From Prochlorococcus marinus XMU1406 (GTDB lineage Bacteria; Cyanobacteriota; Cyanobacteriia; PCC-6307; Cyanobiaceae), in assembly GCF_017696055.1 (NCBI RefSeq), contig NZ_JAAORG010000003.1:124001-188000 (forward strand): 64,000 nucleotides of DNA, read 5' to 3'. Each line of letters begins with the position of its first letter. The first letter of the stretch is position 1. The notes beneath the pieces were generated by a model. The model was not told the origin of the DNA. It ran no database searches and was given only the letters and a program-made list of their open reading frames with translations. The position numbers were made by a program, and so were the translations under genes. Below are positions 1 through 64,000 of the stretch, one piece after another.

Positions 1-197
1 GACCTGCAGAGGTTGAAACTTTATTAGGTGATGCATCAAAATCACGATCAAAGTTAGGTTGGAAATCAACAACTTCTCTAGAAGAACTAATTAAGGAAAT
101 GATAGATTTTGATTTAAAAGAAGCAGAAAAAGAATTCTTTTTAAAGAAAAAAGGATTTGATATTTACACCTCAAACGAGAATCCTCCAAACACCTAA
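1..197 (+). CDS. gmd: GDP-mannose 4,6-dehydratase, C-terminal end (5-prime truncated by window)
   Basis: Only the last 64 residues are inside the window, read from position 3 to the TAA at 195-197. The peptide begins PAEVETLLGDASKSRSKLGW and continues with a motif like EELIKEMIDFDL. This is the characteristic C-terminus of GDP-mannose 4,6-dehydratase, an SDR enzyme that makes GDP-4-keto-6-deoxymannose, the first step to GDP-L-fucose. The partner enzyme fcl lies at 14548-15564 on the same strand. The catalytic core is upstream of the window, so the call rests on the tail motif and on context. Confidence 0.85.
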   Translation, partial: PAEVETLLGDASKSRSKLGWKSTTSLEELIKEMIDFDLKEAEKEFFLKKKGFDIYTSNENPPNT

Positions 198-204
198 TTT
201 TATA

Positions 205-1026
205 ATGTATGACGTATCAATAATTATGGTGGTTTATGATGGCGACGATACAAACCACTTTGAGGAAGCTCTAGTTTCTCTTTACCCAAATAACAACTTT
301 TACAATGAGATAGTTCTTGTTATAAATGGAGAAATTTCAAAAAAAAAGAAAAAAATAATTGAAAAATTAAAAGATGATTTGAAAATTAAACCAATTTTTT
401 TAAAAACAAATATTGGTCTAGCGCAGGGTCTAAATATTGCTTTAAAAAACGTAAAAAATGAATGGATCGCAAGATTTGATAGTGATGATATAAATTCTCA
501 AGATAGATTCTATAAGATTCAAAAATACATAAATAAATATGGAAGAGATTTTGATGTAATGGGTACATTTATAAGTGAGTTTGAATTTACTTTAAAAGAT
601 AATAAAAAATATATTAGAAAAGTCCCCTTATATTTGGATGAAATTAAGAAGAGATTAATTTACAGAAGTCCTATGAATCATGTTTCAGTATTTTTCAAAA
701 AAGAAATTTTTGATAAAGGTAATTTTTACCCCTTAATTGACGGTTTTGAAGACTATGCATTATGGGCTAAATTAATTAGCAAAGGTTATAAATTTAAAAA
801 TTTCCCGGAAATAACTGTTTATGTTAGAACCGGTGCAAACATGGTCAAAAGAAGAGGAGGATTCAAATACATTTTAAAAGAATTTAAATTAAGATTTTTT
901 CTCACGAAATATATAAATCTTGCTAATTGGCCAATAAATTTCCTTGTTTTGTTTCTACGAATATTTGCTTTTTCACTAAGTAAAGAAATTAAAAAATTTA
1001 TTTATATATTTATTAGAAAATTCTAA
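205..1026 (+). CDS. Family 2 glycosyltransferase
   Basis: A 273-residue GT-A fold glycosyltransferase. The N-terminus has the usual beta strand DVSIIMVVYDG, a middle motif NIGLAQGLN, and RFDSDD (about residue 90), which matches the metal and nucleotide-sugar binding DXD of GT2 enzymes. A hydrophobic, basic C-terminus suggests membrane association. The ATG at 205 is preferred. A TTG at 157 is in frame but would overlap the end of gmd, whereas the ATG lies 7 nt after the gmd stop, suggesting co-transcription. It probably adds one sugar to the surface glycan made by this island. Donor and acceptor cannot be read from the sequence. Confidence 0.85.
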   Translation: MYDVSIIMVVYDGDDTNHFEEALVSLYPNNNFYNEIVLVINGEISKKKKKIIEKLKDDLKIKPIFLKTNIGLAQGLNIALKNVKNEWIARFDSDDINSQDRFYKIQKYINKYGRDFDVMGTFISEFEFTLKDNKKYIRKVPLYLDEIKKRLIYRSPMNHVSVFFKKEIFDKGNFYPLIDGFEDYALWAKLISKGYKFKNFPEITVYVRTGANMVKRRGGFKYILKEFKLRFFLTKYINLANWPINFLVLFLRIFAFSLSKEIKKFIYIFIRKF

Positions 1027-1159
1027 TAATTTTCAAAAAATGCTAAGACTTTTTCAGTTATTAAATTAGACGAATACATAATTAATTTTTTTAATTTAAT
1101 TTTGAAGTCTTTGTAATAAACAATTTTTATTATCTTTAAATTTAATATAAAATAACAAG

Positions 1160-1165
1160 TATAAT
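1160..1165 (+). promoter_or_regulatory. Candidate -10 box of rfbA
   Basis: A perfect TATAAT lies 41 nt before the rfbA ATG. No convincing -35 box is visible, although a TTTAAA at 1135-1140 is close to the right place. In sequence this AT-rich a -10 match alone is weak evidence. It is supported mainly by position in the 180-nt gap between the glycosyltransferase and rfbA. Confidence 0.4.
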
Positions 1166-1206
1166 TCATGAATAATTTAAAAAAATAAAATATTTCTATT
1201 AAAAAT

Positions 1207-2088
1207 ATGACCATCAATAGAAAAGGTATAATACTAGCAGGTGGAAATGGGACGAGACTTAGCCCACTGACGAAAGCCGTAAGCAAACAACTTTTACCTA
1301 TATATGACAAGCCAATGATTTTTTATCCACTTTGTACATTAATGCAAGGTGACATTAGAGAAATTTTAATAATTTGTAAGCCAGAAGATAAATCATCTTT
1401 TAAAAAAATACTTGGAGACGGTTCTAATTTTGGCTTAAATATAAAATATGCCCTCCAAAAGTATCCAGGAGGTCTTGCAGAAGCCTTCCTTATAGGTGAA
1501 AAATTTATTAGTGATCAACCAGTGACTTTAATCTTAGGCGATAATTTGTTTCACGGATCTTCATTATCTAAACAGATGAAAATCATAACCAAACAGAAAA
1601 CTGGGGGGACGATTTTTGCTTATCAAGTAAAAGATCCTGAAAGATATGGAGTTGTTGAGTTTGATAACAATGAGAATGCTTTAGAAATAATTGAAAAGCC
1701 TTCGAACCCAAAAAGTAATTATGCTATTACTGGATTATATTTTTATGACGGCTCGGTTGTAAAAAAAGCCAAATCATTAAAACCATCAAAAAGAGGAGAG
1801 CTTGAAATTACTGATTTAAATATGCTCTATTTAAAAGAAAAATCTCTTAAAGTTGAAATTTTTGATAAGGGAGTTGCATGGCTTGATACAGGTAAGTATG
1901 ATTCGCTTTATGAAGCCTCTGGATATATATATGCGCTTCAAGAAAGGCAAGGACTCAAAATATCTTGCCCAGAAGAAATCGCATGGAATAAAGGTTGGAT
2001 TTCAGGTGAAAAGTTTTACGAAATTGCAAAAAATTATGGAGATAATGAATATGGTGAATATTTGATGGATTTATACAGAAAAATTTAA
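1207..2088 (+). CDS. rfbA: Glucose-1-phosphate thymidylyltransferase
   Basis: RmlA/RfbA couples dTTP and glucose-1-phosphate to dTDP-glucose, the first step of the dTDP-deoxysugar pathway. The 293 residues match the normal family length. The nucleotide-binding start GIILAGGNGTRLSPLT (residues 7-22) with Lys at SKQLLP is present, as are GGLAEAF and LILGDNLFHG in the middle. rfbB follows 107 nt downstream on the same strand. The two products together give dTDP-4-keto-6-deoxyglucose. rfbC and rfbD, needed for dTDP-rhamnose, are not in this window. Confidence 0.96.
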   Translation: MTINRKGIILAGGNGTRLSPLTKAVSKQLLPIYDKPMIFYPLCTLMQGDIREILIICKPEDKSSFKKILGDGSNFGLNIKYALQKYPGGLAEAFLIGEKFISDQPVTLILGDNLFHGSSLSKQMKIITKQKTGGTIFAYQVKDPERYGVVEFDNNENALEIIEKPSNPKSNYAITGLYFYDGSVVKKAKSLKPSKRGELEITDLNMLYLKEKSLKVEIFDKGVAWLDTGKYDSLYEASGYIYALQERQGLKISCPEEIAWNKGWISGEKFYEIAKNYGDNEYGEYLMDLYRKI

Positions 2089-2195
2089 AACTCCAAAAAG
2101 CTTAGTAAACATGAATTTAGAAGTTGTTATTACATTTAAAAGAAACTTTTATAATATAAATAAAAATACCATATAATAAATTTTAAAATTTCAAA

Positions 2196-3218
2196 GTGGA
2201 TATTTCATTACTTATTACTGGAGGAGCTGGATTCATAGGAAGTAATTTCGTGAAATATTTAAGTAATAACTTCCCTGAAGATAAAATTGTAGTAATTGAT
2301 AAATTGACATATGCAGGACATAAAAAAAACATTAAAGAATTAATTGATAATAATAAAATTTCATTTTTTAAGGGAGATATTTCAAATACAAAGTTGATAA
2401 CAAAAATATTGGAAGAATATAAAATCACTCATATAGCTAATCTTGCGGCAGAAAGTCATGTTGACAATTCTATAGAAAACCCCTCTGATTTTATAGAAAC
2501 CAATATATTAGGCACCTATAATTTACTCAATGTTTTTAAAAATTATTGGAAAAAAAAAGGAAAACCAACTCATTATCGTTTTCTACAAATAAGTACCGAC
2601 GAAGTTTTCGGAAGTCTCCAAAAAAATGAAAAGCCTTTTTGTGAAAGCACTCCATATAATCCTAGATCTCCTTATTCAGCAAGCAAGGCATCCTCTGATC
2701 ATCTTGTAAAAGCCTGGTTTAACACATACAATCTTCCATGTATTGTAAGTAATTGTTCTAACAATTATGGACCTTTTCATTTCCCTGAGAAACTTATCCC
2801 TTTGACAATAATAAATATAATTAGAGGAAATTCTATTGAAATATACGGAGATGGTGAAAACATAAGAGATTGGCTTTATGTTAGTGATCATTGCAATGCC
2901 CTTTGCAAAATTTTAAAGCAAGGAATACCTGGTAAAAGTTATTGTATTGGAGGAAATAATGAAATAAGTAATTTAGATTTAGTTAATCACATCTGTAATA
3001 TTTTTGATAGAAAGCAAAAAATCTCTATTAAAAATTCAAGTACTAAGCTAATTAAATTTATAAAGGACAGGCCTGGACATGACAAAAGATATGCAATTAA
3101 TTCTTCATTATTAATGAAGGAACTAAATTGGGAACCAAAAATTGAATTAACTAAAGGATTAGAAAAAACAATTAATTGGTATTTAGAAAATGAAGATTGG
3201 TGGTCAACTTTTAAATAA
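2196..3218 (+). CDS. rfbB: dTDP-glucose 4,6-dehydratase
   Basis: RmlB/RfbB is an NAD-dependent extended SDR that converts dTDP-glucose to dTDP-4-keto-6-deoxyglucose. The 340 residues show the Rossmann glycine motif TGGAGFIGSN (about residues 8-17), the STDEVFGS loop carrying the acid/base pair, YSASK (YxxxK), and the family-typical NCSNNYGPFHFPEKLIP. It starts with GTG at 2196; no in-frame ATG lies close enough to keep the glycine loop. It acts directly after RfbA, encoded just upstream. Confidence 0.95.
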   Translation: MDISLLITGGAGFIGSNFVKYLSNNFPEDKIVVIDKLTYAGHKKNIKELIDNNKISFFKGDISNTKLITKILEEYKITHIANLAAESHVDNSIENPSDFIETNILGTYNLLNVFKNYWKKKGKPTHYRFLQISTDEVFGSLQKNEKPFCESTPYNPRSPYSASKASSDHLVKAWFNTYNLPCIVSNCSNNYGPFHFPEKLIPLTIINIIRGNSIEIYGDGENIRDWLYVSDHCNALCKILKQGIPGKSYCIGGNNEISNLDLVNHICNIFDRKQKISIKNSSTKLIKFIKDRPGHDKRYAINSSLLMKELNWEPKIELTKGLEKTINWYLENEDWWSTFK

Positions 3219-3269
3219 ATAAAATTTAAATAGAATGAAAAAATTTTTTTATTAAAAATTTTATAATTT

Positions 3270-3298
3270 TTGGCAAAAATAAAAATTTGGACTATAGT
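3270..3298 (+). promoter_or_regulatory. Promoter of the polyprenyl-phosphate sugar transferase gene
   Basis: A sigma-70-like pair: TTGGCA at 3270-3275 and TATAGT at 3293-3298, separated by 17 nt. Transcription would start near 3305, leaving a leader of about 44 nt before the ATG at 3349. The spacing and two near-consensus boxes make this one of the better promoters in the island, but AT-rich sequence produces chance matches. Confidence 0.55.
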
Positions 3299-3348
3299 TA
3301 AGAGTTGAAAACAAAAACAAATTACCTATATTTCTAAAACTTTTAGGA

Positions 3349-4677
3349 ATGATTTTAGGAAAATTAAGTTACCCCTGGCTTAGATATAGAAAGAAAATTA
3401 TTTTTTCTTTTATATTTGATTTTTTTTTATATTTTTTATTTTTTGCGCATATTATTTTTGATGGGACAATAAATTCAGAATATAGGATCATACTATTTTT
3501 CAATTTATTTTTTTGGACATCTCTTAGTTATATTTTTGGAAGATATGATTTTATTAAAGAATCTATATTAAGAAGAATACTAATTCATATAGTATTATTG
3601 ACATTTTGTTTTGCTTTTTACAATATATCAATTAATTACTCTTCAAATTTTTCTGAAATTTCTCTTATAAGGAAATTTACAATAACTTTTACAATTTATG
3701 TTTCCTTTTGTTTTCTCATAACAAATTTTTTAAATCAATATTTCCATAAATATATTTTCAAAAAAAATAATTTCTTTTTTATAGGTAATGAAGAGAAAGC
3801 AAAATTAGTAATAAAAGAATTTAAAAATCAGAGCTCGAATTATATTATCAAACCTATTAATGAAATAATGAAAATAGATAAAAAAAACGTTAATGGAATC
3901 ATAGTTGATAATCCTGAAGAAGTTGTAAAAGAAATAACAAAAAAATTAATTTTTTTTCAAAATATAGGTATTGAAGTTATAACGACCTTAAATTGGTGTG
4001 AAATGTATCTTCAAAGAATACCTAGCTTTGCAATAACTAACTCAGATATAATTAAAGGACTTTTTAAAACTGAGTTTCAAAGTATAGAAATGAGGATAAA
4101 AAGATTAGGAGATATTCTTTTAGCTTTAATTTTATTAATTATAACTTTTCCAATAATCCTAACTTCTATGATCTTAATTTTTTTAGATGATAGAGGGCCA
4201 ATTTTTTATACTCAAAAAAGAGTAGGCAAAAATGAAAAGATTTTTAGCATTATTAAATTAAGATCAATGAGAGTAGATGCAGAAAGAAAAGGGCCTCAAT
4301 GGGCCAAAGAAAAAGATCTAAGGATTACTAAAATTGGTACTCTTTTAAGGAAATTAAGATTTGATGAATTGCCACAACTTATTTCAGTAATAAAAGGAGA
4401 GATGAGCTTAATTGGCCCAAGACCTGAAAGACCATCTATTGATAAAGAATTAAAAAAAAGTATACCTCATTATTCTCTTAGATATTCCATAAGGCCTGGA
4501 TTGAGTGGTTGGGCTCAAGTTAATTATCCATATGGTGCATCAATAAAAGACTCAAAAAACAAATTAAGTTATGATCTTTTTTACATAAAAAATAGATCTT
4601 TTATTCTAGATATTCTTATTTTAATTAAAACTATAAAGCTTATATTAAATGCAAAAGGCTCAACACCAAAAAATTAA
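3349..4677 (+). CDS. Polyprenyl-phosphate sugar-1-phosphate transferase (WbaP/ExoY type)
   Basis: A 442-residue initiating glycosyltransferase that would place the first sugar phosphate on a polyprenyl carrier at the inner membrane. Residues 1-130 hold about four hydrophobic segments, followed by a soluble domain, then a membrane hairpin near residue 250-280. The catalytic bacterial sugar-transferase domain has the motifs FYTQKRVGKN, KLRSM, RKLRFDELPQL, GEMSLIGPRPE and RPGLSGWAQV. These are diagnostic for the family, but the sugar (glucose, galactose or another) is not determined. It makes the island capable of starting a lipid-linked glycan. Confidence 0.9.
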   Translation: MILGKLSYPWLRYRKKIIFSFIFDFFLYFLFFAHIIFDGTINSEYRIILFFNLFFWTSLSYIFGRYDFIKESILRRILIHIVLLTFCFAFYNISINYSSNFSEISLIRKFTITFTIYVSFCFLITNFLNQYFHKYIFKKNNFFFIGNEEKAKLVIKEFKNQSSNYIIKPINEIMKIDKKNVNGIIVDNPEEVVKEITKKLIFFQNIGIEVITTLNWCEMYLQRIPSFAITNSDIIKGLFKTEFQSIEMRIKRLGDILLALILLIITFPIILTSMILIFLDDRGPIFYTQKRVGKNEKIFSIIKLRSMRVDAERKGPQWAKEKDLRITKIGTLLRKLRFDELPQLISVIKGEMSLIGPRPERPSIDKELKKSIPHYSLRYSIRPGLSGWAQVNYPYGASIKDSKNKLSYDLFYIKNRSFILDILILIKTIKLILNAKGSTPKN

Positions 4678-4682
4678 ATTTT

Positions 4683-5756
4683 TTATTGAGAATATTTATT
4701 TGTAATTTGATAAAAATTTCTTCTCAAAAGCCAAATTTTCAAAGTTAAAAATCTTCTAATTTTATCTTTTAAAGTTGCCTTATCATCTTTTTTTATTCCA
4801 ATTTTATTTCCAATCCATGTATTTTTTACATCTTTAATTTTTAAAAACTTCCTCTTAGAAAGCATTGGTTTTGAAGGCGGGATTAAATCTTTATTTGAGT
4901 TAAAAACAGTCTGATAGTAAGTTATATTTTTAATAATTTCTCCGTTATTATTAACAAAATTAAATTTTTCATAGAAATTACAAGGTCCCTGCCAAAAATG
5001 ATTTTCAGTAATTCTTTTGGATGATCCCCAACCATATGGAGCTAAAACGAGATTTTTTGTATTAGATAAATAAGCAGGAAAAAAGGCGAAACTACTATGT
5101 GAAATTATTAAAAAGTTTGCATTTTGCAAATTCATAAAATCTTCAGCTATCCCACCTTTTATGATCTCAAAATCAGGTAAAATCAGTTTTGAGAATTCAT
5201 AATCATCAGATATAATTTTAAATCTAATATTTGGATAATCTTTTTTTAGAGTAGATATACATCTGTAAAAATACTTTAGATGTACACAAGGCGTTTTAAA
5301 AAGACCCAAAGTATCTCCTCCTCTAACATTTATTAAACATAAATCAGCTGGTAAATTTTCTAATCTTAAGTTATTACTAAAATCAAAATAATCTTTAAGT
5401 ATTTTTGGAGTATTAATAAGAGTAGTTGATTGATAGTTTCCTTCTATCTCAATATATTCATACATATCAAACAAATCTAGAAATTTCTCATTTTCTCTAA
5501 AGTATAGAAATTCATTAAATTTTGTATTTATAAAAGGGAAGGGATTAAACACATACCATTCTTTTTCTAAAAGACTAGGATCGAACATTTGCACTTCAGT
5601 AAAAAATTTATCTGTTAACAAATCTTTTGCAAAAAATTGATCAATATTTCTTATAACAAGTTGCCTTGATTTTTGTTTAGCAATAAAAATTCCCGAAGCA
5701 ATAAGCCATAATTGGTTGCCTAAACCTTGGCCATCTTTTAAGTCAACTAAAATCAT
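4683..5756 (-). CDS. Probable family 11 glycosyltransferase (fucosyltransferase-like)
   Basis: A 357-residue protein. The start GQGLGNQLWLIASG resembles the N-terminal GGLGNQ motif of GT11 alpha-1,2-fucosyltransferases. LINVRGGDTLG (about residue 140) aligns with the HxRRxD donor-binding motif but lacks the first His. HSSFAFFPAYLS near residue 225 matches the conserved Ser-rich C-terminal motif. The ATG overlaps the stop of the upstream GT2 gene by 4 nt (ATGA), so the two are co-translated. GDP-fucose would be supplied by gmd and fcl. The stop is 5 nt from the convergent wbaP-like gene. Confidence 0.68.
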   Translation of the reverse strand: MILVDLKDGQGLGNQLWLIASGIFIAKQKSRQLVIRNIDQFFAKDLLTDKFFTEVQMFDPSLLEKEWYVFNPFPFINTKFNEFLYFRENEKFLDLFDMYEYIEIEGNYQSTTLINTPKILKDYFDFSNNLRLENLPADLCLINVRGGDTLGLFKTPCVHLKYFYRCISTLKKDYPNIRFKIISDDYEFSKLILPDFEIIKGGIAEDFMNLQNANFLIISHSSFAFFPAYLSNTKNLVLAPYGWGSSKRITENHFWQGPCNFYEKFNFVNNNGEIIKNITYYQTVFNSNKDLIPPSKPMLSKRKFLKIKDVKNTWIGNKIGIKKDDKATLKDKIRRFLTLKIWLLRRNFYQITNKYSQ

Positions 5757-6565
5757 TTATTGTCCAAACTCAATTTAAAGTCATTAATAATTAATGAAAT
5801 ATTCATCTCAAGAAAATTAATAGATTTTTTAGAAAAAATATAGTTATTTTTTTCCAAAGAAACTTTTGAATAATATTTAGGATATTTTTTTTGGAAGTAT
5901 TTCTTAAATTCTGAATTTTTGTTTAATTTATTCAATACATTATCATTGTAATTCCTATTGTAGAAACCAGTAAAATTTGAGAACAATCCAATACAATCAT
6001 CGAGCATTAAACGTATTATTAAATCTGCATTTTCAAAACCTTCTAAAATAGTTTCATTATATTTATAATTAGATGCTAATTCCAAAGGCATAAGTAGGGT
6101 TTTAGGAATATATTCAAAAAATTTTTTATTAAATTTATTAAGGTTATTTAGTTTAAAAAATTTGTTAGATTTACCAAATTTAGCCCAGTTAGAATAAGCA
6201 AAAGCTTTATTAGATTTACTTTTAATTAATTCTGTAATAAGAACATTCACAAAACATGGATTAATCACATCTTCAGAATAAAGAGGTACAAAATAGTCAC
6301 AATTAAGAAGATTAATGCCTCTATTCAATGCAGAAGAAAGTCCTTTTTTTTCTTGTCTAAAAAGTTTAATTGATTTAATTTTACTTATCCTATCTAAAAA
6401 TTCCAAACTTTCTGGATTATTAGTACCGTCATCTATTATGAAATGATCAATTAGAATATTATCTTGATTTAGTACTTGTCTTTGTACAGATAAAATAGTA
6501 TCAAGTAGATAAAGACTTGGATTATGGGTAGGAGTTATTACAGAAACCTTTTTATAATTTGACAT
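5753..6565 (-). CDS. Family 2 glycosyltransferase
   Basis: A 270-residue GT2-like enzyme. It opens with VSVITPTHNPS, followed by HFIIDDGTNN (the usual DDGS position) and GLSSALNRGIN. The expected DXD region reads PLYSEDV, so the first acidic residue is replaced by Ser while Glu-Asp remain. It overlaps the downstream GT11-like gene by 4 nt, which suggests a two-gene transcript for sequential sugar additions. The substrate is unknown. Confidence 0.8.
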   Translation of the reverse strand: MSNYKKVSVITPTHNPSLYLLDTILSVQRQVLNQDNILIDHFIIDDGTNNPESLEFLDRISKIKSIKLFRQEKKGLSSALNRGINLLNCDYFVPLYSEDVINPCFVNVLITELIKSKSNKAFAYSNWAKFGKSNKFFKLNNLNKFNKKFFEYIPKTLLMPLELASNYKYNETILEGFENADLIIRLMLDDCIGLFSNFTGFYNRNYNDNVLNKLNKNSEFKKYFQKKYPKYYSKVSLEKNNYIFSKKSINFLEMNISLIINDFKLSLDNK

Positions 6566-6842
6566 AAGATTTTATTTTTTTTTAAATAATATAACCATAT
6601 ATATTATTGATAATAATTATTTACTCTATTTTAATAAGGTTATAACTATAGAAAAAATTAGAAATCCTTAATAAATTTTTTTATTTTCTTTTTAATAGTA
6701 CTAACAATAATCACACAATAAAAAAATAAAAACTTCATAAAAAGAATCATAAAGAAATTAAATAAAATTGACTATAGATATTATGTTCTAAGAATTGCTA
6801 AATCTTTTTTAAAGATATTCGAAATACAGTAAAAATTTATTT

Positions 6843-7703
6843 TTAAGTAAAAATCGAATTATATTTATTACTGCACAAATCTTGAATAGTTTCTTGAAGA
6901 GAATAATTTTGCTTAAATCCAAGTTTTAATAGCTTTGAATTATCCATCCAAAAGTCTTTTATATTTGAGGCACTATTTAATCTTGGAACTTCTCTATTAA
7001 TAATTATAGAATTTGAATTTAATAAATCTCTACCTAAATAAATAATTTCTTTGATTTTTGTAGGTTTTCCACTGCTAATATTATAAATCTCATTGTAATT
7101 ACCTTTATCACAAATTAATTGAATAGCATCGCAAACGTCATCTACATGCATAACATCTCTTAATTGATTTCCATTGTGGTATAAAAAAACATCCTTATTA
7201 TTTTTTAATAGATTAATCATATATGTAATGGCATTTTTCTTGAGTGAATTTTTCTTATCGCCTCCGCCAAGTACATTACACAAACGTATTATCCTATATT
7301 TTAAATTATATGTTTCGCAAAATGTAATTAATAAATCTTCAGCTGTCTTTTTTGTAATTGAATAAAAACCTTTTGGTTTGCAAAAAGTCTCCTCAGTTGC
7401 AGGTAATGCACAATCGCCATATACAAACCAAGAACTTATGAAATTAAATACTATATTTTCATCTCTGCAATTATCAAGAACCTCACAAAGAATAGACAAA
7501 TTTGTTTCTACATCTAATTTTATATCCTCAAAAATATTAAAATTATGGACTGTACTTATTAAGTAAAGAATATTATTAGTCTTAGGTATCCTTTCATCTC
7601 TTGTTTGTAAAATTATATTTTTATTGAATTTTCTGCAAAAATTGCTGCCAACAAATCCTGTACCACCAAACACACTATATTTTGAATTTATTTTTTTTTC
7701 CAA
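6843..7703 (-). CDS. NAD-dependent epimerase/dehydratase (extended SDR)
   Basis: A 286-residue nucleotide-sugar modifying enzyme. The Rossmann motif VFGGTGFVGSNF is at residues 11-22, a catalytic Ser sits in FISSWFVYGD, and the YxxxK pair is in FYSITKKTAEDL. The sequence RDVMHVDDVCDAI and a C-terminal half typical of GalE/RmlD-like proteins follow. The exact reaction is not readable; it is not a clear RfbD, GalE or Fcl. A 277-nt AT-rich gap separates it from the GT2 gene downstream. It probably provides one activated sugar of the surface glycan. Confidence 0.8.
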   Translation of the reverse strand: MEKKINSKYSVFGGTGFVGSNFCRKFNKNIILQTRDERIPKTNNILYLISTVHNFNIFEDIKLDVETNLSILCEVLDNCRDENIVFNFISSWFVYGDCALPATEETFCKPKGFYSITKKTAEDLLITFCETYNLKYRIIRLCNVLGGGDKKNSLKKNAITYMINLLKNNKDVFLYHNGNQLRDVMHVDDVCDAIQLICDKGNYNEIYNISSGKPTKIKEIIYLGRDLLNSNSIIINREVPRLNSASNIKDFWMDNSKLLKLGFKQNYSLQETIQDLCSNKYNSIFT

Positions 7704-7809
7704 AATTAAATTTTACTTTTATGATAAGATTTAAAATACGTTTTACATTTTTTGAATAAAAATCTATATATTTTGATAATCTTTATTTATTTCCTTAATT
7801 TTTCATATA

Positions 7810-8478
7810 ATGACTTATTGGTCTAAGTATAATCAAGAACTTAAAGAACTTGCAAATAAACTAATAGTTCATAATGAAAAAAATAAATTTAATTTTATAG
7901 AAGAAGGTTTTTATAATCATGTTCATGATATTTTGTTATTAGCAATATTAAAGTTTGATGATAACTCTGAAATAAAAGTTTTAGACTATGGCTCAAACAT
8001 TTTGCCTTGGAGTAATGTAATAAACAAAATAAATACTAGTCAATTAAAAATAACTATATTTGATCCTTTTATAAAGAGTAAGAACAAAATAGATATTTCA
8101 AATAATTTTGACTTAACAATAACAAACGAAGAAAAAGATTTTAAAAAAGAAAAATTTGATCTACAAATTTTTGGATCATCATCTCAATATATTGATAATT
8201 TTTTTGATAATTTAAATCTTTATCTTTATTCAAGTAGATTTATTTTTTTTACTCATACCCCTTTATCAATAAATAAAACTTTTGTTTCTAATCAATATAC
8301 TGGTTTCAAGGGCAAACAAATAATTAGATCTTATGATGAGTTAATTAGTTTTATGAAAGAAAATAAATATGAGATCATCTTTAAATCAATCTTACCTTCT
8401 CAATATGCAAGTGTAGATAAAGATAAAATAAACCAAACGATATATGCAAATTTATTATTTAAAAAATTGGATAATTAA
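7810..8478 (+). CDS. Putative SAM-dependent methyltransferase
   Basis: A 222-residue protein. KVLDYGSNILPW (about residues 56-67) looks like a class I SAM-binding loop, with an acidic residue in TIFDPF at the end of strand 2. FGSSSQYIDNFF around residue 120 resembles the SSxLQY motif of a family of island-encoded methyltransferases (TIGR04325-like), but I cannot confirm this without a profile search. The normal GxGxG loop is degenerate. It could methylate a sugar or be a non-catalytic relative. Single-gene unit between an epimerase gene on the opposite strand and a long gap. Confidence 0.5.
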   Translation: MTYWSKYNQELKELANKLIVHNEKNKFNFIEEGFYNHVHDILLLAILKFDDNSEIKVLDYGSNILPWSNVINKINTSQLKITIFDPFIKSKNKIDISNNFDLTITNEEKDFKKEKFDLQIFGSSSQYIDNFFDNLNLYLYSSRFIFFTHTPLSINKTFVSNQYTGFKGKQIIRSYDELISFMKENKYEIIFKSILPSQYASVDKDKINQTIYANLLFKKLDN

Positions 8479-8869
8479 TTTTTTATTTTTCTCTTATTAG
8501 TGATTTGAATTCTTTATGAATTTAGGGTACCTAAATTTCATTAATTAATTAAATGTTCTCAATATGACTTAAAAAAATAATTAAGAGATTTAGAGGATGT
8601 TCAAATTTTTTTTCAAGAACATAAATTATGAAATTAGATAATTTATTTCTTATAGCTCAATAATAATAAGTTTTGATGATAAGGTAAATTATGGAAATCT
8701 TATTAAAATCATTTTCTGATGGATAATCAAATAAAATTTAGTTATTAATCAACCATAAAAATGAAATTATCATAATAATTTCTTACCAAAAGCATTTTTT
8801 GTATTTCGTTAGAAATTTATCAAGAAATTAAAAATATACAAATGATATAGTTTTACAAAGCATTAAAAC
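8479..8869. other. AT-rich gap without recognisable gene
   Basis: I see no reading frame of convincing length or composition on either strand. At 8518-8539 there is a near-perfect dyad centred on GGTACC with one bulged base (AATTTAG on one side, TAAATT on the other). It is not followed by a T-run, so it is not an obvious terminator. The rest is low-complexity A/T sequence that may be a decayed gene. Confidence 0.4.
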
Positions 8870-9694
8870 ATGAATTCAAAATATTTTTTTTCAATAGCAA
8901 TTCCCTTTTACTATAGGAATGAATATTCTTTATATCAACTTGTTAGATGTGTTCAATCTATAAAGAATCAAAACTTTGAAGATTATGAGATAATTATAAG
9001 TACACAGAATAATTTTAATATCTTAAAGGAAGATCTCAAGTTAAAGGGTACAACCATAATAAATGCAGAGAAAATAGGAGGTTCTATCCAAGAGAATGTT
9101 AACAATGCAATTAGATTCTGTAATGGGAAGTGGATTAAAATATTATTTTCTGATGATTATTTTTTTGATCAATATTGCCTAGATAAATTACACGACTCTC
9201 TGATAATCAATAAATGTGCTTGGGCGATAAATAATGCACTACATGTTAATGAGTCTTCGAATAAAATTTACAGGCCAATAAAAGCTTATTATCAAAAAAA
9301 TATATTAACTTTAAACACTATTGGATCTCCAAGCTCATTAACAATATTAAACAAGGATGTACCACTATTCGACCCGATGACTTGGATGCATTTAGATGCT
9401 GATTACTATCAAACACTTTTCAACAAATTTGGCAGTCCATTAAGTATATCCAATGTCTTCGTAGTAAATGAGATTCATTCCGATCAGTTCAGTAGTTTAC
9501 TTAGAGGGAAAAGATCTGATGAAACAAAAAAGCTAATAAGAAAAGAATACAAATATGTGTATAAAAAACATTCTTATACTCAACCTCCTTTTATTGTTGT
9601 ACTTTATTTACATTTAAAGATGAGGGTTGAGCAAAGATTTTACAATTTCATATTTAAGATCAGGCGATATTCTTGGTTTTTAGAAATTGATTAG
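8870..9694 (+). CDS. Family 2 glycosyltransferase
   Basis: A 274-residue GT2-like protein. It starts FFSIAIPFYYRN, then has YEIIIST (strand leading to the usual DDxS), and FSDDYFF near residue 98 as the DXD-like motif. The ATG at 8870 lies after a 391-nt gap. A basic, aromatic C-terminus suggests membrane contact. The donor sugar is unknown. It probably works on the same surface glycan as the other island transferases. Confidence 0.8.
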   Translation: MNSKYFFSIAIPFYYRNEYSLYQLVRCVQSIKNQNFEDYEIIISTQNNFNILKEDLKLKGTTIINAEKIGGSIQENVNNAIRFCNGKWIKILFSDDYFFDQYCLDKLHDSLIINKCAWAINNALHVNESSNKIYRPIKAYYQKNILTLNTIGSPSSLTILNKDVPLFDPMTWMHLDADYYQTLFNKFGSPLSISNVFVVNEIHSDQFSSLLRGKRSDETKKLIRKEYKYVYKKHSYTQPPFIVVLYLHLKMRVEQRFYNFIFKIRRYSWFLEID

Positions 9695-9856
9695 CTTTGT
9701 GATCTAAACGACTGCTCATTATACTTTTTACATTTTTTAAATAAAAAACAGCTTCTAGATTCTAAATTGATTCAAATTTAGTAGTAAATATTTAAAAATG
9801 GCGTTGATATGATTAAATTTTGATGATACTATAATCAATTATTATAATTAAAACTT

Positions 9857-10687
9857 TTGGAACCCTGGGTACATGAAATTCTAGCTTGTCCTGTAACTAA
9901 AAATAAAGAGAATAAATCTTATTTTTCAGTTTTAAATGGCGTAATAGATGCTAGAGTTTTGATGAAGAATACAATTGGCTATTCAACTTGGAAGTATGGT
10001 CAAAATATCTATGAAGACGATGTAAATAACGAAGACCTTAAAAATGAACACTATCTCACTGAAATAAGAAATGATAGAGTGATCTATGAGAAATTTAAAT
10101 TATCAGGCCGCATTCTTGATGTAGGAGGAGGTATTGGTACACTTAGAGAGTTTTTAGATGAAACCGACGAATATATTTCAACAGATCCTTTTATTAACAT
10201 AAAAGATATTCAGCCTAAGGCAAAATTAGAATCCTATAAATGTCTCTCCAAAAATTTAAACTTAATATATGCAAATGCAGAGTTTCAACCATTCATTTCT
10301 AATTCATTTGATTGGCTACATTTAAGATCGATGCTTGATCATGTACATTCTCCAGACTTAGCATTAATGGAAGCATGGAGACTTTTAAAGCCAGGAGGAC
10401 ATTTGCTAATTGGGATATCCATTGAAGGGAGTAAAGAAGGCAATAACAAAATTATAAGTGAAGTGATTCATGAGTCTAAGCAAATAATAAAAGTACTTCT
10501 AAATCTAGTTGGTATAAATAAATGGAAGAAGGATGTGCACGTATTTCACCCTACTTTTAAAGGGTTAATGAAAATTATCAAAGACAATGGTTTTATTGTT
10601 GAAGAAGAATATGCCCAGCCTTGCTGGGGGGGTAGAGTTTGGTATATCTCTGCAAGGAAAGGATCCAGAATACCAGGTAACTTTTAA
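9857..10687 (+). CDS. SAM-dependent methyltransferase with Trm112-like N-terminus
   Basis: A 276-residue class I methyltransferase. RILDVGGGIGTL (about residues 83-94) is the SAM-binding loop, SFDWLHLRSMLDHV the motif-IV region and LLKPGGHLLIGIS the motif after helix D, as in Methyltransf_11 proteins. The first residues, HEILACPVTKNKEN, resemble the Trm112-like ILACPxxK strand that often precedes such methyltransferases, but only one Cys of the usual zinc set is visible. The TTG start at 9857 keeps this segment; the first in-frame ATG (near 9961) would remove it. Probably modifies a sugar or lipid-linked intermediate. Confidence 0.78.
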   Translation: MEPWVHEILACPVTKNKENKSYFSVLNGVIDARVLMKNTIGYSTWKYGQNIYEDDVNNEDLKNEHYLTEIRNDRVIYEKFKLSGRILDVGGGIGTLREFLDETDEYISTDPFINIKDIQPKAKLESYKCLSKNLNLIYANAEFQPFISNSFDWLHLRSMLDHVHSPDLALMEAWRLLKPGGHLLIGISIEGSKEGNNKIISEVIHESKQIIKVLLNLVGINKWKKDVHVFHPTFKGLMKIIKDNGFIVEEEYAQPCWGGRVWYISARKGSRIPGNF

Positions 10688-10780
10688 TTTAGCTTTTATT
10701 TGTGCACATTATTTATCTATTTGAATACACCCTTTTACTCATAGTAATCAGTAAAATAGAAGACTTAGGATTATTTGAAA

Positions 10781-11509
10781 ATGAGTAAAAATAAAATTCC
10801 TCTTCAAATTATTGCGATAAGTGATCTTAGACTAAAGAAAACTTTAACGTCTATTAACAGGACATTAAAAGCTCTTAATGCATCTTCTGCAATGCTTTTA
10901 ACCTCAAAAGTAGATAGCTTTGATTTCTCTTGTAAAGAGTATAGTCAAATTCAGTTAGTAAAGATTAAACCTATTAATAGTCATGATGATTACAATTATT
11001 TTGTAATATATGAACTTTATAAATATATTAAAGAAGACAAGTGCTTAATAGTGCAGTGGGACGGTTCGGTAATGTGTAAATGGATGTGGAGTGACTCTTT
11101 CCTTTTGTATGATTATATTGGTGCACCATTTATACAAGTAAAAAAAGATCCTTCCTATTGTTTAGACAAGTATGGAGTATTTCAAAATGTAGGAAATGGG
11201 GGATTTAGTCTTCGATCAAAAAGGTTATTAGAAGCGCCCACAAGATTAGGACTAAAGGATGATAAAGATTTTACAAATGCGCACGAAGACGGTTTTTTTT
11301 CTGTTTTACATAGAGAGACACTTGAAGCTCAAGGATATCAATGGTCACCAGTTAATGTGGCTAGAAGATTTTCGCAGGAAAAGCCTAGAAACTTCCTTGA
11401 TTTTCTAAGGCCCTCCTTTGGATTTCACGGAAAAATTTATTCAATACCTGCTAAGTTTTGGTTTTTTGCTTCAACAATTCTAGATTTTTTTTCTAGTAAG
11501 TTTAATTAA
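10781..11509 (+). CDS. DUF5672-family protein, probable glycan-related enzyme
   Basis: A 242-residue protein of the DUF5672 type, common in polysaccharide clusters. Visible motifs are LIVQWDGSVM, DYIGAPFI, NVGNGGFSLRSKRLL, a HEDGFFS acidic segment, and FGFHG near the C-terminus. WDG and the NGGFSLR block suggest a nucleotide-sugar transferase fold, but the activity is not established by sequence. I take the ATG at 10781 rather than a TTG two codons upstream. It lies 93 nt after the methyltransferase gene on the same strand. Confidence 0.75.
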   Translation: MSKNKIPLQIIAISDLRLKKTLTSINRTLKALNASSAMLLTSKVDSFDFSCKEYSQIQLVKIKPINSHDDYNYFVIYELYKYIKEDKCLIVQWDGSVMCKWMWSDSFLLYDYIGAPFIQVKKDPSYCLDKYGVFQNVGNGGFSLRSKRLLEAPTRLGLKDDKDFTNAHEDGFFSVLHRETLEAQGYQWSPVNVARRFSQEKPRNFLDFLRPSFGFHGKIYSIPAKFWFFASTILDFFSSKFN

Positions 11510-11607
11510 TTCTAATATTTCCTTGATTTTATTTATACACTAAAATACATGGCATATTCTTATGTATTATGGTTCAAACTAATAGGTATAACGACTGAAA
11601 TATCTGA

Positions 11608-11680
11608 TGGAGCCAAGCGGACTCGAACCGCTGACCCCCTGCATGCCATGCAGGTGCTCTACCAGCTGAGCTATGGCCCC
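11608..11680 (-). tRNA. tRNA-Ala (anticodon GGC)
   Basis: 73 nt without encoded CCA. Acceptor stem GGGGCCA pairs with TGGCTCC (one G-T), followed by discriminator A. The D arm contains AGCTCAGCTGGTAGAGC. The anticodon stem CCTGC/GCAGG encloses loop ATGGCAT, giving anticodon GGC, which reads GCC/GCU codons. The T arm GGTTCGAGTCC is intact. A weak -10 like TATAAC lies about 17 nt upstream (11697-11702 on the plus strand). It stands alone in the middle of the polysaccharide island. Confidence 0.97.
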
Positions 11681-11683
11681 AAA

Positions 11684-12327
11684 TCGTAAAACGTCAGTTA
11701 TATCAATCTATTTAAAGATTTATTTAGTAACTTCCGTAATTCCTATAGTACTTTATAGAGTTTGATTCTTGAAATCTGCACCTTAAAAATGTACCTAGAG
11801 ATTTACAAGTTGTAGCATGCTTTCTGGTTCTGTTTTAAAGAAATTCCGCATTTACTTTAAAAATCAGATCAGTCATAAGGAAAGAATCCAAAGAAAAATC
11901 AATCACTAAAGTAACCCCCGATACTCAGAAAATCAAGGTAGGACTGATGCAAATATGAACCTACCTTTGAATGCTAAAAATATAATTAAATGTATAACTG
12001 CTATAAAACAATTCAATAATTTAATGAACCAACAAGAATTATTTCTAAAAAATATTTTGAGGTATCATTCTCTCTGAAACTTTATTATTTAATAATGGAT
12101 ACAAAGGTCAAATTGATTGCAAAAATATTTCCTACCTTTAAATTATTTTATGACCTAATAATTCGTTGGCACTTTTAAAATAATTACAAAACTTATTAGC
12201 CTTTAAATTCTTTAAAAACAAATTTTTAATTATCAACAAAATCTAATAATTATTAATTTTGTTTTAATGTGCTTTAGAAGTTTAGTACTGTGGTTAATAG
12301 CAAAATAAAAGCCCTAAACATTTACGA
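11684..12327. other. Long gap between tRNA-Ala and island methyltransferase
   Basis: About 640 nt with no gene I can support. It includes the upstream region of tRNA-Ala, an inverted repeat at 11935-11967, and a 40-codon reading frame at 11955-12077 (starting MNLPLNAKNI) with no sign of selection and no visible promoter. The first half is less A/T-biased than typical spacers here. The stretch could be decayed coding sequence left by exchange next to the tRNA. I saw no copy of the tRNA 3-prime end that would mark an attachment site. Confidence 0.4.
11935..11967. repeat. Inverted repeat (8-bp arms)
   Basis: AAGGTAGG at 11935-11942 and CCTACCTT at 11960-11967 are perfect complements around a 17-nt loop. 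Neither side is followed by a T-run, so it is not a standard terminator. It could be a binding site or a small structured RNA element. It lies in the gap downstream of no gene on the plus strand and upstream of tRNA-Ala on the minus strand. Confidence 0.45.
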
Positions 12328-13095
12328 ATGGGAAATTATCTAAAAATTCTCTCAATGGGGGGGGCAATCTCTAAAAGAAAAAAAAGATCAAAATTTGCGA
12401 AAATATTTCTTAGAGGTGTCTCACCTCAATTTGAATTTGATTCTCTTTATCTAGTAAAAATTATTAATTTATTTATTAAAAATAATAATAATTCAAGTTA
12501 TTTAAATAAAAAACCAAAAGCCATTAATATTTATGATATTGGATGTGGACCATGTAATTATTTTTTTTCTAATACATACAAAGGTGTTAAATTAAACTAT
12601 ACAGGTATTGATATAAATTACACTTTTAAAGATCATATAGAGAAACTTGGAGGTTCAATTATTAAAGCAAATCTTGAGAATAAACTCTCAATGATCGAAT
12701 CAAATTCAGCGAATATTATCATATGCTCTCACGTTATTGAACATATTAAAAATACAGAAAGTTTCATTTCAGAGATGTATAGAATATTAAGTCCTGAGGG
12801 CTTAATATTTATTAGAACTCCTGATATTGAAAAAGTTAAATTTGAATTTTATGATGACTATACACATGTGAGGCCTTATACTCCCAATTCATTAAAAAAT
12901 TGTTTATTAAGTAATAATTTTGAAGTAATTTATTCCAAATCAATAACACCATTAAAAAGTGTTTCTGAAATTATAATAAAAAATTTACCTATTAAAATAG
13001 AACGAATATTACTATATTTTTTGGGTTTTTTATCATTATTTATATTTAGAAAAAGAAGAGAAGTTGAATTACTAGCAACTAAAAATTTTGAGTAA
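12328..13095 (+). CDS. SAM-dependent methyltransferase (Methyltransf_11 type)
   Basis: A 255-residue class I methyltransferase. NIYDIGCGPCNYF (about residues 68-80) is the SAM-binding loop, YTGIDINY the acidic end of strand 2, and IIICSHVIEHIKN with MYRILSPEGLIFIRTP the core of the Methyltransf_11 fold. A hydrophobic segment near residue 225-240 (LLYFLGFLSLFIF) suggests membrane association. Met1 at 12328 and Met10 at 12355 are both possible starts; an eight-G tract directly follows Met10, so tract length could switch the upstream start on or off. Probably modifies a surface sugar. Confidence 0.8.
   Translation: MGNYLKILSMGGAISKRKKRSKFAKIFLRGVSPQFEFDSLYLVKIINLFIKNNNNSSYLNKKPKAINIYDIGCGPCNYFFSNTYKGVKLNYTGIDINYTFKDHIEKLGGSIIKANLENKLSMIESNSANIIICSHVIEHIKNTESFISEMYRILSPEGLIFIRTPDIEKVKFEFYDDYTHVRPYTPNSLKNCLLSNNFEVIYSKSITPLKSVSEIIIKNLPIKIERILLYFLGFLSLFIFRKRREVELLATKNFE
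12357..12364 (+). repeat. Eight-G homopolymer at the start of a methyltransferase gene
   Basis: The run GGGGGGGG spans 12357-12364, beginning with the last base of the Met10 codon of the methyltransferase at 12328. In a sequence this poor in G+C such runs are rare. Length change by slipped-strand pairing would shift the frame if translation starts at 12328 or at 12355. Confidence 0.7.
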
Positions 13096-13149
13096 TTGAT
13101 CTCATTTCAATTTATAAAAAAGAAAAATAAAAAAAATTTAAAGTAAATA

Positions 13150-14313
13150 TTAATACTGCCATTCATTTATATATTGACATATTTCCATAGCTTGATTAAT
13201 AGAAACCTTGTGATGTATTGGTAAAACCAAATACTTATCCTCTAAATAATCCATATTAGGTAAATCTTTTTTTCTACTCCCAAATACAGAATAACGATCA
13301 TTTCTATAATGAACCTGTGCAGTCTCCACTCCTTTTTCCCTTAGTTTATTCATGAGATCAATTCTTCCATTTTCTACAATTATTGTGCATAACCATGGAC
13401 ATATTGAAGTTCCATTTTTATCAGGTGTATTAATTAAATTTATTTGCTTATTAGAGATATTTTCTAAATAAATTTCAAAAATACTTTTTCTATGATTAAC
13501 AAGTTTTTCAAAATATTTCAAAGAAGATATCCCAAGGCATGCTGCAATATCTGTCATCTGGTATTTATAACCTATCTCAAAAACATCATTTTCCCATATA
13601 CCTTTTTGTTTCTCGCTTCTATCTATACCGAACCAGCGCAATCTTTTTGCTAGAGGTAAATCCCCATAATTTTTCAAAACAAGCATTCCTCCATCAGAAG
13701 TACTAATTGTTTTAATGGCTTGAAATGAAAAAACGGTAAAATCACAATATTCTGAAATGGGTCTGCCTTTGTATAAAGTTCCAATCGATTGAGCGCAATC
13801 TCCTATTAATTTAAGTTGATATTTTTCGCAAATTTTATTCAATTTTTCATAATCTGCAGGTACTCCACCGTAATCGACAGCTACAATAGCTTTAGTTTTC
13901 TCTGTAATTCTATGCTCAATATCATCAACATTTATATTCATTGTTAGTGGATTTATGTCTGCAAAAACAGGTTTTGCTTTGATGTAGAGAAGAGGCAAAT
14001 TAGTTGCAGTACATGTAAAAACTGGAGTTATAACTTCATCTCCTTCTTTGATTCCAGACAAAATATAAGCCAAATGCAAGCCATCAGTACCACTTCCAAC
14101 TGCAACAGGAAAATTATTTGGTACAATTTTTTTCTGAAACTGTTTTTCGAATAAATCAACTTTGGGTCCCTGGCCAATCCACCTTGAATTAAGTGAATCC
14201 TCAACTTCCTTAAATGCTTCGGGAGCAACAAATGGATAAAATAAAGGTATTCCTTCTTCCGGATTAAGTATTGGGAATTCATTCATTGGTTGATTTTTTG
14301 CTTCAAAACCCAT
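13150..14313 (-). CDS. DegT/DnrJ/EryC1/StrS-family sugar aminotransferase
   Basis: A 387-residue PLP enzyme of the family that aminates keto-sugars on nucleotide carriers. Motifs: VAVGSGTDGLHLAY (PLP phosphate region, about residue 71), DEVITPVFTCTATN, LIGDCAQSIGTLYKG with the PLP-contacting Asp and Gln, and FSFQAIKTISTSDGG, whose Lys is the Schiff-base residue. Normal length. Possible substrates made by this island are dTDP-4-keto-6-deoxyglucose (RfbA/RfbB) and GDP-4-keto-6-deoxymannose (Gmd); the sequence does not choose between them. It lies on the strand opposite to both neighbours as a single unit. Confidence 0.88.
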   Translation of the reverse strand: MGFEAKNQPMNEFPILNPEEGIPLFYPFVAPEAFKEVEDSLNSRWIGQGPKVDLFEKQFQKKIVPNNFPVAVGSGTDGLHLAYILSGIKEGDEVITPVFTCTATNLPLLYIKAKPVFADINPLTMNINVDDIEHRITEKTKAIVAVDYGGVPADYEKLNKICEKYQLKLIGDCAQSIGTLYKGRPISEYCDFTVFSFQAIKTISTSDGGMLVLKNYGDLPLAKRLRWFGIDRSEKQKGIWENDVFEIGYKYQMTDIAACLGISSLKYFEKLVNHRKSIFEIYLENISNKQINLINTPDKNGTSICPWLCTIIVENGRIDLMNKLREKGVETAQVHYRNDRYSVFGSRKKDLPNMDYLEDKYLVLPIHHKVSINQAMEICQYINEWQY

Positions 14314-14547
14314 TTCTCTTATTTTTATTTAAAATTTAATTAAGTATTACCTTTAAAATATTATACAAACTAACATAATATTAAAAGATAATTAAGCCAA
14401 AGTAAAAAGATAATTATTTAAAAAACTTTCTACTTATCTTTGTATTTTTATTTACTTAAAGAAATTATTAATAATTAATTCAGATTTTAAAAGAATAATT
14501 TTCATATCAATTACAATCACATCAATCCAGATTATTCAAATACTTAT

Positions 14548-15564
14548 ATGAATCTAATAAATAAGTCAGAAAAGATATTTGTTGCTGGACATAATGGAAT
14601 GGCAGGTAAAGCAATTTGTAGGGCTTTAATTAAAAAGGGGTATGGGCAAAAAGAATTAAATGGCGAATTAATTACTGAGACTCGGAAATCTCTAAATTTA
14701 TTGGATCAACTAGAAGTCTCTTCATGGTTTGAACAAAAAAAACCAACTATAGTAATTCTTGCTGCAGCAAAAGTGGGTGGGATAGGAGCAAATAATAATT
14801 ATCCTGCTGATTTTCTACTTGAAAATATTAAAATTCAAACAAATGTTATTGAATCAGCTTTTAAAACAGGAGTTAAAAGACTTTTATTTCTTGGTAGCAG
14901 CTGCATCTATCCAAAATTTTGCAATCAACCTATTTCAGAGGAAGAACTTTTATCGGGTACACTTGAACCAACTAATGATTCATATGCCATAGCAAAGATT
15001 GCAGGCATAAAACTCTGTGAGGGATTAAGAGAACAATATGGTTTCGATACTATAACTTTAATGCCTACAAATCTATACGGTCCTGGAGATAATTATAGTT
15101 TTAATAGTAGCCATGTTTTTGCAGCGCTAATAAGACGTTTCTATGAAGCCAAAATAAAAAACGAAAAAACTGTAAATTGTTGGGGTACAGGCTCACCAAT
15201 GAGAGAATTTCTTCATGTAGATGATTTAGGCGAAGCAGTATTATTTGCTCTAGAGAAATGGGATCCAGATCATTTTAACTCGCCTAAAAAAGAAAACGGT
15301 GACAAACTATATTATTTAAATGTTGGCACAGGTAAAGATATTTCAATCAAAGATCTTGCCGAGAGTATTTCATCAAAATTTGGATTTAATGGGGAAATTT
15401 ATTGGGAAAAGAATAAACCTGATGGTACTCCAAGAAAATTACTAAATGTTGAAAAGATGAAAAAAATAGGGTGGGAATCAAAAATTGAATTAGAAGATGG
15501 AATCAAAAAAACCTGCAAAATATTTTCTGATAACTATACCAATGGTTCCTTGAAGCTAGATTAG
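14548..15564 (+). CDS. fcl: GDP-L-fucose synthase
   Basis: WcaG/Fcl epimerises and reduces GDP-4-keto-6-deoxymannose to GDP-L-fucose with NADPH. The 338 residues show the glycine motif VAGHNGMAGKAI (about residues 12-23), AAAKVGGIGANN, catalytic Ser in LGSSCIYP, and DSYAIAKIAG with the Tyr and Lys of YxxxK. PTNLYGPGDNYSFNSSHV is family-specific. Gmd, the preceding enzyme, is encoded at the start of the window about 14 kb away on the same strand. Two GT11-like genes at 4683 and 17398 could use the product. Confidence 0.94.
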   Translation: MNLINKSEKIFVAGHNGMAGKAICRALIKKGYGQKELNGELITETRKSLNLLDQLEVSSWFEQKKPTIVILAAAKVGGIGANNNYPADFLLENIKIQTNVIESAFKTGVKRLLFLGSSCIYPKFCNQPISEEELLSGTLEPTNDSYAIAKIAGIKLCEGLREQYGFDTITLMPTNLYGPGDNYSFNSSHVFAALIRRFYEAKIKNEKTVNCWGTGSPMREFLHVDDLGEAVLFALEKWDPDHFNSPKKENGDKLYYLNVGTGKDISIKDLAESISSKFGFNGEIYWEKNKPDGTPRKLLNVEKMKKIGWESKIELEDGIKKTCKIFSDNYTNGSLKLD

Positions 15565-15623
15565 TGTTATTATTTATTGGTTATTATGAAATTCAAATTA
15601 AATATTACTAATTTTATAGATAA

Positions 15624-17387
15624 ATGAAAAATATACTTTTTATTTTATCGAAATTAAAAAAACAAACGTTTATTAAACTTTTATATTTTCTATTTATTTT
15701 AATAATAACAGCCTTATTTGAGACCTTCAGCGTGAGTTCAATTTCTCCTCTCCTAAAAGATCTTTCAAGCAGCAATGCATTAAATACACAATCCTCATTA
15801 GAAATATATCTGGCAAATAACATATTAATCAACTTTGACTCAATAACCATAAAGCTCTTCATTTTCGTTTCAGCAGTAATTCTAGCTGGGGTAACAAGAT
15901 TACATAATTTATGGATAATGACGCGTGTATCAGCTCAGATTTGCCATGAAATTGCAATGAATTTATATAAAAAAAATATTTTCCAGAGTTATGAAAATCA
16001 TATTAAAAAGTCAAGTGATTATTTAATTAATGTATGTACAAGGGAAATGGAGAGAGTTAGGGAAAGTATTGATGGAATATTTAACATAACCACTTCGATA
16101 ACAATTTCAGCTTCTTTGTTATTTACTATTTATAAAATAAACGGGAGTATTATTTGGATAATAATGTTTATATTTTTAATAATATATTTAGTTTATTATT
16201 TTTTTTCTATAAGATTTACAAATAAATATGGCAAAATAATTACAAGATCGGGTACTAAACAAATAAATATTTTACAAGAAACTTCTTTTGGATTTCTTGA
16301 TATTATTTTATACGGATTAAAAAACAAATATATTGATAAATATAATAATAATGAAAAATTATTAAGGGAAACATATGGAAATATTAATTTCATAGGTCTT
16401 TCTCCAAAATTTATAGTAGAGCCAATTGTAATTGTTAGCTGTCTTTTAATATCTTTTATATTTGCAAAAAAATTAGATTCAGGATATGAAAATTTCTTAC
16501 CCTCACTTGGCGTATTTGCAATTGGCGGTCAAAAGTTATTACCTTCAATAAACCAATTTTTTGCATCATATGCTGCCATACAAGCAAATAATTCAGCTTT
16601 CAATTCAGTTATTGCAAATTATAAAAAAATATCTCAACCTAAAAATATTTCAGTATCTTCAAAGAATCAATTTGAGTTCAATAAGAATATACAAATAAAA
16701 AACTTAAGTTACTTTTATGGCAATCATAATGAAATTACCATAATTGATGATATTACATTTGAAATAAACAAAGGTGAGAAAATTGGAATTGTAGGCAATA
16801 CAGGTTGCGGTAAATCAACACTAATTAAAATCATGATGGGCATATTAAATCCATCAGGAGGAGAAATCTATATTGATAATAAATTACTATTTCCTTATGA
16901 TAAATCTGAGATTGATATCGAAGAATGGTATAGAAAAATAGCTCATGTCCCACAAGATATTTTTCTAATGGATGCAAGTATTATGGAAAATATTACTTTT
17001 AAGAATGATCTAAGAATAGAAGATTTAAAAAAGCTTAGAAAAATCATAAAGGTAGTTAATTTAGAAAATTTTATAAACGAATTAAACGATGGAATATATA
17101 CAAAAGTTGGGGAAAGAGGTATCAGATTAAGCGGAGGTCAGAAACAAAGAATTGGTATAGCTCGTGCCTTATTTAAAACCAAAAGTATTATTTTCTTGGA
17201 TGAGGCAACAAGTGCTCTAGATACAAAAACAGAAAAAAAAATTATAAAAAATATTGAAGAAAACTATCCTGACTTAACAATTCTATCTATTGCGCATAGA
17301 TTAACTACACTTAATAATTATGATCAAATATTTGAATTGAGATCAGGGAAAATTGAAAAATTTAATCTTAGAAAGAATTTAGATTAA
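15624..17387 (+). CDS. ABC exporter, fused permease and ATPase (glycan/lipid flippase type)
   Basis: A 587-residue half-transporter. About six membrane segments occupy residues 15-320, and the nucleotide-binding domain follows. Walker A GNTGCGKST is near residue 391, the signature LSGGQKQRIGIARAL near 501, and Walker B IIFLDEATSALD near 520, followed by the His switch in IAHRLTT. It is of the MsbA/PglK type, so a homodimer would flip a lipid-linked oligosaccharide or lipid. It is 59 nt after fcl and 10 nt before a GT11-like gene on the same strand, which supports a role in exporting the fucose-containing glycan. Substrate is inferred from context only. Confidence 0.88.
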   Translation: MKNILFILSKLKKQTFIKLLYFLFILIITALFETFSVSSISPLLKDLSSSNALNTQSSLEIYLANNILINFDSITIKLFIFVSAVILAGVTRLHNLWIMTRVSAQICHEIAMNLYKKNIFQSYENHIKKSSDYLINVCTREMERVRESIDGIFNITTSITISASLLFTIYKINGSIIWIIMFIFLIIYLVYYFFSIRFTNKYGKIITRSGTKQINILQETSFGFLDIILYGLKNKYIDKYNNNEKLLRETYGNINFIGLSPKFIVEPIVIVSCLLISFIFAKKLDSGYENFLPSLGVFAIGGQKLLPSINQFFASYAAIQANNSAFNSVIANYKKISQPKNISVSSKNQFEFNKNIQIKNLSYFYGNHNEITIIDDITFEINKGEKIGIVGNTGCGKSTLIKIMMGILNPSGGEIYIDNKLLFPYDKSEIDIEEWYRKIAHVPQDIFLMDASIMENITFKNDLRIEDLKKLRKIIKVVNLENFINELNDGIYTKVGERGIRLSGGQKQRIGIARALFKTKSIIFLDEATSALDTKTEKKIIKNIEENYPDLTILSIAHRLTTLNNYDQIFELRSGKIEKFNLRKNLD

Positions 17388-17397
17388 AAAATTTAAA

Positions 17398-18165
17398 ATG
17401 AATTTAAAAAATAAAAATCTTTCTATCAAATTAAATTATTTACCAGAGGTTTTCTTAATGGGAGGATTGGGAAACCAATTATGGATAATTTCATATGCTT
17501 ATCAATTAACTATAAATTATGAAAAAGTTTTAATTAATGAATCTTGGTATAAGAATTATTCCATATTTTTTTTTAGTAGAAAAAGAGTCAGAAGAAATGG
17601 ATATTGCCATATTTTCAAAAATCTTTCTCAAAATTTGAGTTTTTTTAATTCTCCATTTTCTCTTTTGAAATATAGATTTTTTAAGTCATTTAATTCTAAA
17701 TCCTTTAAAAAGAAATTTGATTACTTTCAAGATCATAAAAATATAAGTTTAGATTTTAAAAAAAAGATTTCTAAATTATTAATATCTTCTTTAAGTGAAA
17801 AACAGAAAAACAAAATAATCCTCCAATTTAAATCAATAAATAAAATGAAATCTATTCATTTCAGAATTGGCGACAAAGGTCTTCCAAAAGAATCTGAAAT
17901 AAAATATATTAAATCTCTACTAAAAAAAATAAATCAAAAAGACAAATTTTTATTATTTTCAGATTCCCAAAAAACTGCGATAGACTTTTTAGTAAGGTTT
18001 ATCAATAATCAACTAATCATAATTGATTGTGAAGATGAAGTATATGATCTAATAATATTAGCTCTATGTAATGAATGTATTATTCTAAGGGAAAGCACAT
18101 TTTCTTATTGGGCAAGAATATTATCGAACGAAATAAGAAAAGAGATTAACTTTTTAAGTAATTAA
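17398..18165 (+). CDS. Probable family 11 glycosyltransferase (fucosyltransferase-like)
   Basis: A 255-residue protein with the GT11 start motif MGGLGNQLWIIS (about residues 21-32), the donor-binding HFRIGD (HxRxxD form, about residue 157), and a C-terminal ESTFSYWARIL that matches the conserved Ser-rich motif. It is shorter than the roughly 290 residues common for GT11. It follows the ABC exporter by 10 nt and fcl by one gene, so GDP-fucose synthesis, transfer and export appear to be grouped. Confidence 0.72.
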   Translation: MNLKNKNLSIKLNYLPEVFLMGGLGNQLWIISYAYQLTINYEKVLINESWYKNYSIFFFSRKRVRRNGYCHIFKNLSQNLSFFNSPFSLLKYRFFKSFNSKSFKKKFDYFQDHKNISLDFKKKISKLLISSLSEKQKNKIILQFKSINKMKSIHFRIGDKGLPKESEIKYIKSLLKKINQKDKFLLFSDSQKTAIDFLVRFINNQLIIIDCEDEVYDLIILALCNECIILRESTFSYWARILSNEIRKEINFLSN

Positions 18166-18174
18166 ATATTTAAT

Positions 18175-19152
18175 TTACCTAAAAAAATTAAAAAATTTAA
18201 GAATAACTTTATTAAGAAATTTCTTAAATTTATTTGAACTTTTTTCTTTCAATAATTTAGCCTTAGGCAATGAACTATTTATTATGGCAATTTTATATTT
18301 ATCTGAATAAAACTCCTCAAACTTTATTAATTTTGTAACCGTGCCAGTAGATCTCATAAATATATCTTCTCCTGAAATAATTTTCTCTTCGAGCGAAAGC
18401 ATTATATGAAAATTATTATATTCTTGATGAGTCCAATTTTTTATTTTCTCTTTTAGTTTTTCTACTCCACCCATATTAGTTAGATGGTAGCCATTAATTG
18501 TTGGAAGAGTAATAGTATTTATTCTTTTTGATTTATCTTTTATCCTAAACCAATTTAATGATTTAATTTTCAAATCTTTTGAATAACCTGCTATGGATCC
18601 CTCCCAATTTGAATCATGAAAAATATTCGGATAGTACCAAAATTCATGCTGTTTCAAAGATATTGGTTTTAATTTATTACCTGAAAAATAATTATGAACT
18701 TCATTTAAGTTATCGGGAAGTTCATCAGCATCAGAAAAAATTATTAAATCATTTGAATCTGTGTATCTATCAATGTAAATAGAGCAAGCTTCTCTTTGAA
18801 AAGAATCTAAAAGAAGATTTATTTTAGACTTGTCATAGTGGTTATGATCGATCATGATCTTCTTCAAGTAACTTGATTCTTTCTTTGAAAAATTATTATT
18901 TTTTTTAGAAAGATTATCTAGTAAGTGATCATAGTTTAAAAAATTTTCATCTCTAGAAATTATTTTTAATTTGTCTCCATATCTTTTTTTTAAATTAGAA
19001 AGCTCTGGCAAAATATGTTTCTTATATTTTCCGCTAAATGTTTGATTTGATTCAATAACAATAAATTGATCAATATAGTCCACAAGTGCTTCGAGTCTAA
19101 TTTCTAATAAATTAATCTCATTAAAAAACATACTGACATCAACTATTCGCAT
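18175..19152 (-). CDS. Family 17 glycosyltransferase
   Basis: A 325-residue protein resembling GT17 (beta-1,4-mannosyl-glycoprotein N-acetylglucosaminyltransferase family). It shows MFFNEINLLEIRLEAL and IVIESNQTFSG at the N-terminus, FSDADELPD near residue 140 as the DXD, FWYYPNIF, and GYHLTNMGGVEKLKEKI. These motifs are characteristic of bacterial GT17 members, whose sugar specificity is not established. It begins 2 nt from the end of the phosphatase-fold gene upstream on the same strand, so the two are probably co-transcribed. Confidence 0.85.
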   Translation of the reverse strand: MRIVDVSMFFNEINLLEIRLEALVDYIDQFIVIESNQTFSGKYKKHILPELSNLKKRYGDKLKIISRDENFLNYDHLLDNLSKKNNNFSKKESSYLKKIMIDHNHYDKSKINLLLDSFQREACSIYIDRYTDSNDLIIFSDADELPDNLNEVHNYFSGNKLKPISLKQHEFWYYPNIFHDSNWEGSIAGYSKDLKIKSLNWFRIKDKSKRINTITLPTINGYHLTNMGGVEKLKEKIKNWTHQEYNNFHIMLSLEEKIISGEDIFMRSTGTVTKLIKFEEFYSDKYKIAIINSSLPKAKLLKEKSSNKFKKFLNKVILKFFNFFR

Positions 19153-19154
19153 AA

Positions 19155-20600
19155 TTAGATACTAGATAATATTATTTTATGAAATTCTAGATAGTTAAGA
19201 GATTCTTTTTCGTCAATAACATTATCAATTTCATTCTGAAGAACATCGGAAGGATTTATTAGAGCTAGTAACCCTTCTGGAGTATGTGATCCAGAATGAT
19301 GATCTTCAACAGCAAAAAACTTTATTCCATATTTTTCATAATTTTTATTTGCTTCATTTAGGTTGAATTTATTTTGTAAATTCGAATCCTTAGAAGGATC
19401 AAGAGTTAAAACAATAGAGTTGGAAATTCTATCAACCTTATTTTTCAAGCCTATTTCTGTAACGAATTGGCATAAATGGGACTTGACCAAGTCTAAATCC
19501 AAGTTTTCGTTACCTTGAAAATTAAAGCCATATTGTGGTGCCATATTCCTTTCAATATTGAATTTAAATGTAAAATCAAGAGTATTGTTTAAATAGGTTG
19601 ATAGACTCTCTAAAAAAATCTCCATATTAACTATTTTTCCATCATATTTTGATAAATATTTATTGTCAAAGTCTGGATTAGGCTCTTGGCCCATAGATGA
19701 AGTAATACAAATAGTAAAATCTTGAAAAACTTTTCTTTTAATTATTAATCCTAAAAAGTCATCAAGCAAATCAATTGAAATATTAATTGCATCTGCATTT
19801 TTCCTGATCCAGTTTTTAGGATATTTGTTTTTATCAAGGAAAGAAGAAGTATCATGAGCATACCAATACCTATGCATATTCCCAGCTATGTGATTACTAA
19901 AGATAGCTGAATAATCAGGTTTAAATTTTTTAATTAAGTCAAAATAAATAGAAGCAATTAATGGGAACTGAGCCATTCTTAAAAATTCTTTATTCTTATT
20001 TTTTATTGCATAATATAATATTTTTATAATTAATTTTATACTAAAAAAAGAGATCCCAAAAGAGCTAGGGGATTTAAGAATAAAAAAAATATTTTTGAAT
20101 AAACTTTTATAAATAGCTTTAAGACCAGTTATTCTTGCTGATTTTCCTACAAGTGAATTATTAAAGGAGTTAAATTCTTTATATTTAATTGGTTTAGTAA
20201 TTTCCTTATCTCCAAAGCAATCAGGTAAATAAAACTTTAAATTTTTATTTTCAATTAAATCATTTGGGACTTTTGAAGAATGAATAGAGCTTATTATTCC
20301 AACACTTTTATTTTTAGAGGCTAATTTATCCCAAATTAGATAATTGCTTTCCAGAGAATCTGAATACCAATAACATTTATGTTCACTGAAAGGTTTTCCT
20401 GTATGAAATGAAGCCCAAGTTTGAGAAGGATACAATTTTTTTTTCTCAACATCAAGAGCCTTTGTTGTATAAATTTTTAATAATTTATTTTTATAAAGTT
20501 TAGAAATAACTTTGTTAATATTTCTTTTGCTTGAGATGTAGTTTTTTAATATTTCCGGAGATATTTCATTAATTTCCAAATTTATTATTTTTCTTTTCAT
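19155..20600 (-). CDS. Divergent alkaline-phosphatase-superfamily protein
   Basis: A 481-residue protein with the general outline of type I phosphodiesterases. YPSQTWASFHTGKPFSEH near residue 57 matches the segment carrying the Thr nucleophile. AIFSNHIAGNMHRYW retains a His where a metal ligand is expected, and HHSGSHTPEG near the C-terminus retains another. However the first ligand motif reads LEINEISPE instead of the usual DG, and the SDHG motif reads ITSSMGQEP, losing Asp and His. It may be a pseudo-enzyme, or use an altered metal site. It lies 2 nt upstream of the GT17 gene. A role in adding or removing a phosphate-linked substituent is only an inference. Confidence 0.62.
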   Translation of the reverse strand: MKRKIINLEINEISPEILKNYISSKRNINKVISKLYKNKLLKIYTTKALDVEKKKLYPSQTWASFHTGKPFSEHKCYWYSDSLESNYLIWDKLASKNKSVGIISSIHSSKVPNDLIENKNLKFYLPDCFGDKEITKPIKYKEFNSFNNSLVGKSARITGLKAIYKSLFKNIFFILKSPSSFGISFFSIKLIIKILYYAIKNKNKEFLRMAQFPLIASIYFDLIKKFKPDYSAIFSNHIAGNMHRYWYAHDTSSFLDKNKYPKNWIRKNADAINISIDLLDDFLGLIIKRKVFQDFTICITSSMGQEPNPDFDNKYLSKYDGKIVNMEIFLESLSTYLNNTLDFTFKFNIERNMAPQYGFNFQGNENLDLDLVKSHLCQFVTEIGLKNKVDRISNSIVLTLDPSKDSNLQNKFNLNEANKNYEKYGIKFFAVEDHHSGSHTPEGLLALINPSDVLQNEIDNVIDEKESLNYLEFHKIILSSI

Positions 20601-20692
20601 TTTTTAATTAATTTAATAATTATCTTATAAATAATTCTTTAATATTTAATTTTAAAATGTCAACTTTTATAAAAATACCATAATTTTTTTTA

Positions 20693-20722
20693 TTGGTAAA
20701 GTAAAAGTATTTATAGTATAAT
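20693..20722 (+). promoter_or_regulatory. Promoter of the small ORF-wzz unit
   Basis: TTGGTA at 20693-20698 and a perfect TATAAT at 20717-20722 are separated by 18 nt. Transcription would start near 20729, about 33 nt before the ATG at 20762. Its position argues that the 58-codon frame at 20762-20938 is part of the wzz transcript. Confidence 0.55.
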
Positions 20723-20761
20723 TTAAAAATATTTAAGTAGGTTGTACTAATATAAATTAAC

Positions 20762-20938
20762 ATGATAGAAATAATAGATAAAAATGCTCAAATAAATTAT
20801 TATAAAAATCCCCTTCTTATGAAGAGAGATTTTATTAATCTAAAAAGATCTTTATTATGCAAAACAAGCTCATTATTAAATGAAATAAGTAATCTAAAAT
20901 TTTCAGGATATAGTCACTACAAAATATTTACAGATTAA
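20762..20938 (+). CDS. Small hypothetical protein in front of wzz
   Basis: A 58-residue reading frame starting MIEIIDKNAQINYYKNPLLM and ending KIFTD. It is basic (Lys/Arg-rich), has no membrane segment or signal peptide, and matches no family I know. Support comes from the TTGGTA-18-TATAAT promoter just upstream and the 4-nt gap to the wzz-like ATG, which suggests translational coupling. It could be a regulator or partner of chain-length control, or simply a leader frame. It is not proven to be a gene. Confidence 0.42.
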   Translation: MIEIIDKNAQINYYKNPLLMKRDFINLKRSLLCKTSSLLNEISNLKFSGYSHYKIFTD

Positions 20939-20942
20939 ATTT

Positions 20943-22517
20943 ATGTATTCAAATTCTAAGGATAATCTCAATCAAAATTTCGAAAATAATGGAAATGATT
21001 TAATAGATCTCAAAAAAATTTTTAATAGAATTACAAGACAGAAAAATTTAATTATTTCATTAACTTCAATAGCAACATCTTTTTCTATATTTTATTCATT
21101 AACTAGAACTCCTGTATGGAAAGGGGAATTTCAAATAGTTGTTGAACAAAATAGAAATAATAATAACTCTACAAAAATAAATGCTCTGAATTCAATAAGT
21201 GGACTTCCAAAGATTGCTATGACAGGAGTATCAGAAACAAAATCACAAGAAGCCATATTAAGCAGTCCTTCAGTTTTAGAATCAGTCTATAATTTTGTTA
21301 AAAAAGAGAAAAAGAATACCTCTAATAATATTGATAATTTAAGTTTTAAAGAATGGAGAAAAACTTTTCTTGTCGTACAATTTAAAAAAAATACAAATAT
21401 CCTTAATATTAGCTATGTCGACACCGATAAAGAATTAATTCTCAAAACCCTTAAAATCATATCTTCAAAATATCAAAATTACTCAAAAAAGGATCGACAA
21501 ACGAGTTTGGTTAATGGCATAAAATACTTAAAGGTTCAAGAAGAGCAACTTAAGAAAAAATCAAATGAATCATTAAAAAGATTAAATGAATTTATTATTA
21601 CTAATGGCTTAGGAGCTATCGATGGTTTCGTTAAACTAGATACAACTTTTAATGACAAAAATATTTCTTCTCAAACGCAAAATATTATTTCTAATAAGGA
21701 TGAAATTAGTAATTCAGGAGCTGGTCAAAGATACTCTTCTCTATTTTTAATGCTTGAAAAACTTGAATCTGAATATATTGATCTTTCAACAGTTCTAAAA
21801 AGTAACTCTAAAACATTATCGACCTTAAAAACTAATATAGATAATTTAAAAGAGTTTCTTAAAAGACCAAATGAAATACTTTTAGAATTTAGAGTTCTGA
21901 AAAGAACAGCAAGTAGAGATGAAAGTTTTCTCAAGGATATTGAGGGCAGACTTCTGGCATTAGAATTAGAAAAAGTAAGAAAAGAATCTCCATGGGAACT
22001 TATTTCGGAACCTACTTTATTAGATCAAAGAGTTTCACCTCAAAGAAAATCGATAGTTTTATCAACTTTTATAATCTCTTTAATTGCAAGTTTTTTGATT
22101 GCCAAATTTAAGGAATTTAAAAGTGATTCAATTCATGATAATGATTTTTTGAAGGATTATTTAAAATTTAAATATCTCGGTAAAATTTATGAAAATAGCC
22201 AAACTTTAAACGAATTGATATTAAAAAAATTAATTGAAGTTTCAAACACACAAGCATGCAATATTATTTATTTAAATAAAGATTCATTTTTTAATAATGA
22301 AATCAAATCTACATATAATTTATTTCCAAAAAATTTTAAATTAAATATAGTAAATTCAAATTCTTTAGGTAATTTAAATAGCTCATCAAAAATTATTTTA
22401 ATAAGTGATCCCAGCAATTTAAGCAAAAAATCAATATCAGAAATAAGCAAATTTTTGGATGTTTATGAAAACCTAATTATTGGTTGGCTAAATATTGAAA
22501 AACAATATAAAAGTTAA
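20943..22517 (+). CDS. Wzz-type polysaccharide chain-length determinant
   Basis: A 524-residue inner-membrane protein. A first membrane helix lies at about residues 33-52 (LIISLTSIATSFSIFYSL). A long periplasmic region with strong coiled-coil character (about residues 150-340) and the typical PTLLDQRVSPQRK precede the second membrane helix near 367-386. These features match the Wzz family, which controls glycan length. The remaining 135 cytoplasmic residues sit where a tyrosine kinase (CpsD/BY-kinase) is fused in some homologues, but no Walker A motif is visible. It ends the polysaccharide island and is the last large gene before lexA. Confidence 0.8.
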   Translation: MYSNSKDNLNQNFENNGNDLIDLKKIFNRITRQKNLIISLTSIATSFSIFYSLTRTPVWKGEFQIVVEQNRNNNNSTKINALNSISGLPKIAMTGVSETKSQEAILSSPSVLESVYNFVKKEKKNTSNNIDNLSFKEWRKTFLVVQFKKNTNILNISYVDTDKELILKTLKIISSKYQNYSKKDRQTSLVNGIKYLKVQEEQLKKKSNESLKRLNEFIITNGLGAIDGFVKLDTTFNDKNISSQTQNIISNKDEISNSGAGQRYSSLFLMLEKLESEYIDLSTVLKSNSKTLSTLKTNIDNLKEFLKRPNEILLEFRVLKRTASRDESFLKDIEGRLLALELEKVRKESPWELISEPTLLDQRVSPQRKSIVLSTFIISLIASFLIAKFKEFKSDSIHDNDFLKDYLKFKYLGKIYENSQTLNELILKKLIEVSNTQACNIIYLNKDSFFNNEIKSTYNLFPKNFKLNIVNSNSLGNLNSSSKIILISDPSNLSKKSISEISKFLDVYENLIIGWLNIEKQYKS

Positions 22518-22548
22518 TAGAATATAAATCTTTTCAAAAAATATATAT

Positions 22549-22677
22549 ATGAGGTTTGTAAATCGGTTCACTAAATTAATTTATCTTCTTGGTATTTCAG
22601 TATTTCTCTAAAAATTTTGAACTGCAAGAAGCGAAGTAGATAAATATAAATTACAAAATGGTTCTGAAATAAATTAA
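22549..22677 (+). pseudogene. Possible remnant of a small exported protein
   Basis: One reading frame from an ATG at 22549 runs MRFVNRFTKLIYLLGISVFL, then meets TAA at 22609 and TGA at 22618, and continues TARSEVDKYKLQNGSEIN to a stop at 22675. The first part looks like a signal peptide and the second like the start of a small secreted protein. Without the two stops it would be a plausible 42-residue peptide. It may also be chance. Confidence 0.28.
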
Positions 22678-22714
22678 GTCTTTAACTTAAGTCTAGGATT
22701 TTAAAAAATAATTA

Positions 22715-23332
22715 TTAAACTTTTCTCCAAACGGCTAACAATTTACCTTGAAAAACAACTTCTTCAACATTTAACTCAATTGGTTCATAAGCTGGATTTG
22801 CTGCTTCAAGAAATATTTTTCCTCCTCTCTTAACAAAATATTTTAATGTTGTTCCTAAGCCAGGAACCATCGCACTAACAATCGTTCCATTCCTGAGAGA
22901 GTAGAAATCAGTAATTGGCTGCATCAACACCATGTCTCCATCTGCGATACATGCATTTATCATAGAATCCCCGTTAACTGTAAGAGCAAAAACATTTTTC
23001 TTTTTTAAAACTTCAGAAATATCTAAATTCTCTTGAACATCAGAATAAGTTTCAATTAAACCTCCAGCTGCGACTGCGCCCATAATTGGGACTCCTTCAA
23101 TAATTTCATCTACTATTTGCAGTGTTCTTGCTTTACCTTCTTGCCATGAGATATATCCCTTTTCTTGTAAATGCTTTAAACGACTTTGAATTGGAGCGGG
23201 AGATTTTAATCCCATAGCTTGCATCATCTGCCTGATGGATGGGCTATGTTGAAAGGCTTTCATATATTCTTTTATCCATCCATAAAGCTCATTTTGAGCT
23301 TGGGTAAGATCATCCCCCGAAAAATCTTCCAT
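22715..23332 (-). CDS. lexA: LexA repressor
   Basis: LexA represses SOS genes and cleaves itself when RecA filaments form. The 205 residues have an N-terminal winged helix (SPSIRQMMQAMGLKS, about 30-44) and a C-terminal S24 peptidase domain. The cleavage site is Ala89-Gly90 in GAVAAGG; the catalytic Ser is residue 123 in NGDSM and the Lys is residue 164 in TTLKYF. All cleavage residues are intact, unlike some cyanobacterial LexA proteins. A perfect dyad with two SOS-like boxes directly precedes the ATG, so it is probably autoregulated. It lies downstream of argF on the same strand. Confidence 0.95.
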   Translation of the reverse strand: MEDFSGDDLTQAQNELYGWIKEYMKAFQHSPSIRQMMQAMGLKSPAPIQSRLKHLQEKGYISWQEGKARTLQIVDEIIEGVPIMGAVAAGGLIETYSDVQENLDISEVLKKKNVFALTVNGDSMINACIADGDMVLMQPITDFYSLRNGTIVSAMVPGLGTTLKYFVKRGGKIFLEAANPAYEPIELNVEEVVFQGKLLAVWRKV

Positions 23333-23335
23333 AAA

Positions 23336-23359
23336 ACAAATGTACTCTAATACATTTGT
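23336..23359 (-). promoter_or_regulatory. LexA operator (perfect 9-bp dyad, two SOS-like boxes)
   Basis: ACAAATGTA at 23336-23344 and TACATTTGT at 23351-23359 are exact complements with a 6-nt spacer, 3 nt upstream of the lexA ATG. On the coding strand two tandem boxes, GGTACAAATGTATT and AGTACATTTGTTTT, each differ from the published cyanobacterial consensus RGTACNNNDGTWCB at one position. A candidate promoter, TTGCAA (23378-23383) and TACAAA (23355-23360 as complement) at 17-nt spacing, is overlapped by the operator, which fits repression. Confidence 0.75.
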
Positions 23360-23389
23360 ACCCTTTTATTAAGTATTTTGCAAGTAATC

Positions 23390-24316
23390 CTAGTTTAGAA
23401 GGCAAGATAAAAGTGCTTGTTGAGCATGCAATCTATTTTCTGCTTGATCAAAAATTCTATTTTTTTTACTTTCAAAAACCTCATCAGTTATCTCTTTAGA
23501 TCTGTATGCAGGGAGGCAATGAAGAATAATTGCATCTTTTTCAGCATTTCTTACTAAATTATGATCAATGGTAAATCCAATAAAGTCTTTATCTTTCTCT
23601 TCTTTATGATTTTCTTCCCCCATAGATGACCAAACATCTGTATATAAAACATTTGCTCCCTTTGCAGCAGCAATAGGATCATTAGTGATTTTTAATAAAT
23701 CCTTATTATTATATATTTCGTATGCTTTTTTAATGACCAAAGAGTTAGGTTCATAACCTTTAGGGCTCGCAATCCTAACTTCTACTCCTAATAATGCACC
23801 ACATAAAATAAGAGAATTTGCAACATTATTACCATCACCTATAAAGGTTAAAATTACGTCTTTAAAATCATGAAATTCATCTTGAATTGTCAAGAAATCA
23901 GCTAAGGCCTGACATGGATGTTCCAAATCTGTAAGAGCATTAATAACTGGCTTTGTGGACCACTTTGCATATTCTTCCAAATCTGAATGATCAAATGTTC
24001 TAATTGCGATAGCATCACAATATCTACTTAAAACTCTTGCAGTATCTTTAATTGGCTCTCCTCTCTTTATTTGTGATGTTGTAGGATTAAGGTCAATAGT
24101 GGTACCACCCAGCCTAGTCATTGCAACCTGAAAACTAACTCTTGTACGAGTTGATGACTTATCAAAAATTAATCCTAAAACTTTATTGTTAAGATCAATA
24201 TTTATCTTTTTATTTTTGAAATTATTTGCAAGTTCTAGAATATGAAAAACCTCATCGGTTGATAAATCCAAGCTTGATAGGAAATTGTTATTAGCAAGCT
24301 TATTTGGTTTTATCAT
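23390..24316 (-). CDS. argF: Ornithine carbamoyltransferase
   Basis: ArgF joins carbamoyl phosphate and ornithine to citrulline in arginine synthesis. The 308 residues match the family length. KSSTRTRVSF (about 53-62) binds carbamoyl phosphate, and DLEHPCQALADFLT together with ILHCLPAYR bind both substrates; the Cys of HCLP is the conserved active-site residue. It sits 28 nt after ftsH and 57 nt before lexA on the same strand. argD, an earlier step of the same pathway, is at 59511. Confidence 0.97.
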   Translation of the reverse strand: MIKPNKLANNNFLSSLDLSTDEVFHILELANNFKNKKINIDLNNKVLGLIFDKSSTRTRVSFQVAMTRLGGTTIDLNPTTSQIKRGEPIKDTARVLSRYCDAIAIRTFDHSDLEEYAKWSTKPVINALTDLEHPCQALADFLTIQDEFHDFKDVILTFIGDGNNVANSLILCGALLGVEVRIASPKGYEPNSLVIKKAYEIYNNKDLLKITNDPIAAAKGANVLYTDVWSSMGEENHKEEKDKDFIGFTIDHNLVRNAEKDAIILHCLPAYRSKEITDEVFESKKNRIFDQAENRLHAQQALLSCLLN

Positions 24317-24344
24317 GGATATTTCTAGTTGTATCTAGATTTTA

Positions 24345-26207
24345 CTATGCTGGCATTTTACTCTCTGCCAAGAGTGATTTAAGGTCATCCCCTTCTATAA
24401 CTTCTTCTTTAAGAATTTTTTGAGAAATCGATTCAAGAAGTGGTAAATTATTTCTCAAAATATTGAGTGCAGTTTCATGGGCATCATCGACCAAATCTCT
24501 TACCTCTTTGTCGATTGCTTGAGCAGTAGCATCACTAACAGACCTTCTAGGGTTATTACCATTTCCAAGAAACTGGCCTCCGCCTTGTTTATCATACGCA
24601 AGCGGACCAAGAATATCACTCATTCCGAATGTTCCTACCATTTGTTCGGCTATATCAGTTGCTCTTTGTAAGTCGTTTGATGCTCCGGTTGTAATCTTTC
24701 CGAAAACAACCTCTTCAGCAGATCTTCCTCCAAGAAGTGTAGCTATTTGTCCTTTTAGTTCTTCTTTAGAATTTAAAAATCTTTCTTCTGTTGGCAATTG
24801 AAGAGTATAACCAAGTGCACTCATACCTCTTGGTACAATCGAAATCTTTGCGACTTTAGAACCTCCAGGCATAAGATGACCCACAATTGCATGACCAACT
24901 TCGTGATAAGCAACCACTTTCTTTTCATCATCTTGCAAAACTCGACTTTTCTTTTCTAAACCAGCCACAACTCTCTCTATTGCTTCACTTAAATCTTGTT
25001 GTTCTACACTTTTTCTTTTGGCCCTAGCAGCAAGTAAAGCAGCTTCATTCACCATGTTAGCTAAATCAGCTCCTGCGAATCCGCTCGTAGCTTGAGCAAT
25101 TGAATCTAAATCTATTGAATCTGCGAGTTTAACTTTTTTTGTATAAATCTCTAAAATAGTTTTTCTACCTGATAGATCTGGTCTGTCAACTAAAACTTGT
25201 CTGTCGAATCTTCCTGGTCGCAGAAGAGCCGCATCAAGTACTTCTGGCTGGTTAGTAGCAGCAAGAACTATAACTGGCTTATCCGCTGAGGCGAACCCAT
25301 CCATTTCTGTAAGTAGTTGGTTTAATGTTTGTTCCCTCTCATCATTCCCACCAACTACTCCCATTGACCCTGAACGACTTTTACCAATAGCATCTAATTC
25401 GTCAATAAAGATAATGCAAGGAGCTTTTTTCTTAGCTTGCTCAAATAAATCTCTGACTCTTGCTGCACCTGCACCAACAAAAAGTTCAACAAACTCAGAA
25501 CCAGAAATAATGAAGAAAGGAACTTCTGCTTCTCCAGCAACAGCTTTTGAAAGTAGAGTTTTTCCTGTTCCTGGAGGTCCCACTAGAAGTACACCTTTAG
25601 GTATTCTCGCACCGATATCTGTGTATCTCTCAGGTTTTTTTAGAAAATCAACTATCTCCGTTAGTTCATCCTTGGCTTCATCAACTCCCGCAACATCAGC
25701 AAATGTCACCTTTGATTCATCATCAGGTACATAAACTTTAGCTTTACTTTTGGTAAAACTTAAAGCTCCTTGGGCACCACCACCTCCCATACTTCTTCTT
25801 GCAAAAAATTGTAAAACAAGGATGAAAATTAAAGGAGGAACAACCCAGCTCAAAATGGTAGAGAAGAAATTAGGTTTTTTTGGAGGAGCAGCTGCGAATT
25901 CAACCCCTTTACTTTCTAACCTTTGTGGAAGATCCATATCAAAAATTGGGGTTGTTGCTAAAACTGAAGGTGCCCCTTCTTCAGCTCCGTTTAATTCATA
26001 TCTAATTTGTTCTTGAGTAATGTATGCACGCTTAACTTCCCCATCATTAACCTGATCTATAAATAAAGAATAAGGAACCCTGGGGATTTGCATGTTTTGA
26101 TTAGGGAAAAGGCTGCTAAATAGAAGTAATGCTCCAACTCCTATCAAAATGATATTTACAATTCCAAATCTTCTATTAGGTTGATTATCATCTTGTCTTA
26201 TTGGCAT
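24345..26207 (-). CDS. ftsH: ATP-dependent zinc metalloprotease FtsH
   Basis: A membrane-anchored AAA+ protease; in cyanobacteria FtsH complexes degrade damaged photosystem II subunits and other membrane proteins. With the ATG start at 26207 it has 620 residues; a TTG four codons upstream is less likely. Two membrane helices (about 16-34 and 116-136) flank a lumenal/periplasmic domain. Walker A GPPGTGKT is at about 210-217, Walker B IIFIDELDAIG follows, and the zinc site HEVGH is at about 435-439. It lies upstream of argF and lexA on the same strand. Confidence 0.97.
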   Translation of the reverse strand: MPIRQDDNQPNRRFGIVNIILIGVGALLLFSSLFPNQNMQIPRVPYSLFIDQVNDGEVKRAYITQEQIRYELNGAEEGAPSVLATTPIFDMDLPQRLESKGVEFAAAPPKKPNFFSTILSWVVPPLIFILVLQFFARRSMGGGGAQGALSFTKSKAKVYVPDDESKVTFADVAGVDEAKDELTEIVDFLKKPERYTDIGARIPKGVLLVGPPGTGKTLLSKAVAGEAEVPFFIISGSEFVELFVGAGAARVRDLFEQAKKKAPCIIFIDELDAIGKSRSGSMGVVGGNDEREQTLNQLLTEMDGFASADKPVIVLAATNQPEVLDAALLRPGRFDRQVLVDRPDLSGRKTILEIYTKKVKLADSIDLDSIAQATSGFAGADLANMVNEAALLAARAKRKSVEQQDLSEAIERVVAGLEKKSRVLQDDEKKVVAYHEVGHAIVGHLMPGGSKVAKISIVPRGMSALGYTLQLPTEERFLNSKEELKGQIATLLGGRSAEEVVFGKITTGASNDLQRATDIAEQMVGTFGMSDILGPLAYDKQGGGQFLGNGNNPRRSVSDATAQAIDKEVRDLVDDAHETALNILRNNLPLLESISQKILKEEVIEGDDLKSLLAESKMPA

Positions 26208-26229
26208 AGTTATGATCAATTTTGAACTT

Positions 26230-26235
26230 ATTATA
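26230..26235 (-). promoter_or_regulatory. Candidate -10 box of ftsH
   Basis: On the minus strand TATAAT is found here, about 23 nt before the ftsH ATG, in the context GTTTATAATAAG. No strong -35 box is visible. The 102-nt gap to ribD also holds a nested dyad (26275-26302) that may be part of the same control region. Confidence 0.45.
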
Positions 26236-26274
26236 AACTAAACGAAGAGTTTCCGTATCTGTAATCTTTTTTTT

Positions 26275-26302
26275 GGGTAAGAACCGTACGGTACTTTGAC
26301 CC
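26275..26302. repeat. Nested dyad in front of ftsH
   Basis: GGGT (26275-26278) and ACCC (26299-26302) enclose a perfect 10-bp palindrome ACCGTACGGT at 26283-26292, which is GC-rich for this genome. On the plus strand a run of eight T precedes it, so it does not look like a terminator for ribD, whose transcript would continue into an A-run. It lies 40 nt upstream of the ftsH -10 box and could be an operator. Confidence 0.45.
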
Positions 26303-26309
26303 ATAAAAA

Positions 26310-27416
26310 TTAAGTATAAAAGTGATTTTTAAGTGAACTCTTAACACATATATCATTTCCGATCAAACTAAACTGAGAATCACTTAATTTGATGATTTCG
26401 TGCATTTCCCTAAATTCAAAATCACTTAGGGGATTCATACTATTTTCTCCACCTAAAATTTTTGGAGCAATAAAAGTAATAAGTTCCTGAATACAATTAG
26501 ATTTAATAGCGGCAGTAGCTAATCCAGGGCCACATTCCCAAAGAACCTTATTACAGCCTCTTTTTGCAAGTATTTTTGAAATTAACACTGGATTATCTGA
26601 TAATACCTTTTCAACCTCCACACATTTCGGAATCCTTGAGAGATAGCTTTCATTTGCTGTAGAAGAATCATAAATAACTAAAGTTTTTGCCTTACTGCAA
26701 TCCCAGACATTAGATTTTGAAGGGAGATCTAGACTTTTTGTGAAAACAACTCGCAAAGGCTCAGGATTTTTGAAACCTCTAGTAGTCAAAAGTGGGTTAT
26801 CTCTTCTTAATGTGTTTCCCCCAATAATTATTGCATCAAATTCTGCTCTAAAAGAATGAACTAATGACCTTGATTCATCATTGGTAATCCATTTACTATT
26901 TCCATTTTTTAAAGCTATTCTTCCATCTATACTCATTGCCCATTTAAGAACACCAAATGCCTTTTTTGTAATATTCCTATGAATGAAAGCCTTATTTAGA
27001 TCTAAGGATTCTTTTTTACATAATCCTAAGTGAACTTGTATTCCAGCTTCTTTTAGAAGCTTAATCCCTTTACCAGAGACTCTTTTATCAGGGTCTTCAA
27101 TAGATATGTATACCTTTTTTAACCCAGAGGATATCACTTTATCTACACATGGAGGTGTTTTACCTTGATGGCAACAAGGTTCAAGATTGACATACATTGT
27201 TCCACCTTTAGCATCCTTTTTTAAATTATTAAAAGCCATTGCCTCTGCATGAGGCATACCTGCCTTGAAATGAAACCCTTCTGAAATAAGGCTTCCATTC
27301 TTATCAAGTATCACCGCTCCCACCCTAGGGTTAGGAGTTGTTGTATTTTTGCCTAAAGAAGCCAAAAAAATTGCTCTTTTCATCCATTTTGTATGGCTTA
27401 CATTTTTTTCAGACAT
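26310..27416 (-). CDS. ribD: Bifunctional riboflavin deaminase/reductase RibD
   Basis: RibD carries out two successive steps of riboflavin synthesis: deamination of diaminohydroxyphosphoribosylaminopyrimidine and reduction of the ribosyl chain. The 368 residues comprise a deaminase domain (about 1-145) with zinc ligands in PHAEAMAF and EPCCHQGKTPPC, and a reductase domain beginning FGVLKWAMSIDGRIA, with IIIGGNTLRRDNPLLT. I choose the ATG at 27416 over a TTG two codons upstream. RibF, a later step, is at 32977. Confidence 0.95.
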   Translation of the reverse strand: MSEKNVSHTKWMKRAIFLASLGKNTTTPNPRVGAVILDKNGSLISEGFHFKAGMPHAEAMAFNNLKKDAKGGTMYVNLEPCCHQGKTPPCVDKVISSGLKKVYISIEDPDKRVSGKGIKLLKEAGIQVHLGLCKKESLDLNKAFIHRNITKKAFGVLKWAMSIDGRIALKNGNSKWITNDESRSLVHSFRAEFDAIIIGGNTLRRDNPLLTTRGFKNPEPLRVVFTKSLDLPSKSNVWDCSKAKTLVIYDSSTANESYLSRIPKCVEVEKVLSDNPVLISKILAKRGCNKVLWECGPGLATAAIKSNCIQELITFIAPKILGGENSMNPLSDFEFREMHEIIKLSDSQFSLIGNDICVKSSLKNHFYT

Positions 27417-27431
27417 CTGCAAAAATCAAAT

Positions 27432-27932
27432 TCAGTTTATTGACCTCCACTCTTTGACAACGAAAGGAGGTACAGGCAACTCAGAAAAAACTCCTGACAA
27501 AGATAATCTTAATGGTCTATTTTTATCTAAATTTTTAATCAATGCATCAAGATCAAATTCTGCAGCAGCTTGTCTTCTATCATTTGCTAATTCCACATTA
27601 AGTAATGTTTTATCATCTAAAAGCCACTGTTTTCTCCCTGATTCCACCCTTAAGTCAGTGGGATGATCAATCCTTAGATTTCCTGGATATCCTATTACTC
27701 TCAAGATCAATTTATCTTCAAAAAGAGGTGATTTATATGCTACTAATTGCCAAGTTTCAAAGTCTAAGTCCCTTAAAAACTCACTGCTAGCATTAATTAA
27801 TTTTCCATTTATTTCTGTTTCTGCAACTTCTGCAGATACTTTTAATGGGTTAAAAATGAAGGATAGCAGTAAAAATAAAGTAAATATACCTTTTAAAAAA
27901 TTTTTTTTATTTGATTTTGTAATTTTCTTCAT
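27432..27932 (-). CDS. Exported protein of unknown function (possibly DUF3122)
   Basis: A 166-residue protein with a clear signal peptide: basic KKITKSNKKN, a hydrophobic stretch FTLFLLLSFIF and a likely cleavage after VSA at about residue 33. The mature part contains LRVIGYPGNLRIDHPTDL and ends PVPPFVVKEWRS, which I associate with the cyanobacterial DUF3122 family, though not with certainty. Its 5-prime end overlaps the upstream 83-residue gene by 26 nt and it is followed closely by ribD, so all three may be one transcript. Confidence 0.72.
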   Translation of the reverse strand: MKKITKSNKKNFLKGIFTLFLLLSFIFNPLKVSAEVAETEINGKLINASSEFLRDLDFETWQLVAYKSPLFEDKLILRVIGYPGNLRIDHPTDLRVESGRKQWLLDDKTLLNVELANDRRQAAAEFDLDALIKNLDKNRPLRLSLSGVFSELPVPPFVVKEWRSIN

Positions 27933-28158
27933 TTTCAGAATCCATCAGAGCATCTAGAGTTACAGCTGTTCTTACAATAGCTTGATATCTTTTGATTATT
28001 TTACGATTTTTTTCTATAACTCGAGATAAATTCAAAGTGTCTTTTTCAGAATAGCTAGATGTTAAATCGCTAGAATCTTCTTCAATAAACTCAAATTCAC
28101 TATCTTTATTAATTAGAGTTAACAATAAATCATGTAATCTCTTTCTCCTTTCAGACAA
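27907..28158 (-). CDS. Small conserved-type hypothetical protein
   Basis: An 83-residue acidic/basic, probably helical protein with no membrane segment: it starts SERRKRLHDLLLTLIN and has a central NLSRVIEKNRKIIKRYQ. The start is TTG at 28158; there is no ATG early in frame. It overlaps the exported-protein gene by 26 nt, consistent with coupling. I do not recognise the family. Coding potential is supported by its clean helical pattern and by the compact fit between cbiET (divergent) and its downstream neighbour. Confidence 0.6.
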   Translation of the reverse strand: MSERRKRLHDLLLTLINKDSEFEFIEEDSSDLTSSYSEKDTLNLSRVIEKNRKIIKRYQAIVRTAVTLDALMDSENEENYKIK

Positions 28159-28241
28159 TTAATTTACTATGGTAACTCAAATAATAATAAGATAATTTAA
28201 TAAAACATTCAAACAATTTAGTCCCATTTCATTAAATATTG

Positions 28242-29516
28242 ATGACTGAAGTTAATAGAAAAATTCATATAATTGGAATTAATTCTTATAAATTTGAGGA
28301 TCTATCTTTCAAATTACAAAATCTATTTTTAGACACAGAAAATGTTGCAGTTCCAAATTCATATTTTGAAGAAATAAAATCATGGAGCGAAAATGGTTTA
28401 GAAAAAAAGAAATTATTTTTTTCAAGCGAAAGTAATTACGAACTTGTTAACTGGCTTAGATCTCAAAAAAATGATGTTATTTTGATTTCGAGAGGAGATC
28501 CACTTTGGTTTGGCATTGGGAGAATACTACTAGAAAATTTTTCAAAAGATGAATTAAGTTTCTACCCTTCAAATACTTGCATTCAATTAGCATTTAGTAA
28601 GTTAAAGATCTCATGGCAAGATACTGTTAATGTGAGTATTCACGGCAGAGATTCGACTAGGTTAGTAGAGGCTCTTAAAACAAGGCCTTCAAGTTTGGCT
28701 ATTATTACAGATTCAAATAACAAAAGTTTAGAAATAATCAAAAAAAATTTATCAGAATTAAATCTTATTGACTTCTATGATTTTTGGCTATGTGAGGAGA
28801 TTGGCTTCGACAATGAAAAGATAAGAAAATTAAATCTTAAAGAGTCATTACCATCTGATATATCAAGTTTGAACATTGTTGTTCTTACAAAAACAAAGAA
28901 AAATTATTCAAATAATAATCTCCCTCTTTTCGGAATCAGTGACCACATTTTTAAGACTTTTGATGATAGACCAAACTTATTAACTAAAAGGGAGGTTCGC
29001 GTTCAAATATTAGCTGCTTTAGAGCTCCCAACAAATGGTGTCATCTGGGATATAGGAGCAGGTTGTGGGTCAATTGGTTTAGAGGCACTAAAGTTAAGGC
29101 CTAATTTAGATTTGTTTTGTATCGATAAAAGGATTGGCTCAAAAGAATTAATATTAGAAAACTCGAAGAGGCTTGACGTCAAACCAAAATTTATTTTTGA
29201 GGAAGACATAAATTACACCTTGAATATGAATAATTTAAGTTCTCTTGTAAAACCTAATAGATTAATAATTGGAGGATGTGATAAAAAAACTAAACTCCAG
29301 ATTATTAATAAACTAGCTCAAGGTATGGATATTGGAGACATTATCGTTATCCCAATAATTGATATTCAAACTATTAAAGAATTGAAAGAGGAATTAGAAG
29401 ATAAAAATTTCAAAACAAATTTAAATTTAATTCAGACCTATAAAAGTTTAAGTATTGCGGAGGGAATTAGACTAGAACCAAATAATCCTGTTTTTCTATT
29501 AAAAGGGAAAAAATAA
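28242..29516 (+). CDS. cobL: Precorrin-6Y C5,15-methyltransferase, CbiE-CbiT fusion
   Basis: A 424-residue fusion of two corrin-ring enzymes. Residues 1 to about 205 are the CbiE methylase, with VILISRGDPLWFGIG as the glycine-containing SAM site. Residues about 235-424 are the decarboxylating CbiT methylase, with IWDIGAGCGSIGLEAL as the class I SAM loop and IIGGCDKK downstream. It methylates C5 and C15 and removes the C12 acetate carboxyl in cobamide synthesis. ATG at 28242 is preferred to the TTG one codon upstream. Divergent from the 83-residue gene. Confidence 0.93.
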   Translation: MTEVNRKIHIIGINSYKFEDLSFKLQNLFLDTENVAVPNSYFEEIKSWSENGLEKKKLFFSSESNYELVNWLRSQKNDVILISRGDPLWFGIGRILLENFSKDELSFYPSNTCIQLAFSKLKISWQDTVNVSIHGRDSTRLVEALKTRPSSLAIITDSNNKSLEIIKKNLSELNLIDFYDFWLCEEIGFDNEKIRKLNLKESLPSDISSLNIVVLTKTKKNYSNNNLPLFGISDHIFKTFDDRPNLLTKREVRVQILAALELPTNGVIWDIGAGCGSIGLEALKLRPNLDLFCIDKRIGSKELILENSKRLDVKPKFIFEEDINYTLNMNNLSSLVKPNRLIIGGCDKKTKLQIINKLAQGMDIGDIIVIPIIDIQTIKELKEELEDKNFKTNLNLIQTYKSLSIAEGIRLEPNNPVFLLKGKK

Positions 29517-29529
29517 ATTCTAATAATTG

Positions 29530-30438
29530 TTATTTGTCAGGCTTAGCTACATGGGGCAAACCCCAACCTAGTTTATTTCTTAAAACTTGGAAAAATTCGT
29601 GATCTTCAAGTCTGATAAATTTTACTGAGTGTTTACTTTTTCTTATTAAAACCCTATCTTCAGGCCAAACATAACAACCGGCATTTCCATCAACAACCAT
29701 TACTAACCTTTCAGGAGTTGCAGGGAAAACAGTTACTGGCTCTGAATCATTAAAAACCAATGCCCTAGATGCCAATGAATGTGGAGCAATTGGAGTTAAT
29801 TGCACGACTGGACAATCAGGCGTGATAACTGGTCCTCCAGCACTTAGAGAATAGGCGGTAGAACCAGTTGGAGTAGATAAGATTACTCCATCAGCTGAAA
29901 TATCCACAGGAGCATGTCGCCCTATAGAAATTTCAAAGTGACACATACTTGTTAGAGGTTCTCTATGAAGAGCCATCTCATTAAGGCAAAGAGACTCCCA
30001 TCTCCTCTGATCATTCCTCATTACACTAATGATAAAGCAAGTTCTTTCTTCAATATCCCAATTCCCAGCAACTATTTTATCTATAGCCTCATCTAGGTTA
30101 GATAAATAAGCTTCCGCAAGAAATCCTAAATGACCAGTATTTATTGTAAGAATTGGGATTTTAGCAGGTGCCGTTTGCCTTGCAGCAGAAAGCACAGTGC
30201 CATCTCCACCAAGAACAATTGCAAATTCCATTGATGAATCAAACCCCTCGGGGACACAATTCGTATATCCCAAAGGACGAACATGTTGATCAGGATTTGC
30301 GAAACCAACCATCCCTCCAGAGCTACTAACTCTTACAACTTCAAAATTAGATTTTTCCAATTTTTTTTGAACAGAAGTTGCAGTTTGAACAGCCAGTTCC
30401 TTTCCATCATTAACGATTAGTCCTGCTTTACGTACCAA
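29530..30438 (-). CDS. nadK: NAD kinase
   Basis: NadK phosphorylates NAD to NADP. The 302 residues contain the signature [12 protein letters not shown] (about 76-87), [12 protein letters not shown], and the glycine-rich [16 protein letters not shown]. The N-terminal part, [13 protein letters not shown], has the usual strand-loop start. Length and motifs match the cyanobacterial type 1 enzymes. It is convergent with cbiET (13 nt between stops) and lies downstream of pheS on the same strand. Confidence 0.96.
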
Positions 30439-30509
30439 TCAAAAAATTAAAAACTAGGACTATCTTAAACTAATTTGTTGGACAATCCTAATTTAAGAAT
30501 TAAATACTA

Positions 30510-31517
30510 TTAGAACTGTTCTAAGAATCTAATATCATTTGTATAAAATTTTCTGATGTCGTCGATCTGATGTCTCACCATACAAAATCTCTCAACTCCT
30601 AATCCTGCTGCAAAACCAGTCCATTTCTCAGAATCTATTCCTAATTTTTCTAAGACCTTTGGATCAACCATTCCGCAACCCATTACTTCTAACCATTTAC
30701 CTTTCCACTGGACGTCAACTTCTGCTGAAGGTTCAGTAAATGGGAAATAACTAGCTCTAAATCTTACAGGAATGTCTCCAAAAAAGGCCTTTAAAAATGT
30801 AAGAACTGTTCCTCTTAAATGACTAAAATTAATATCTTGATCGAGACATAAAACCTCAACCTGATTAAATACAGGGGAATGAGTAGCATCTACTGCATCT
30901 CTCCTATATACTCTCCCAGGAGCAATAATTCTTACTGGAGGAGGATTTTTCTCTAAGTATCTTATCTGAACAGGAGAAGTATGGGTCCTTAAAAGTCGAT
31001 TTTCATCTAAGTAGAAAGTATCCTGCATATCTCTTGCGGGATGATTTTTGGGTATGTTGAGAGACTCAAAATTATAAAAATCAGTTTCTATTTCAGGACC
31101 ACTTTCAACTGAGTATCCTAAACCACAAAAAATATCTATTATTTCGTCTTGAGTTGAAATCAAAGGATGTTTATTCCCAGGGGGTGTCCCAATTGAAGGG
31201 ATAGTTACATCAATTTTTTCTTTTTTAATCTTTTTATCTAAGGCTTCGCTGTTTAGTTTATTTTTTCTTTCAGTTATTAGTTCTTGCAAATTTGTCTTTA
31301 TTATATTTGCCTTCTGGCCAATAATTGGTCTATCAGTAGCAGATAATTGACCCATTGTTTTCAAAATAATTGATAAATCACCTTTTTTTCCTAGCAAGGA
31401 AACTCTCAATTGATCCAGTTCTTCATGAGTATTAGAATTATTTATATTATTTTTTGCTGTTAGAGAAAGATTATTTAGTTTTTCCTCAATTTGACTTAAT
31501 GATTCAATTTGACTCAC
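30510..31517 (-). CDS. pheS: Phenylalanyl-tRNA synthetase alpha subunit
   Basis: PheS is the catalytic subunit of the heterotetramer that charges tRNA-Phe. The 335 residues have an N-terminal helical hairpin and the class II core: [26 protein letters not shown] (motif 2 region), [20 protein letters not shown], and motif 3 in [14 protein letters not shown]. The beta subunit pheT is not in the window. It is divergent from surE. Confidence 0.96.
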
Positions 31518-31585
31518 TGATATAGTAAAAATAAGTATTGCCTTATCTTACTTAAATATCGTCCATAAATAAAATGTCTTGATTA

Positions 31586-32395
31586 ATGAAACCGTTAAAT
31601 ATATTAATTAGCAATGATGATGGTGTTTTCGCAGCTGGGATAAGAGCCTTAGCAAAATCAGCCAAAAAAAGAGGACATAAGGTAAAAGTAGTATGTCCTG
31701 ACCAAGAAAGATCAGCTACTGGTCATGGTCTTACTTTACAATCCCCATTACGAGTGGAAAAAGCTGACGAGTTATTTGGAGAAGGAATTGAAGCTTGGGG
31801 ATGTTCCGGCACACCTGCTGATTGTGTCAAATTAGCACTATCTGAACTCTTGGATCATAAACCTGACCTGGTACTATCAGGAATAAATCACGGGCCCAAT
31901 TTAGGGACAGATATTTTTTGTTCTGGCACAGTCGCTGCAGCTATGGAAGGCACTTTAGAAAATGTTCCTTCCATGGCAATAAGTGTTGCTAGTTATAAAT
32001 GGAAGAATTTTGAATTTGCTGGAGAAATTGCAATGAATATTGCCGAACAAGCAATTAACGATATTTGGCCAGCTTCACTTTTATTAAATTTGAATATCCC
32101 TCCCTGCGAAAAAAACAAAATAAAAGAATTATCCTGGACAAGATTATCGGTAAGAAAATATAAAAATCAATTTTCCAAAAGGGAAGACCCAAGGGGTGAT
32201 GATTATTATTGGTTAGCAGGTGAAGTTGTTTTAGATCTTAAATCGAAAGGTTACGGTCCTAAGAATTGGCCTAGCGATGTATCTCAAATACAAGAAAATA
32301 AAATATCTCTTACACCTGTAGAACCAGATTTATTTTGGAGAGGTAATTTAGACAACTTACCTAAAATTAATAATTCATTTGTAAATCCTTCTTAA
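31586..32395 (+). CDS. surE: 5'/3'-nucleotidase SurE
   Basis: SurE is a metal-dependent phosphatase acting on nucleoside 5'- and 3'-monophosphates. The 269 residues start with [14 protein letters not shown], which carries the two metal-binding Asp, then [36 protein letters not shown] and LNLNIP. All are typical. Its 3-prime end overlaps the convergent DUF3611 gene by 21 nt. The gene just downstream in the same direction is ribF. Confidence 0.96.
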
Positions 32396-32908
32396 AAGCC
32401 ATAAAGAAAAGCAAAGTCCAAAAAAATGAGCAGCAATAACTTGTGTGTTACTAAGAACTGATAATATTTCAAGACCCGTAATTGGGATATCAGATGTCGC
32501 TGTTATCAATTGTCCAGTTGTTTGAGAGGATGCTTGTATAAATAAGGCTCCCATAAGAGCTTGATATCCAATTAATCCAAATAAAATTCCAAATAAATCA
32601 ACTATTAGTCCTCTTTTTATCAATTTACCGGTTTCTCCTCTTGAGGGTCTTGCGTTGCTTGCGATTGCTCTTCCTGTTCTAACTATTAACCAACCTTGCC
32701 AAAGACTAAAAAGTAGTAAAATCAGGGATATTGTAGTAAGTGATAGACCAGGCGCTAAGCCAAGCTGTCCTTCGCTGTTATTTACAACATTTGAAAAAAG
32801 CAAAACAGCTGCAACAACAACACCTAAAATGGACTGAACCCAAAAGCGTATCCATCCGATGCGCCGCATTCCAAATGAAAGGGACTGAAAATCCATTTTG
32901 TCAGACAT
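32375..32908 (-). CDS. DUF3611-like membrane protein
   Basis: A 177-residue integral membrane protein with about four hydrophobic helices (near 22-42, 57-75, 100-122 and 150-172). The N-terminal [15 protein letters not shown] and [18 protein letters not shown] between helices 2 and 3 are typical of DUF3611, found in cyanobacteria and plastids. Function is unknown. The start is 69 nt from the divergent ribF; the end overlaps surE by 21 nt on the opposite strand. Confidence 0.82.
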
Positions 32909-32976
32909 TCATTTGATTGAATAAACTGTAATCAATCCAAATTTGCCACTAAAATCATAAAATTGCACGTAATCTT

Positions 32977-33900
32977 TTGATCTCTTTAATATCGCCATCT
33001 GAAGTTAAGAGTCCTACCTCAATAGCTATTGGAAGTTTTGATGGCCTTCATGCTGGCCACAGACAATTAATAAAAAGTGTGGTTCAAGAAAATCAATATA
33101 CCCCAACAATTGCAAGCTTCTGGCCTCATCCCCGAGAAGTTCTTTACAAAGAGACGCGTCTTAGACTTGATCTCCCTTATGAAAAACTATCTATTCTTGA
33201 AGATCTCGGCATTGAACAATTAGTTCTGATTCCTTTTGATACGGAACTATCCAAATTAAGTGCAGAAAGATTCGTAAGAGATATTTTGATAAATCAATTA
33301 AAAGCAAAAAACATTTCTGTAGGTGCTAATTTTAAGTTTGGTTTCAGAAGAAGTGGAGATATAAATACAATAAAAAATATGATTAAGGATACAGATATTA
33401 ATCTAAAAATTACTCCAATTTTAGAAGACAAAGAAGGTAGAATCAGCAGCAGCAGAATAAGAAATTTATTAGAGAAAAGTGATCTGAAAAATGCTTTCAA
33501 AATTCTTAATAGGCCTTATAGTTTTAATGGAAAGGTTGTTAAAGGTAAAGGAATTGGAAAAAGTATAGGATGGCCTACCGCAAATCTTGAAATAGATGGT
33601 AGAAAATTTTTACCTGGAGAAGGAGTTTACGCATCTTGGACAACCATAGAAAATTCCAACAAAAAAATTGAATCTGTTATGAATCTTGGCTCTCAACCAA
33701 CAATAAATCCTTTATTGCCATCTGCAGTTGAAGTTCATTTAATAAATAAAGATATCGATCTGTATGGTTTAAATCTATCTGTTGAACCAGTTGAAAAACT
33801 TAGATCTCAAATCAAGTTCAAAAATATAGATCAACTTTCTAATCAAATTAAAAAAGATAGAGATAATGCTCTGAAAATTTTTAAAAACTACAAAAAATAA
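32977..33900 (+). CDS. ribF: Bifunctional riboflavin kinase/FAD synthetase
   Basis: RibF converts riboflavin to FMN and then FAD. The 307 residues have an N-terminal nucleotidyltransferase domain with AIGSFDGLHAGHRQL (about 16-30) and GRISSSRIRNLL, and a C-terminal kinase domain with GKGIGKSIGWPTANL and PGEGVYASW. It starts at TTG 32977; no ATG or GTG exists upstream of the glycine motif in frame. thiE follows after 7 nt, suggesting a vitamin-cofactor transcript ribF-thiE-thiS. Confidence 0.94.
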   Translation: MISLISPSEVKSPTSIAIGSFDGLHAGHRQLIKSVVQENQYTPTIASFWPHPREVLYKETRLRLDLPYEKLSILEDLGIEQLVLIPFDTELSKLSAERFVRDILINQLKAKNISVGANFKFGFRRSGDINTIKNMIKDTDINLKITPILEDKEGRISSSRIRNLLEKSDLKNAFKILNRPYSFNGKVVKGKGIGKSIGWPTANLEIDGRKFLPGEGVYASWTTIENSNKKIESVMNLGSQPTINPLLPSAVEVHLINKDIDLYGLNLSVEPVEKLRSQIKFKNIDQLSNQIKKDRDNALKIFKNYKK

Positions 33901-33907
33901 ATTACAA

Positions 33908-34963
33908 ATGCTGAATTTCAATACTAAAGACGCTGAAGATTTAAGAATTTATCAAATTATTGACGCTAATCTAGATAGAGCTAGAGAAGGACTAAGAGTA
34001 TTAGAGGATTGGGCTAGATTTGGCATAGGCAATGAAAAATACGTTGAAAAGATTAAAAATTTTAGACAAATTTTAGGAAAAAATCATTTAGAAGTTTATA
34101 AACAATCTAGAAATCACATTGAGGACAAATGTAAAGGATTGACTCATCAAGAGCAAATCAACAGAAAAACTTCTGAGCAAATTATAAGTTCTAATTCAGC
34201 CAGAGTTCAAGAAGCATTACGAGTCATAGAAGAATTCTCAAGGCTGCAGAATCATGAGCTTTCAAAAATAGCATCGGAAATTAGATATGAAATTTATACT
34301 ATTGAAATTGACTTATTAAGTTATAGCAAGTGTAAGAAGTCGGAGAAAATTTTAAAAGAAAATGACTTATATGTAATCACAGATCAAAAGGACAATTTAT
34401 TAGAAATAATAGAAGAGATTTTAATTGCGGGAGTAAGAATTATTCAGCATAGATTTAAAACGGGAACTGATAAAGATCATCTACAAAAAGCAATTCAAAT
34501 TAAGAATCTATGTAAAAGATATAATTCTTTATTTATCGTTAACGATAGACTTGATATAGCTCTAGCATCTAACGCGGATGGAATTCATCTTGGACAAGAC
34601 GATTTAAACTTAAAAACCGCAAGAAAACTATTAGGATATTCAAAAATTATCGGTATAAGTGCAAATAATGCAATTGATATTTCAAAAGCCCTTAAGGAAG
34701 GTTGTGATTACATAGGCATAGGACCAGTATTTGAAACTACAACAAAAAAGAATAAAAAACCCTTAGGTATTGAAAATATCAAAACATTAACAAAGGATTT
34801 AAATATTCCTTGGTTTGCTATTGGAGGAATCAAGTCAAATAATATTTCATATTTAAAAAGAAATGGGTTTAAAAAAGTTGCCTTAGTTTCGCAATTAATG
34901 AATTCTGAAGATCCTAAAGAAGACGCTATTATGATTCTAAAAGAGTTATCTCATGAAAATTAG
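33908..34963 (+). CDS. thiE: Thiamine-phosphate synthase with N-terminal extension
   Basis: ThiE condenses the pyrimidine and thiazole halves of thiamine. At 351 residues it is longer than the roughly 210 of most ThiE. The extra N-terminal domain (about 1-145), with LDRAREGLRVLEDWARF and SARVQEALRVIEEFSRL, is the form known in cyanobacteria. The C-terminal TIM barrel shows IQHRFK, VNDRLDIALASNADGIHLGQ and GIGPVFETTTKK. It overlaps thiS by 11 nt and lies 7 nt after ribF. Confidence 0.95.
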   Translation: MLNFNTKDAEDLRIYQIIDANLDRAREGLRVLEDWARFGIGNEKYVEKIKNFRQILGKNHLEVYKQSRNHIEDKCKGLTHQEQINRKTSEQIISSNSARVQEALRVIEEFSRLQNHELSKIASEIRYEIYTIEIDLLSYSKCKKSEKILKENDLYVITDQKDNLLEIIEEILIAGVRIIQHRFKTGTDKDHLQKAIQIKNLCKRYNSLFIVNDRLDIALASNADGIHLGQDDLNLKTARKLLGYSKIIGISANNAIDISKALKEGCDYIGIGPVFETTTKKNKKPLGIENIKTLTKDLNIPWFAIGGIKSNNISYLKRNGFKKVALVSQLMNSEDPKEDAIMILKELSHEN

Positions 34964-35162
34964 GGTAAATGGAGAAGAAAAAAAAATAGAATTGGATCAA
35001 GAAAATGCTCTACTATCTAAAGCTCTTAACCATATGGGATATAAACCAAACACAATTGTAGTTGAGTTAAATAATCTAATCATAAATTCAATGAAATGGG
35101 AAAAAGTGAAGCTTAAAGATGGTGATAATTTGGAAATCGTTTCAATTGTTGGTGGTGGTTAA
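34953..35162 (+). CDS. thiS: Thiamine sulfur-carrier protein ThiS
   Basis: A 69-residue ubiquitin-like protein ending in IVSIVGGG. The C-terminal Gly-Gly is the site of adenylation and thiocarboxylate formation, supplying sulfur for the thiazole ring. Start MKIRVNGEEKKIEL and the middle VELNNLIINSMKWEKVKLKDGD fit the family. It overlaps thiE by 11 nt, so expression is coupled. Confidence 0.94.
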   Translation: MKIRVNGEEKKIELDQENALLSKALNHMGYKPNTIVVELNNLIINSMKWEKVKLKDGDNLEIVSIVGGG

Positions 35163-35273
35163 AGATAAATTCTTAATATATTAAAAATCTTCATAATTTT
35201 TTAAGTTTAGGCTTGCAACAATAACCAAAATTCTCCTTTTTTCGTTATATATTTTTAATACTTAAGTTTAACA

Positions 35274-35441
35274 ATGAAAGAAAAAATTGATATTAACTCA
35301 AGATCTCTTAAATGGGAACAAAATGGTGAGTTAGCACATAAAGATCTCTCTGAGCTAATTGAAAGATTAAAAAATGTAGAAAGTGAACATACCTCATCTG
35401 AGCTGTCTAGATTAGGTACAAAATCAAACAAAAAAGATTAA
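35274..35441 (+). CDS. Small hypothetical protein
   Basis: A 55-residue reading frame starting MKEKIDINSRSLKWEQNGEL and continuing HKDLSELIERLKNVESEH. It is hydrophilic and probably helical, with no membrane segment. The amphipathic pattern and fit in the gap after thiS make it a plausible real small gene. I do not recognise a family. Confidence 0.55.
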   Translation: MKEKIDINSRSLKWEQNGELAHKDLSELIERLKNVESEHTSSELSRLGTKSNKKD

Positions 35442-35508
35442 ATTTGTTACCTTGATCTTGTTTTTATAAAAATTTGTACCAAATTAAAATTACTGAATAT
35501 AAAAATAA

Positions 35509-35640
35509 ATGCCGAAAAGATTTCCAGAGTGGGTAAACACGCAAGTCGTGATAAAAGCAATCAAAATGAGAGAAGAAGGGATGCTATCAAAACAACTTAA
35601 TTTATGGATAGAAAACCTATTAGAAATAGAAAAAAAGTAA
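35509..35640 (+). CDS. Small hypothetical protein
   Basis: A 43-residue reading frame starting MPKRFPEWVNTQVVIKAIKM and ending LWIENLLEIEKK. It is rich in Trp for its length and amphipathic. It follows the 55-residue frame by 67 nt on the same strand and ends 4 nt from the convergent larB-like gene. The clean start and composition suggest a real small gene, but function is unknown. Confidence 0.5.
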   Translation: MPKRFPEWVNTQVVIKAIKMREEGMLSKQLNLWIENLLEIEKK

Positions 35641-35644
35641 TTTT

Positions 35645-36301
35645 TTAAGAAATACTTTTAATAATTCTGAGTGCCGCCATTGCTGCGCCGTAACCATTAT
35701 CTATATTCATAACTGAAATACCTGGAGAACAACTTGACAACATACTATTTAAAGCAGTTTCTCCATCCTTACTAACACCGTAGCCGACTGAAACAGGTAC
35801 TGCTATTATCGGTTGTGCCAACAATCCGCCCACAACTGTTGCCAAAGCTCCTTCCATTCCAGCACAAACTATTAATACATCATATTTATTAATTTCTTCT
35901 AACTGACTCATCAATCGATGAAGTCCAGCTACTCCAACATCTATAAAAGATTGACAATTCACTCCATAAATTCGAAGCGCTAATTGTGCTTCAAGTGTTA
36001 CGGCCAAATCGCTTGAGCCGCCCGAAATTATGGCAACTTTTTTATTCGTATTTATTTTATTCAGATTTTTCCCAATTATTAGGCAATTTGCTTCTTCATA
36101 GAATCGTGCATCATCATACAAATCTAAAAGATGTTTAGCCTTTTCACTATTAATCCTAGTAATAAAAACAACCTCATTTTTACTTAATACATTTTCAGAT
36201 AATCTCTCTAATTGGTCGATACTCTTATCTTGTCCCCAAATAGCCTCAATGATTCCAAGTCTATCTCTTCTTTGAAAATCAAACTTAATATCAAAATTCA
36301 T
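35645..36301 (-). CDS. larB: LarB/CpmA-family protein (AIR-carboxylase-like)
   Basis: A 218-residue protein of the PurE-related family that contains LarB, a pyridinium carboxylase of the nickel-pincer pathway, and CpmA, described as a circadian phase modifier in Synechococcus. Visible motifs: FQRRDRLGIIEAIWGQDKS, VAIISGGSSDLAVTLEAQ, VCAGMEGALATVVGGLL and VPVSVGYGVSKDGETAL. larA, larC and larE are not nearby, so the lactate racemase role is not supported here. The 5-prime end overlaps the TIGR03792-like gene by 4 nt, in the era-trmD run. Confidence 0.88.
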   Translation of the reverse strand: MNFDIKFDFQRRDRLGIIEAIWGQDKSIDQLERLSENVLSKNEVVFITRINSEKAKHLLDLYDDARFYEEANCLIIGKNLNKINTNKKVAIISGGSSDLAVTLEAQLALRIYGVNCQSFIDVGVAGLHRLMSQLEEINKYDVLIVCAGMEGALATVVGGLLAQPIIAVPVSVGYGVSKDGETALNSMLSSCSPGISVMNIDNGYGAAMAALRIIKSIS

Positions 36302-36744
36302 CTTTGCTTATCTAATTCTCCCTCATAAATTAATTCAAAAGGATTTTCGCCTATATTTAGAGCAGCTTTAACGTTATCTTCAAATTTTTGTTGAACTACA
36401 TTTACTTCTGACATTGGTATGCTTTTCCATAATTTCTTACTTTTCCAATTTACCAATATTAAAGCTTCTTCTTTTTCTTTATCCCAATATAATTGTCTTC
36501 CCAAAAAACCATCTTGAGAAGATAACCATGGCTCCCATATTTCTTTTTCAGCATTTAACCAAGCTGCTTTTACATCGGCAGGTACTTTAAGTCTTAATTC
36601 CTCTATGATCATTTCACTTTGATAGTTATCCATTGTAAGAGCTTTTAAATTGGGAATATCAGATTGAAAAATTACAAATACTAAACAGATTAATAGTAAA
36701 CAAAATTTTTGAAATTTTTTTTTCAAATTTAAATTAAATCTCAT
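36298..36744 (-). CDS. Exported TIGR03792-like cyanobacterial protein
   Basis: A 148-residue protein with a hydrophobic N-terminus ([13 protein letters not shown], about 16-28) that looks like a signal or anchor. The rest, with [15 protein letters not shown]-like sequence, [18 protein letters not shown] and [15 protein letters not shown], matches the cyanobacterial TIGR03792 type, an ABM-domain-like fold. Function is unknown. It overlaps both neighbours by 4 nt (ATGA junctions), indicating strict coupling in the era-trmD-larB run. Confidence 0.75.
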
Positions 36745-37961
36745 TTTTTCTCAAGTAGAACTACTGAATGGCAACTTATACCCTCTTCTCTCCCTTCTGG
36801 ACCCAATTTCTCATTCGTAGTTGCTTTAATTCCAATTAGATTTTCATCAATATTCAATATTTCAGAAATATTTTTTTTCATTAGTTTTATATGTGGCATG
36901 ATTTTTGGCCTTTCGGCAACGAGAACACTATCAATATTATTTATTTCCCAACCATCTTGTCTTATCAAGTCAATTACTTTTGATAACAAAAACAAGCTAT
37001 TAGCATTTTTCCATTTTTCATCAGATGGGGGGAAATACTTTCCTATGTCGCCGAGCGAAAGTGCTCCCAATAATGCATCCATTATTGAGTGACTTAAAAC
37101 ATCAGCATCACTATGACCATCCAATCCTAAATTTTCAGGATGATGCAATTTTACACCTCCAATAATTAAATCTCTATCCTCTACCAGTCTGTGAATATCG
37201 TATCCATTACCTATTCTAAATTTCATGAATTGATTATATTCTTTTATTATTCTCTTACTTTGCGGGGATTTTTTGTAGTTTTCATTTGAAATTAAGTCAC
37301 TTCTTCTCTCCAATGTTCTTTCAAAACTTTTTTGTCTTCTCCACGATTTAATCTCTTCATGATTACCGCTCACTAGAATATCTGGCACTTTCATATCTTT
37401 AAAAGTTAACGGCCTCGTGTATTGAGGATATTCTAATAAAGAAGAATTATGACTCTCATCGACTAAGGAGTCTGGATCACCAAGAGTTCCTGGTAATAAT
37501 CTAGTCAAACCGTTAATTATTGATATAGCAGGTATTTCACCTCCAGAAAGTACATAATCGCCTATCGAAATCTCTTCATCAGCTAAACATCTAATCCTTT
37601 CATCAAAACCTTCATATTGACCACAAATTATTATGATTTGATCCAAAGTGGACCATCTCGCAAGATCCTTTTGCTTTAGGACTTTACCCTGTGGGGTCAT
37701 CAGCAAAGTTTTACTTTTAGGTGATTTTCTAATTGATTCATATGCCTTATAAATAGGTTCAGGTTTTAAAACCATACCTGCTCCTCCTCCATAAGGCTTA
37801 TCGTCTACTTGCCTGTAAGAACCTTCTCCATATTCTCTTAAATCATGTAAATTTACATCGATCAAATTCTTATCTAGAGCTCTTGTGATGACCCCTAAAT
37901 TATTTATTAATTCAAAAGCTTTAGGGAACAATGTAATTACATCAAAATTAAAACCACTCAT
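36741..37961 (-). CDS. trmD: TrmD-IspF fusion: tRNA m1G37 methyltransferase joined to MEcPP synthase
   Basis: One uninterrupted frame of 406 residues encodes two enzymes. Residues 1-245 are TrmD, the SPOUT enzyme making m1G37 in tRNA, with [19 protein letters not shown] and [10 protein letters not shown]. From Met246 (ATG at 37226) to 406 is IspF, which makes 2-C-methylerythritol 2,4-cyclodiphosphate in isoprenoid synthesis. IspF residues [12 protein letters not shown] (metal Asp and His), [20 protein letters not shown] and [12 protein letters not shown] are intact. The junction is NQF-MKF with no linker, so a lost stop codon is likely. IspF could still be made separately from its own ATG. 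The ATG abuts the era stop. Confidence 0.93.
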
Positions 37962-38873
37962 TTAGAAATCTTCCTCATAACCAAACTCAATTAACCTTGA
38001 TTCTTTTTTTCTCCAACTTGGAACAACTTTCACAAACAACTCTAGGTGAACTGGACCATCAATTAATTTTGACATATTTGATCTTGCTGACTGACCAATC
38101 ATTTTTAACATTGAACCTTTCTTTCCAATAAGAATGCCTTTTTGAGTTGATCTTTCAACAATAATAGTAGCCAAAATAGCTGTAAAAACTTTGCCATTTT
38201 TTCTTTTCATTTCCTCTCTCTTTTCTATCTTTACTGCGACACTATGTGGTACCTCTTCTCTTGTATTTATTAATACCTGCTCTCTTACTAAATCAGATAA
38301 TAAGTTATCTAATGGTTGATCGCAAATAGTCTCTTCGCCATAAAGTTTTGGTCCCTCTGGAAGAAAATTAAGTGCCATATCAACTAGTTCAGAACATCCT
38401 TCTCCTTGAGAAGCACTTACAATTTGAAAGTTTCTATTAATTCCAAAAAATCTTCTATATTGATCCAATCGTAAACTCCTAAATTCTTTATTAACCAAAT
38501 CCCACTTATTTAAGGCAACAATAAACTCAGTTTTATTTGCGATTAAAAAGTTCAAAATATATTCATCACCTCTACCAGGTTCTTCACTTGAATCAATTAC
38601 AAAAATTACCATATCAACTCCATTAATTGCAGATTTTGCATTTTTTACTAATATCTCTCCAAGTCGATGATGAGGTTTATGAACACCTGGCGTATCAACA
38701 AAAATTATTTGCCCATTGTCTGTAGTAAGTATTCCTTTTAATTTATTTCTAGTAGTTTGCGCTATTGGAGAAGTAATTGTTATTTTTTCTCCAATCAATT
38801 TATTTATTAAAGTAGATTTACCGACATTTGGCCTTCCTAGTAAAGTTACAAACCCAGATCTATAATTGGACAA
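37962..38873 (-). CDS. era: GTPase Era
   Basis: Era is an essential GTPase that binds the 3-prime end of 16S rRNA and helps assemble the small subunit. The 303 residues include G1 GRPNVGKSTL (about 13-22), switch region TRNKLKG, G3 DTPGVHKP, G4 NKWD, and a C-terminal KH domain with GILIGKKGSMLKMIG. Its stop directly abuts the ATG of trmD-ispF. The 175-residue gene on the other strand starts 38 nt away. Confidence 0.96.
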   Translation of the reverse strand: MSNYRSGFVTLLGRPNVGKSTLINKLIGEKITITSPIAQTTRNKLKGILTTDNGQIIFVDTPGVHKPHHRLGEILVKNAKSAINGVDMVIFVIDSSEEPGRGDEYILNFLIANKTEFIVALNKWDLVNKEFRSLRLDQYRRFFGINRNFQIVSASQGEGCSELVDMALNFLPEGPKLYGEETICDQPLDNLLSDLVREQVLINTREEVPHSVAVKIEKREEMKRKNGKVFTAILATIIVERSTQKGILIGKKGSMLKMIGQSARSNMSKLIDGPVHLELFVKVVPSWRKKESRLIEFGYEEDF

Positions 38874-38911
38874 AGACTTTTAATGCATCAATAATAAAAT
38901 TCTGATCAAAA

Positions 38912-39439
38912 ATGGAAAAAAAAACCATAAATTTAAATGAAGCTTCGTTCACTCAAGCAATAAACATATCCGCGCAATGGTGCAAAGAGTGGGGTGAAGA
39001 TTTACTCAGCGAAGAGGTTTTAGCAGATAGAATCGCAGAGCTAACTAAAACAAGAAATGGACTCAGAGGATTTTTTGCATACGCTTTATCAGATAAAGAT
39101 TGTTTTTTGTTAGATAAACTTCCTTTTTCACTAATTTACAAACTGAACGAAGGTGGCGATGCTATAACAGAAATAGTAGTAAAAAATTTAATAATGAGTT
39201 CCGCTCAAATTATCATTCATCGAAGAGATAATAATCATGAATATGAAATAACATCGGAAAATATTTCAGATAGATGTAAGGCTATTTTGAGACTGCTAGA
39301 AACTAAGTCAGTTACAAAGTCTGTCAATCAAGTCATTAGAGACTTAGATAATATGGGAAATAGTTTTAATAATTCAGTCAAATATGACTCAGAGCAAAAG
39401 GAATTTATAAAAAAACAAATTCTTGATATCGCCCAATAA
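38912..39439 (+). CDS. Hypothetical protein, cytoplasmic
   Basis: A 175-residue soluble protein with no signal or membrane segment. It begins EKKTINLNEASFTQAIN and contains CKEWGEDLLSEEVLADRIAEL, GLRGFFAYALSDKDCFLLDK, and a basic/acidic helical C-terminus. I do not recognise a named family, although the order next to era is what I expect for a conserved cyanobacterial gene. It is followed at once by a strong hairpin terminator. Confidence 0.7.
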   Translation: MEKKTINLNEASFTQAINISAQWCKEWGEDLLSEEVLADRIAELTKTRNGLRGFFAYALSDKDCFLLDKLPFSLIYKLNEGGDAITEIVVKNLIMSSAQIIIHRRDNNHEYEITSENISDRCKAILRLLETKSVTKSVNQVIRDLDNMGNSFNNSVKYDSEQKEFIKKQILDIAQ

Positions 39440-39440
39440 A

Positions 39441-39466
39441 AAAGCGTAGAAATAAATCTACGCTTT
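39441..39466. terminator. Bidirectional hairpin terminator
   Basis: AAAGCGTAGA at 39441-39450 and TCTACGCTTT at 39457-39466 form a perfect 10-bp stem with a 6-nt loop. On the minus strand the stem is followed by a run of T, which makes a good Rho-independent terminator for the Bax-inhibitor gene. In the other direction it is 1 nt after the TAA of the 175-residue gene, with a shorter T-run. It separates two convergent genes. Confidence 0.85.
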
Positions 39467-39493
39467 GGGTTAGTTGTTTAATTAATTAATTTG

Positions 39494-40231
39494 TTAGTCT
39501 CTTCTTCCGCCGCCTTGAAGTGCAATCATTAGTCTTAATATAAAAACAAAGAGATTTATATAAGTTAAATACATACCTAAAGCACCTGCGAGGTATTGAT
39601 CATCATTATATCTTCTTGGCATTGTATAGAAATCCACGAAAGACATAGCAACAAATAAGACAGTTCCAAACCCTGCAATTATCAATTCAAGTCCTGAACC
39701 TCCAAAAACACCTGGAGCAAAAAATCCTCCAATTAATTGGACAAACATCGCTATGAGTAGTCCTATCAACCCAAGACCAACTACTCCACTTAGTGCTTGA
39801 CCAACACTATCACTCATTCTTTGGCCAGTGTAGGATGCAATAACGAAAGTTATACCTGTAGCTAAAGCAGCTGTTCCAACCGAACCAATACCGATTGTTC
39901 CTATAGCTAAAGCTACAATTCCACTTAAAGTGAATCCAGTTAACAAACTAAATGCCGTTAGTAAAGGCAAGGCTTTTGCATTATTTGCATTATTTGCAGC
40001 GCTTGTGGCTATAAAAAACAATATCAATTCTGCAATTAAAGCAACTATTGAGAGAGGCTGGAAAAGTCCAGGATTTGTTGCTATCAGTGAGATACCTGCC
40101 AAAACGCCTAAGGAAGTTAGCACCATTCCTCCGCCTACGTAAGGTAAAGCTTTTTGAACAACATTAGGTCCAACTATTGAACTGGTTTGCGCTTCACGAA
40201 TAGCTTGATTAAAATTACTACTTGCTGGCAT
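39494..40231 (-). CDS. Bax inhibitor-1/YccA family membrane protein
   Basis: A 245-residue integral membrane protein with about seven hydrophobic helices from residue 33 onward and a short charged C-terminus. Small residues dominate the helices. TGFTLSGIVALAIGTIG, SYTGQRMSDSVGQALSG and FVDFYTMPRRYNDDQYLAGALGMYLTYINLFVFIL (the last block is at about 203-237) fit the family, whose members are proposed calcium-leak or stress proteins. The typical C-terminal LYLDxxNLF pattern appears as MYLTYINLF. Confidence 0.88.
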   Translation of the reverse strand: MPASSNFNQAIREAQTSSIVGPNVVQKALPYVGGGMVLTSLGVLAGISLIATNPGLFQPLSIVALIAELILFFIATSAANNANNAKALPLLTAFSLLTGFTLSGIVALAIGTIGIGSVGTAALATGITFVIASYTGQRMSDSVGQALSGVVGLGLIGLLIAMFVQLIGGFFAPGVFGGSGLELIIAGFGTVLFVAMSFVDFYTMPRRYNDDQYLAGALGMYLTYINLFVFILRLMIALQGGGRRD

Positions 40232-40305
40232 TTTTATAAAATAAATATGAGTATATTCTACTTGATTTTTAAAATTTCAGGGTACGGATCACCAGAGTAA
40301 TTAAT

Positions 40306-41262
40306 TTATTGATAAGCCTCAATGATTTTCTGCACTAAAGGATGACGAACTACATCTTCAACATTTAAATAGCAAAATTTTATACCTGGAGTTTCAGAGA
40401 AAATTCTCGATGCTTCGATAAGGCCGCTTTCCTGATCTTTTTTTAAATCAATTTGCGTAATATCACCGTTTACAACCATTTTAGATCTTTCACCTAATCT
40501 GGTTAAAAACATTCTCATTTGAGAGCAAGTTGTGTTTTGTGCTTCATCCAAGATAATCAATGAATTATCTAAGGTTCTTCCTCTCATAAATGCTAAAGGA
40601 GCAACTTCAATAATTCCTTTATCGATTAAAGAATTCGTTCTATCAAACCCGAAAATACTATGTAAAGAATCAAATAGGGGTCTTAAATATGGATCTACTT
40701 TTTGTTGCAAATCACCAGGCAGAAATCCTAAACTTTCGCCGGCTTCTACAGCTGGTCTGGTTAAGATGATTTTTTCAATTTTTTTCTCGTTCAATAATCT
40801 TGCTGCGCAAACAGTTGCTAAAAATGTCTTGCCAGTTCCAGCTGGACCAATTGCGAACGTAAGATCAAAGTTTTCAATTGATTCAACATATTCTTTTTGC
40901 CTTATAGTTCTTGGTCTTAAATATCTTCCTTCTTTGGAACGCGCAAGAACTTTTTTTCCAAGTTCAGCATGCGAAGACGACTCTCCCATATTTAGAGAAC
41001 TTAAAGCCGCTTTAAGATCTACTTCTGGGACTTCTAACCCTTGTTCCCAAATTGGTCTTGTCAGCTCTACTAATGCTGACGCTCTCTCAATGTTAGATAT
41101 GACACCGTTCATCTCAAGTTGTAAACCTCTTATAGTTAAAGAAACTCCTGTAAGAGATTCAAACTTTTTTAAAAAAGAATTACCCGGTCCAGATAATGCT
41201 GTAGCGGCATCAGAGCTTGGCAAATCTATAGTGAAGTGACCAGTTTTGGAAACTTCCTTCAT
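40306..41262 (-). CDS. phoH: PhoH-family ATPase
   Basis: A 318-residue P-loop protein. A short N-terminal domain with VSLTIRGLQLEMNG precedes the ATPase domain: Walker A IGPAGTGKTFLA (about residues 136-147), LTRPAVEAGESLGFLPG, ILDEAQNTTCSQMRMFLTR as Walker B, and MVVNGDITQIDL. PhoH proteins are linked to RNA metabolism and phosphate stress; exact role here unknown. It lies downstream of rpsP, ffh and ftn2 on the same strand. Confidence 0.93.
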   Translation of the reverse strand: MKEVSKTGHFTIDLPSSDAATALSGPGNSFLKKFESLTGVSLTIRGLQLEMNGVISNIERASALVELTRPIWEQGLEVPEVDLKAALSSLNMGESSSHAELGKKVLARSKEGRYLRPRTIRQKEYVESIENFDLTFAIGPAGTGKTFLATVCAARLLNEKKIEKIILTRPAVEAGESLGFLPGDLQQKVDPYLRPLFDSLHSIFGFDRTNSLIDKGIIEVAPLAFMRGRTLDNSLIILDEAQNTTCSQMRMFLTRLGERSKMVVNGDITQIDLKKDQESGLIEASRIFSETPGIKFCYLNVEDVVRHPLVQKIIEAYQ

Positions 41263-41298
41263 CTAGTTATTTTATAAGAATAAAAATTAATCAAACCA

Positions 41299-41664
41299 CT
41301 AGCTTTCAGCTTCATTACTATCGCTTACAGCTTCATTACTATCATTTTCTTCGTCTTTAGTTTTGGCTTTAGCAACTTTTTCCTGCTCTATCTTAGCCTT
41401 ACCAATAGCGATAGAGGGCCTCTCTTTTTTTTCTAATAAACCGCCTTTTTCCAATAAAGATCTTACAACATCAGTTGGCTGAGCACCCTGAATAAGTCTT
41501 GTTCTTAAAGCTTCTGTATCAAGCCTAGTTTCTTTAGTTCTTGGGTTATAAAAACCTAGTTCTTGTAGAGGTCTACCATCTCTTCTGGAAGTACTATTGC
41601 ATGCAACAATTCTGAAACTTGCCTCTTTTTTCTTTCCAAAGCGCTTAAGGCGCAATTTAATCAT
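41299..41664 (-). CDS. rpsP: 30S ribosomal protein S16
   Basis: S16 of the small ribosomal subunit. The first 80 residues are the conserved domain: [35 protein letters not shown] and [15 protein letters not shown]. The remaining 40 residues form an acidic, low-complexity tail ending [12 protein letters not shown], with a 21-bp direct duplication in the DNA. It follows ffh by 54 nt and precedes phoH. Confidence 0.96.
41307..41343. repeat. Short direct repeat in the rpsP tail
   Basis: CAGCTTCATTACTATC occurs at 41307-41322 and again at 41328-41343, a period of 21 bp (7 codons). It encodes the two SNEA-containing units at the end of S16. The identity at DNA level suggests a recent duplication. 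Confidence 0.7.
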
Positions 41665-41718
41665 TTTAAATTAATACGTTTTTAATAATAATATCATTTA
41701 AAGGTAAAAATTTAGAAA

Positions 41719-43170
41719 CTACAAATCTGCAAAACCTTTTTTCTTTTTATTATTTTTTTGTTTTTTCATTTGTTTATTACCTCCCATTCCTGGCATTCCT
41801 CCCATTCCTGGCATTCCTCCCATTCCTGGCATTCCTCCCATTCCTGGCATTCCTCCCATTCCTGGCATTCCTCCGTTCGACATTTGTTTCATAAAGCCTC
41901 TCATTCTTTGAAAATCAGCTAATACTTTATCTACATCTTTTGCTTCATAGCCACTACCCTGAGCAATTCTTTGTCTTCTTGAAGGCTGAGCAGCAAGAAC
42001 CTCAGGTTTTTGTTTCTCTTCAAGAGTCATTGAAGAGATCATAGATTCTATTTTCTTGAGTTGATCTTCTCCATCTTTTATCATCCCATCATCAATTTTA
42101 TTCATACCAGGTATTAATTTTATTAATCCACCAAGTGATCCCATCCTTTTAATTAATCTCATTTGCTTAACAAAATCATTAAAATCAAAAGTTGCTTCTT
42201 GAAGTTTCTTTTGCATAGCTTCTGCATCAGCGAGCTCAACTTCCTTTTGGGCTTTTTCAACAAGTGTCAATACATCACCCATACCTAAAATTCTGCTAGC
42301 CATTCTCTCTGGATGGAATGGTTGTAGTGCCTCTATTTTTTCGCCTACACCAATAAATTTAATAGGTTTACCACTTATTTTTCTTATTGATAAAGCAGCT
42401 CCTCCTCTTGAATCGCCATCCAACTTGGTTAGTATCGCCCCTGAAATGCCCACTTTTTCATGAAATGACTTTGTCAAGTCAGCAGCTTCTTGTCCAATCA
42501 TAGAATCAACAACAAGTAAAACTTCATCAGGATTAGAAACTTCTTTTATCCGAACCATTTCACTCATCATTGAATCATCAATTTGCAATCTTCCTGCAGT
42601 GTCAATAATGATCGAATTAAAATTATTTTTATTCGCATAATTCAATGCATCCTTCGTTATCTCTTCTGGTTTGCTATTTTTTTCTTTAGCTGAAAAAACT
42701 TCTAATTCATATTGACTTCCTAATGTTTTAAGTTGTTCTACAGCTGCTGGTCGATAAATATCTGCAGCCACTAAAAGAACCTTTTTTTCTTTTTCCTTTA
42801 AATAAAGGCCTAATTTCCCTGTTGCAGTTGTTTTACCAGCTCCCTGAAGTCCTGCCATTAAAATAACAGTGGGGCTATTTTCATTTTCGTTTAATGGAGA
42901 ATTCTCATTCCCCATGATGCTAATCAATTCTTTATTTACAACCTCAATAAATTTTTGACCTGGGTTTACGCCCCTAACAACTTCTTCTCCGATAGCTTTA
43001 TCTTTAACATCTGATATAAAATCTTTTACTACAGATAAACTAACATCTGCATCAAGAAGTGCTCTTTTTACCTGATTCAAGGCATCATTGATATTGTTTT
43101 CACTAATTTTTGCTTCGCCTCTTAAACCTTTTACTGCGTCTTCAAAGCGTGATGATAGTTCATCAAACAT
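41719..43170 (-). CDS. ffh: Signal recognition particle protein Ffh
   Basis: Ffh binds signal sequences and SRP RNA and targets membrane proteins. The 483 residues have the N domain (about 1-85), the GTPase domain with G1 GLQGAGKTTATGK (about 107-119), DTAGRLQID and TKLDGDSRGGAAL, and a Met-rich M domain with MRLIKRMGSLGGLIKLIPGM. The C-terminus has five repeats of GMGGMP (about 433-463) coded by perfect 18-bp DNA repeats and a basic KKQKNNKKKKG end. It lies between ftn2 and rpsP on the same strand. Confidence 0.96.
   Translation of the reverse strand: MFDELSSRFEDAVKGLRGEAKISENNINDALNQVKRALLDADVSLSVVKDFISDVKDKAIGEEVVRGVNPGQKFIEVVNKELISIMGNENSPLNENENSPTVILMAGLQGAGKTTATGKLGLYLKEKEKKVLLVAADIYRPAAVEQLKTLGSQYELEVFSAKEKNSKPEEITKDALNYANKNNFNSIIIDTAGRLQIDDSMMSEMVRIKEVSNPDEVLLVVDSMIGQEAADLTKSFHEKVGISGAILTKLDGDSRGGAALSIRKISGKPIKFIGVGEKIEALQPFHPERMASRILGMGDVLTLVEKAQKEVELADAEAMQKKLQEATFDFNDFVKQMRLIKRMGSLGGLIKLIPGMNKIDDGMIKDGEDQLKKIESMISSMTLEEKQKPEVLAAQPSRRQRIAQGSGYEAKDVDKVLADFQRMRGFMKQMSNGGMPGMGGMPGMGGMPGMGGMPGMGGMPGMGGNKQMKKQKNNKKKKGFADL
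41781..41870. repeat. Perfect 5 x 18-bp tandem repeat in ffh
   Basis: The 18-bp unit CTCCCATTCCTGGCATTC is repeated five times without mismatch, coding the GMGGMP units at the end of Ffh on the minus strand. Because the unit is a multiple of three, copy-number change would keep the frame. Absence of synonymous changes argues for recent expansion. Confidence 0.93.
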
Positions 43171-43217
43171 TATTAAAAAGAATTTTTAAATATTATAGAT
43201 GATCTCGAAGTTTATAC

Positions 43218-45323
43218 TTACAAACCACTAACGAAATCAACCAATTTCCATGATTTATTTGAAAAACCCAAAATATATTTAACTTTAAGAGGAATCAATG
43301 ATGTTTCATTAACAAATTCTCCAGAATTCTTTACTATTCTCTCTAGATAATTTAATTCCACTAAAACAACTATCCGAGATGACGTTTGCGAGTCCAAATC
43401 AATCTTACGAATTTGGGAATTAATTTCTTTATAAATACCCTTCTTGATATCGTTCTGTCTTTCTTCGATTGTACGATCAATTAGACCTTTACTAACAAAC
43501 TTAGAGAGATTAATTTCACTCTTTCCCGATAAGTAATTACTTTTACTTAGAAGCCATCCATTAATTAAATTCCTTATATCTTCCAAAGAAGGTGAAGGGG
43601 TATTAAGTTCTTTGAATTCATAGGAAATGACTGAAGTAGACTTCTCAGGAATAGAATCCAATTTGCTTGAGGGATTTTTTTTTATTTCTTTAGCAATATC
43701 TTTCTCACTAAGCTTTTGCTTTTTATCTATGGCAATTAAAGTTTTTTCAGCAATAGCTCCTTCCTGAATTGACTTTTTTAAATTATTTCTTAAAAATCCA
43801 ATACCAATGCCAAATGCAAATAAGAAGAAAAACGCATAAATATAAATCAAATAAGGTGACCGATTGATAATCTCTTTATCCTTCAAGAATTCGCCAAAAT
43901 TAAACTTTAATTCAGCAATTTTTTCAATTAAAAAATTATAAAACTCTATTGGTTTTTTCTTAAAGTATTCCTCGTTGAATTCGTTTTCTTTGATCTCTAC
44001 CTGTTCATAATCTTGTTTTATGCCACCAGGCCAAGGTAATCTCCTTTCATCATTATTAACTAATGTATTATCAAAATCTTCAGTCGTTTTTGTAGAAAAT
44101 TCCTTCTCAATTTGTTGGTTTTGAAAATTTGATCTAATTGCAATTTTATTTGATTTGATTTCTAATTTTTCAATAAATTCTTGAATTTCCCTATCTTCAA
44201 ACCAAGAATCTAAATCCACCTCTTTTGAGTCAATATCTCTATAACCAACTAAAACATCATTCTCTAACCAATTTTTACAGAAAAGACATATCGCCTCTAA
44301 TTTATTTCCAGGAAAATTATTAAGCCAATCTCGTAAATTTTCATCAGAACTACTTGAAAACCTTGCAGAAGCCTGGTCAATATCAGCTAAAAGCAAGTCT
44401 AAACAACCAATTAAAGGCATTGAATCAAGACCGGATAAATTTAGTTTCTTTAAAATTCTCCTAGCTTCAAATAATTTTTCCGGCTTTCTTCTAGAGAAAC
44501 CAATAGCTGTTAAGGATAGAAAAGCTAAAAATCCAGCTTCTAATGATCCTCTTTTTTGTAATACAAGAAACAAATCAATCTGTTCTTGCACTGTCAAAAA
44601 TGGCTTAATTTGTTGAAAAAAAGCTTCAAACTCTTGCTGATTTAAATAATCTTTATATTCAGATTTATTATTACCTTCCAAACCGCCTCTTTTGGTTATT
44701 AAATTTTCCAACATACCTAAGCCTTTTTTATGCGATTCTTGATCATTTAGATCCCTACTAAGTAGATCTAGGATTCTATAGGGAAGAAGAGCAACCAAAT
44801 CTTCTTCGAGTTCTTTTCTTATATCTCCAAGCTTTCCCATTCTTTGTAGAAGTTGTATACCCTCATGTAAAAAGTCAGCCGCGTTCGAATAGGATCTAAG
44901 CTGTTGTTCTTGAATTGCAGAATCTCTAGCTGTTAAAGCAGCCAATAATGTTAGATCAGCTTCTCTACTACTTCCTAAAGCTGGAGTTTGTGGGGGCTGC
45001 AATGCTTTTCTCGTAATTTTAAAAGCTTCTTTTGGTGAACCCGATTCCCAAAGAAGTATTAATCCTGCTACTTCTCTATTTGAGGAAAACTCTAATCCAG
45101 ATTTTCCATTTAACATTAAATTTTCGTACTCTCTTCTGCTTTCTGGATCTGTAAGTAGATCGGCAGTAAGGCGCAGCAACTCAGATCTTTGGGTTAAAAC
45201 TTCATAAGTAAAACCTTCATCTGGTGTTTTATCTAACCGCAATTGAAACGCCCTTAATATTTCCTCAGAAGTTGCAGAGGGGCTTACGCCAATTAAACGA
45301 AAATGGTCTAAAGGAAGTTCCAA
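43218..45323 (-). CDS. ftn2: Cell division protein Ftn2/ZipN (ARC6 homologue)
   Basis: A 701-residue divisome protein that anchors FtsZ at the membrane in cyanobacteria and, as ARC6, in chloroplasts. The first 70 residues are a J-like domain (DHFRLIGVSPSATSEEILRA, DPESRREYENLM) without the HPD motif of true DnaJ. A long helical region follows, then one membrane helix at about 486-508 (YLIYIYAFFFLFAFGIGIGF). The periplasmic C-terminal part (about 580-701), with IRNLINGWLLSKSNYLSG, is the IMS-like domain. It is the first gene of the run ftn2-ffh-rpsP-phoH and divergent from pdhA. Confidence 0.9.
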   Translation of the reverse strand: MELPLDHFRLIGVSPSATSEEILRAFQLRLDKTPDEGFTYEVLTQRSELLRLTADLLTDPESRREYENLMLNGKSGLEFSSNREVAGLILLWESGSPKEAFKITRKALQPPQTPALGSSREADLTLLAALTARDSAIQEQQLRSYSNAADFLHEGIQLLQRMGKLGDIRKELEEDLVALLPYRILDLLSRDLNDQESHKKGLGMLENLITKRGGLEGNNKSEYKDYLNQQEFEAFFQQIKPFLTVQEQIDLFLVLQKRGSLEAGFLAFLSLTAIGFSRRKPEKLFEARRILKKLNLSGLDSMPLIGCLDLLLADIDQASARFSSSSDENLRDWLNNFPGNKLEAICLFCKNWLENDVLVGYRDIDSKEVDLDSWFEDREIQEFIEKLEIKSNKIAIRSNFQNQQIEKEFSTKTTEDFDNTLVNNDERRLPWPGGIKQDYEQVEIKENEFNEEYFKKKPIEFYNFLIEKIAELKFNFGEFLKDKEIINRSPYLIYIYAFFFLFAFGIGIGFLRNNLKKSIQEGAIAEKTLIAIDKKQKLSEKDIAKEIKKNPSSKLDSIPEKSTSVISYEFKELNTPSPSLEDIRNLINGWLLSKSNYLSGKSEINLSKFVSKGLIDRTIEERQNDIKKGIYKEINSQIRKIDLDSQTSSRIVVLVELNYLERIVKNSGEFVNETSLIPLKVKYILGFSNKSWKLVDFVSGL

Positions 45324-45436
45324 ACAAATATCCTATTGAAATTTCTTAGACAAATTTTATCAAGTTAATTTTTTTTTTCACAGGGTCTTACAGAGTTATT
45401 AAAAAAAATCATGAAAATTGCCCTTCACATCTTAGA

Positions 45437-46510
45437 ATGTTAACAAATCAAAACTTCGTTAAGGTATTTTTCTTGGAAACACACGTAGAGAGAATCTCAA
45501 ATCTTCAAGACATTAAAAAAGCCAAATTAGATCGAGAAACCGGATTATTTCTTTATGAAGACATGACGCTTGGTCGTAGGTTCGAAGATAAGTGTGCAGA
45601 AATGTATTACAGAGGAAAAATGTTTGGTTTTGTTCATTTATATAACGGTCAAGAGGCTATAAGCACGGGAGTAATTGGCGCCATGAAAAAGAAACATGAT
45701 TGGTTTTGTAGTACCTATCGCGATCATGTTCATGCACTAAGTGCGGGTGTTCCCTCATTTGAAGTTATGAGTGAACTTTTTGGTAAAGCTACTGGTTGTA
45801 GCAAAGGGCGAGGTGGATCCATGCACTTATTTTCAAGAGAGCATCACTTACTCGGAGGATATGCATTTATTGGAGAGGGAATTCCAGTTGCTTTAGGGTC
45901 AGCCTTTTCAAGTAAATACAAAAAAGAAGTTGCTGGTAATAGTACTAGTGATGCAGTAACTGCAGCATTCTTTGGAGATGGGACTTGCAATAATGGGCAG
46001 TTTTTTGAATGTTTAAATATGGCCCAGTTATGGAAATTACCCATAATTTTTGTTGTTGAAAATAATAAATGGGCTATTGGTATGGCTCACGATAGAGCTA
46101 CTAGCAATCCTGAAATCTGGAGAAAAGCATCTGCTTTTGGTATGCACGGCGAAGAAGTTGATGGTATGGATGTATTAGCAGTTCGAGGGGCCGCACAAAG
46201 AGCAATTGAACGAGCTAGAGCAGGAGAAGGGCCCACACTTCTAGAATGTCTGACCTATAGATACAGAGGGCATTCACTTGCAGATCCAGATGAATTAAGG
46301 TCTGAAAAAGAGAAGGAGTTTTGGGGGAAAAGAGATCCTATTAAGAAATTAGCTCAAGAAATTATTGATGGTAAATTCGCAACGGAAGAAGAATTAAAAA
46401 TTATTGAAAAGAAAATTGATGCAGAGATATCTGATTCTGTTAAAAATGCTATCGAAGCACCTGAACCTCCTTCAAAAGAATTAACTAAATATATTTGGGC
46501 AGAAGATTAG
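45437..46510 (+). CDS. pdhA: Pyruvate dehydrogenase E1 component, alpha subunit
   Basis: E1 alpha, with PdhB, decarboxylates pyruvate using thiamine diphosphate. Motifs: [36 protein letters not shown], the ThDP motif beginning [14 protein letters not shown] and ending VENNKWAIG (GDG...NN), and [12 protein letters not shown] containing the phosphorylation-loop region. The ATG at 45437 gives 357 residues, but an in-frame TTG at 45473 ([10 protein letters not shown]) is also plausible, since the first 12 residues are unusual. LpdA, the E3 subunit, is at 55032. Confidence 0.94.
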
Positions 46511-46511
46511 A

Positions 46512-47453
46512 TTAAATACCACTAGGTAATTTTCTAGTTAAATTTCTTAATTTTCTTAGTGCCTTAAGTTCAACTTGTCTTACTCTTTCTCTCGAGACTT
46601 CTAATAATCTTCCAATTTCAGCAAGCGTATGTCTCTCATTTGCATCAAGTCCAAACCTTAATTTGAGAACATGTTGCTCTTGCTCACTCAAATGACTTAA
46701 CCACTTCCCAAGTTGCTCTTGATGCATTTTTTGTTCAACTTGATCTAAAGGTTCTTCATTATTAGTATCTGCAATCAAATCACCTAAAAAGCTCCTTCCA
46801 TCATCACCATTTACTGGAGCATCTAAACTACTTGTAGATAAGGCTTGTCTTAAAACAGAATCCAATTCTTCAACATCAATTTCCATCGCCTCCGCAATTT
46901 CAATTCTGCTTGGCATAGCACCAAGTTTATGAGCCAAATCTCTACTAACTTTTCGAATGGAAGCCAACCTTTCACTTAGGTGAACAGGTAATCGAATTGT
47001 TCTTGATTGACATGCAATTGCTCTTGTCATACTCTGTCTAATCCACCAAAAAGCGTAAGTAGAAAACTTATATCCTCTTGTCGGATCAAATTTTTCAACA
47101 GCCCTCTCTAACCCAAGAGAACCTTCTTGTACTAGGTCAAGAAGTTCTAGTCCTTTACCTTGATATTTTTTTGCCACACTGACAACTAATCTTAAATTAG
47201 CTTTCATCATTCTTTCTTTGGCTCTTCTGCCAATTTTTATTATTCTTTTTTGCTGAGTTGTAAATTCATTAATCTTTTCATTTAGTTGTCCATCTTCTGT
47301 AAGAATCATCATTTTCTGGACTTGATTACCCAATTCAATCTCCTCTGCAGGTGTTAATAACGGAACTCTCCCAATATTTTGCAGATACCAACTTATTGGA
47401 TCATTACTTCTTCTCTTGGGTGCTTCTTCTTGAATTGGTAACGATGAAACCAT
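46512..47453 (-). CDS. Group 2 sigma-70 factor
   Basis: A 313-residue RpoD-like sigma factor without the large non-conserved region of group 1. Region 1.2 has DPISWYLQNIGRVPLLTPAEE. Region 2 includes NLRLVVSVAKKYQGKGLELL, VEKFDPTRGYKFSTYAFWWI and RQSMTRAIACQSRTIRLPVH. Region 4.2 ends LAEIGRLLEVSRERVRQVE. Such factors direct alternative promoter sets, for example in light or circadian responses. The stop is 1 nt from the convergent pdhA stop. Which of the several cyanobacterial group 2 factors it is cannot be told here. Confidence 0.92.
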   Translation of the reverse strand: MVSSLPIQEEAPKRRSNDPISWYLQNIGRVPLLTPAEEIELGNQVQKMMILTEDGQLNEKINEFTTQQKRIIKIGRRAKERMMKANLRLVVSVAKKYQGKGLELLDLVQEGSLGLERAVEKFDPTRGYKFSTYAFWWIRQSMTRAIACQSRTIRLPVHLSERLASIRKVSRDLAHKLGAMPSRIEIAEAMEIDVEELDSVLRQALSTSSLDAPVNGDDGRSFLGDLIADTNNEEPLDQVEQKMHQEQLGKWLSHLSEQEQHVLKLRFGLDANERHTLAEIGRLLEVSRERVRQVELKALRKLRNLTRKLPSGI

Positions 47454-47593
47454 TTATTGACCTGAATTAGGTATTAAAACTTTCCTACACTTTTTAAGAA
47501 ATAGCCAAATATTTAATGCGCGCTTCAGATTTCAAGTAATATTTGTACACTTATGTGTTTAAAACTAAAAATAACTCTATAAAATTGTTTCTT

Positions 47594-49159
47594 TCAAGAT
47601 ATTTGTCTCATTTTTCTATTTCTCATTAATTTCGACAATTCGTCTCCAATAGCAGAAGCATTTGACCCTTTTTTGCACTTTGATGCAGAAAATGAATGCA
47701 AAAGTACGTATCTAGCAAAAAAATCTGTTGTTATATTTCTACAAAAGGTTAAATCAATCGCAGAACTGCCAGCTATAAATCCAGATAAAAGATCACCCAA
47801 TCCTGCTCTAGCGGTCTGAGAATCGGTTCCAAAAAGTTGCCATACTTTTTTATTATCTGCAACTATGCTGTTAGCTCCCTTTAATAAAATACTAATGTTA
47901 AATTCTTTTGCTGCTTCAAAAGCTAGCCCAACATTTGTATCTGATTTGATATCAGGGAATAGCCTTCTAAATTCTTTCCTATGTGGTGTGATCCATGTTT
48001 TAAATTTCCTTTCTAAAAAGAAATTTGCCCCTAACTTAGATTCCGAAATTCTATTAAGTGCATCTGCATCCAAGATCAATAATCCTCCAAAACCTAAAAG
48101 ATAATCTTCTGATTTTTGCCAATCATCATTATCAATTCCTATTCCTGGGCCAACTGCTAATGAATCAAATGCACTTAAATCAATATTCTTTAATGCACTA
48201 AATAAAGATGCATTTCCGTTATGGTTAGATTGCATAGCTTCTTTTAAAACTATTTCTGGGGCAACTTGCCAAAAAGATTCAGCAACTGTCCGAGGCAAGA
48301 CCGCAGAGATAAAGCCTGCTCCACTTGATATAGCCCCTTTTAATGCTAAGTATGCAGCGCCAGGATATTTTTCACTTCCGGCTATTAGTAATGTTCTACC
48401 TCTTTTATATTTGTTGAAATTTTTTGGTAAAGAAGGTAAATCAATATTTTTTAAATCTTTATAAGTAACCTTAAAAATCTTTTTATCAACTTTGGACAAT
48501 TTACTAATAGGTAAACCAATATCTATATGGTTCAGTTCTCCAATATAAGGTAAAGCAGAATCTTGTGTTAACCCAATTTTATTAAGACCTATAGCTAAGG
48601 TGTAGTCTGCCTTTACTGCATTATCTAAAAAAGGCTTTCCTTTATCAGGACATAATCCTGTTGGAATATCAATGCTTATTATCTTTCCATATTTGTTATG
48701 AAATTTTTGATTAAATAGCTTAATTAATTTATTATCAACTTTTCTTGTTTGATTATTACCAAAAACCGCATCGATCCAGAGTTCTTTGCCATTTGCATCA
48801 GGGGGGGCTACTAATTTTGTGACACCAATAGATGTAAGATAATTAAGGTGGTTATTTGTTAAAGTTTTTCTAATCGGAAATGGACTCCATACCTGAACTA
48901 AAAAACCTTTCAAAAAAAGCTCTCTAGCTATTACAGCACCATCACCACCATTATGACCAGGCCCTATCAAAACAGTTATTCCATGTTTTAGGAGAGATTT
49001 CCTTTTCATGAGCCATCTACTAATTTGGATACCAGCTTTTTCCATCAATGCTTCTTGTGGCATTCCATCAGAAAACATTTCTTTCTCTAATATCAACATT
49101 TGCTTTGAATCAACAATTAAATTTTTTGAATCAATTGTTGGCCATCCAATTTCATTCAT
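47594..49159 (-). CDS. nnr: Bifunctional NAD(P)H-hydrate epimerase/dehydratase
   Basis: Nnr repairs hydrated NADH/NADPH. The 521 residues comprise the YjeF N-terminal epimerase (about 1-225), with VLIGPGHNGGDGAVIAREL and SIDIPTGLCPDKG, and the ADP-dependent dehydratase (about 240-515), with RGRTLLIAGSEKYPGAAYLA, AVGPGIG, ILDADALN, TPHRKEFRRLFP and ARAGLGDLLSGFIAG. A seven-base G run at 48801-48807 is only the reverse of Ala-Pro-Pro codons. It is divergent from mnmA. Confidence 0.93.
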   Translation of the reverse strand: MNEIGWPTIDSKNLIVDSKQMLILEKEMFSDGMPQEALMEKAGIQISRWLMKRKSLLKHGITVLIGPGHNGGDGAVIARELFLKGFLVQVWSPFPIRKTLTNNHLNYLTSIGVTKLVAPPDANGKELWIDAVFGNNQTRKVDNKLIKLFNQKFHNKYGKIISIDIPTGLCPDKGKPFLDNAVKADYTLAIGLNKIGLTQDSALPYIGELNHIDIGLPISKLSKVDKKIFKVTYKDLKNIDLPSLPKNFNKYKRGRTLLIAGSEKYPGAAYLALKGAISSGAGFISAVLPRTVAESFWQVAPEIVLKEAMQSNHNGNASLFSALKNIDLSAFDSLAVGPGIGIDNDDWQKSEDYLLGFGGLLILDADALNRISESKLGANFFLERKFKTWITPHRKEFRRLFPDIKSDTNVGLAFEAAKEFNISILLKGANSIVADNKKVWQLFGTDSQTARAGLGDLLSGFIAGSSAIDLTFCRNITTDFFARYVLLHSFSASKCKKGSNASAIGDELSKLMRNRKMRQIS

Positions 49160-49207
49160 AATTAATACAAAGCAATCGAAGTACTTTTCAAAAAATTTTA
49201 AACTTCC

Positions 49208-50362
49208 ATGTTAAAGACACAAAAGGATAAAAAATTAGAGAACTATCTTTCTACTAATAATAAAACTAAAAAGAAGAAAAATATTATTGTAGGTCTTTCT
49301 GGTGGAGTAGATAGTTCCCTTTCAGCTGCTCTTCTTGTTGAAAGAGGCTGGAATGTTGAGGGACTAACTCTTTGGCTAATGAAAGGACAAGGCTCCTGTT
49401 GTTCTGAAGGATTAGTAGATGCTGCCGGCCTTTGTGAAGATTTAGGAATTAATCATAAAATAATAGATTCAAGAGAAATTTTCGAAAGAGAGGTAATTAA
49501 AAAAACTACTGAAAGCTACGAGAAAGGATTTACTCCACTTCCATGTTCGATGTGCAATAAGAATGTGAAGTTCGAAGAGATGCTTAATTACGCAATAAAC
49601 AAAAAAGACTTTACTCATATTGCAACAGGACATTATGCAAGGATAAAAAAATCAACTTATGCTGAAAAACTTGATTGCAAGAGCTTAGTATTTAAGGACT
49701 TCCTTCTTCTTAGAGGTGCTGACCAAAACAAAGACCAAAGTTATTTTCTTTATTCTATTTCACAAGAAGTACTAAGCAGATTAAAATTTCCTCTTGGTGA
49801 AATGAAAAAAGAAGAAACAAGAAAGGAAGCCCTTAGATTAGGCCTTAGAACTGCTCAAAAACCAGAAAGTCAAGATTTATGTTTAGTTGAGCATTATGGA
49901 TCAATGCAGAAATTTATCGACAAACACATTGAACCCAAAGAAGGAGAAATTGTGCATGTAAATGGGAAAGTCCTAGGAAATCATAATGGTATTCAGCACT
50001 TTACGATAGGTCAAAGAAAAGGTTTGGGCATTGCTTGGCCGGATCCATTATATGTAAAAAGTTTAGACAGGGTAAAAAACATAGTTTATGTAGCGGATAA
50101 AAGTGATCTTCTTAATAAAGAAGCAATAATTAGTAAGGTTAACTGGGTTTCAATCGAAGAACCTAAGCAAGAGATAGAAGTAGAAGCACAAATCAGATAT
50201 AGAAGTCATCCAGTAAAAGGAACTTTAATACCCTTGAAAAATTTAGATAATCCAAAAACATTTAAATTAATTTTTGATGAAAGTCAAAATTCGGTAACAC
50301 CTGGACAAGCTGCGGTTTTTTATAAAGGAGAAATTTTATTAGGTGGCGGATTAATTAATTAA
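49208..50362 (+). CDS. mnmA: tRNA-specific 2-thiouridylase MnmA
   Basis: MnmA thiolates U34 of tRNA-Lys, Glu and Gln. The 384 residues have the PP-loop [14 protein letters not shown] (about residues 27-40), the first catalytic Cys in [39 protein letters not shown] with the second Cys, and [19 protein letters not shown]. The 3-prime end overlaps lnt on the other strand by 8 nt. Confidence 0.96.
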
Positions 50363-51842
50363 TTTTCCAAAAAAAATTTAATCCCATTAAAAATATAAAC
50401 AATAACAAAATAGGTTTATCTCCAAATTTTGTATACAAAGTCTTTTCGGATGAGAAATTAGGGAAAACTATTTTATTTTGTTCCACATTTAAATCTAGAA
50501 GTTGAATTATTTTTCCATCATTTTGAACTAAACCCGATGGGCCGGTGTTTGATACAAGTAGATTATCTGTTTTATTTTCAATACTCCTTAATCTAGCCAA
50601 AGATAGTAATTGATTATAAAGCTTAGCTGGATAGGGATCTAAATTTGCTGCAGTTATTATTAGTTTTGCACCGTTATTAATAGCCTTTCTTATTTTCAAT
50701 CCATCACTAATTTCATAACAGATAGCTACTGCTAATGGGGGTGTAAATTTAGGATCAAAAAATCTTGAAGCAGAGCCTGGTTGAATTCCTCCTACTGCAG
50801 ATAATCCGCTTGAAAAACTATCTAGAAATCTAGGTATTTTTTCACCTAATGGAACAAGTCTATTTTTATCTATAAATGAGGTAAAAGATTTATCTGCAAT
50901 TTGAAATCCGAGTAAAGAACTTCTTAACTCATTATTAGAATTTCTGAAACCTCCTGCCAACATGTTAACCCTACTACTTTTATCAAGATAAAAATTATTA
51001 GGTAGAGTTCCTTCAGGAGCAACAAGAAGTTTCGCTTTGTTTGATAAAGCATATTTTTGAGCGATAGATTGTTTTTCTTTAATAAATTCATCATCTATTT
51101 TTAATTTTTCTCTTGTTGGTATATTAGTTTGCCAAATAGCTACTGGATATTCATAATTTCTTTTTATTGGAGTTATTAAGCCTCCAAATAAATGTAAGAA
51201 AAAAATAACCAAAAGTCCTAAAAGAAATATTTTTTTAAAATAAAGTTTTCTTCTCCATCTACCGTGACTAAAAAAAATCCAAAATCCTATCAATATTTGT
51301 AATACGCATAAACCACTTGCGCCAATCCATCTTGCCAAACCAGCAAGATAAATATCACCTGGGATAAGACTCTCTCCTAAACCTATCCAAAAAAAAGGTG
51401 TTTGAGAAAGTATCAATTCACCAATTCCCCAAGTCAAAGATAAAAAAAATACTTTTACTGATAAAGGTAATATTTTCATTTTAAAAACATCCTCTTTCCA
51501 GAGAATACTTTCAACTAACAATCCCCATAAATAAACTAATATCCCACCCAAAAAAGCGCAAAATAATAATATTGAAATGGCGATTATTAAACTTGAAAGC
51601 CATGAAAACCCAAGCCATGTTAATGGATGAAGATCATATAACCATGAATGACTTATCAAAATGAAGAAAAAACCCCACCAAAAATTTGCTATTCGTCTCT
51701 CACTTCCCTTCCACAAAATAAATAAAGATATCGGCATAAAAATCAGCCAAAAGTTAGTTGAAACAGAAATTCCTCCCAGAATTCCTCCTAAACAAGGATA
51801 AAAATATTGTCTTAGACTTTTAATTTGAGTTGGGATTAACAA
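50355..51842 (-). CDS. lnt: Apolipoprotein N-acyltransferase
   Basis: Lnt adds the third acyl chain to bacterial lipoproteins in the inner membrane. The 495 residues have about six N-terminal membrane helices (residues 15-215), a nitrilase-like domain and a final membrane helix. The catalytic triad is visible: Glu in [10 protein letters not shown], Lys/Glu region [11 protein letters not shown], and Cys in [10 protein letters not shown]. It is convergent with mnmA (8-nt overlap) and divergent from the FKBP gene. Confidence 0.92.
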
Positions 51843-51928
51843 TCTAAAATTACGAAATTAAATTTATAACCACCCATTTATTGTACCTTCATTCTGTAAA
51901 CTAAGTTTTAGTAACTTTCAAAATTTAA

Positions 51929-52501
51929 GTGAAAGAAGTCTTTATTAGTTTTGCAGTTTTTGTTTTTTGTGTTTCATTAACTCTTTTCAGTCAATTTAAT
52001 TCACCACAAGTTGTTAATGCTGCCGAATCAGAAACTCAGTCAGTACAAAAAACAACTGTTGCAAAATCATCAAATGTCTCAAATAATAATTTATTTGAAC
52101 TAGACCCATCAGATCCAAATCCTATACTTTTCGCTATGGCAGAAGAAACACCATCAGACAGCAATTCAAGGACTACAGAAAGTGGTCTAATTATTGCAGA
52201 TATTGTAAATGGGGAAGGAGATGAAGCCAGCGCTGGACAAACAGTTACAGTAAATTACACAGGGACTCTAGAAGACGGAACCCAATTCGACACAAGTATC
52301 GGTAGAGCTCCATTCAGCTTTCCTTTGGGTGCTGGACGAGTAATAAAAGGCTGGGACGAGGGTGTAGCAGGTATGAAGGTTGGAGGGAAAAGAATATTAA
52401 CAATCCCTCCGGAACTTGGATACGGATCAAGAGGAGCAGGAAATGTAATTCCCGCCAATGCAACTTTGATATTTGAAGTTGAATTATTAAAAGTCAATTA
52501 A
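51929..52501 (+). CDS. FKBP-type peptidyl-prolyl cis-trans isomerase, exported
   Basis: A 190-residue protein. The GTG start at 51929 gives a signal peptide or anchor ([18 protein letters not shown]), then a low-complexity linker of about 60 residues. The FKBP domain (about 85-190) has [54 protein letters not shown] and a final [10 protein letters not shown]. The active-site aromatic and Asp residues are intact. It probably acts in the periplasm or lumen. sodN follows after 78 nt. Confidence 0.93.
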
Positions 52502-52579
52502 ATTAAGTAAGAAAAATATCTAAGACTTTTCAATTTACTTAATCTCCAAGTAATATATATACAACACCAAATATTTGAA

Positions 52580-53053
52580 ATGTTAAGTAAATTAATCAAT
52601 TCTTTCCTAGATAAAAAAACTCCAATGACAGTCCATGCTCACTGTGATGGACCTTGTGGTGTTTATGATCCAGCATCTACGAGAGTTGCTGCTGAAGCAG
52701 TTTTATCAATGACAAAAAAACTTATTGCACTAGAAGCCCCCTCTAGCACTGATTCAGCAGAGTGGGCTACTTACAGTAATACATTTTCTAGATATGTTGC
52801 AGTTAAAGAAGATCAAGCAAAAGAAACGAAGAAAGAAATTCTAATTTTGTGGACAGATTACTTTAAACCAGTTCACTTAGAAACTTATCCAGACTTACAT
52901 GAAACCATTTGGAAGGCGGCCAAATTATGCAGTGCATGCAAAGTTAATATTGATTTAGCACAAGCAGAAGAACTCATAAGTTATGTAGAAAAGATTCATA
53001 ATATTTTCTGGGCTTCAAAAGGAAGATCAGACGCTTTTGTAAAAGCTAGTTAA
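52580..53053 (+). CDS. sodN: Nickel superoxide dismutase
   Basis: NiSOD removes superoxide using nickel bound by the new N-terminus after propeptide cleavage. The 157 residues start with a 20-residue propeptide; the mature enzyme begins HCDGPCGVYDP at His21, where His, Cys22 and Cys26 bind nickel. The helical core AKLCSACKVNIDLAQAEE is typical. It is followed by the protease gene sodX, which removes the propeptide, and by a convergent nickel permease gene. Marine picocyanobacteria often rely on this enzyme in place of iron SOD. Confidence 0.97.
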   Translation: MLSKLINSFLDKKTPMTVHAHCDGPCGVYDPASTRVAAEAVLSMTKKLIALEAPSSTDSAEWATYSNTFSRYVAVKEDQAKETKKEILILWTDYFKPVHLETYPDLHETIWKAAKLCSACKVNIDLAQAEELISYVEKIHNIFWASKGRSDAFVKAS

Positions 53054-53118
53054 TCAGAATTATTTTCAAAAGTTTTTTTGATTTTATTTTATTCTTTTTA
53101 GGTTTAAGACAAACCGCA

Positions 53119-53415
53119 ATTATTAGTGGTGAATCAATGTTACCTTACCTAAAAGAAGGGGACATTGTATTTTTTAAAAAATATAAAAAGAATAAATCAA
53201 TACTAAAAAATCGCCAAATAGTTATTTTTTATCATCCACTTAAAAATAAAAATCTAATAAAAAGGATAAATTCAGTGAATCAAAATAATATTGAGGTTTT
53301 TGGCGACAATATTGAATTTAGCGAAGATAGTAATAAATTTGGATTAATCAATAAAGAAAAAATAATTGGGATTGTTACCTCTAAATTAATTATTCCTAAA
53401 TTAAAAATTTTTTAA
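53119..53415 (+). CDS. sodX: Nickel SOD maturation protease SodX (start codon unclear)
   Basis: A signal-peptidase-like (S26) protein that should cleave the SodN propeptide. ISGESMLPYLKEGD carries the catalytic Ser (in ESM), LIKRIN the Lys, and FGDNIEFSEDSNKFG the usual GDN-DS box. The first ATG (53137) is the Met just after the catalytic Ser, so it cannot be the true start. The frame is open back to 53050, but that stretch has no ATG, GTG or TTG. I place the start at an ATT (53119); an ATT at 53059 would add a hydrophobic segment. The 3-prime end overlaps the permease gene by 4 nt. Confidence 0.8.
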   Translation: MISGESMLPYLKEGDIVFFKKYKKNKSILKNRQIVIFYHPLKNKNLIKRINSVNQNNIEVFGDNIEFSEDSNKFGLINKEKIIGIVTSKLIIPKLKIF

Positions 53416-54083
53416 TTCAAAAAAACAGAAGCACTTCTTTGAATCCAAAATAATCCCATAGAAAAGGAAAGCCCACCTGCTAAAGCTATTAATCTTTTAA
53501 TAAATTTTTGATTTGCTTTAAAGGTGGTAAAAGATATTAAACAAGTAAAAAGATTCATACTTATTAGTGAACCAATCAAATATGAAATCAAATATAAGAA
53601 AGCACTTGTTAAAGGTAGTGCTAAAGCAGGAAGAACTGCAAGAAAATGTGAACCTCCAGCTATACCGTGAAGCAAGCCTAAACCTGTCAAAGCATGTGAA
53701 TGCTTATTATTATTTTTTTGTTCTTTAACATGAAAGTGAAAGTGACGATGGGCAATTCCATTCTCATGCTTATGTGAATGCGAGTGGATACTTAATTGAA
53801 AAGAATTTTTTATAGCAAATACTCCCACAATTAGAAGAGAAATTCCCACTAAGAATTCGGCAATATTGGAAAATTTGTTTAATGGAGTAATATCTTTAAC
53901 AAAAATCGCTAGAAAAGCTAAAAGGAGGACTCCCGAAGAGTGTCCTAAGCCCCATGAGAAACTATTTTTAAGAGCTTTTTGGGGATAATTAATCGCTGCT
54001 GGTGCCATTGCAACTAGATGATCAGCGCCACTAATAACATGCACAAATCCTGCAACTATACCTGTAAAAATTACAGCCTGCAT
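53412..54083 (-). CDS. Nickel permease of the NiSOD cluster
   Basis: A 223-residue membrane protein with about six helices. The first helix motif HVISGADHLVAMAPAA and GLGHSSGVLLL carry the His/Asp pattern of nickel-cobalt transporters. A His-rich cytoplasmic loop (HSHSHKHENGIAHRHFHFH, about residues 99-117) probably binds metal, and LGLLHGIAGGSHFLAVLPAL repeats the first pattern. Convergent with sodX (4-nt overlap), so it is the metal supply for SodN. The name sodT has been used for such genes in picocyanobacteria. Confidence 0.82.
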   Translation of the reverse strand: MQAVIFTGIVAGFVHVISGADHLVAMAPAAINYPQKALKNSFSWGLGHSSGVLLLAFLAIFVKDITPLNKFSNIAEFLVGISLLIVGVFAIKNSFQLSIHSHSHKHENGIAHRHFHFHVKEQKNNNKHSHALTGLGLLHGIAGGSHFLAVLPALALPLTSAFLYLISYLIGSLISMNLFTCLISFTTFKANQKFIKRLIALAGGLSFSMGLFWIQRSASVFLN

Positions 54084-54138
54084 ATATATTCAGTACAATT
54101 CTGTTTATTCAATTTTATAGCACGATTTGAAGGCAAAA

Positions 54139-55026
54139 TTAAAGTGAGTTAAATAATCTCTTGAAAGTTTGTTCAATATCACTTTCTCTCATAAAAGTTT
54201 CACCAATTAATACTCCCTTGATTCCAAAAGATCTAAGCGATTCTAAATCTTCGGCACAATTAATTCCGGATTCACTAATGGGAAGAATATTTTGTTTTAA
54301 AAATATATCAGCATATGTATGCATCAATTCTATTGATGTTTTTAAATCCGTTTTAAAAGTCTTTAGGTCCCTATTATTTATTCCAATAAGATTAAAAGAT
54401 TTTAACTTTAGAATCCTTTCTAATTCATTATCGTTATGAACTTCAACAAGGACACTCATCTTTAAATTATCAGCTATTTTCTTTAGATAAATTAAATCGT
54501 CATCACTTAAAATCGCAGCAATTAATAATATTGCATCAGCACCAGATACCCTTGCTTTATAAATCTGATAAGCAGAAATAATAAAATCTTTGCAGAGTAG
54601 AGGGAGATTAGTTGATTTCCTTACAGTTTCGAGTATTTCATAACTACCTTGAAAAAACCTTTTATCAGTAAGTACTGAGATACATGATGCACCTAATCCT
54701 TCATAACAAACTGCTATATCTTCAGGATTAAAATCTTTTCTAATAACTCCTTTACTCGGACTAGCTTTTTTTATTTCAGCAATTACTCCTGGTTTTATTT
54801 TTGACTCCAAGATATTTTTATAAAAATCTTTGGGAGCAGGAAGGTTTTCAATCTTTTTGATTAGATCTTCTAAAGAAACTATTTTTTTAAAATTCTTAAT
54901 TTCAATGTCCTTGTGCCATACAATTTCTTCAAGAATATTTTTTGCTTGTGCTTCTCTATGAGGTACAGCATATTCTAATTTTTCAACCCTTACTGTCGGA
55001 TTTGGTGGCCTACGTCTTATCTCCAT
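54139..55026 (-). CDS. trpC: Indole-3-glycerol-phosphate synthase
   Basis: TrpC closes the indole ring in tryptophan synthesis. At 295 residues it is slightly longer than the roughly 260 typical of bacteria because of a 30-residue N-terminal extension. The TIM-barrel shows [17 protein letters not shown] (catalytic Lys), [42 protein letters not shown] and [12 protein letters not shown]. It follows lpdA on the same strand after 5 nt. Confidence 0.95.
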
Positions 55027-55031
55027 TAATT

Positions 55032-56477
55032 TTAGATATTATTTATTTGATAAGCCGCTTGTTTATATGCGACCTCCACTACTTCACTAAGAGTGGGATG
55101 AGTATGAACTTCTTTAGATAATTCAATTACATCTTGGTTCCTTGAAATAGCGTTCGAAATTTCTTGTATTAAATCAGCTGCATGTAACCCAAAAATATGA
55201 GCACCTAATACTTTCCCATTATCTTTATTAAAAATCAACTTTAGCAATCCATCACTCTCCAATTCAGCTAATGCTTTTGAATTAGCCTTAAAAAAACTTT
55301 TGACAACACCCATAGTAAAATTTTCTTTTTCAGATTTCTCTTTAGCTTCAGCTTCAGAGAGACCAACTGAACTTATCTCAGGGTGAGTAAAGGTTGCTGC
55401 AGGGATACTTTGATAGTTAATTTCGACATTTTCACCGCAAATATTATCAACAGCAATAGTACCCTGCGCTGCAGCTGTATGGGCAAGCATTAGTTTGCCT
55501 GTTACATCTCCAACAGCCCAAATATTAGGTATTATTTCATCACCATTTTTAACTCTCATTTGATCATCTACAGGAATGAAACCTTTTATTGTTTCAATAC
55601 CAACCGACTCTAGATTTAAGTTATTACTATTAGGACTTCTACCAGTTGCAACTAGTACAGCGTCAACTTCTAAAGTTTCAACAACTTCTTTAGATTTTGG
55701 ATCTGTCAGCTCAATTTTTACAGGGCATCCAGGTGTTATTTTTGTCGCAAAAACATTTGATTTTGTGTCTATATCTCTTGCTTGAATAAGTTTCTTCTTA
55801 GCGATTTTAGTGATGTCTGGATCAAATGTTGGCATAATATTTTCCAAAGCCTCGATCATGGTAACTTCACAACCAAGCGCGGTATAAACATCAGCAAATT
55901 CTAGTCCTATATATCCACTTCCAATAATTGCTATCCATCTTGGAAGCCACTCAAGTTTAACAGCATCATCACTAGTAAATACAGTCCTATTATCCAAAGT
56001 TATTCCACGGGGTACAAAAGGAGAAGAACCAGTTGCTAAAACAATATTCTTACATGTGAAAATTTTATCAATTCCGTTTTTATCTCTTACACCTACTTTT
56101 TGATTTCCTTCAATTCTGCCAATACCCAAAATAATTTCAACTCCACTCCTTTTAAGAGTTTTTGTTAAATTTTCTCTAACATTTAAAACTAAATTATTTG
56201 CATGATCTGCAATTTTTGATCTCTCGAACCTTACTGGAGAAGAATGAATACCAAATTTAGCTAAATGTTCATAATCAGCTATTTCTCTAACTTTTCCACT
56301 TGCAGCCAAAAGAGCTTTAGATGGAACGCAACCCTTGTTAACACAAGTGCCCCCCATATCTGAAGATTCTACTATTGCGACTTTCAGTCCCTTACCAGCA
56401 GCATGTTTAGCGGCATCAAAACCTCCATATCCTGCTCCTATTACGATTAAATCAAAATCAAAATTTGAATCAGTCAC
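55032..56477 (-). CDS. lpdA: Dihydrolipoyl dehydrogenase (E3)
   Basis: LpdA reoxidises lipoamide in the pyruvate dehydrogenase and glycine cleavage complexes. The 481 residues begin with an FAD motif [12 protein letters not shown], then the redox disulfide [13 protein letters not shown]. The NAD site is [17 protein letters not shown], and the active-site His-Glu appears in [14 protein letters not shown]. The start codon is GTG. The SpoU methyltransferase gene is 11 nt upstream and trpC 5 nt downstream, suggesting one transcript. PdhA is at 45437. Confidence 0.96.
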
Positions 56478-56488
56478 TTTTTATTCAT

Positions 56489-57346
56489 TTAATTAGAAGT
56501 GTATGCGACTCTTTTTCGTTCTAGTAATAACGGAACTGCAACACAAGCCACATTCAATGATTCTACAAGCTCACTATGCGGAATTGTAATTGTTTCATTA
56601 AAAGCTTCTTGAATTTTTTTATGAATACCTTGTCCTTCATTACCCAAAATTAATGCGGTACGTCTAGACCAATCAACTTCCCAATAAGGTTTTGGAGATT
56701 TTTTTGAACTTTTATTATGGCTACTAGTAGATAAAATCTTAAATCCTTCATTTGATAATTCAGACAAAGACTTAAGTAAAGAATTTAATATTTCTTCTTC
56801 AGTTCCATCAAATCTTAAAAATGGCAGATGAAAAACTGCACCAGAGGATGCCCTTAATACCTTTTGGCCTAATGGATGCGCACCTCCAGCTAAAAAAATT
56901 GAATCAACCTCTGCAGCTAAAGCAGTTCTAAAAAGATTACCCATATTCCCAGGATCTTGAATCTTGTCGAGAACAAGAACAAAATCATCTTTTTTATTAA
57001 ATTGATAATTAGGTATTGCTGAAATCTCTACCAAAGCTGCTATACCATCTGGATTAATTGTTGAAATCGCAGATGCCAAGACTTCCTCTGAGACAATATT
57101 TATTAATGAGTGATGAAATTTTTTGCTTAGATTTTGATTTTTTCTTAGCCATTTTTCGGTAACTAAAATCTTAGAGGGATTTTTTCCAGACTTCAGTAAT
57201 TCTTCAATAAGATGTGTACCCTCTATGCAAAAAAAGTCTTGATCTTTTGGAGATGATCTTCTTTTAAATGATCTAAATCTTTTAACTAGATTATTGTTTT
57301 TACTAGTTATTTTTAAAAAAGTATTTTCTATGAGTAATTTGAAAAT
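56489..57346 (-). CDS. SpoU/TrmH-family RNA 2'-O-methyltransferase (start codon unclear)
   Basis: The SPOUT domain is intact: DKIQDPGNMGNLFRTALA (motif 1), LILGNEGQGI (motif 2) and PHSELVESLNVACVAVPLL (motif 3). The first canonical start, TTG at 57079, gives only 196 residues. However the frame stays open upstream to 57349 and codes a normal TrmH substrate-binding domain: NNNLVKRFRSFKR, FFCIEGTHLIEELL, INIVSEEVLASAIS. That stretch has no ATG, GTG or TTG; only ATT (57346) or ATA (57331) could start it. One fewer T in the T6 tract near 57320 would instead join a TTG in the neighbouring frame. Target RNA unknown. Confidence 0.85.
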   Translation of the reverse strand: MFKLLIENTFLKITSKNNNLVKRFRSFKRRSSPKDQDFFCIEGTHLIEELLKSGKNPSKILVTEKWLRKNQNLSKKFHHSLINIVSEEVLASAISTINPDGIAALVEISAIPNYQFNKKDDFVLVLDKIQDPGNMGNLFRTALAAEVDSIFLAGGAHPLGQKVLRASSGAVFHLPFLRFDGTEEEILNSLLKSLSELSNEGFKILSTSSHNKSSKKSPKPYWEVDWSRRTALILGNEGQGIHKKIQEAFNETITIPHSELVESLNVACVAVPLLLERKRVAYTSN

Positions 57347-57520
57347 TTGTTATCAACTATATTTTAATTACATAAATATTTTGATCAATTATTTATTAAA
57401 TTTTTATTTCCCAAGAAATCAAAAAAATACATTTTCACTTTTAATTAATATTCATGACGTTACATAGGGTGGACTTAATATTATTAGTTTGTCATGATGA
57501 ACCTAATAAATTAAGTCTTA

Positions 57521-58885
57521 ATGATTTGCGGAAGCAAAAAGAAGTCATATCTTAAATCTCAAAATTTAAAGATTCTTGGCCAAGGCAAGTTAAATGGAAT
57601 AGTTAAGATAAGTGGGGCGAAGAATTCGGCCTTAGTTTTGTTAGCCTCATCATTGCTTACTAATGAAAAAATAATTCTTGAAAATGTACCTTTTCTCACT
57701 GATATTGAAAAAATGGGAAATATCCTAAAAAATTTAGGAGTGAATTTAGTTCATAAAAAAAACCAACTAGAAATTGATCCAACAACTATTTCCATTAAAG
57801 AACTTCCATATGAACTTGTTAAAGGATTAAGAGCTAGTTTCTTTTGTATAGGTGCACTTTTAACTAAATTTGGAGAAGCTCAAGTACCCTTACCAGGTGG
57901 GTGCAATATTGGCTCAAGACCAATAGACGAGCACATTAATGGATTAATCGCATTAGGAGCAGACATTATTATTGAAGAGGGAATTGTCAAGGCAAAAATA
58001 AGGGGAAACAAAAATAGACTTCATGGCACTCATATTAAATTAAAGTGTCCAAGTGTAGGTGCGACTGAAACTTTAATAATGGCAGCTTCTTTAGCTAAAG
58101 GAAGAACTACTATTGAAAATGCTGCTAGAGAGCCTGAAGTTCAAGATTTATGCCAAATGCTTAATAAAATGGGGGCAAAAATTTATGACTCCGGTAAAGA
58201 AACAATAATTATTGATGGTGTTAATAAGCTAGGCGGTTGCACCCATAAAGTAATTCCAGACCGAATAGAAGCCGGAACTTTTCTAATAGCTGCTGCTGCA
58301 ACTTCCTCTTCAATAACAATTTCTCCAGTAATCCCTCATCATCTTGAAGCTGTTACTAATAAGCTTAAAGAGAGTGGGAGTAAAATTACGATTAAAGGTA
58401 ATTCGATTTCAATCAAGAGTAAAGAGATTAAGGGAGTAGATATTGAAACAGCTCCTTTTCCAGGCTTTCCTACTGATTTGCAGGCACCATTTACAGCTCT
58501 AATGACAATCGCAAATGGTGAATCAAAGATAACCGAAACAATTTTCGAAAACAGAATGAATCATATTTATTTACTTAATAAAATGGGTGCCCATATAAAA
58601 CTAAACAAAAACGTAGCTCACATCAAAGGTGTTAAAACAATTAATGGGATGAATCTAGTTGGCTCAGATTTAAGGTCATCAGCTGCATTAATAATTGCAG
58701 GAATCATCGCAAAAGGTAGTAGTAAGATCTATGGATTAGAACATTTAGATAGAGGTTATGAAAATTTTGAATTAAAACTAAAAAATTTAGGTATTAAAAT
58801 AATCAGAGAGATCAGTACTATTGGGGAGAATGGATATAAATTTAAACCTAAATCTGAGAATCTTTCAGAACTGAAAGTAGCTTAG
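57521..58885 (+). CDS. murA: UDP-N-acetylglucosamine 1-carboxyvinyltransferase
   Basis: MurA carries out the first committed step of peptidoglycan synthesis, adding enolpyruvate to UDP-GlcNAc. The 454 residues start with a 15-residue extension, then GQGKLNGIVKISGAKNSALV (conserved Lys and Asn). The catalytic Cys lies in PLPGGCNIGSRPIDEHI, and PDRIEAGTFLIAAA, PGFPTDLQAPFTALM and NRMNHIYLLNKMGA follow. The Cys means it should be sensitive to fosfomycin-type inhibition, as in the family. A single-gene unit. Confidence 0.97.
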   Translation: MICGSKKKSYLKSQNLKILGQGKLNGIVKISGAKNSALVLLASSLLTNEKIILENVPFLTDIEKMGNILKNLGVNLVHKKNQLEIDPTTISIKELPYELVKGLRASFFCIGALLTKFGEAQVPLPGGCNIGSRPIDEHINGLIALGADIIIEEGIVKAKIRGNKNRLHGTHIKLKCPSVGATETLIMAASLAKGRTTIENAAREPEVQDLCQMLNKMGAKIYDSGKETIIIDGVNKLGGCTHKVIPDRIEAGTFLIAAAATSSSITISPVIPHHLEAVTNKLKESGSKITIKGNSISIKSKEIKGVDIETAPFPGFPTDLQAPFTALMTIANGESKITETIFENRMNHIYLLNKMGAHIKLNKNVAHIKGVKTINGMNLVGSDLRSSAALIIAGIIAKGSSKIYGLEHLDRGYENFELKLKNLGIKIIREISTIGENGYKFKPKSENLSELKVA

Positions 58886-58929
58886 TTTTTACTTAGAGAT
58901 TCTTAAACTAATCGAGTCATTTAGTTAAT

Positions 58930-59040
58930 TCAAACGTAAGCAATATTGATTAGTGAGATACAACCCAAAAATAATAACAACACTACTAAAAAGCGATTAG
59001 ACCAAATTTTATTCAAACCATTAAAATTAAATTCATTCAT
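58930..59040 (-). CDS. Small membrane peptide B (36 residues)
   Basis: A 36-residue frame, MNEFNFNGLNKIWSNRFLVV then a hydrophobic stretch ending INIAYV, forming one membrane helix. Its ATG overlaps the TGA of the 35-residue frame upstream (ATGA), a typical coupling signal. No known family recognised. The overlap with another membrane peptide and the lack of other genes in this gap argue that it is real. Confidence 0.5.
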   Translation of the reverse strand: MNEFNFNGLNKIWSNRFLVVLLLFLGCISLINIAYV

Positions 59041-59144
59041 GCCCAGGTTCCACTATTTGATCCGAATGCTGTCAATATAGTCACTGCAACAAAGAGATAA
59101 GGAACGAATTTAAAAGATAATTTTTTTGCTTGAGTTTTGGACAT
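59037..59144 (-). CDS. Small membrane peptide A (35 residues)
   Basis: A 35-residue frame starting MSKTQAKKLSFKFVPYLFVA and ending NSGTWA. It has a basic N-terminus and one membrane helix (about 13-28), as in small thylakoid or stress peptides, but I cannot assign a family. A -10-like TATATT on the minus strand (59158-59163 as complement) lies just upstream. It overlaps peptide B by 4 nt. Confidence 0.52.
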   Translation of the reverse strand: MSKTQAKKLSFKFVPYLFVAVTILTAFGSNSGTWA

Positions 59145-59387
59145 TTGTTTTTTATCAAATATAACACAATATTACTAATTATGAAGCTATCCCCCTCAAA
59201 AAAGACTTTAACTCGGATATAAGCGCAATAATGTGTCATAACTGTTTAAATTTTCATTTTTTACCTTATTTCTTGTCAGCAAATTCAATAAATATAATTA
59301 TATGTTTTTATCGAAAAGATTAACAATTAACAAACTTTATCTTGATCACTTTTCCTTGACCAAAATAATAGTCAATAAGGTGATTTT

Positions 59388-59396
59388 TGTTATAAT
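59388..59396 (+). promoter_or_regulatory. Extended -10 promoter of tRNA-Leu/argD
   Basis: TGTTATAAT at 59388-59396 is a TGn-extended -10 box ending 27 nt before the tRNA-Leu 5-prime end. TTGACC at 59356-59361 is too far away to be its -35. Extended -10 promoters do not need a strong -35. The transcript probably includes argD, only 5 nt after the tRNA. Confidence 0.6.
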
Positions 59397-59423
59397 AAAA
59401 AAGTTGATTTTTTCAAAAGCCTT

Positions 59424-59505
59424 GGGAGCGTGGTGGAATTGGTAGACGCACCGCACTCAAAATGCGGCACCTTCGGGTATGTCGGTTCAAGTCCGACCGC
59501 TCCCA
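59424..59505 (+). tRNA. tRNA-Leu (anticodon CAA)
   Basis: 82 nt without encoded CCA, with the long variable arm of class II tRNAs (GGCACCTTCGGGTATGTC region). Acceptor GGGAGCG pairs with CGCTCCC and the discriminator is A. The anticodon stem CCGCA/TGCGG encloses CTCAAAA, giving CAA, which reads UUG. The T arm is GGTTCAAGTCC. argD begins 5 nt after the discriminator base. Confidence 0.97.
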
Positions 59506-59510
59506 CTTTA

Positions 59511-60686
59511 ATGAACACTTATAGTCGGTTCGATATATCTTTCAAAAAAGGAAAAGGTTGTTGGCTTTGGGACAAAACAGGTAAAAAGTATCTTGATGCA
59601 GTCGCTGGTATAGCTACTTGTAGTCTTGGACATAGCGATAGAGTTTTAAGAAGAAAGCTATCAACTCAACTTAAAAAGATTCAGCACATTTCAAATCTCT
59701 ACAACATTGAAGAACAAGAACAATTAAGCAGAACTTTAACGAATATGAGTTGTGCCGATAGTGTCTTTTTCTGCAATAGTGGTGCTGAAGCGAATGAATC
59801 AGCAATTAAATTAATTAAAAAATATGGAAATACAACAAATAAAGGTAAAGAATCATTTATTCTCGCTGCAGAATCCAGCTTTCATGGAAGGACGCTGGCA
59901 GCCTTGAGCGCTACTGGTCAGCCCAAATATCAAAAAGGTTTCGAACCCATGATTAAAGGATTCAAATTTTTTAAATTTAACAATTTTGATTCGGTAAAAA
60001 AATTATTTGAAGAGTGTGAAAATAATGATCAAAAAATTTCTGGCGTTTTAGTTGAACCAATACAAGGAGAAGGAGGCGTAATTCCCGGAAGTAAAATATT
60101 TTTTAAAAGCCTAAAAGGTATATGTGACAAATATAATTCTCTTCTTATTTTAGATGAGGTCCAAAGTGGAGTAGGTCGAACTGGGAAAATGTGGGGTTAT
60201 GAGAATTTAGGAATTGAACCTGATGGATTCACCCTTGCTAAAGGATTAGGCGGAGGTCATGCAATTGGAGCATTATTAGTAAAAGAAAAAGCTAACATTT
60301 TTTCTCCAGGAGATCATGCAAGCACTTTCGGAGGGAACCCATTTGCTTGTAAGGCTGCCCTAACTGTATTAGAAGAAATAAATAGAAGAAATCTTATCAA
60401 TAATGTTTATCTAAGAGGGGAACAACTAAGTGCTGGGTTTAAAGAATTGTCAAAAAAATTTCCAAATATTATTAGTGGGCAAAGAGGTTTAGGTCTAATA
60501 CAAGGTCTTGTGATCAATGATGATTATGCTGATGCAAAAGAAATTACATTAAAAGCTTTTGATAAAGGATTACTCGTAGTTCCTGCAGGAGGAAACGTTG
60601 TGAGGATTGTCCCACCATTGGTTATATCTCGAAGAGAAATTAATATTCTTTTGGATAAGCTAAATTCAATTTTTGAAGAGTTATAG
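59511..60686 (+). CDS. argD: Acetylornithine aminotransferase
   Basis: ArgD is a PLP enzyme of arginine synthesis. With the ATG at 59511 it has 391 residues, the normal length. The same frame is open through the preceding tRNA-Leu, but that part cannot be coding. Motifs: VFFCNSGAEANESAIKLIKK (PLP phosphate), SFHGRTLAALSATGQPKYQ, ILDEVQSGVGRTGKMWGYE, and the Schiff-base Lys in TLAKGLGGGHAIGALL. STFGGNPFACKAAL completes the site. folC follows after 11 nt. Confidence 0.96.
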   Translation: MNTYSRFDISFKKGKGCWLWDKTGKKYLDAVAGIATCSLGHSDRVLRRKLSTQLKKIQHISNLYNIEEQEQLSRTLTNMSCADSVFFCNSGAEANESAIKLIKKYGNTTNKGKESFILAAESSFHGRTLAALSATGQPKYQKGFEPMIKGFKFFKFNNFDSVKKLFEECENNDQKISGVLVEPIQGEGGVIPGSKIFFKSLKGICDKYNSLLILDEVQSGVGRTGKMWGYENLGIEPDGFTLAKGLGGGHAIGALLVKEKANIFSPGDHASTFGGNPFACKAALTVLEEINRRNLINNVYLRGEQLSAGFKELSKKFPNIISGQRGLGLIQGLVINDDYADAKEITLKAFDKGLLVVPAGGNVVRIVPPLVISRREINILLDKLNSIFEEL

Positions 60687-60697
60687 CAATTTAAATT

Positions 60698-61936
60698 TTG
60701 AAAAATGCAAATTTAAAAATTTTTGAATTACTATCACCCGAATATGAAAGGGATAAAATCAAGTTAGGTTTATCAAGAATTAAAAAAGCACTTCAAGAAC
60801 TTGGTAATCCTTGCAAAAATATCCCTGCAATACAAATTATTGGGACCAATGGTAAAGGATCAATCGCGGCATATTTAGAAAGTGTACTTTTTGAAGCTAA
60901 AAAGAGTTTTGGTGTAACGACATCTCCTCATCTTTTTGACATATGCGAGAGGATTAGAGTTAATAAAAAAAATATTGACAAAACTGATTTTGAAAAAATC
61001 TATAGATCAATAGAAAAGAAATTTTCAACATTTGAATTAACTCCTTTTGAAAAAATCATTTGCTGCGCACTGAATTTTTTTGACAATGAAAAAGTTGAAT
61101 TGCTTATTCTTGAAGCTGGCTTAGGGGGCAGATTAGACGCTACAACAGCCCATAAATATAGGCCAATAATTGCTATTGGGAATATTGGCTTAGACCATAA
61201 AGAATTTCTTGGAGATACGATTGAAAAAATTGCTAAAGAAAAGTTAGCAGTTATTGAAAAAAACTCAATTGTCATTTCCTGCAAACAAAATAGTCAAGTT
61301 GAAAATTTAATAACCAAAAAAGTTGAAGAGGTTGGAGCAACAATTATTTGGAAAGATTCAATTTCAACTAGCTATGAGCTCGGTTTAAAAGGAATTTTCC
61401 AAAAGCAAAATGCTTCAGTAGCCGTTGGAGCAATTGAAGCGCTGAATAATTTAGGATTCAATATTAAAGAAAAACACATTTCTGAAGGCCTTAAAAAGAC
61501 AACTTGGAAAGGAAGGCTTGAAATAATAAATTATTTCAACAAAAAAATTCTTGTAGATTGTGCGCACAATTATCCTGCTGCAAAAGCACTCTCTAATGAG
61601 CGAAGTAATTGGGAGAATGAAGATGAAGGAATTTATTGGATTTTAGGTGTCCAAAGACAAAAAGATATTTACGCAATTTTAAAAACACTTCTAAAGAAAA
61701 ATGATCACTTATTACTTGTCCCAGTTCCAAACCAACCTAGTTGGCAACTAAAAGATCTCTATCAAATTAAAGAAATTGACTTTCAAAAAACTATTGAATT
61801 TAAAACATTTGAGCTTGCCATTGAGTATTTATTTTCCCTAGAAAAATGGCCACATAATCATCCTGTTCTAACAGGTTCTATTTTCTTAGTTGCTGAATTT
61901 ATTAAATTTGCAAAAAACAGAGCTGTTAAATATTAA
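60698..61936 (+). CDS. folC: Dihydrofolate/folylpolyglutamate synthase
   Basis: FolC adds glutamate to dihydropteroate or folates. The 412 residues contain the ATP loop IIGTNGKGSIAAYLE (about residues 47-61), SPHLFDICERIRVN, LILEAGLGGRLDATTA, IGNIGLDHKEFLGDTIEKIAKEK and ILVDCAHNYPAAK. The start is TTG at 60698, since no ATG/GTG precedes the conserved N-terminal helices. It follows argD on the same strand and overlaps the convergent oxidoreductase gene by 11 nt. Confidence 0.94.
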   Translation: MKNANLKIFELLSPEYERDKIKLGLSRIKKALQELGNPCKNIPAIQIIGTNGKGSIAAYLESVLFEAKKSFGVTTSPHLFDICERIRVNKKNIDKTDFEKIYRSIEKKFSTFELTPFEKIICCALNFFDNEKVELLILEAGLGGRLDATTAHKYRPIIAIGNIGLDHKEFLGDTIEKIAKEKLAVIEKNSIVISCKQNSQVENLITKKVEEVGATIIWKDSISTSYELGLKGIFQKQNASVAVGAIEALNNLGFNIKEKHISEGLKKTTWKGRLEIINYFNKKILVDCAHNYPAAKALSNERSNWENEDEGIYWILGVQRQKDIYAILKTLLKKNDHLLLVPVPNQPSWQLKDLYQIKEIDFQKTIEFKTFELAIEYLFSLEKWPHNHPVLTGSIFLVAEFIKFAKNRAVKY

Positions 61937-63272
61937 ATTGTTCCTTTATTTTCCAACCTTCCAATTTCCCTGGATTTAGTAGCCCTTTAGGATCAAATTT
62001 TAATTTTGCTTTTACTTGATTTGCATCCACCACTCCGAGACCTCCTCCTTCGACAGTTAAAACATGGGGATTAAAAATAAACGCCCCAAGTTTCTTACAA
62101 TCCTCCATTATTTCATTTAATTCTTCAACCCCATTCCACTTTAATACAGGCAAAGCCGCTAACCGCGGTGATCCTTGCTGAGCAACTGCCTCTAAATGCC
62201 AAAGAATTTTTTTACCCCATTTTTTTCTCAAAAAATTAATTAATTCTATTTCATTATTAAGTGGCAAAAGCATCTGTAAATATGTCCAATTTTTATCCCT
62301 AGACCTCATATGAAGAGTTGTATGATTCCATACGACTTCGGAAATTCCATTGACGAGTTTTTCTTCCTCCCCTAGGAGGGAAGATTTAACATTGAATTTT
62401 TCACAAATCAGCTTGATCGTTTTTGTCCCTCCAAGAGTGGATTGAACTAATATTTTGTGGCTTCTATATTTACTTTTAAACCATTTTGGCATTTGATCTA
62501 CAATTTCTTCTTCAAGAATTGCGCCGAGTTTCAGATCAATTGCGGCGCTGGTAAGAGTTTTTAATATTTCTATTGTTTTTTCAAATTCAATACAGTGGAT
62601 AACTATTGAATACCACTTACGTTTGATATCTGTAGCAAGTAATAAAGAGGTAATTATTCCATTAGTTCCATAAGCATGATTTAGAGGTTCGGATTCTTCA
62701 GCATCAAATTTGTATAATTTAGGTTTTTGATTCATCGTTATTGCTTCTAAACCAATAAGATTTCCTGGATCCCTCAAAAATCCCCACCTAATAGACCCAA
62801 TACCCCCTGATCCACCTGCAATAAAGCCCCCAATTGTAGCGGTTTTCCAAGTACTAGGGAGCAACCTCAATTCCCTCCCATATTTCTCTAATTGTTTATT
62901 CAAATCTCCCATGACACATCCAGATTGTACTTTCACAAAACCTGTATCTGGATCAAATTCTTCTAACTTATTAAAGTAACTCATCTGCATTACAACTCCT
63001 TTAAACAATGGGACAGCTTGTCCATAATTACCTGTACCTGAACCCCTTAAAGTGAGAGGGATAGAAAATTCCCAACAAATTTCTGCTACTTTCTTCACTG
63101 CGTTATGATCACTAGGTCTTACCACCAAATCAGCAATACATTCATCTAATTTTTCAGTAAGGATTGGCGAGTAGTTATAAAAATCTTTTGAAAGTCTTTT
63201 TACGTCTGATTGGCTTTCGATAATCTCTAAGTCTTTGATTTCCCTAAATTTGTCTATAAATTTAAACGTCAT
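61926..63272 (-). CDS. FAD-linked oxidoreductase (GlcD-like, PCMH domain)
   Basis: A 448-residue flavoprotein of the glycolate-oxidase/lactate-dehydrogenase type. The FAD_binding_4 (PCMH) domain has VVRPSDHNAVKKVAEIC, LTLRGSGTGNYGQAVP, GFVKVQSGCVMGDLNKQL and TIGGFIAGGSGGIGSIRWG. The C-terminal part ends KLKFDPKGLLNPGKLEGW, the usual close of these enzymes. The substrate is unknown; glycolate or D-lactate would be guesses. It overlaps folC by 11 nt at its 3-prime end. Confidence 0.85.
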   Translation of the reverse strand: MTFKFIDKFREIKDLEIIESQSDVKRLSKDFYNYSPILTEKLDECIADLVVRPSDHNAVKKVAEICWEFSIPLTLRGSGTGNYGQAVPLFKGVVMQMSYFNKLEEFDPDTGFVKVQSGCVMGDLNKQLEKYGRELRLLPSTWKTATIGGFIAGGSGGIGSIRWGFLRDPGNLIGLEAITMNQKPKLYKFDAEESEPLNHAYGTNGIITSLLLATDIKRKWYSIVIHCIEFEKTIEILKTLTSAAIDLKLGAILEEEIVDQMPKWFKSKYRSHKILVQSTLGGTKTIKLICEKFNVKSSLLGEEEKLVNGISEVVWNHTTLHMRSRDKNWTYLQMLLPLNNEIELINFLRKKWGKKILWHLEAVAQQGSPRLAALPVLKWNGVEELNEIMEDCKKLGAFIFNPHVLTVEGGGLGVVDANQVKAKLKFDPKGLLNPGKLEGWKIKEQFNI

Positions 63273-63310
63273 TGATAAAGTTTCTTATGTTTTGTATATA
63301 AATTAGCCAA

Positions 63311-64000
63311 TTAGCAATATAAATCGCCTCTTATAAATACTTTTCTATTTAAAGTGCTCGAAAAAACATCTGCCCATCTTTGTGCATCTAAAATTACAAA
63401 GTCAGCAGGGCAACCCTTTTTAATTAAGCCATCCCATTTTAAGTTTAATAATCTACTGGGAGCTAAAAAAATAGAAGATAGAGTCGTTCTCTCCCAGGGA
63501 TTTAGTTGAAGCATAGGTATCGAACAAGACAACATATAAAAAGGGTCAAAATTACCAAATGGGTACCAAGGATCTTGAACGTTATCACTACCTAGAGATA
63601 CATCCACGTGTGATTTTTGTAATTGTTTTATTGGCGCAACTGGTCTTTTTAATGAGGTAGTTTTATTACTTCGATTGAGCAGCCAAAAATTTGTTAGGGG
63701 TAAAGCAATGACCTTAATATTTCTCTCAGCCATTTTTTCTCCTAAATTTAAAATCTCTCTTTGACTTAGAGAAATGAGACTACTTAAATGACTACAGGTA
63801 ATCGGAATACTATTAATTTTTAAATTGTCTATTGTCTCCAATAAAACTTTTATTCCTGCTCCAGGCTCAATAATTGATTCATCTATATGTAAATCAATTT
63901 CTAATTTATATTTACTCGCTAGAAGAAGCATCTTTGAGAGAAATTTACTTGTATCTTTTTTATTAAAAGGGGGAACAATAACACTCCCTAAAATTCCGCC
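63311..64000 (-). CDS. Cytosine-deaminase-like amidohydrolase (5-prime truncated by window)
   Basis: The frame is open to the right end of the window, so the N-terminus is missing; 229 residues are visible. LEIDLHIDE holds the substrate/metal His-x-Asp segment, TCSHLSSL the next His, and VDVSLGSDNVQDPWYPFGNF the conserved Asp with the DPWYP signature of CodA-type deaminases. LLNLKWDGLIKKGCPADFVILDA is the closing beta part. It probably deaminates cytosine or a related base, but the substrate is not proved. The 38-nt gap to the oxidoreductase downstream suggests a shared transcript. Confidence 0.85.
   Translation of the reverse strand, partial: GGILGSVIVPPFNKKDTSKFLSKMLLLASKYKLEIDLHIDESIIEPGAGIKVLLETIDNLKINSIPITCSHLSSLISLSQREILNLGEKMAERNIKVIALPLTNFWLLNRSNKTTSLKRPVAPIKQLQKSHVDVSLGSDNVQDPWYPFGNFDPFYMLSCSIPMLQLNPWERTTLSSIFLAPSRLLNLKWDGLIKKGCPADFVILDAQRWADVFSSTLNRKVFIRGDLYC

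Follow-up and report, generated by a model that had tools for sequence, protein, structure and literature searches.

A non-canonical AUU start codon next to the sodN stop is likely for sodX, the nickel superoxide dismutase maturation protease gene of Prochlorococcus

The sodX gene of Prochlorococcus marinus XMU1406, encoding the putative maturation protease of the nickel superoxide dismutase (NiSOD), is likely to be an intact and conserved gene that is translated from a non-canonical AUH codon (AUU, AUA or AUC). In the window, i.e. the whole 64,000-nucleotide stretch of DNA analysed here, this codon would be the AUU at 53062-53064 or that at 53059-53061, situated 5-8 nt past the stop codon of sodN, where re-initiation would provide low amounts of SodX tied to those of SodN.

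Reading frames of sodN and sodX

The forward-strand gene sodN (52580-53053) encodes a NiSOD precursor of 157 amino acids, as supported by matches to TIGR02753 (E 2.3e-72, 241.9 bits against a cut-off of 90) and PF09055 (E 8.6e-49), and terminates with the TAA at 53051-53053. The predicted protein carries the sequence HCDGPCG after a propeptide of 20 residues; we take this motif to be the nickel hook of SodN and the propeptide boundary to follow residue 20. The adjoining sodX lies on the same strand, in a frame that is open from 53050 to the TAA at 53413-53415, with a TAG at 53047-53049 just 5' of it. The whole open frame scores 75.2 bits against TIGR02754 (E 4.2e-21), above the curated cut-off of 63.25. 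Combined with coding constraint and structural modelling, this match led us to propose a gene at 53062-53415 on the forward strand with a product of 117 amino acids from the AUU at 53062, or of 118 if the AUU at 53059 is used.

The original prediction placed the catalytic Ser of SodX upstream of the first in-frame ATG, in a frame open from 53050 and free of ATG, GTG and TTG before the Ser. Both points were confirmed: the Ser codon is the TCA at 53134-53136 and the first canonical codon of the frame is the ATG at 53137, one codon past it. The expected consequence for standard gene callers was also borne out, with a start-codon ORF finder returning a 92-residue frame (53137-53415, forward strand) that lacks the Ser. 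SodX begun at this ATG would therefore be a protein without its catalytic Ser, and ordinary annotation would cut the active-site residue off SodX in Prochlorococcus. The absence of a canonical start in one genome is by itself weak evidence, because the chance of 26 codons without ATG, GTG or TTG is 0.67 under the codon usage of this gene, and it is the related genomes that carry weight.

Catalytic residues, fold and protein-level selection

The catalytic Ser (SGESM, 53134-53136, forward strand; Ser25 of the model) aligns with the Ser in the GESM motif of the signal peptidase SpsB (PDB 4wvh), a residue replaced by Ala in chain 4wvg, and the proposed catalytic Lys (LIKRI, 53260-53262, forward strand; Lys67) aligns with the Lys of the signal-peptidase motifs YVKRV/YVKRI. 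Both residues are invariant in a family alignment of 31 sequences picked for diversity from 201 distinct junction rows. An AF2 model of SodX started at the AUU gave a mean pLDDT of 87.5 and placed a helix at residues 2-12 and a strand at 17-20, followed by Ser25. In a Foldseek search, the best matches of this model were signal peptidases, with SpsB at the top (4wvh, E 1.6e-4, TMq 0.67), and the codons upstream of the first ATG are modelled as the first helix and strand of the signal-peptidase fold. By alignment and predicted structure, SodX thus has both the Ser-Lys pair of the S26 family and the signal-peptidase fold, and it is putatively the protease that cuts the propeptide off SodN. The predicted tryptic peptides spanning the catalytic Ser of the full-length protein include QTAIISGESMLPYLK and TAIISGESMLPYLK.

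Substitution patterns indicate selection at the protein level on the codons that precede the first ATG. The pooled dN/dS of the 24 codons before the ATG was 0.29 over 130 rows, compared to 0.25 after it; the corresponding values were 0.114 and 0.174 for 90 close rows, and 0.44 and 0.33 for 14 diverse rows, while the other two frames upstream of the ATG gave values above 1 in all three row sets. The two codons preceding the proposed start gave 0.9 and 0.68, values drawn from little sequence, and no constraint is apparent on the codons that separate the ATT from the sodN stop.

Survey of the sodN-sodX junction in the genus

A sodX match was found in 217 of 266 genomes of the genus. The 230 loci fetched, many of them from the same species in two collections, gave 226 readable sodN-sodX junctions; the exceptions were L014, L053 and L140, with no sodN in the stretch, and L133, with no readable motif. 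These junctions reduced to 201 distinct ones, 141 counted with the genus and 60 from other genera of the family; 54 of the 141 come only from the named collection and were placed in the genus by sequence. Leaving out L178, whose frame is broken, gave 140 distinct genus junctions.

None of these 140 has an ATG, GTG or TTG in the start zone, codons -28 to -19 relative to the Met of ATG 53137, and 128 have none anywhere between the sodN stop and the Met. The remaining 12 carry later canonical codons scattered over codons -18 to -2 (two of them in L136), none of which precedes the conserved helix. In all 141 genus rows the distance from the sodN stop to the Met is 77-86 nt, and a count independent of any Ile motif puts the first in-frame ATH between -1 and +11 nt relative to this stop in 140 of 140. 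The comparison of related strains suggested with the original prediction, in which loss of conservation before the Ser was to count against it, thus found the upstream residues conserved. Its either-or proposal, a rare start codon aided by the sodN stop or else a disrupted gene, survives in its first half, in line with the coding constraint, the genus-wide conservation and the tight stop-adjacent placement, but its second half is excluded by the many genomes: a local defect or pseudogene at sodX was ruled out by relatives with the same arrangement in 140 distinct genus junctions.

A few loci stood out in the survey. The sodX of L178 has lost 5 bases of the first helix compared to L003, and with them the ATT frame, and that of L133 has an in-frame TAA; either could reflect damage or an assembly error. 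In L129 and L130 the sodN groups with close relatives of the window but the identity of the sodX is only 56%, which would fit a separate exchange of sodX.

Position of the start codon

SodX likely starts at an AUU. The most likely start codon is the ATT at 53062-53064 (forward strand), 8 nt past the sodN stop, which is ATH in 126 of 130 motif-selected distinct rows (ATT in 120, ATC in 6). The alternative is the ATT at 53059-53061 (forward strand), 5 nt past the stop, where ATH is found in 70 of the 130 rows, GTT in 59 and AAT in one. The four rows without ATH at 53062 carry ATT at 53059 (ATT-ACC or ATT-AAC), and 59 rows read GTT-ATT, so that ATT or ATC stands at one of the two places in 130 of 130 rows, partly by construction, since the row-selecting motif required Ile. 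For the same reason, and given the abundance of Ile codons in this region, the occurrence of an ATH close to the sodN stop carries little weight by itself. Eleven genus rows fall outside this count, ten being unfit for the motif (L131, L134-L139, L178, L199 and L200) and one, L128, being offset. A third codon, the ATC at 53053-53055 (forward strand) overlapping the sodN stop (TAATC), is a less likely start; ATH is found at this -1 nt position in 82 of 140 rows, and the other rows have ACC, AGC or AAA among others.

The run of ATT codons is bounded on both sides. Directly after the -1 codon, between the sodN stop and the ATT run, a one-base insertion is found in L016, L071, L084, L093 and L102, and an in-frame stop stands immediately before the run in some rows, e.g. 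L115, L129, L132, L179, L190 and L198; the start of sodX therefore lies 3' of these insertions and stops. On the other side, the conserved helix begins immediately after the run. As ATH is not universal at any one column, the exact start codon may differ between lineages, and GTT could conceivably serve as start in some rows, given the GTC and probable GTT starts of sigR described below.

Coupling to the sodN stop and alternative explanations

It is proposed that a ribosome finishing sodN would re-initiate with fMet-tRNA on the nearby AUU. The output of SodX would then be small and tied to that of SodN, as would suit a protease needed in catalytic amounts relative to an abundant substrate, and the start codon may in this way set SodX dosage and control SOD maturation. 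The position of the junction makes coupling of the sodX start to sodN termination probable: in 140 of 140 rows, the two genes lie on one strand at a spacing compatible with translational coupling (about -4 to +25 nt). In E. coli, coupling is most efficient between -4 and +3 nt and in most cases weakens as the spacing grows, though some studies saw no loss up to +25 nt, and species differ in their spacing rules (PMC12548453). The window spacing of +5 to +8 nt is outside the E. coli optimum. Excess IF3 lowers both re-initiation without a Shine-Dalgarno (SD) sequence and initiation at non-canonical codons (PMC2268962).

An SD-like 4-mer before sodX was absent in 129 of 131 rows, which is uninformative because sodN is also without one (0 of 130 rows). 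No unusual RNA structure was found at the sodN-sodX junction (z -1.07), which neither favours nor excludes coupling by unfolding. A special initiator tRNA was considered and rejected, as ARAGORN, which read 39 tRNA-family places of the genome (two gave none), found nothing odd among 37 tRNA genes, three with the anticodon CAT and one for Ile (GAT).

Rather unlikely is an uncoupled non-AUG start of sodX, with independent initiation at an AUH codon or GUU. Two further AUH candidates described below, a methyltransferase (ATA) and a permease (ATC/ATT), do not lie at the stop of an upstream gene, and sodN likewise lacks an SD-like site, both of which would fit such independence; but the first ATH stays close to the sodN stop (-1 to +11 nt) across all three frame relations of the two genes, and L157, from another genus, has a sodN stop displaced downstream, with a sodX-frame GTG overlapping the new TGA.

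We give very little credence to a SodN-SodX fusion, produced by programmed frameshifting or by readthrough of the sodN stop, as the form in which SodX is made, since re-initiation near a stop tolerates a varying frame relation and a fusion needs a fixed one. In the genus, all three relative frames occur (103, 21 and 17 of 141 rows), with 17 changes on the sodN tree, of which at least 6 (phase 2 versus the rest) are forced by the well-supported branches alone. This tree was built from 75 chosen rows, two more being too short, and 39 of its 72 inner branches are weak; sodX exchange between lineages, as suggested by L129 and L130, could also mimic some frame changes. Although the two genes share one frame across the sodN stop in some rows, e.g. 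L115, L117, L129 and L132, and the relation is less mixed outside the genus (33 of 60 rows in phase 1, 25 in phase 2 and two in phase 0), sodX does not have the fixed frame relation of a programmed frameshift or readthrough gene. Moreover, the TAG just before 53050 leaves almost no room for a shift in the window, and the codons from the sodN stop to the ATT, with no apparent constraint, also speak against a fusion.

It is still harder to credit that the ATG at 53137 is the true start, with SodX a non-catalytic fragment in Prochlorococcus or a decaying gene. This ATG is the first canonical codon and the loci L178 and L133 look damaged, but purifying selection is about as strong before it as after, the Ser and Lys are invariant in the 31 sequences, and the family score is over the curated cut-off. 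Removal of the start codon by a sequencing or assembly error is refuted by the relatives: both collections show this arrangement, 140 distinct junctions in all, and strain MIT 9302 (L076) is among them. Re-initiation at an AUU beside the sodN stop is thus the reading that we prefer.

sodX starts outside the genus

Outside the family, 13 cyanobacterial genomes have a sodN match, of which 12 were taken (G564, a weak partial match, was left out) and 8 had a readable sodX. A canonical codon is available 27-31 codons before the Met in 8 of 8 of these genes, as counted by hand, suggesting that loss of the canonical start is probably a derived state in picocyanobacteria, where it was probably accompanied by closer packing of sodN and sodX.

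The absence of canonical starts was initially considered for the whole family and had to be cut back, as the 60 distinct rows of other genera gave a mixed picture. In the 25 phase-2 rows, the codon overlapping the sodN TGA is CTG in 22 (CTGA), GTG in one and CTA in two. The CTGA rows fall in L141-L169, presumably of Synechococcus type, and their CTG is no more than a candidate start, because rows of other phases (L154, L164 and L166) likewise have the Ser codon TCC ahead of TGA. In L211, L215, L218-L226, L229 and L230, a GTG or ATG in the sodX frame stands inside sodN, 26 nt before the end of its stop (13 of 13), and L221 keeps this position and the same phase despite a 27-nt longer stretch downstream. 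An ordinary ATG follows the sodN stop in L142, L146 and L208, and the starts of L203, L205, L206 and L209 were not assigned to any of these groups. In L157, the usual sodN stop is lost and the gene ends 7 codons later, where the GTG of sodX overlaps the new TGA (GTGA), a suggestive case that looks as if the sodX start had moved along with the stop.

Other AUH-start candidates in the genome

A first control screen of 50 gene pairs, comparing the window with G001, flagged 15 pairs, and a codon-substitution test was added because many of these were too alike to tell leader from coding DNA. With it, 3 of 325 genes (384 kb, compared with up to three relatives) gave a clear protein-level signature before the first canonical codon, at a threshold set after seeing the results (dN/dS below 0.5 with at least 8 synonymous changes). 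All three, namely sodX, a SpoU/TrmH-type RNA methyltransferase and a Mem_trans permease, fall in the first region of 217 genes, and none in the second of 108.

The methyltransferase (56489-57349, reverse strand; PF00588) has a conserved N-terminus upstream of its first ATG, GTG or TTG and an ATA at 57331-57329. Among 25 genus genomes searched, 23 gave full rows (L303 is a partial locus and G174 a weak match), and ATA GAA stands at the same place in 23 of 23, the row of the window included; two of these have a canonical codon nearby, a TTG five codons later in L286 and an upstream ATG in L302. Outside the genus, an ATG, GTG or TTG is found at or next to M-L-T-S in 5 of 5 rows listed. The permease (L312:11253-12194, forward strand; PF03547) lies about 48 kb before the window on its contig. 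Its first 52 codons are conserved (dN/dS 0.29) and lack a canonical start in four genomes, the likely start being ATC in three and ATT in one. Judged by conservation, both genes seem to start at AUH codons as well. Neither start adjoins the stop of a preceding gene, so coupling may not always be required for AUH initiation in this genome.

A wider reading, which we consider doubtful, is that initiation at AUH codons forms a conserved and regular minor pathway in Prochlorococcus, serving about 1 gene in 100, and that the weak start of sodX has been selected to hold SodX low and tied to SodN. If true, NiSOD activation would respond to initiation-factor levels. The three AUH candidates suggest that gene starts in Prochlorococcus need re-examination, and they offer a natural test of start-codon discrimination.

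Comparison with known systems

The core genes of Prochlorococcus include sodN, sodX and sodT (PMC10119275), and some picocyanobacteria have no SOD other than NiSOD (PMC8346466); how its activating protease is made therefore matters for a dominant ocean phototroph. In a survey (PMC8346466), ten sodN-bearing cyanobacteria are counted as lacking sodX, four of which are picocyanobacteria without another SOD, and such absences may in part be artefacts of truncated gene models. No report of a non-canonical sodX start or of AUH starts in Prochlorococcus was found in the open-licence literature, searched mostly as titles and the beginnings of abstracts, and the available parts of PMC2669436 and PMC9361551 hold nothing on either; AUU and AUC starts are mentioned for prokaryotes in general in PMC13339759.

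Within its own family, the sodX of the window resembles the S26-type SodX of TIGR02754 in sequence, in the Ser-Lys pair and in its position beside sodN. It differs from the sodX of the eight readable cyanobacteria outside the family, where canonical codons are available. Similar to known coupled pairs with NTGA or TAATG junctions (PMC12548453), sodN and sodX have a stop and a start a few bases apart on one strand; unlike those NTG pairs, sodX would start at AUH, and its +5/+8 nt spacing in the window is slightly beyond the usual optimum.

The start of infC, encoding IF3, is ATT in E. coli and ATC in Streptomyces (PMC5472188). Like sodX, infC is a conserved gene with an AUH start missed by ordinary start rules, but it is controlled by its own product IF3, while sodX encodes a maturation protease at the stop codon of its substrate. 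An AUU start of infC was not found in Prochlorococcus, the gene beginning at ATG in 3 of 3 genomes, including that of the window, so the AUU of E. coli infC is without counterpart there. In the oxidative-stress system of Streptomyces, sigR has a GTC start that is repressed by IF3, and this start is GTC in 32 of 34 cases over the genus and GTT in two (PMC5472188). The sigR gene is similar to sodX in having a genus-conserved non-canonical start in an oxidative-stress system in which one partner of a pair is kept low. However, sigR comes first in its pair and has an extensive ribosome-binding site, while sodX comes second and is without an SD-like site in 129 of 131 rows.
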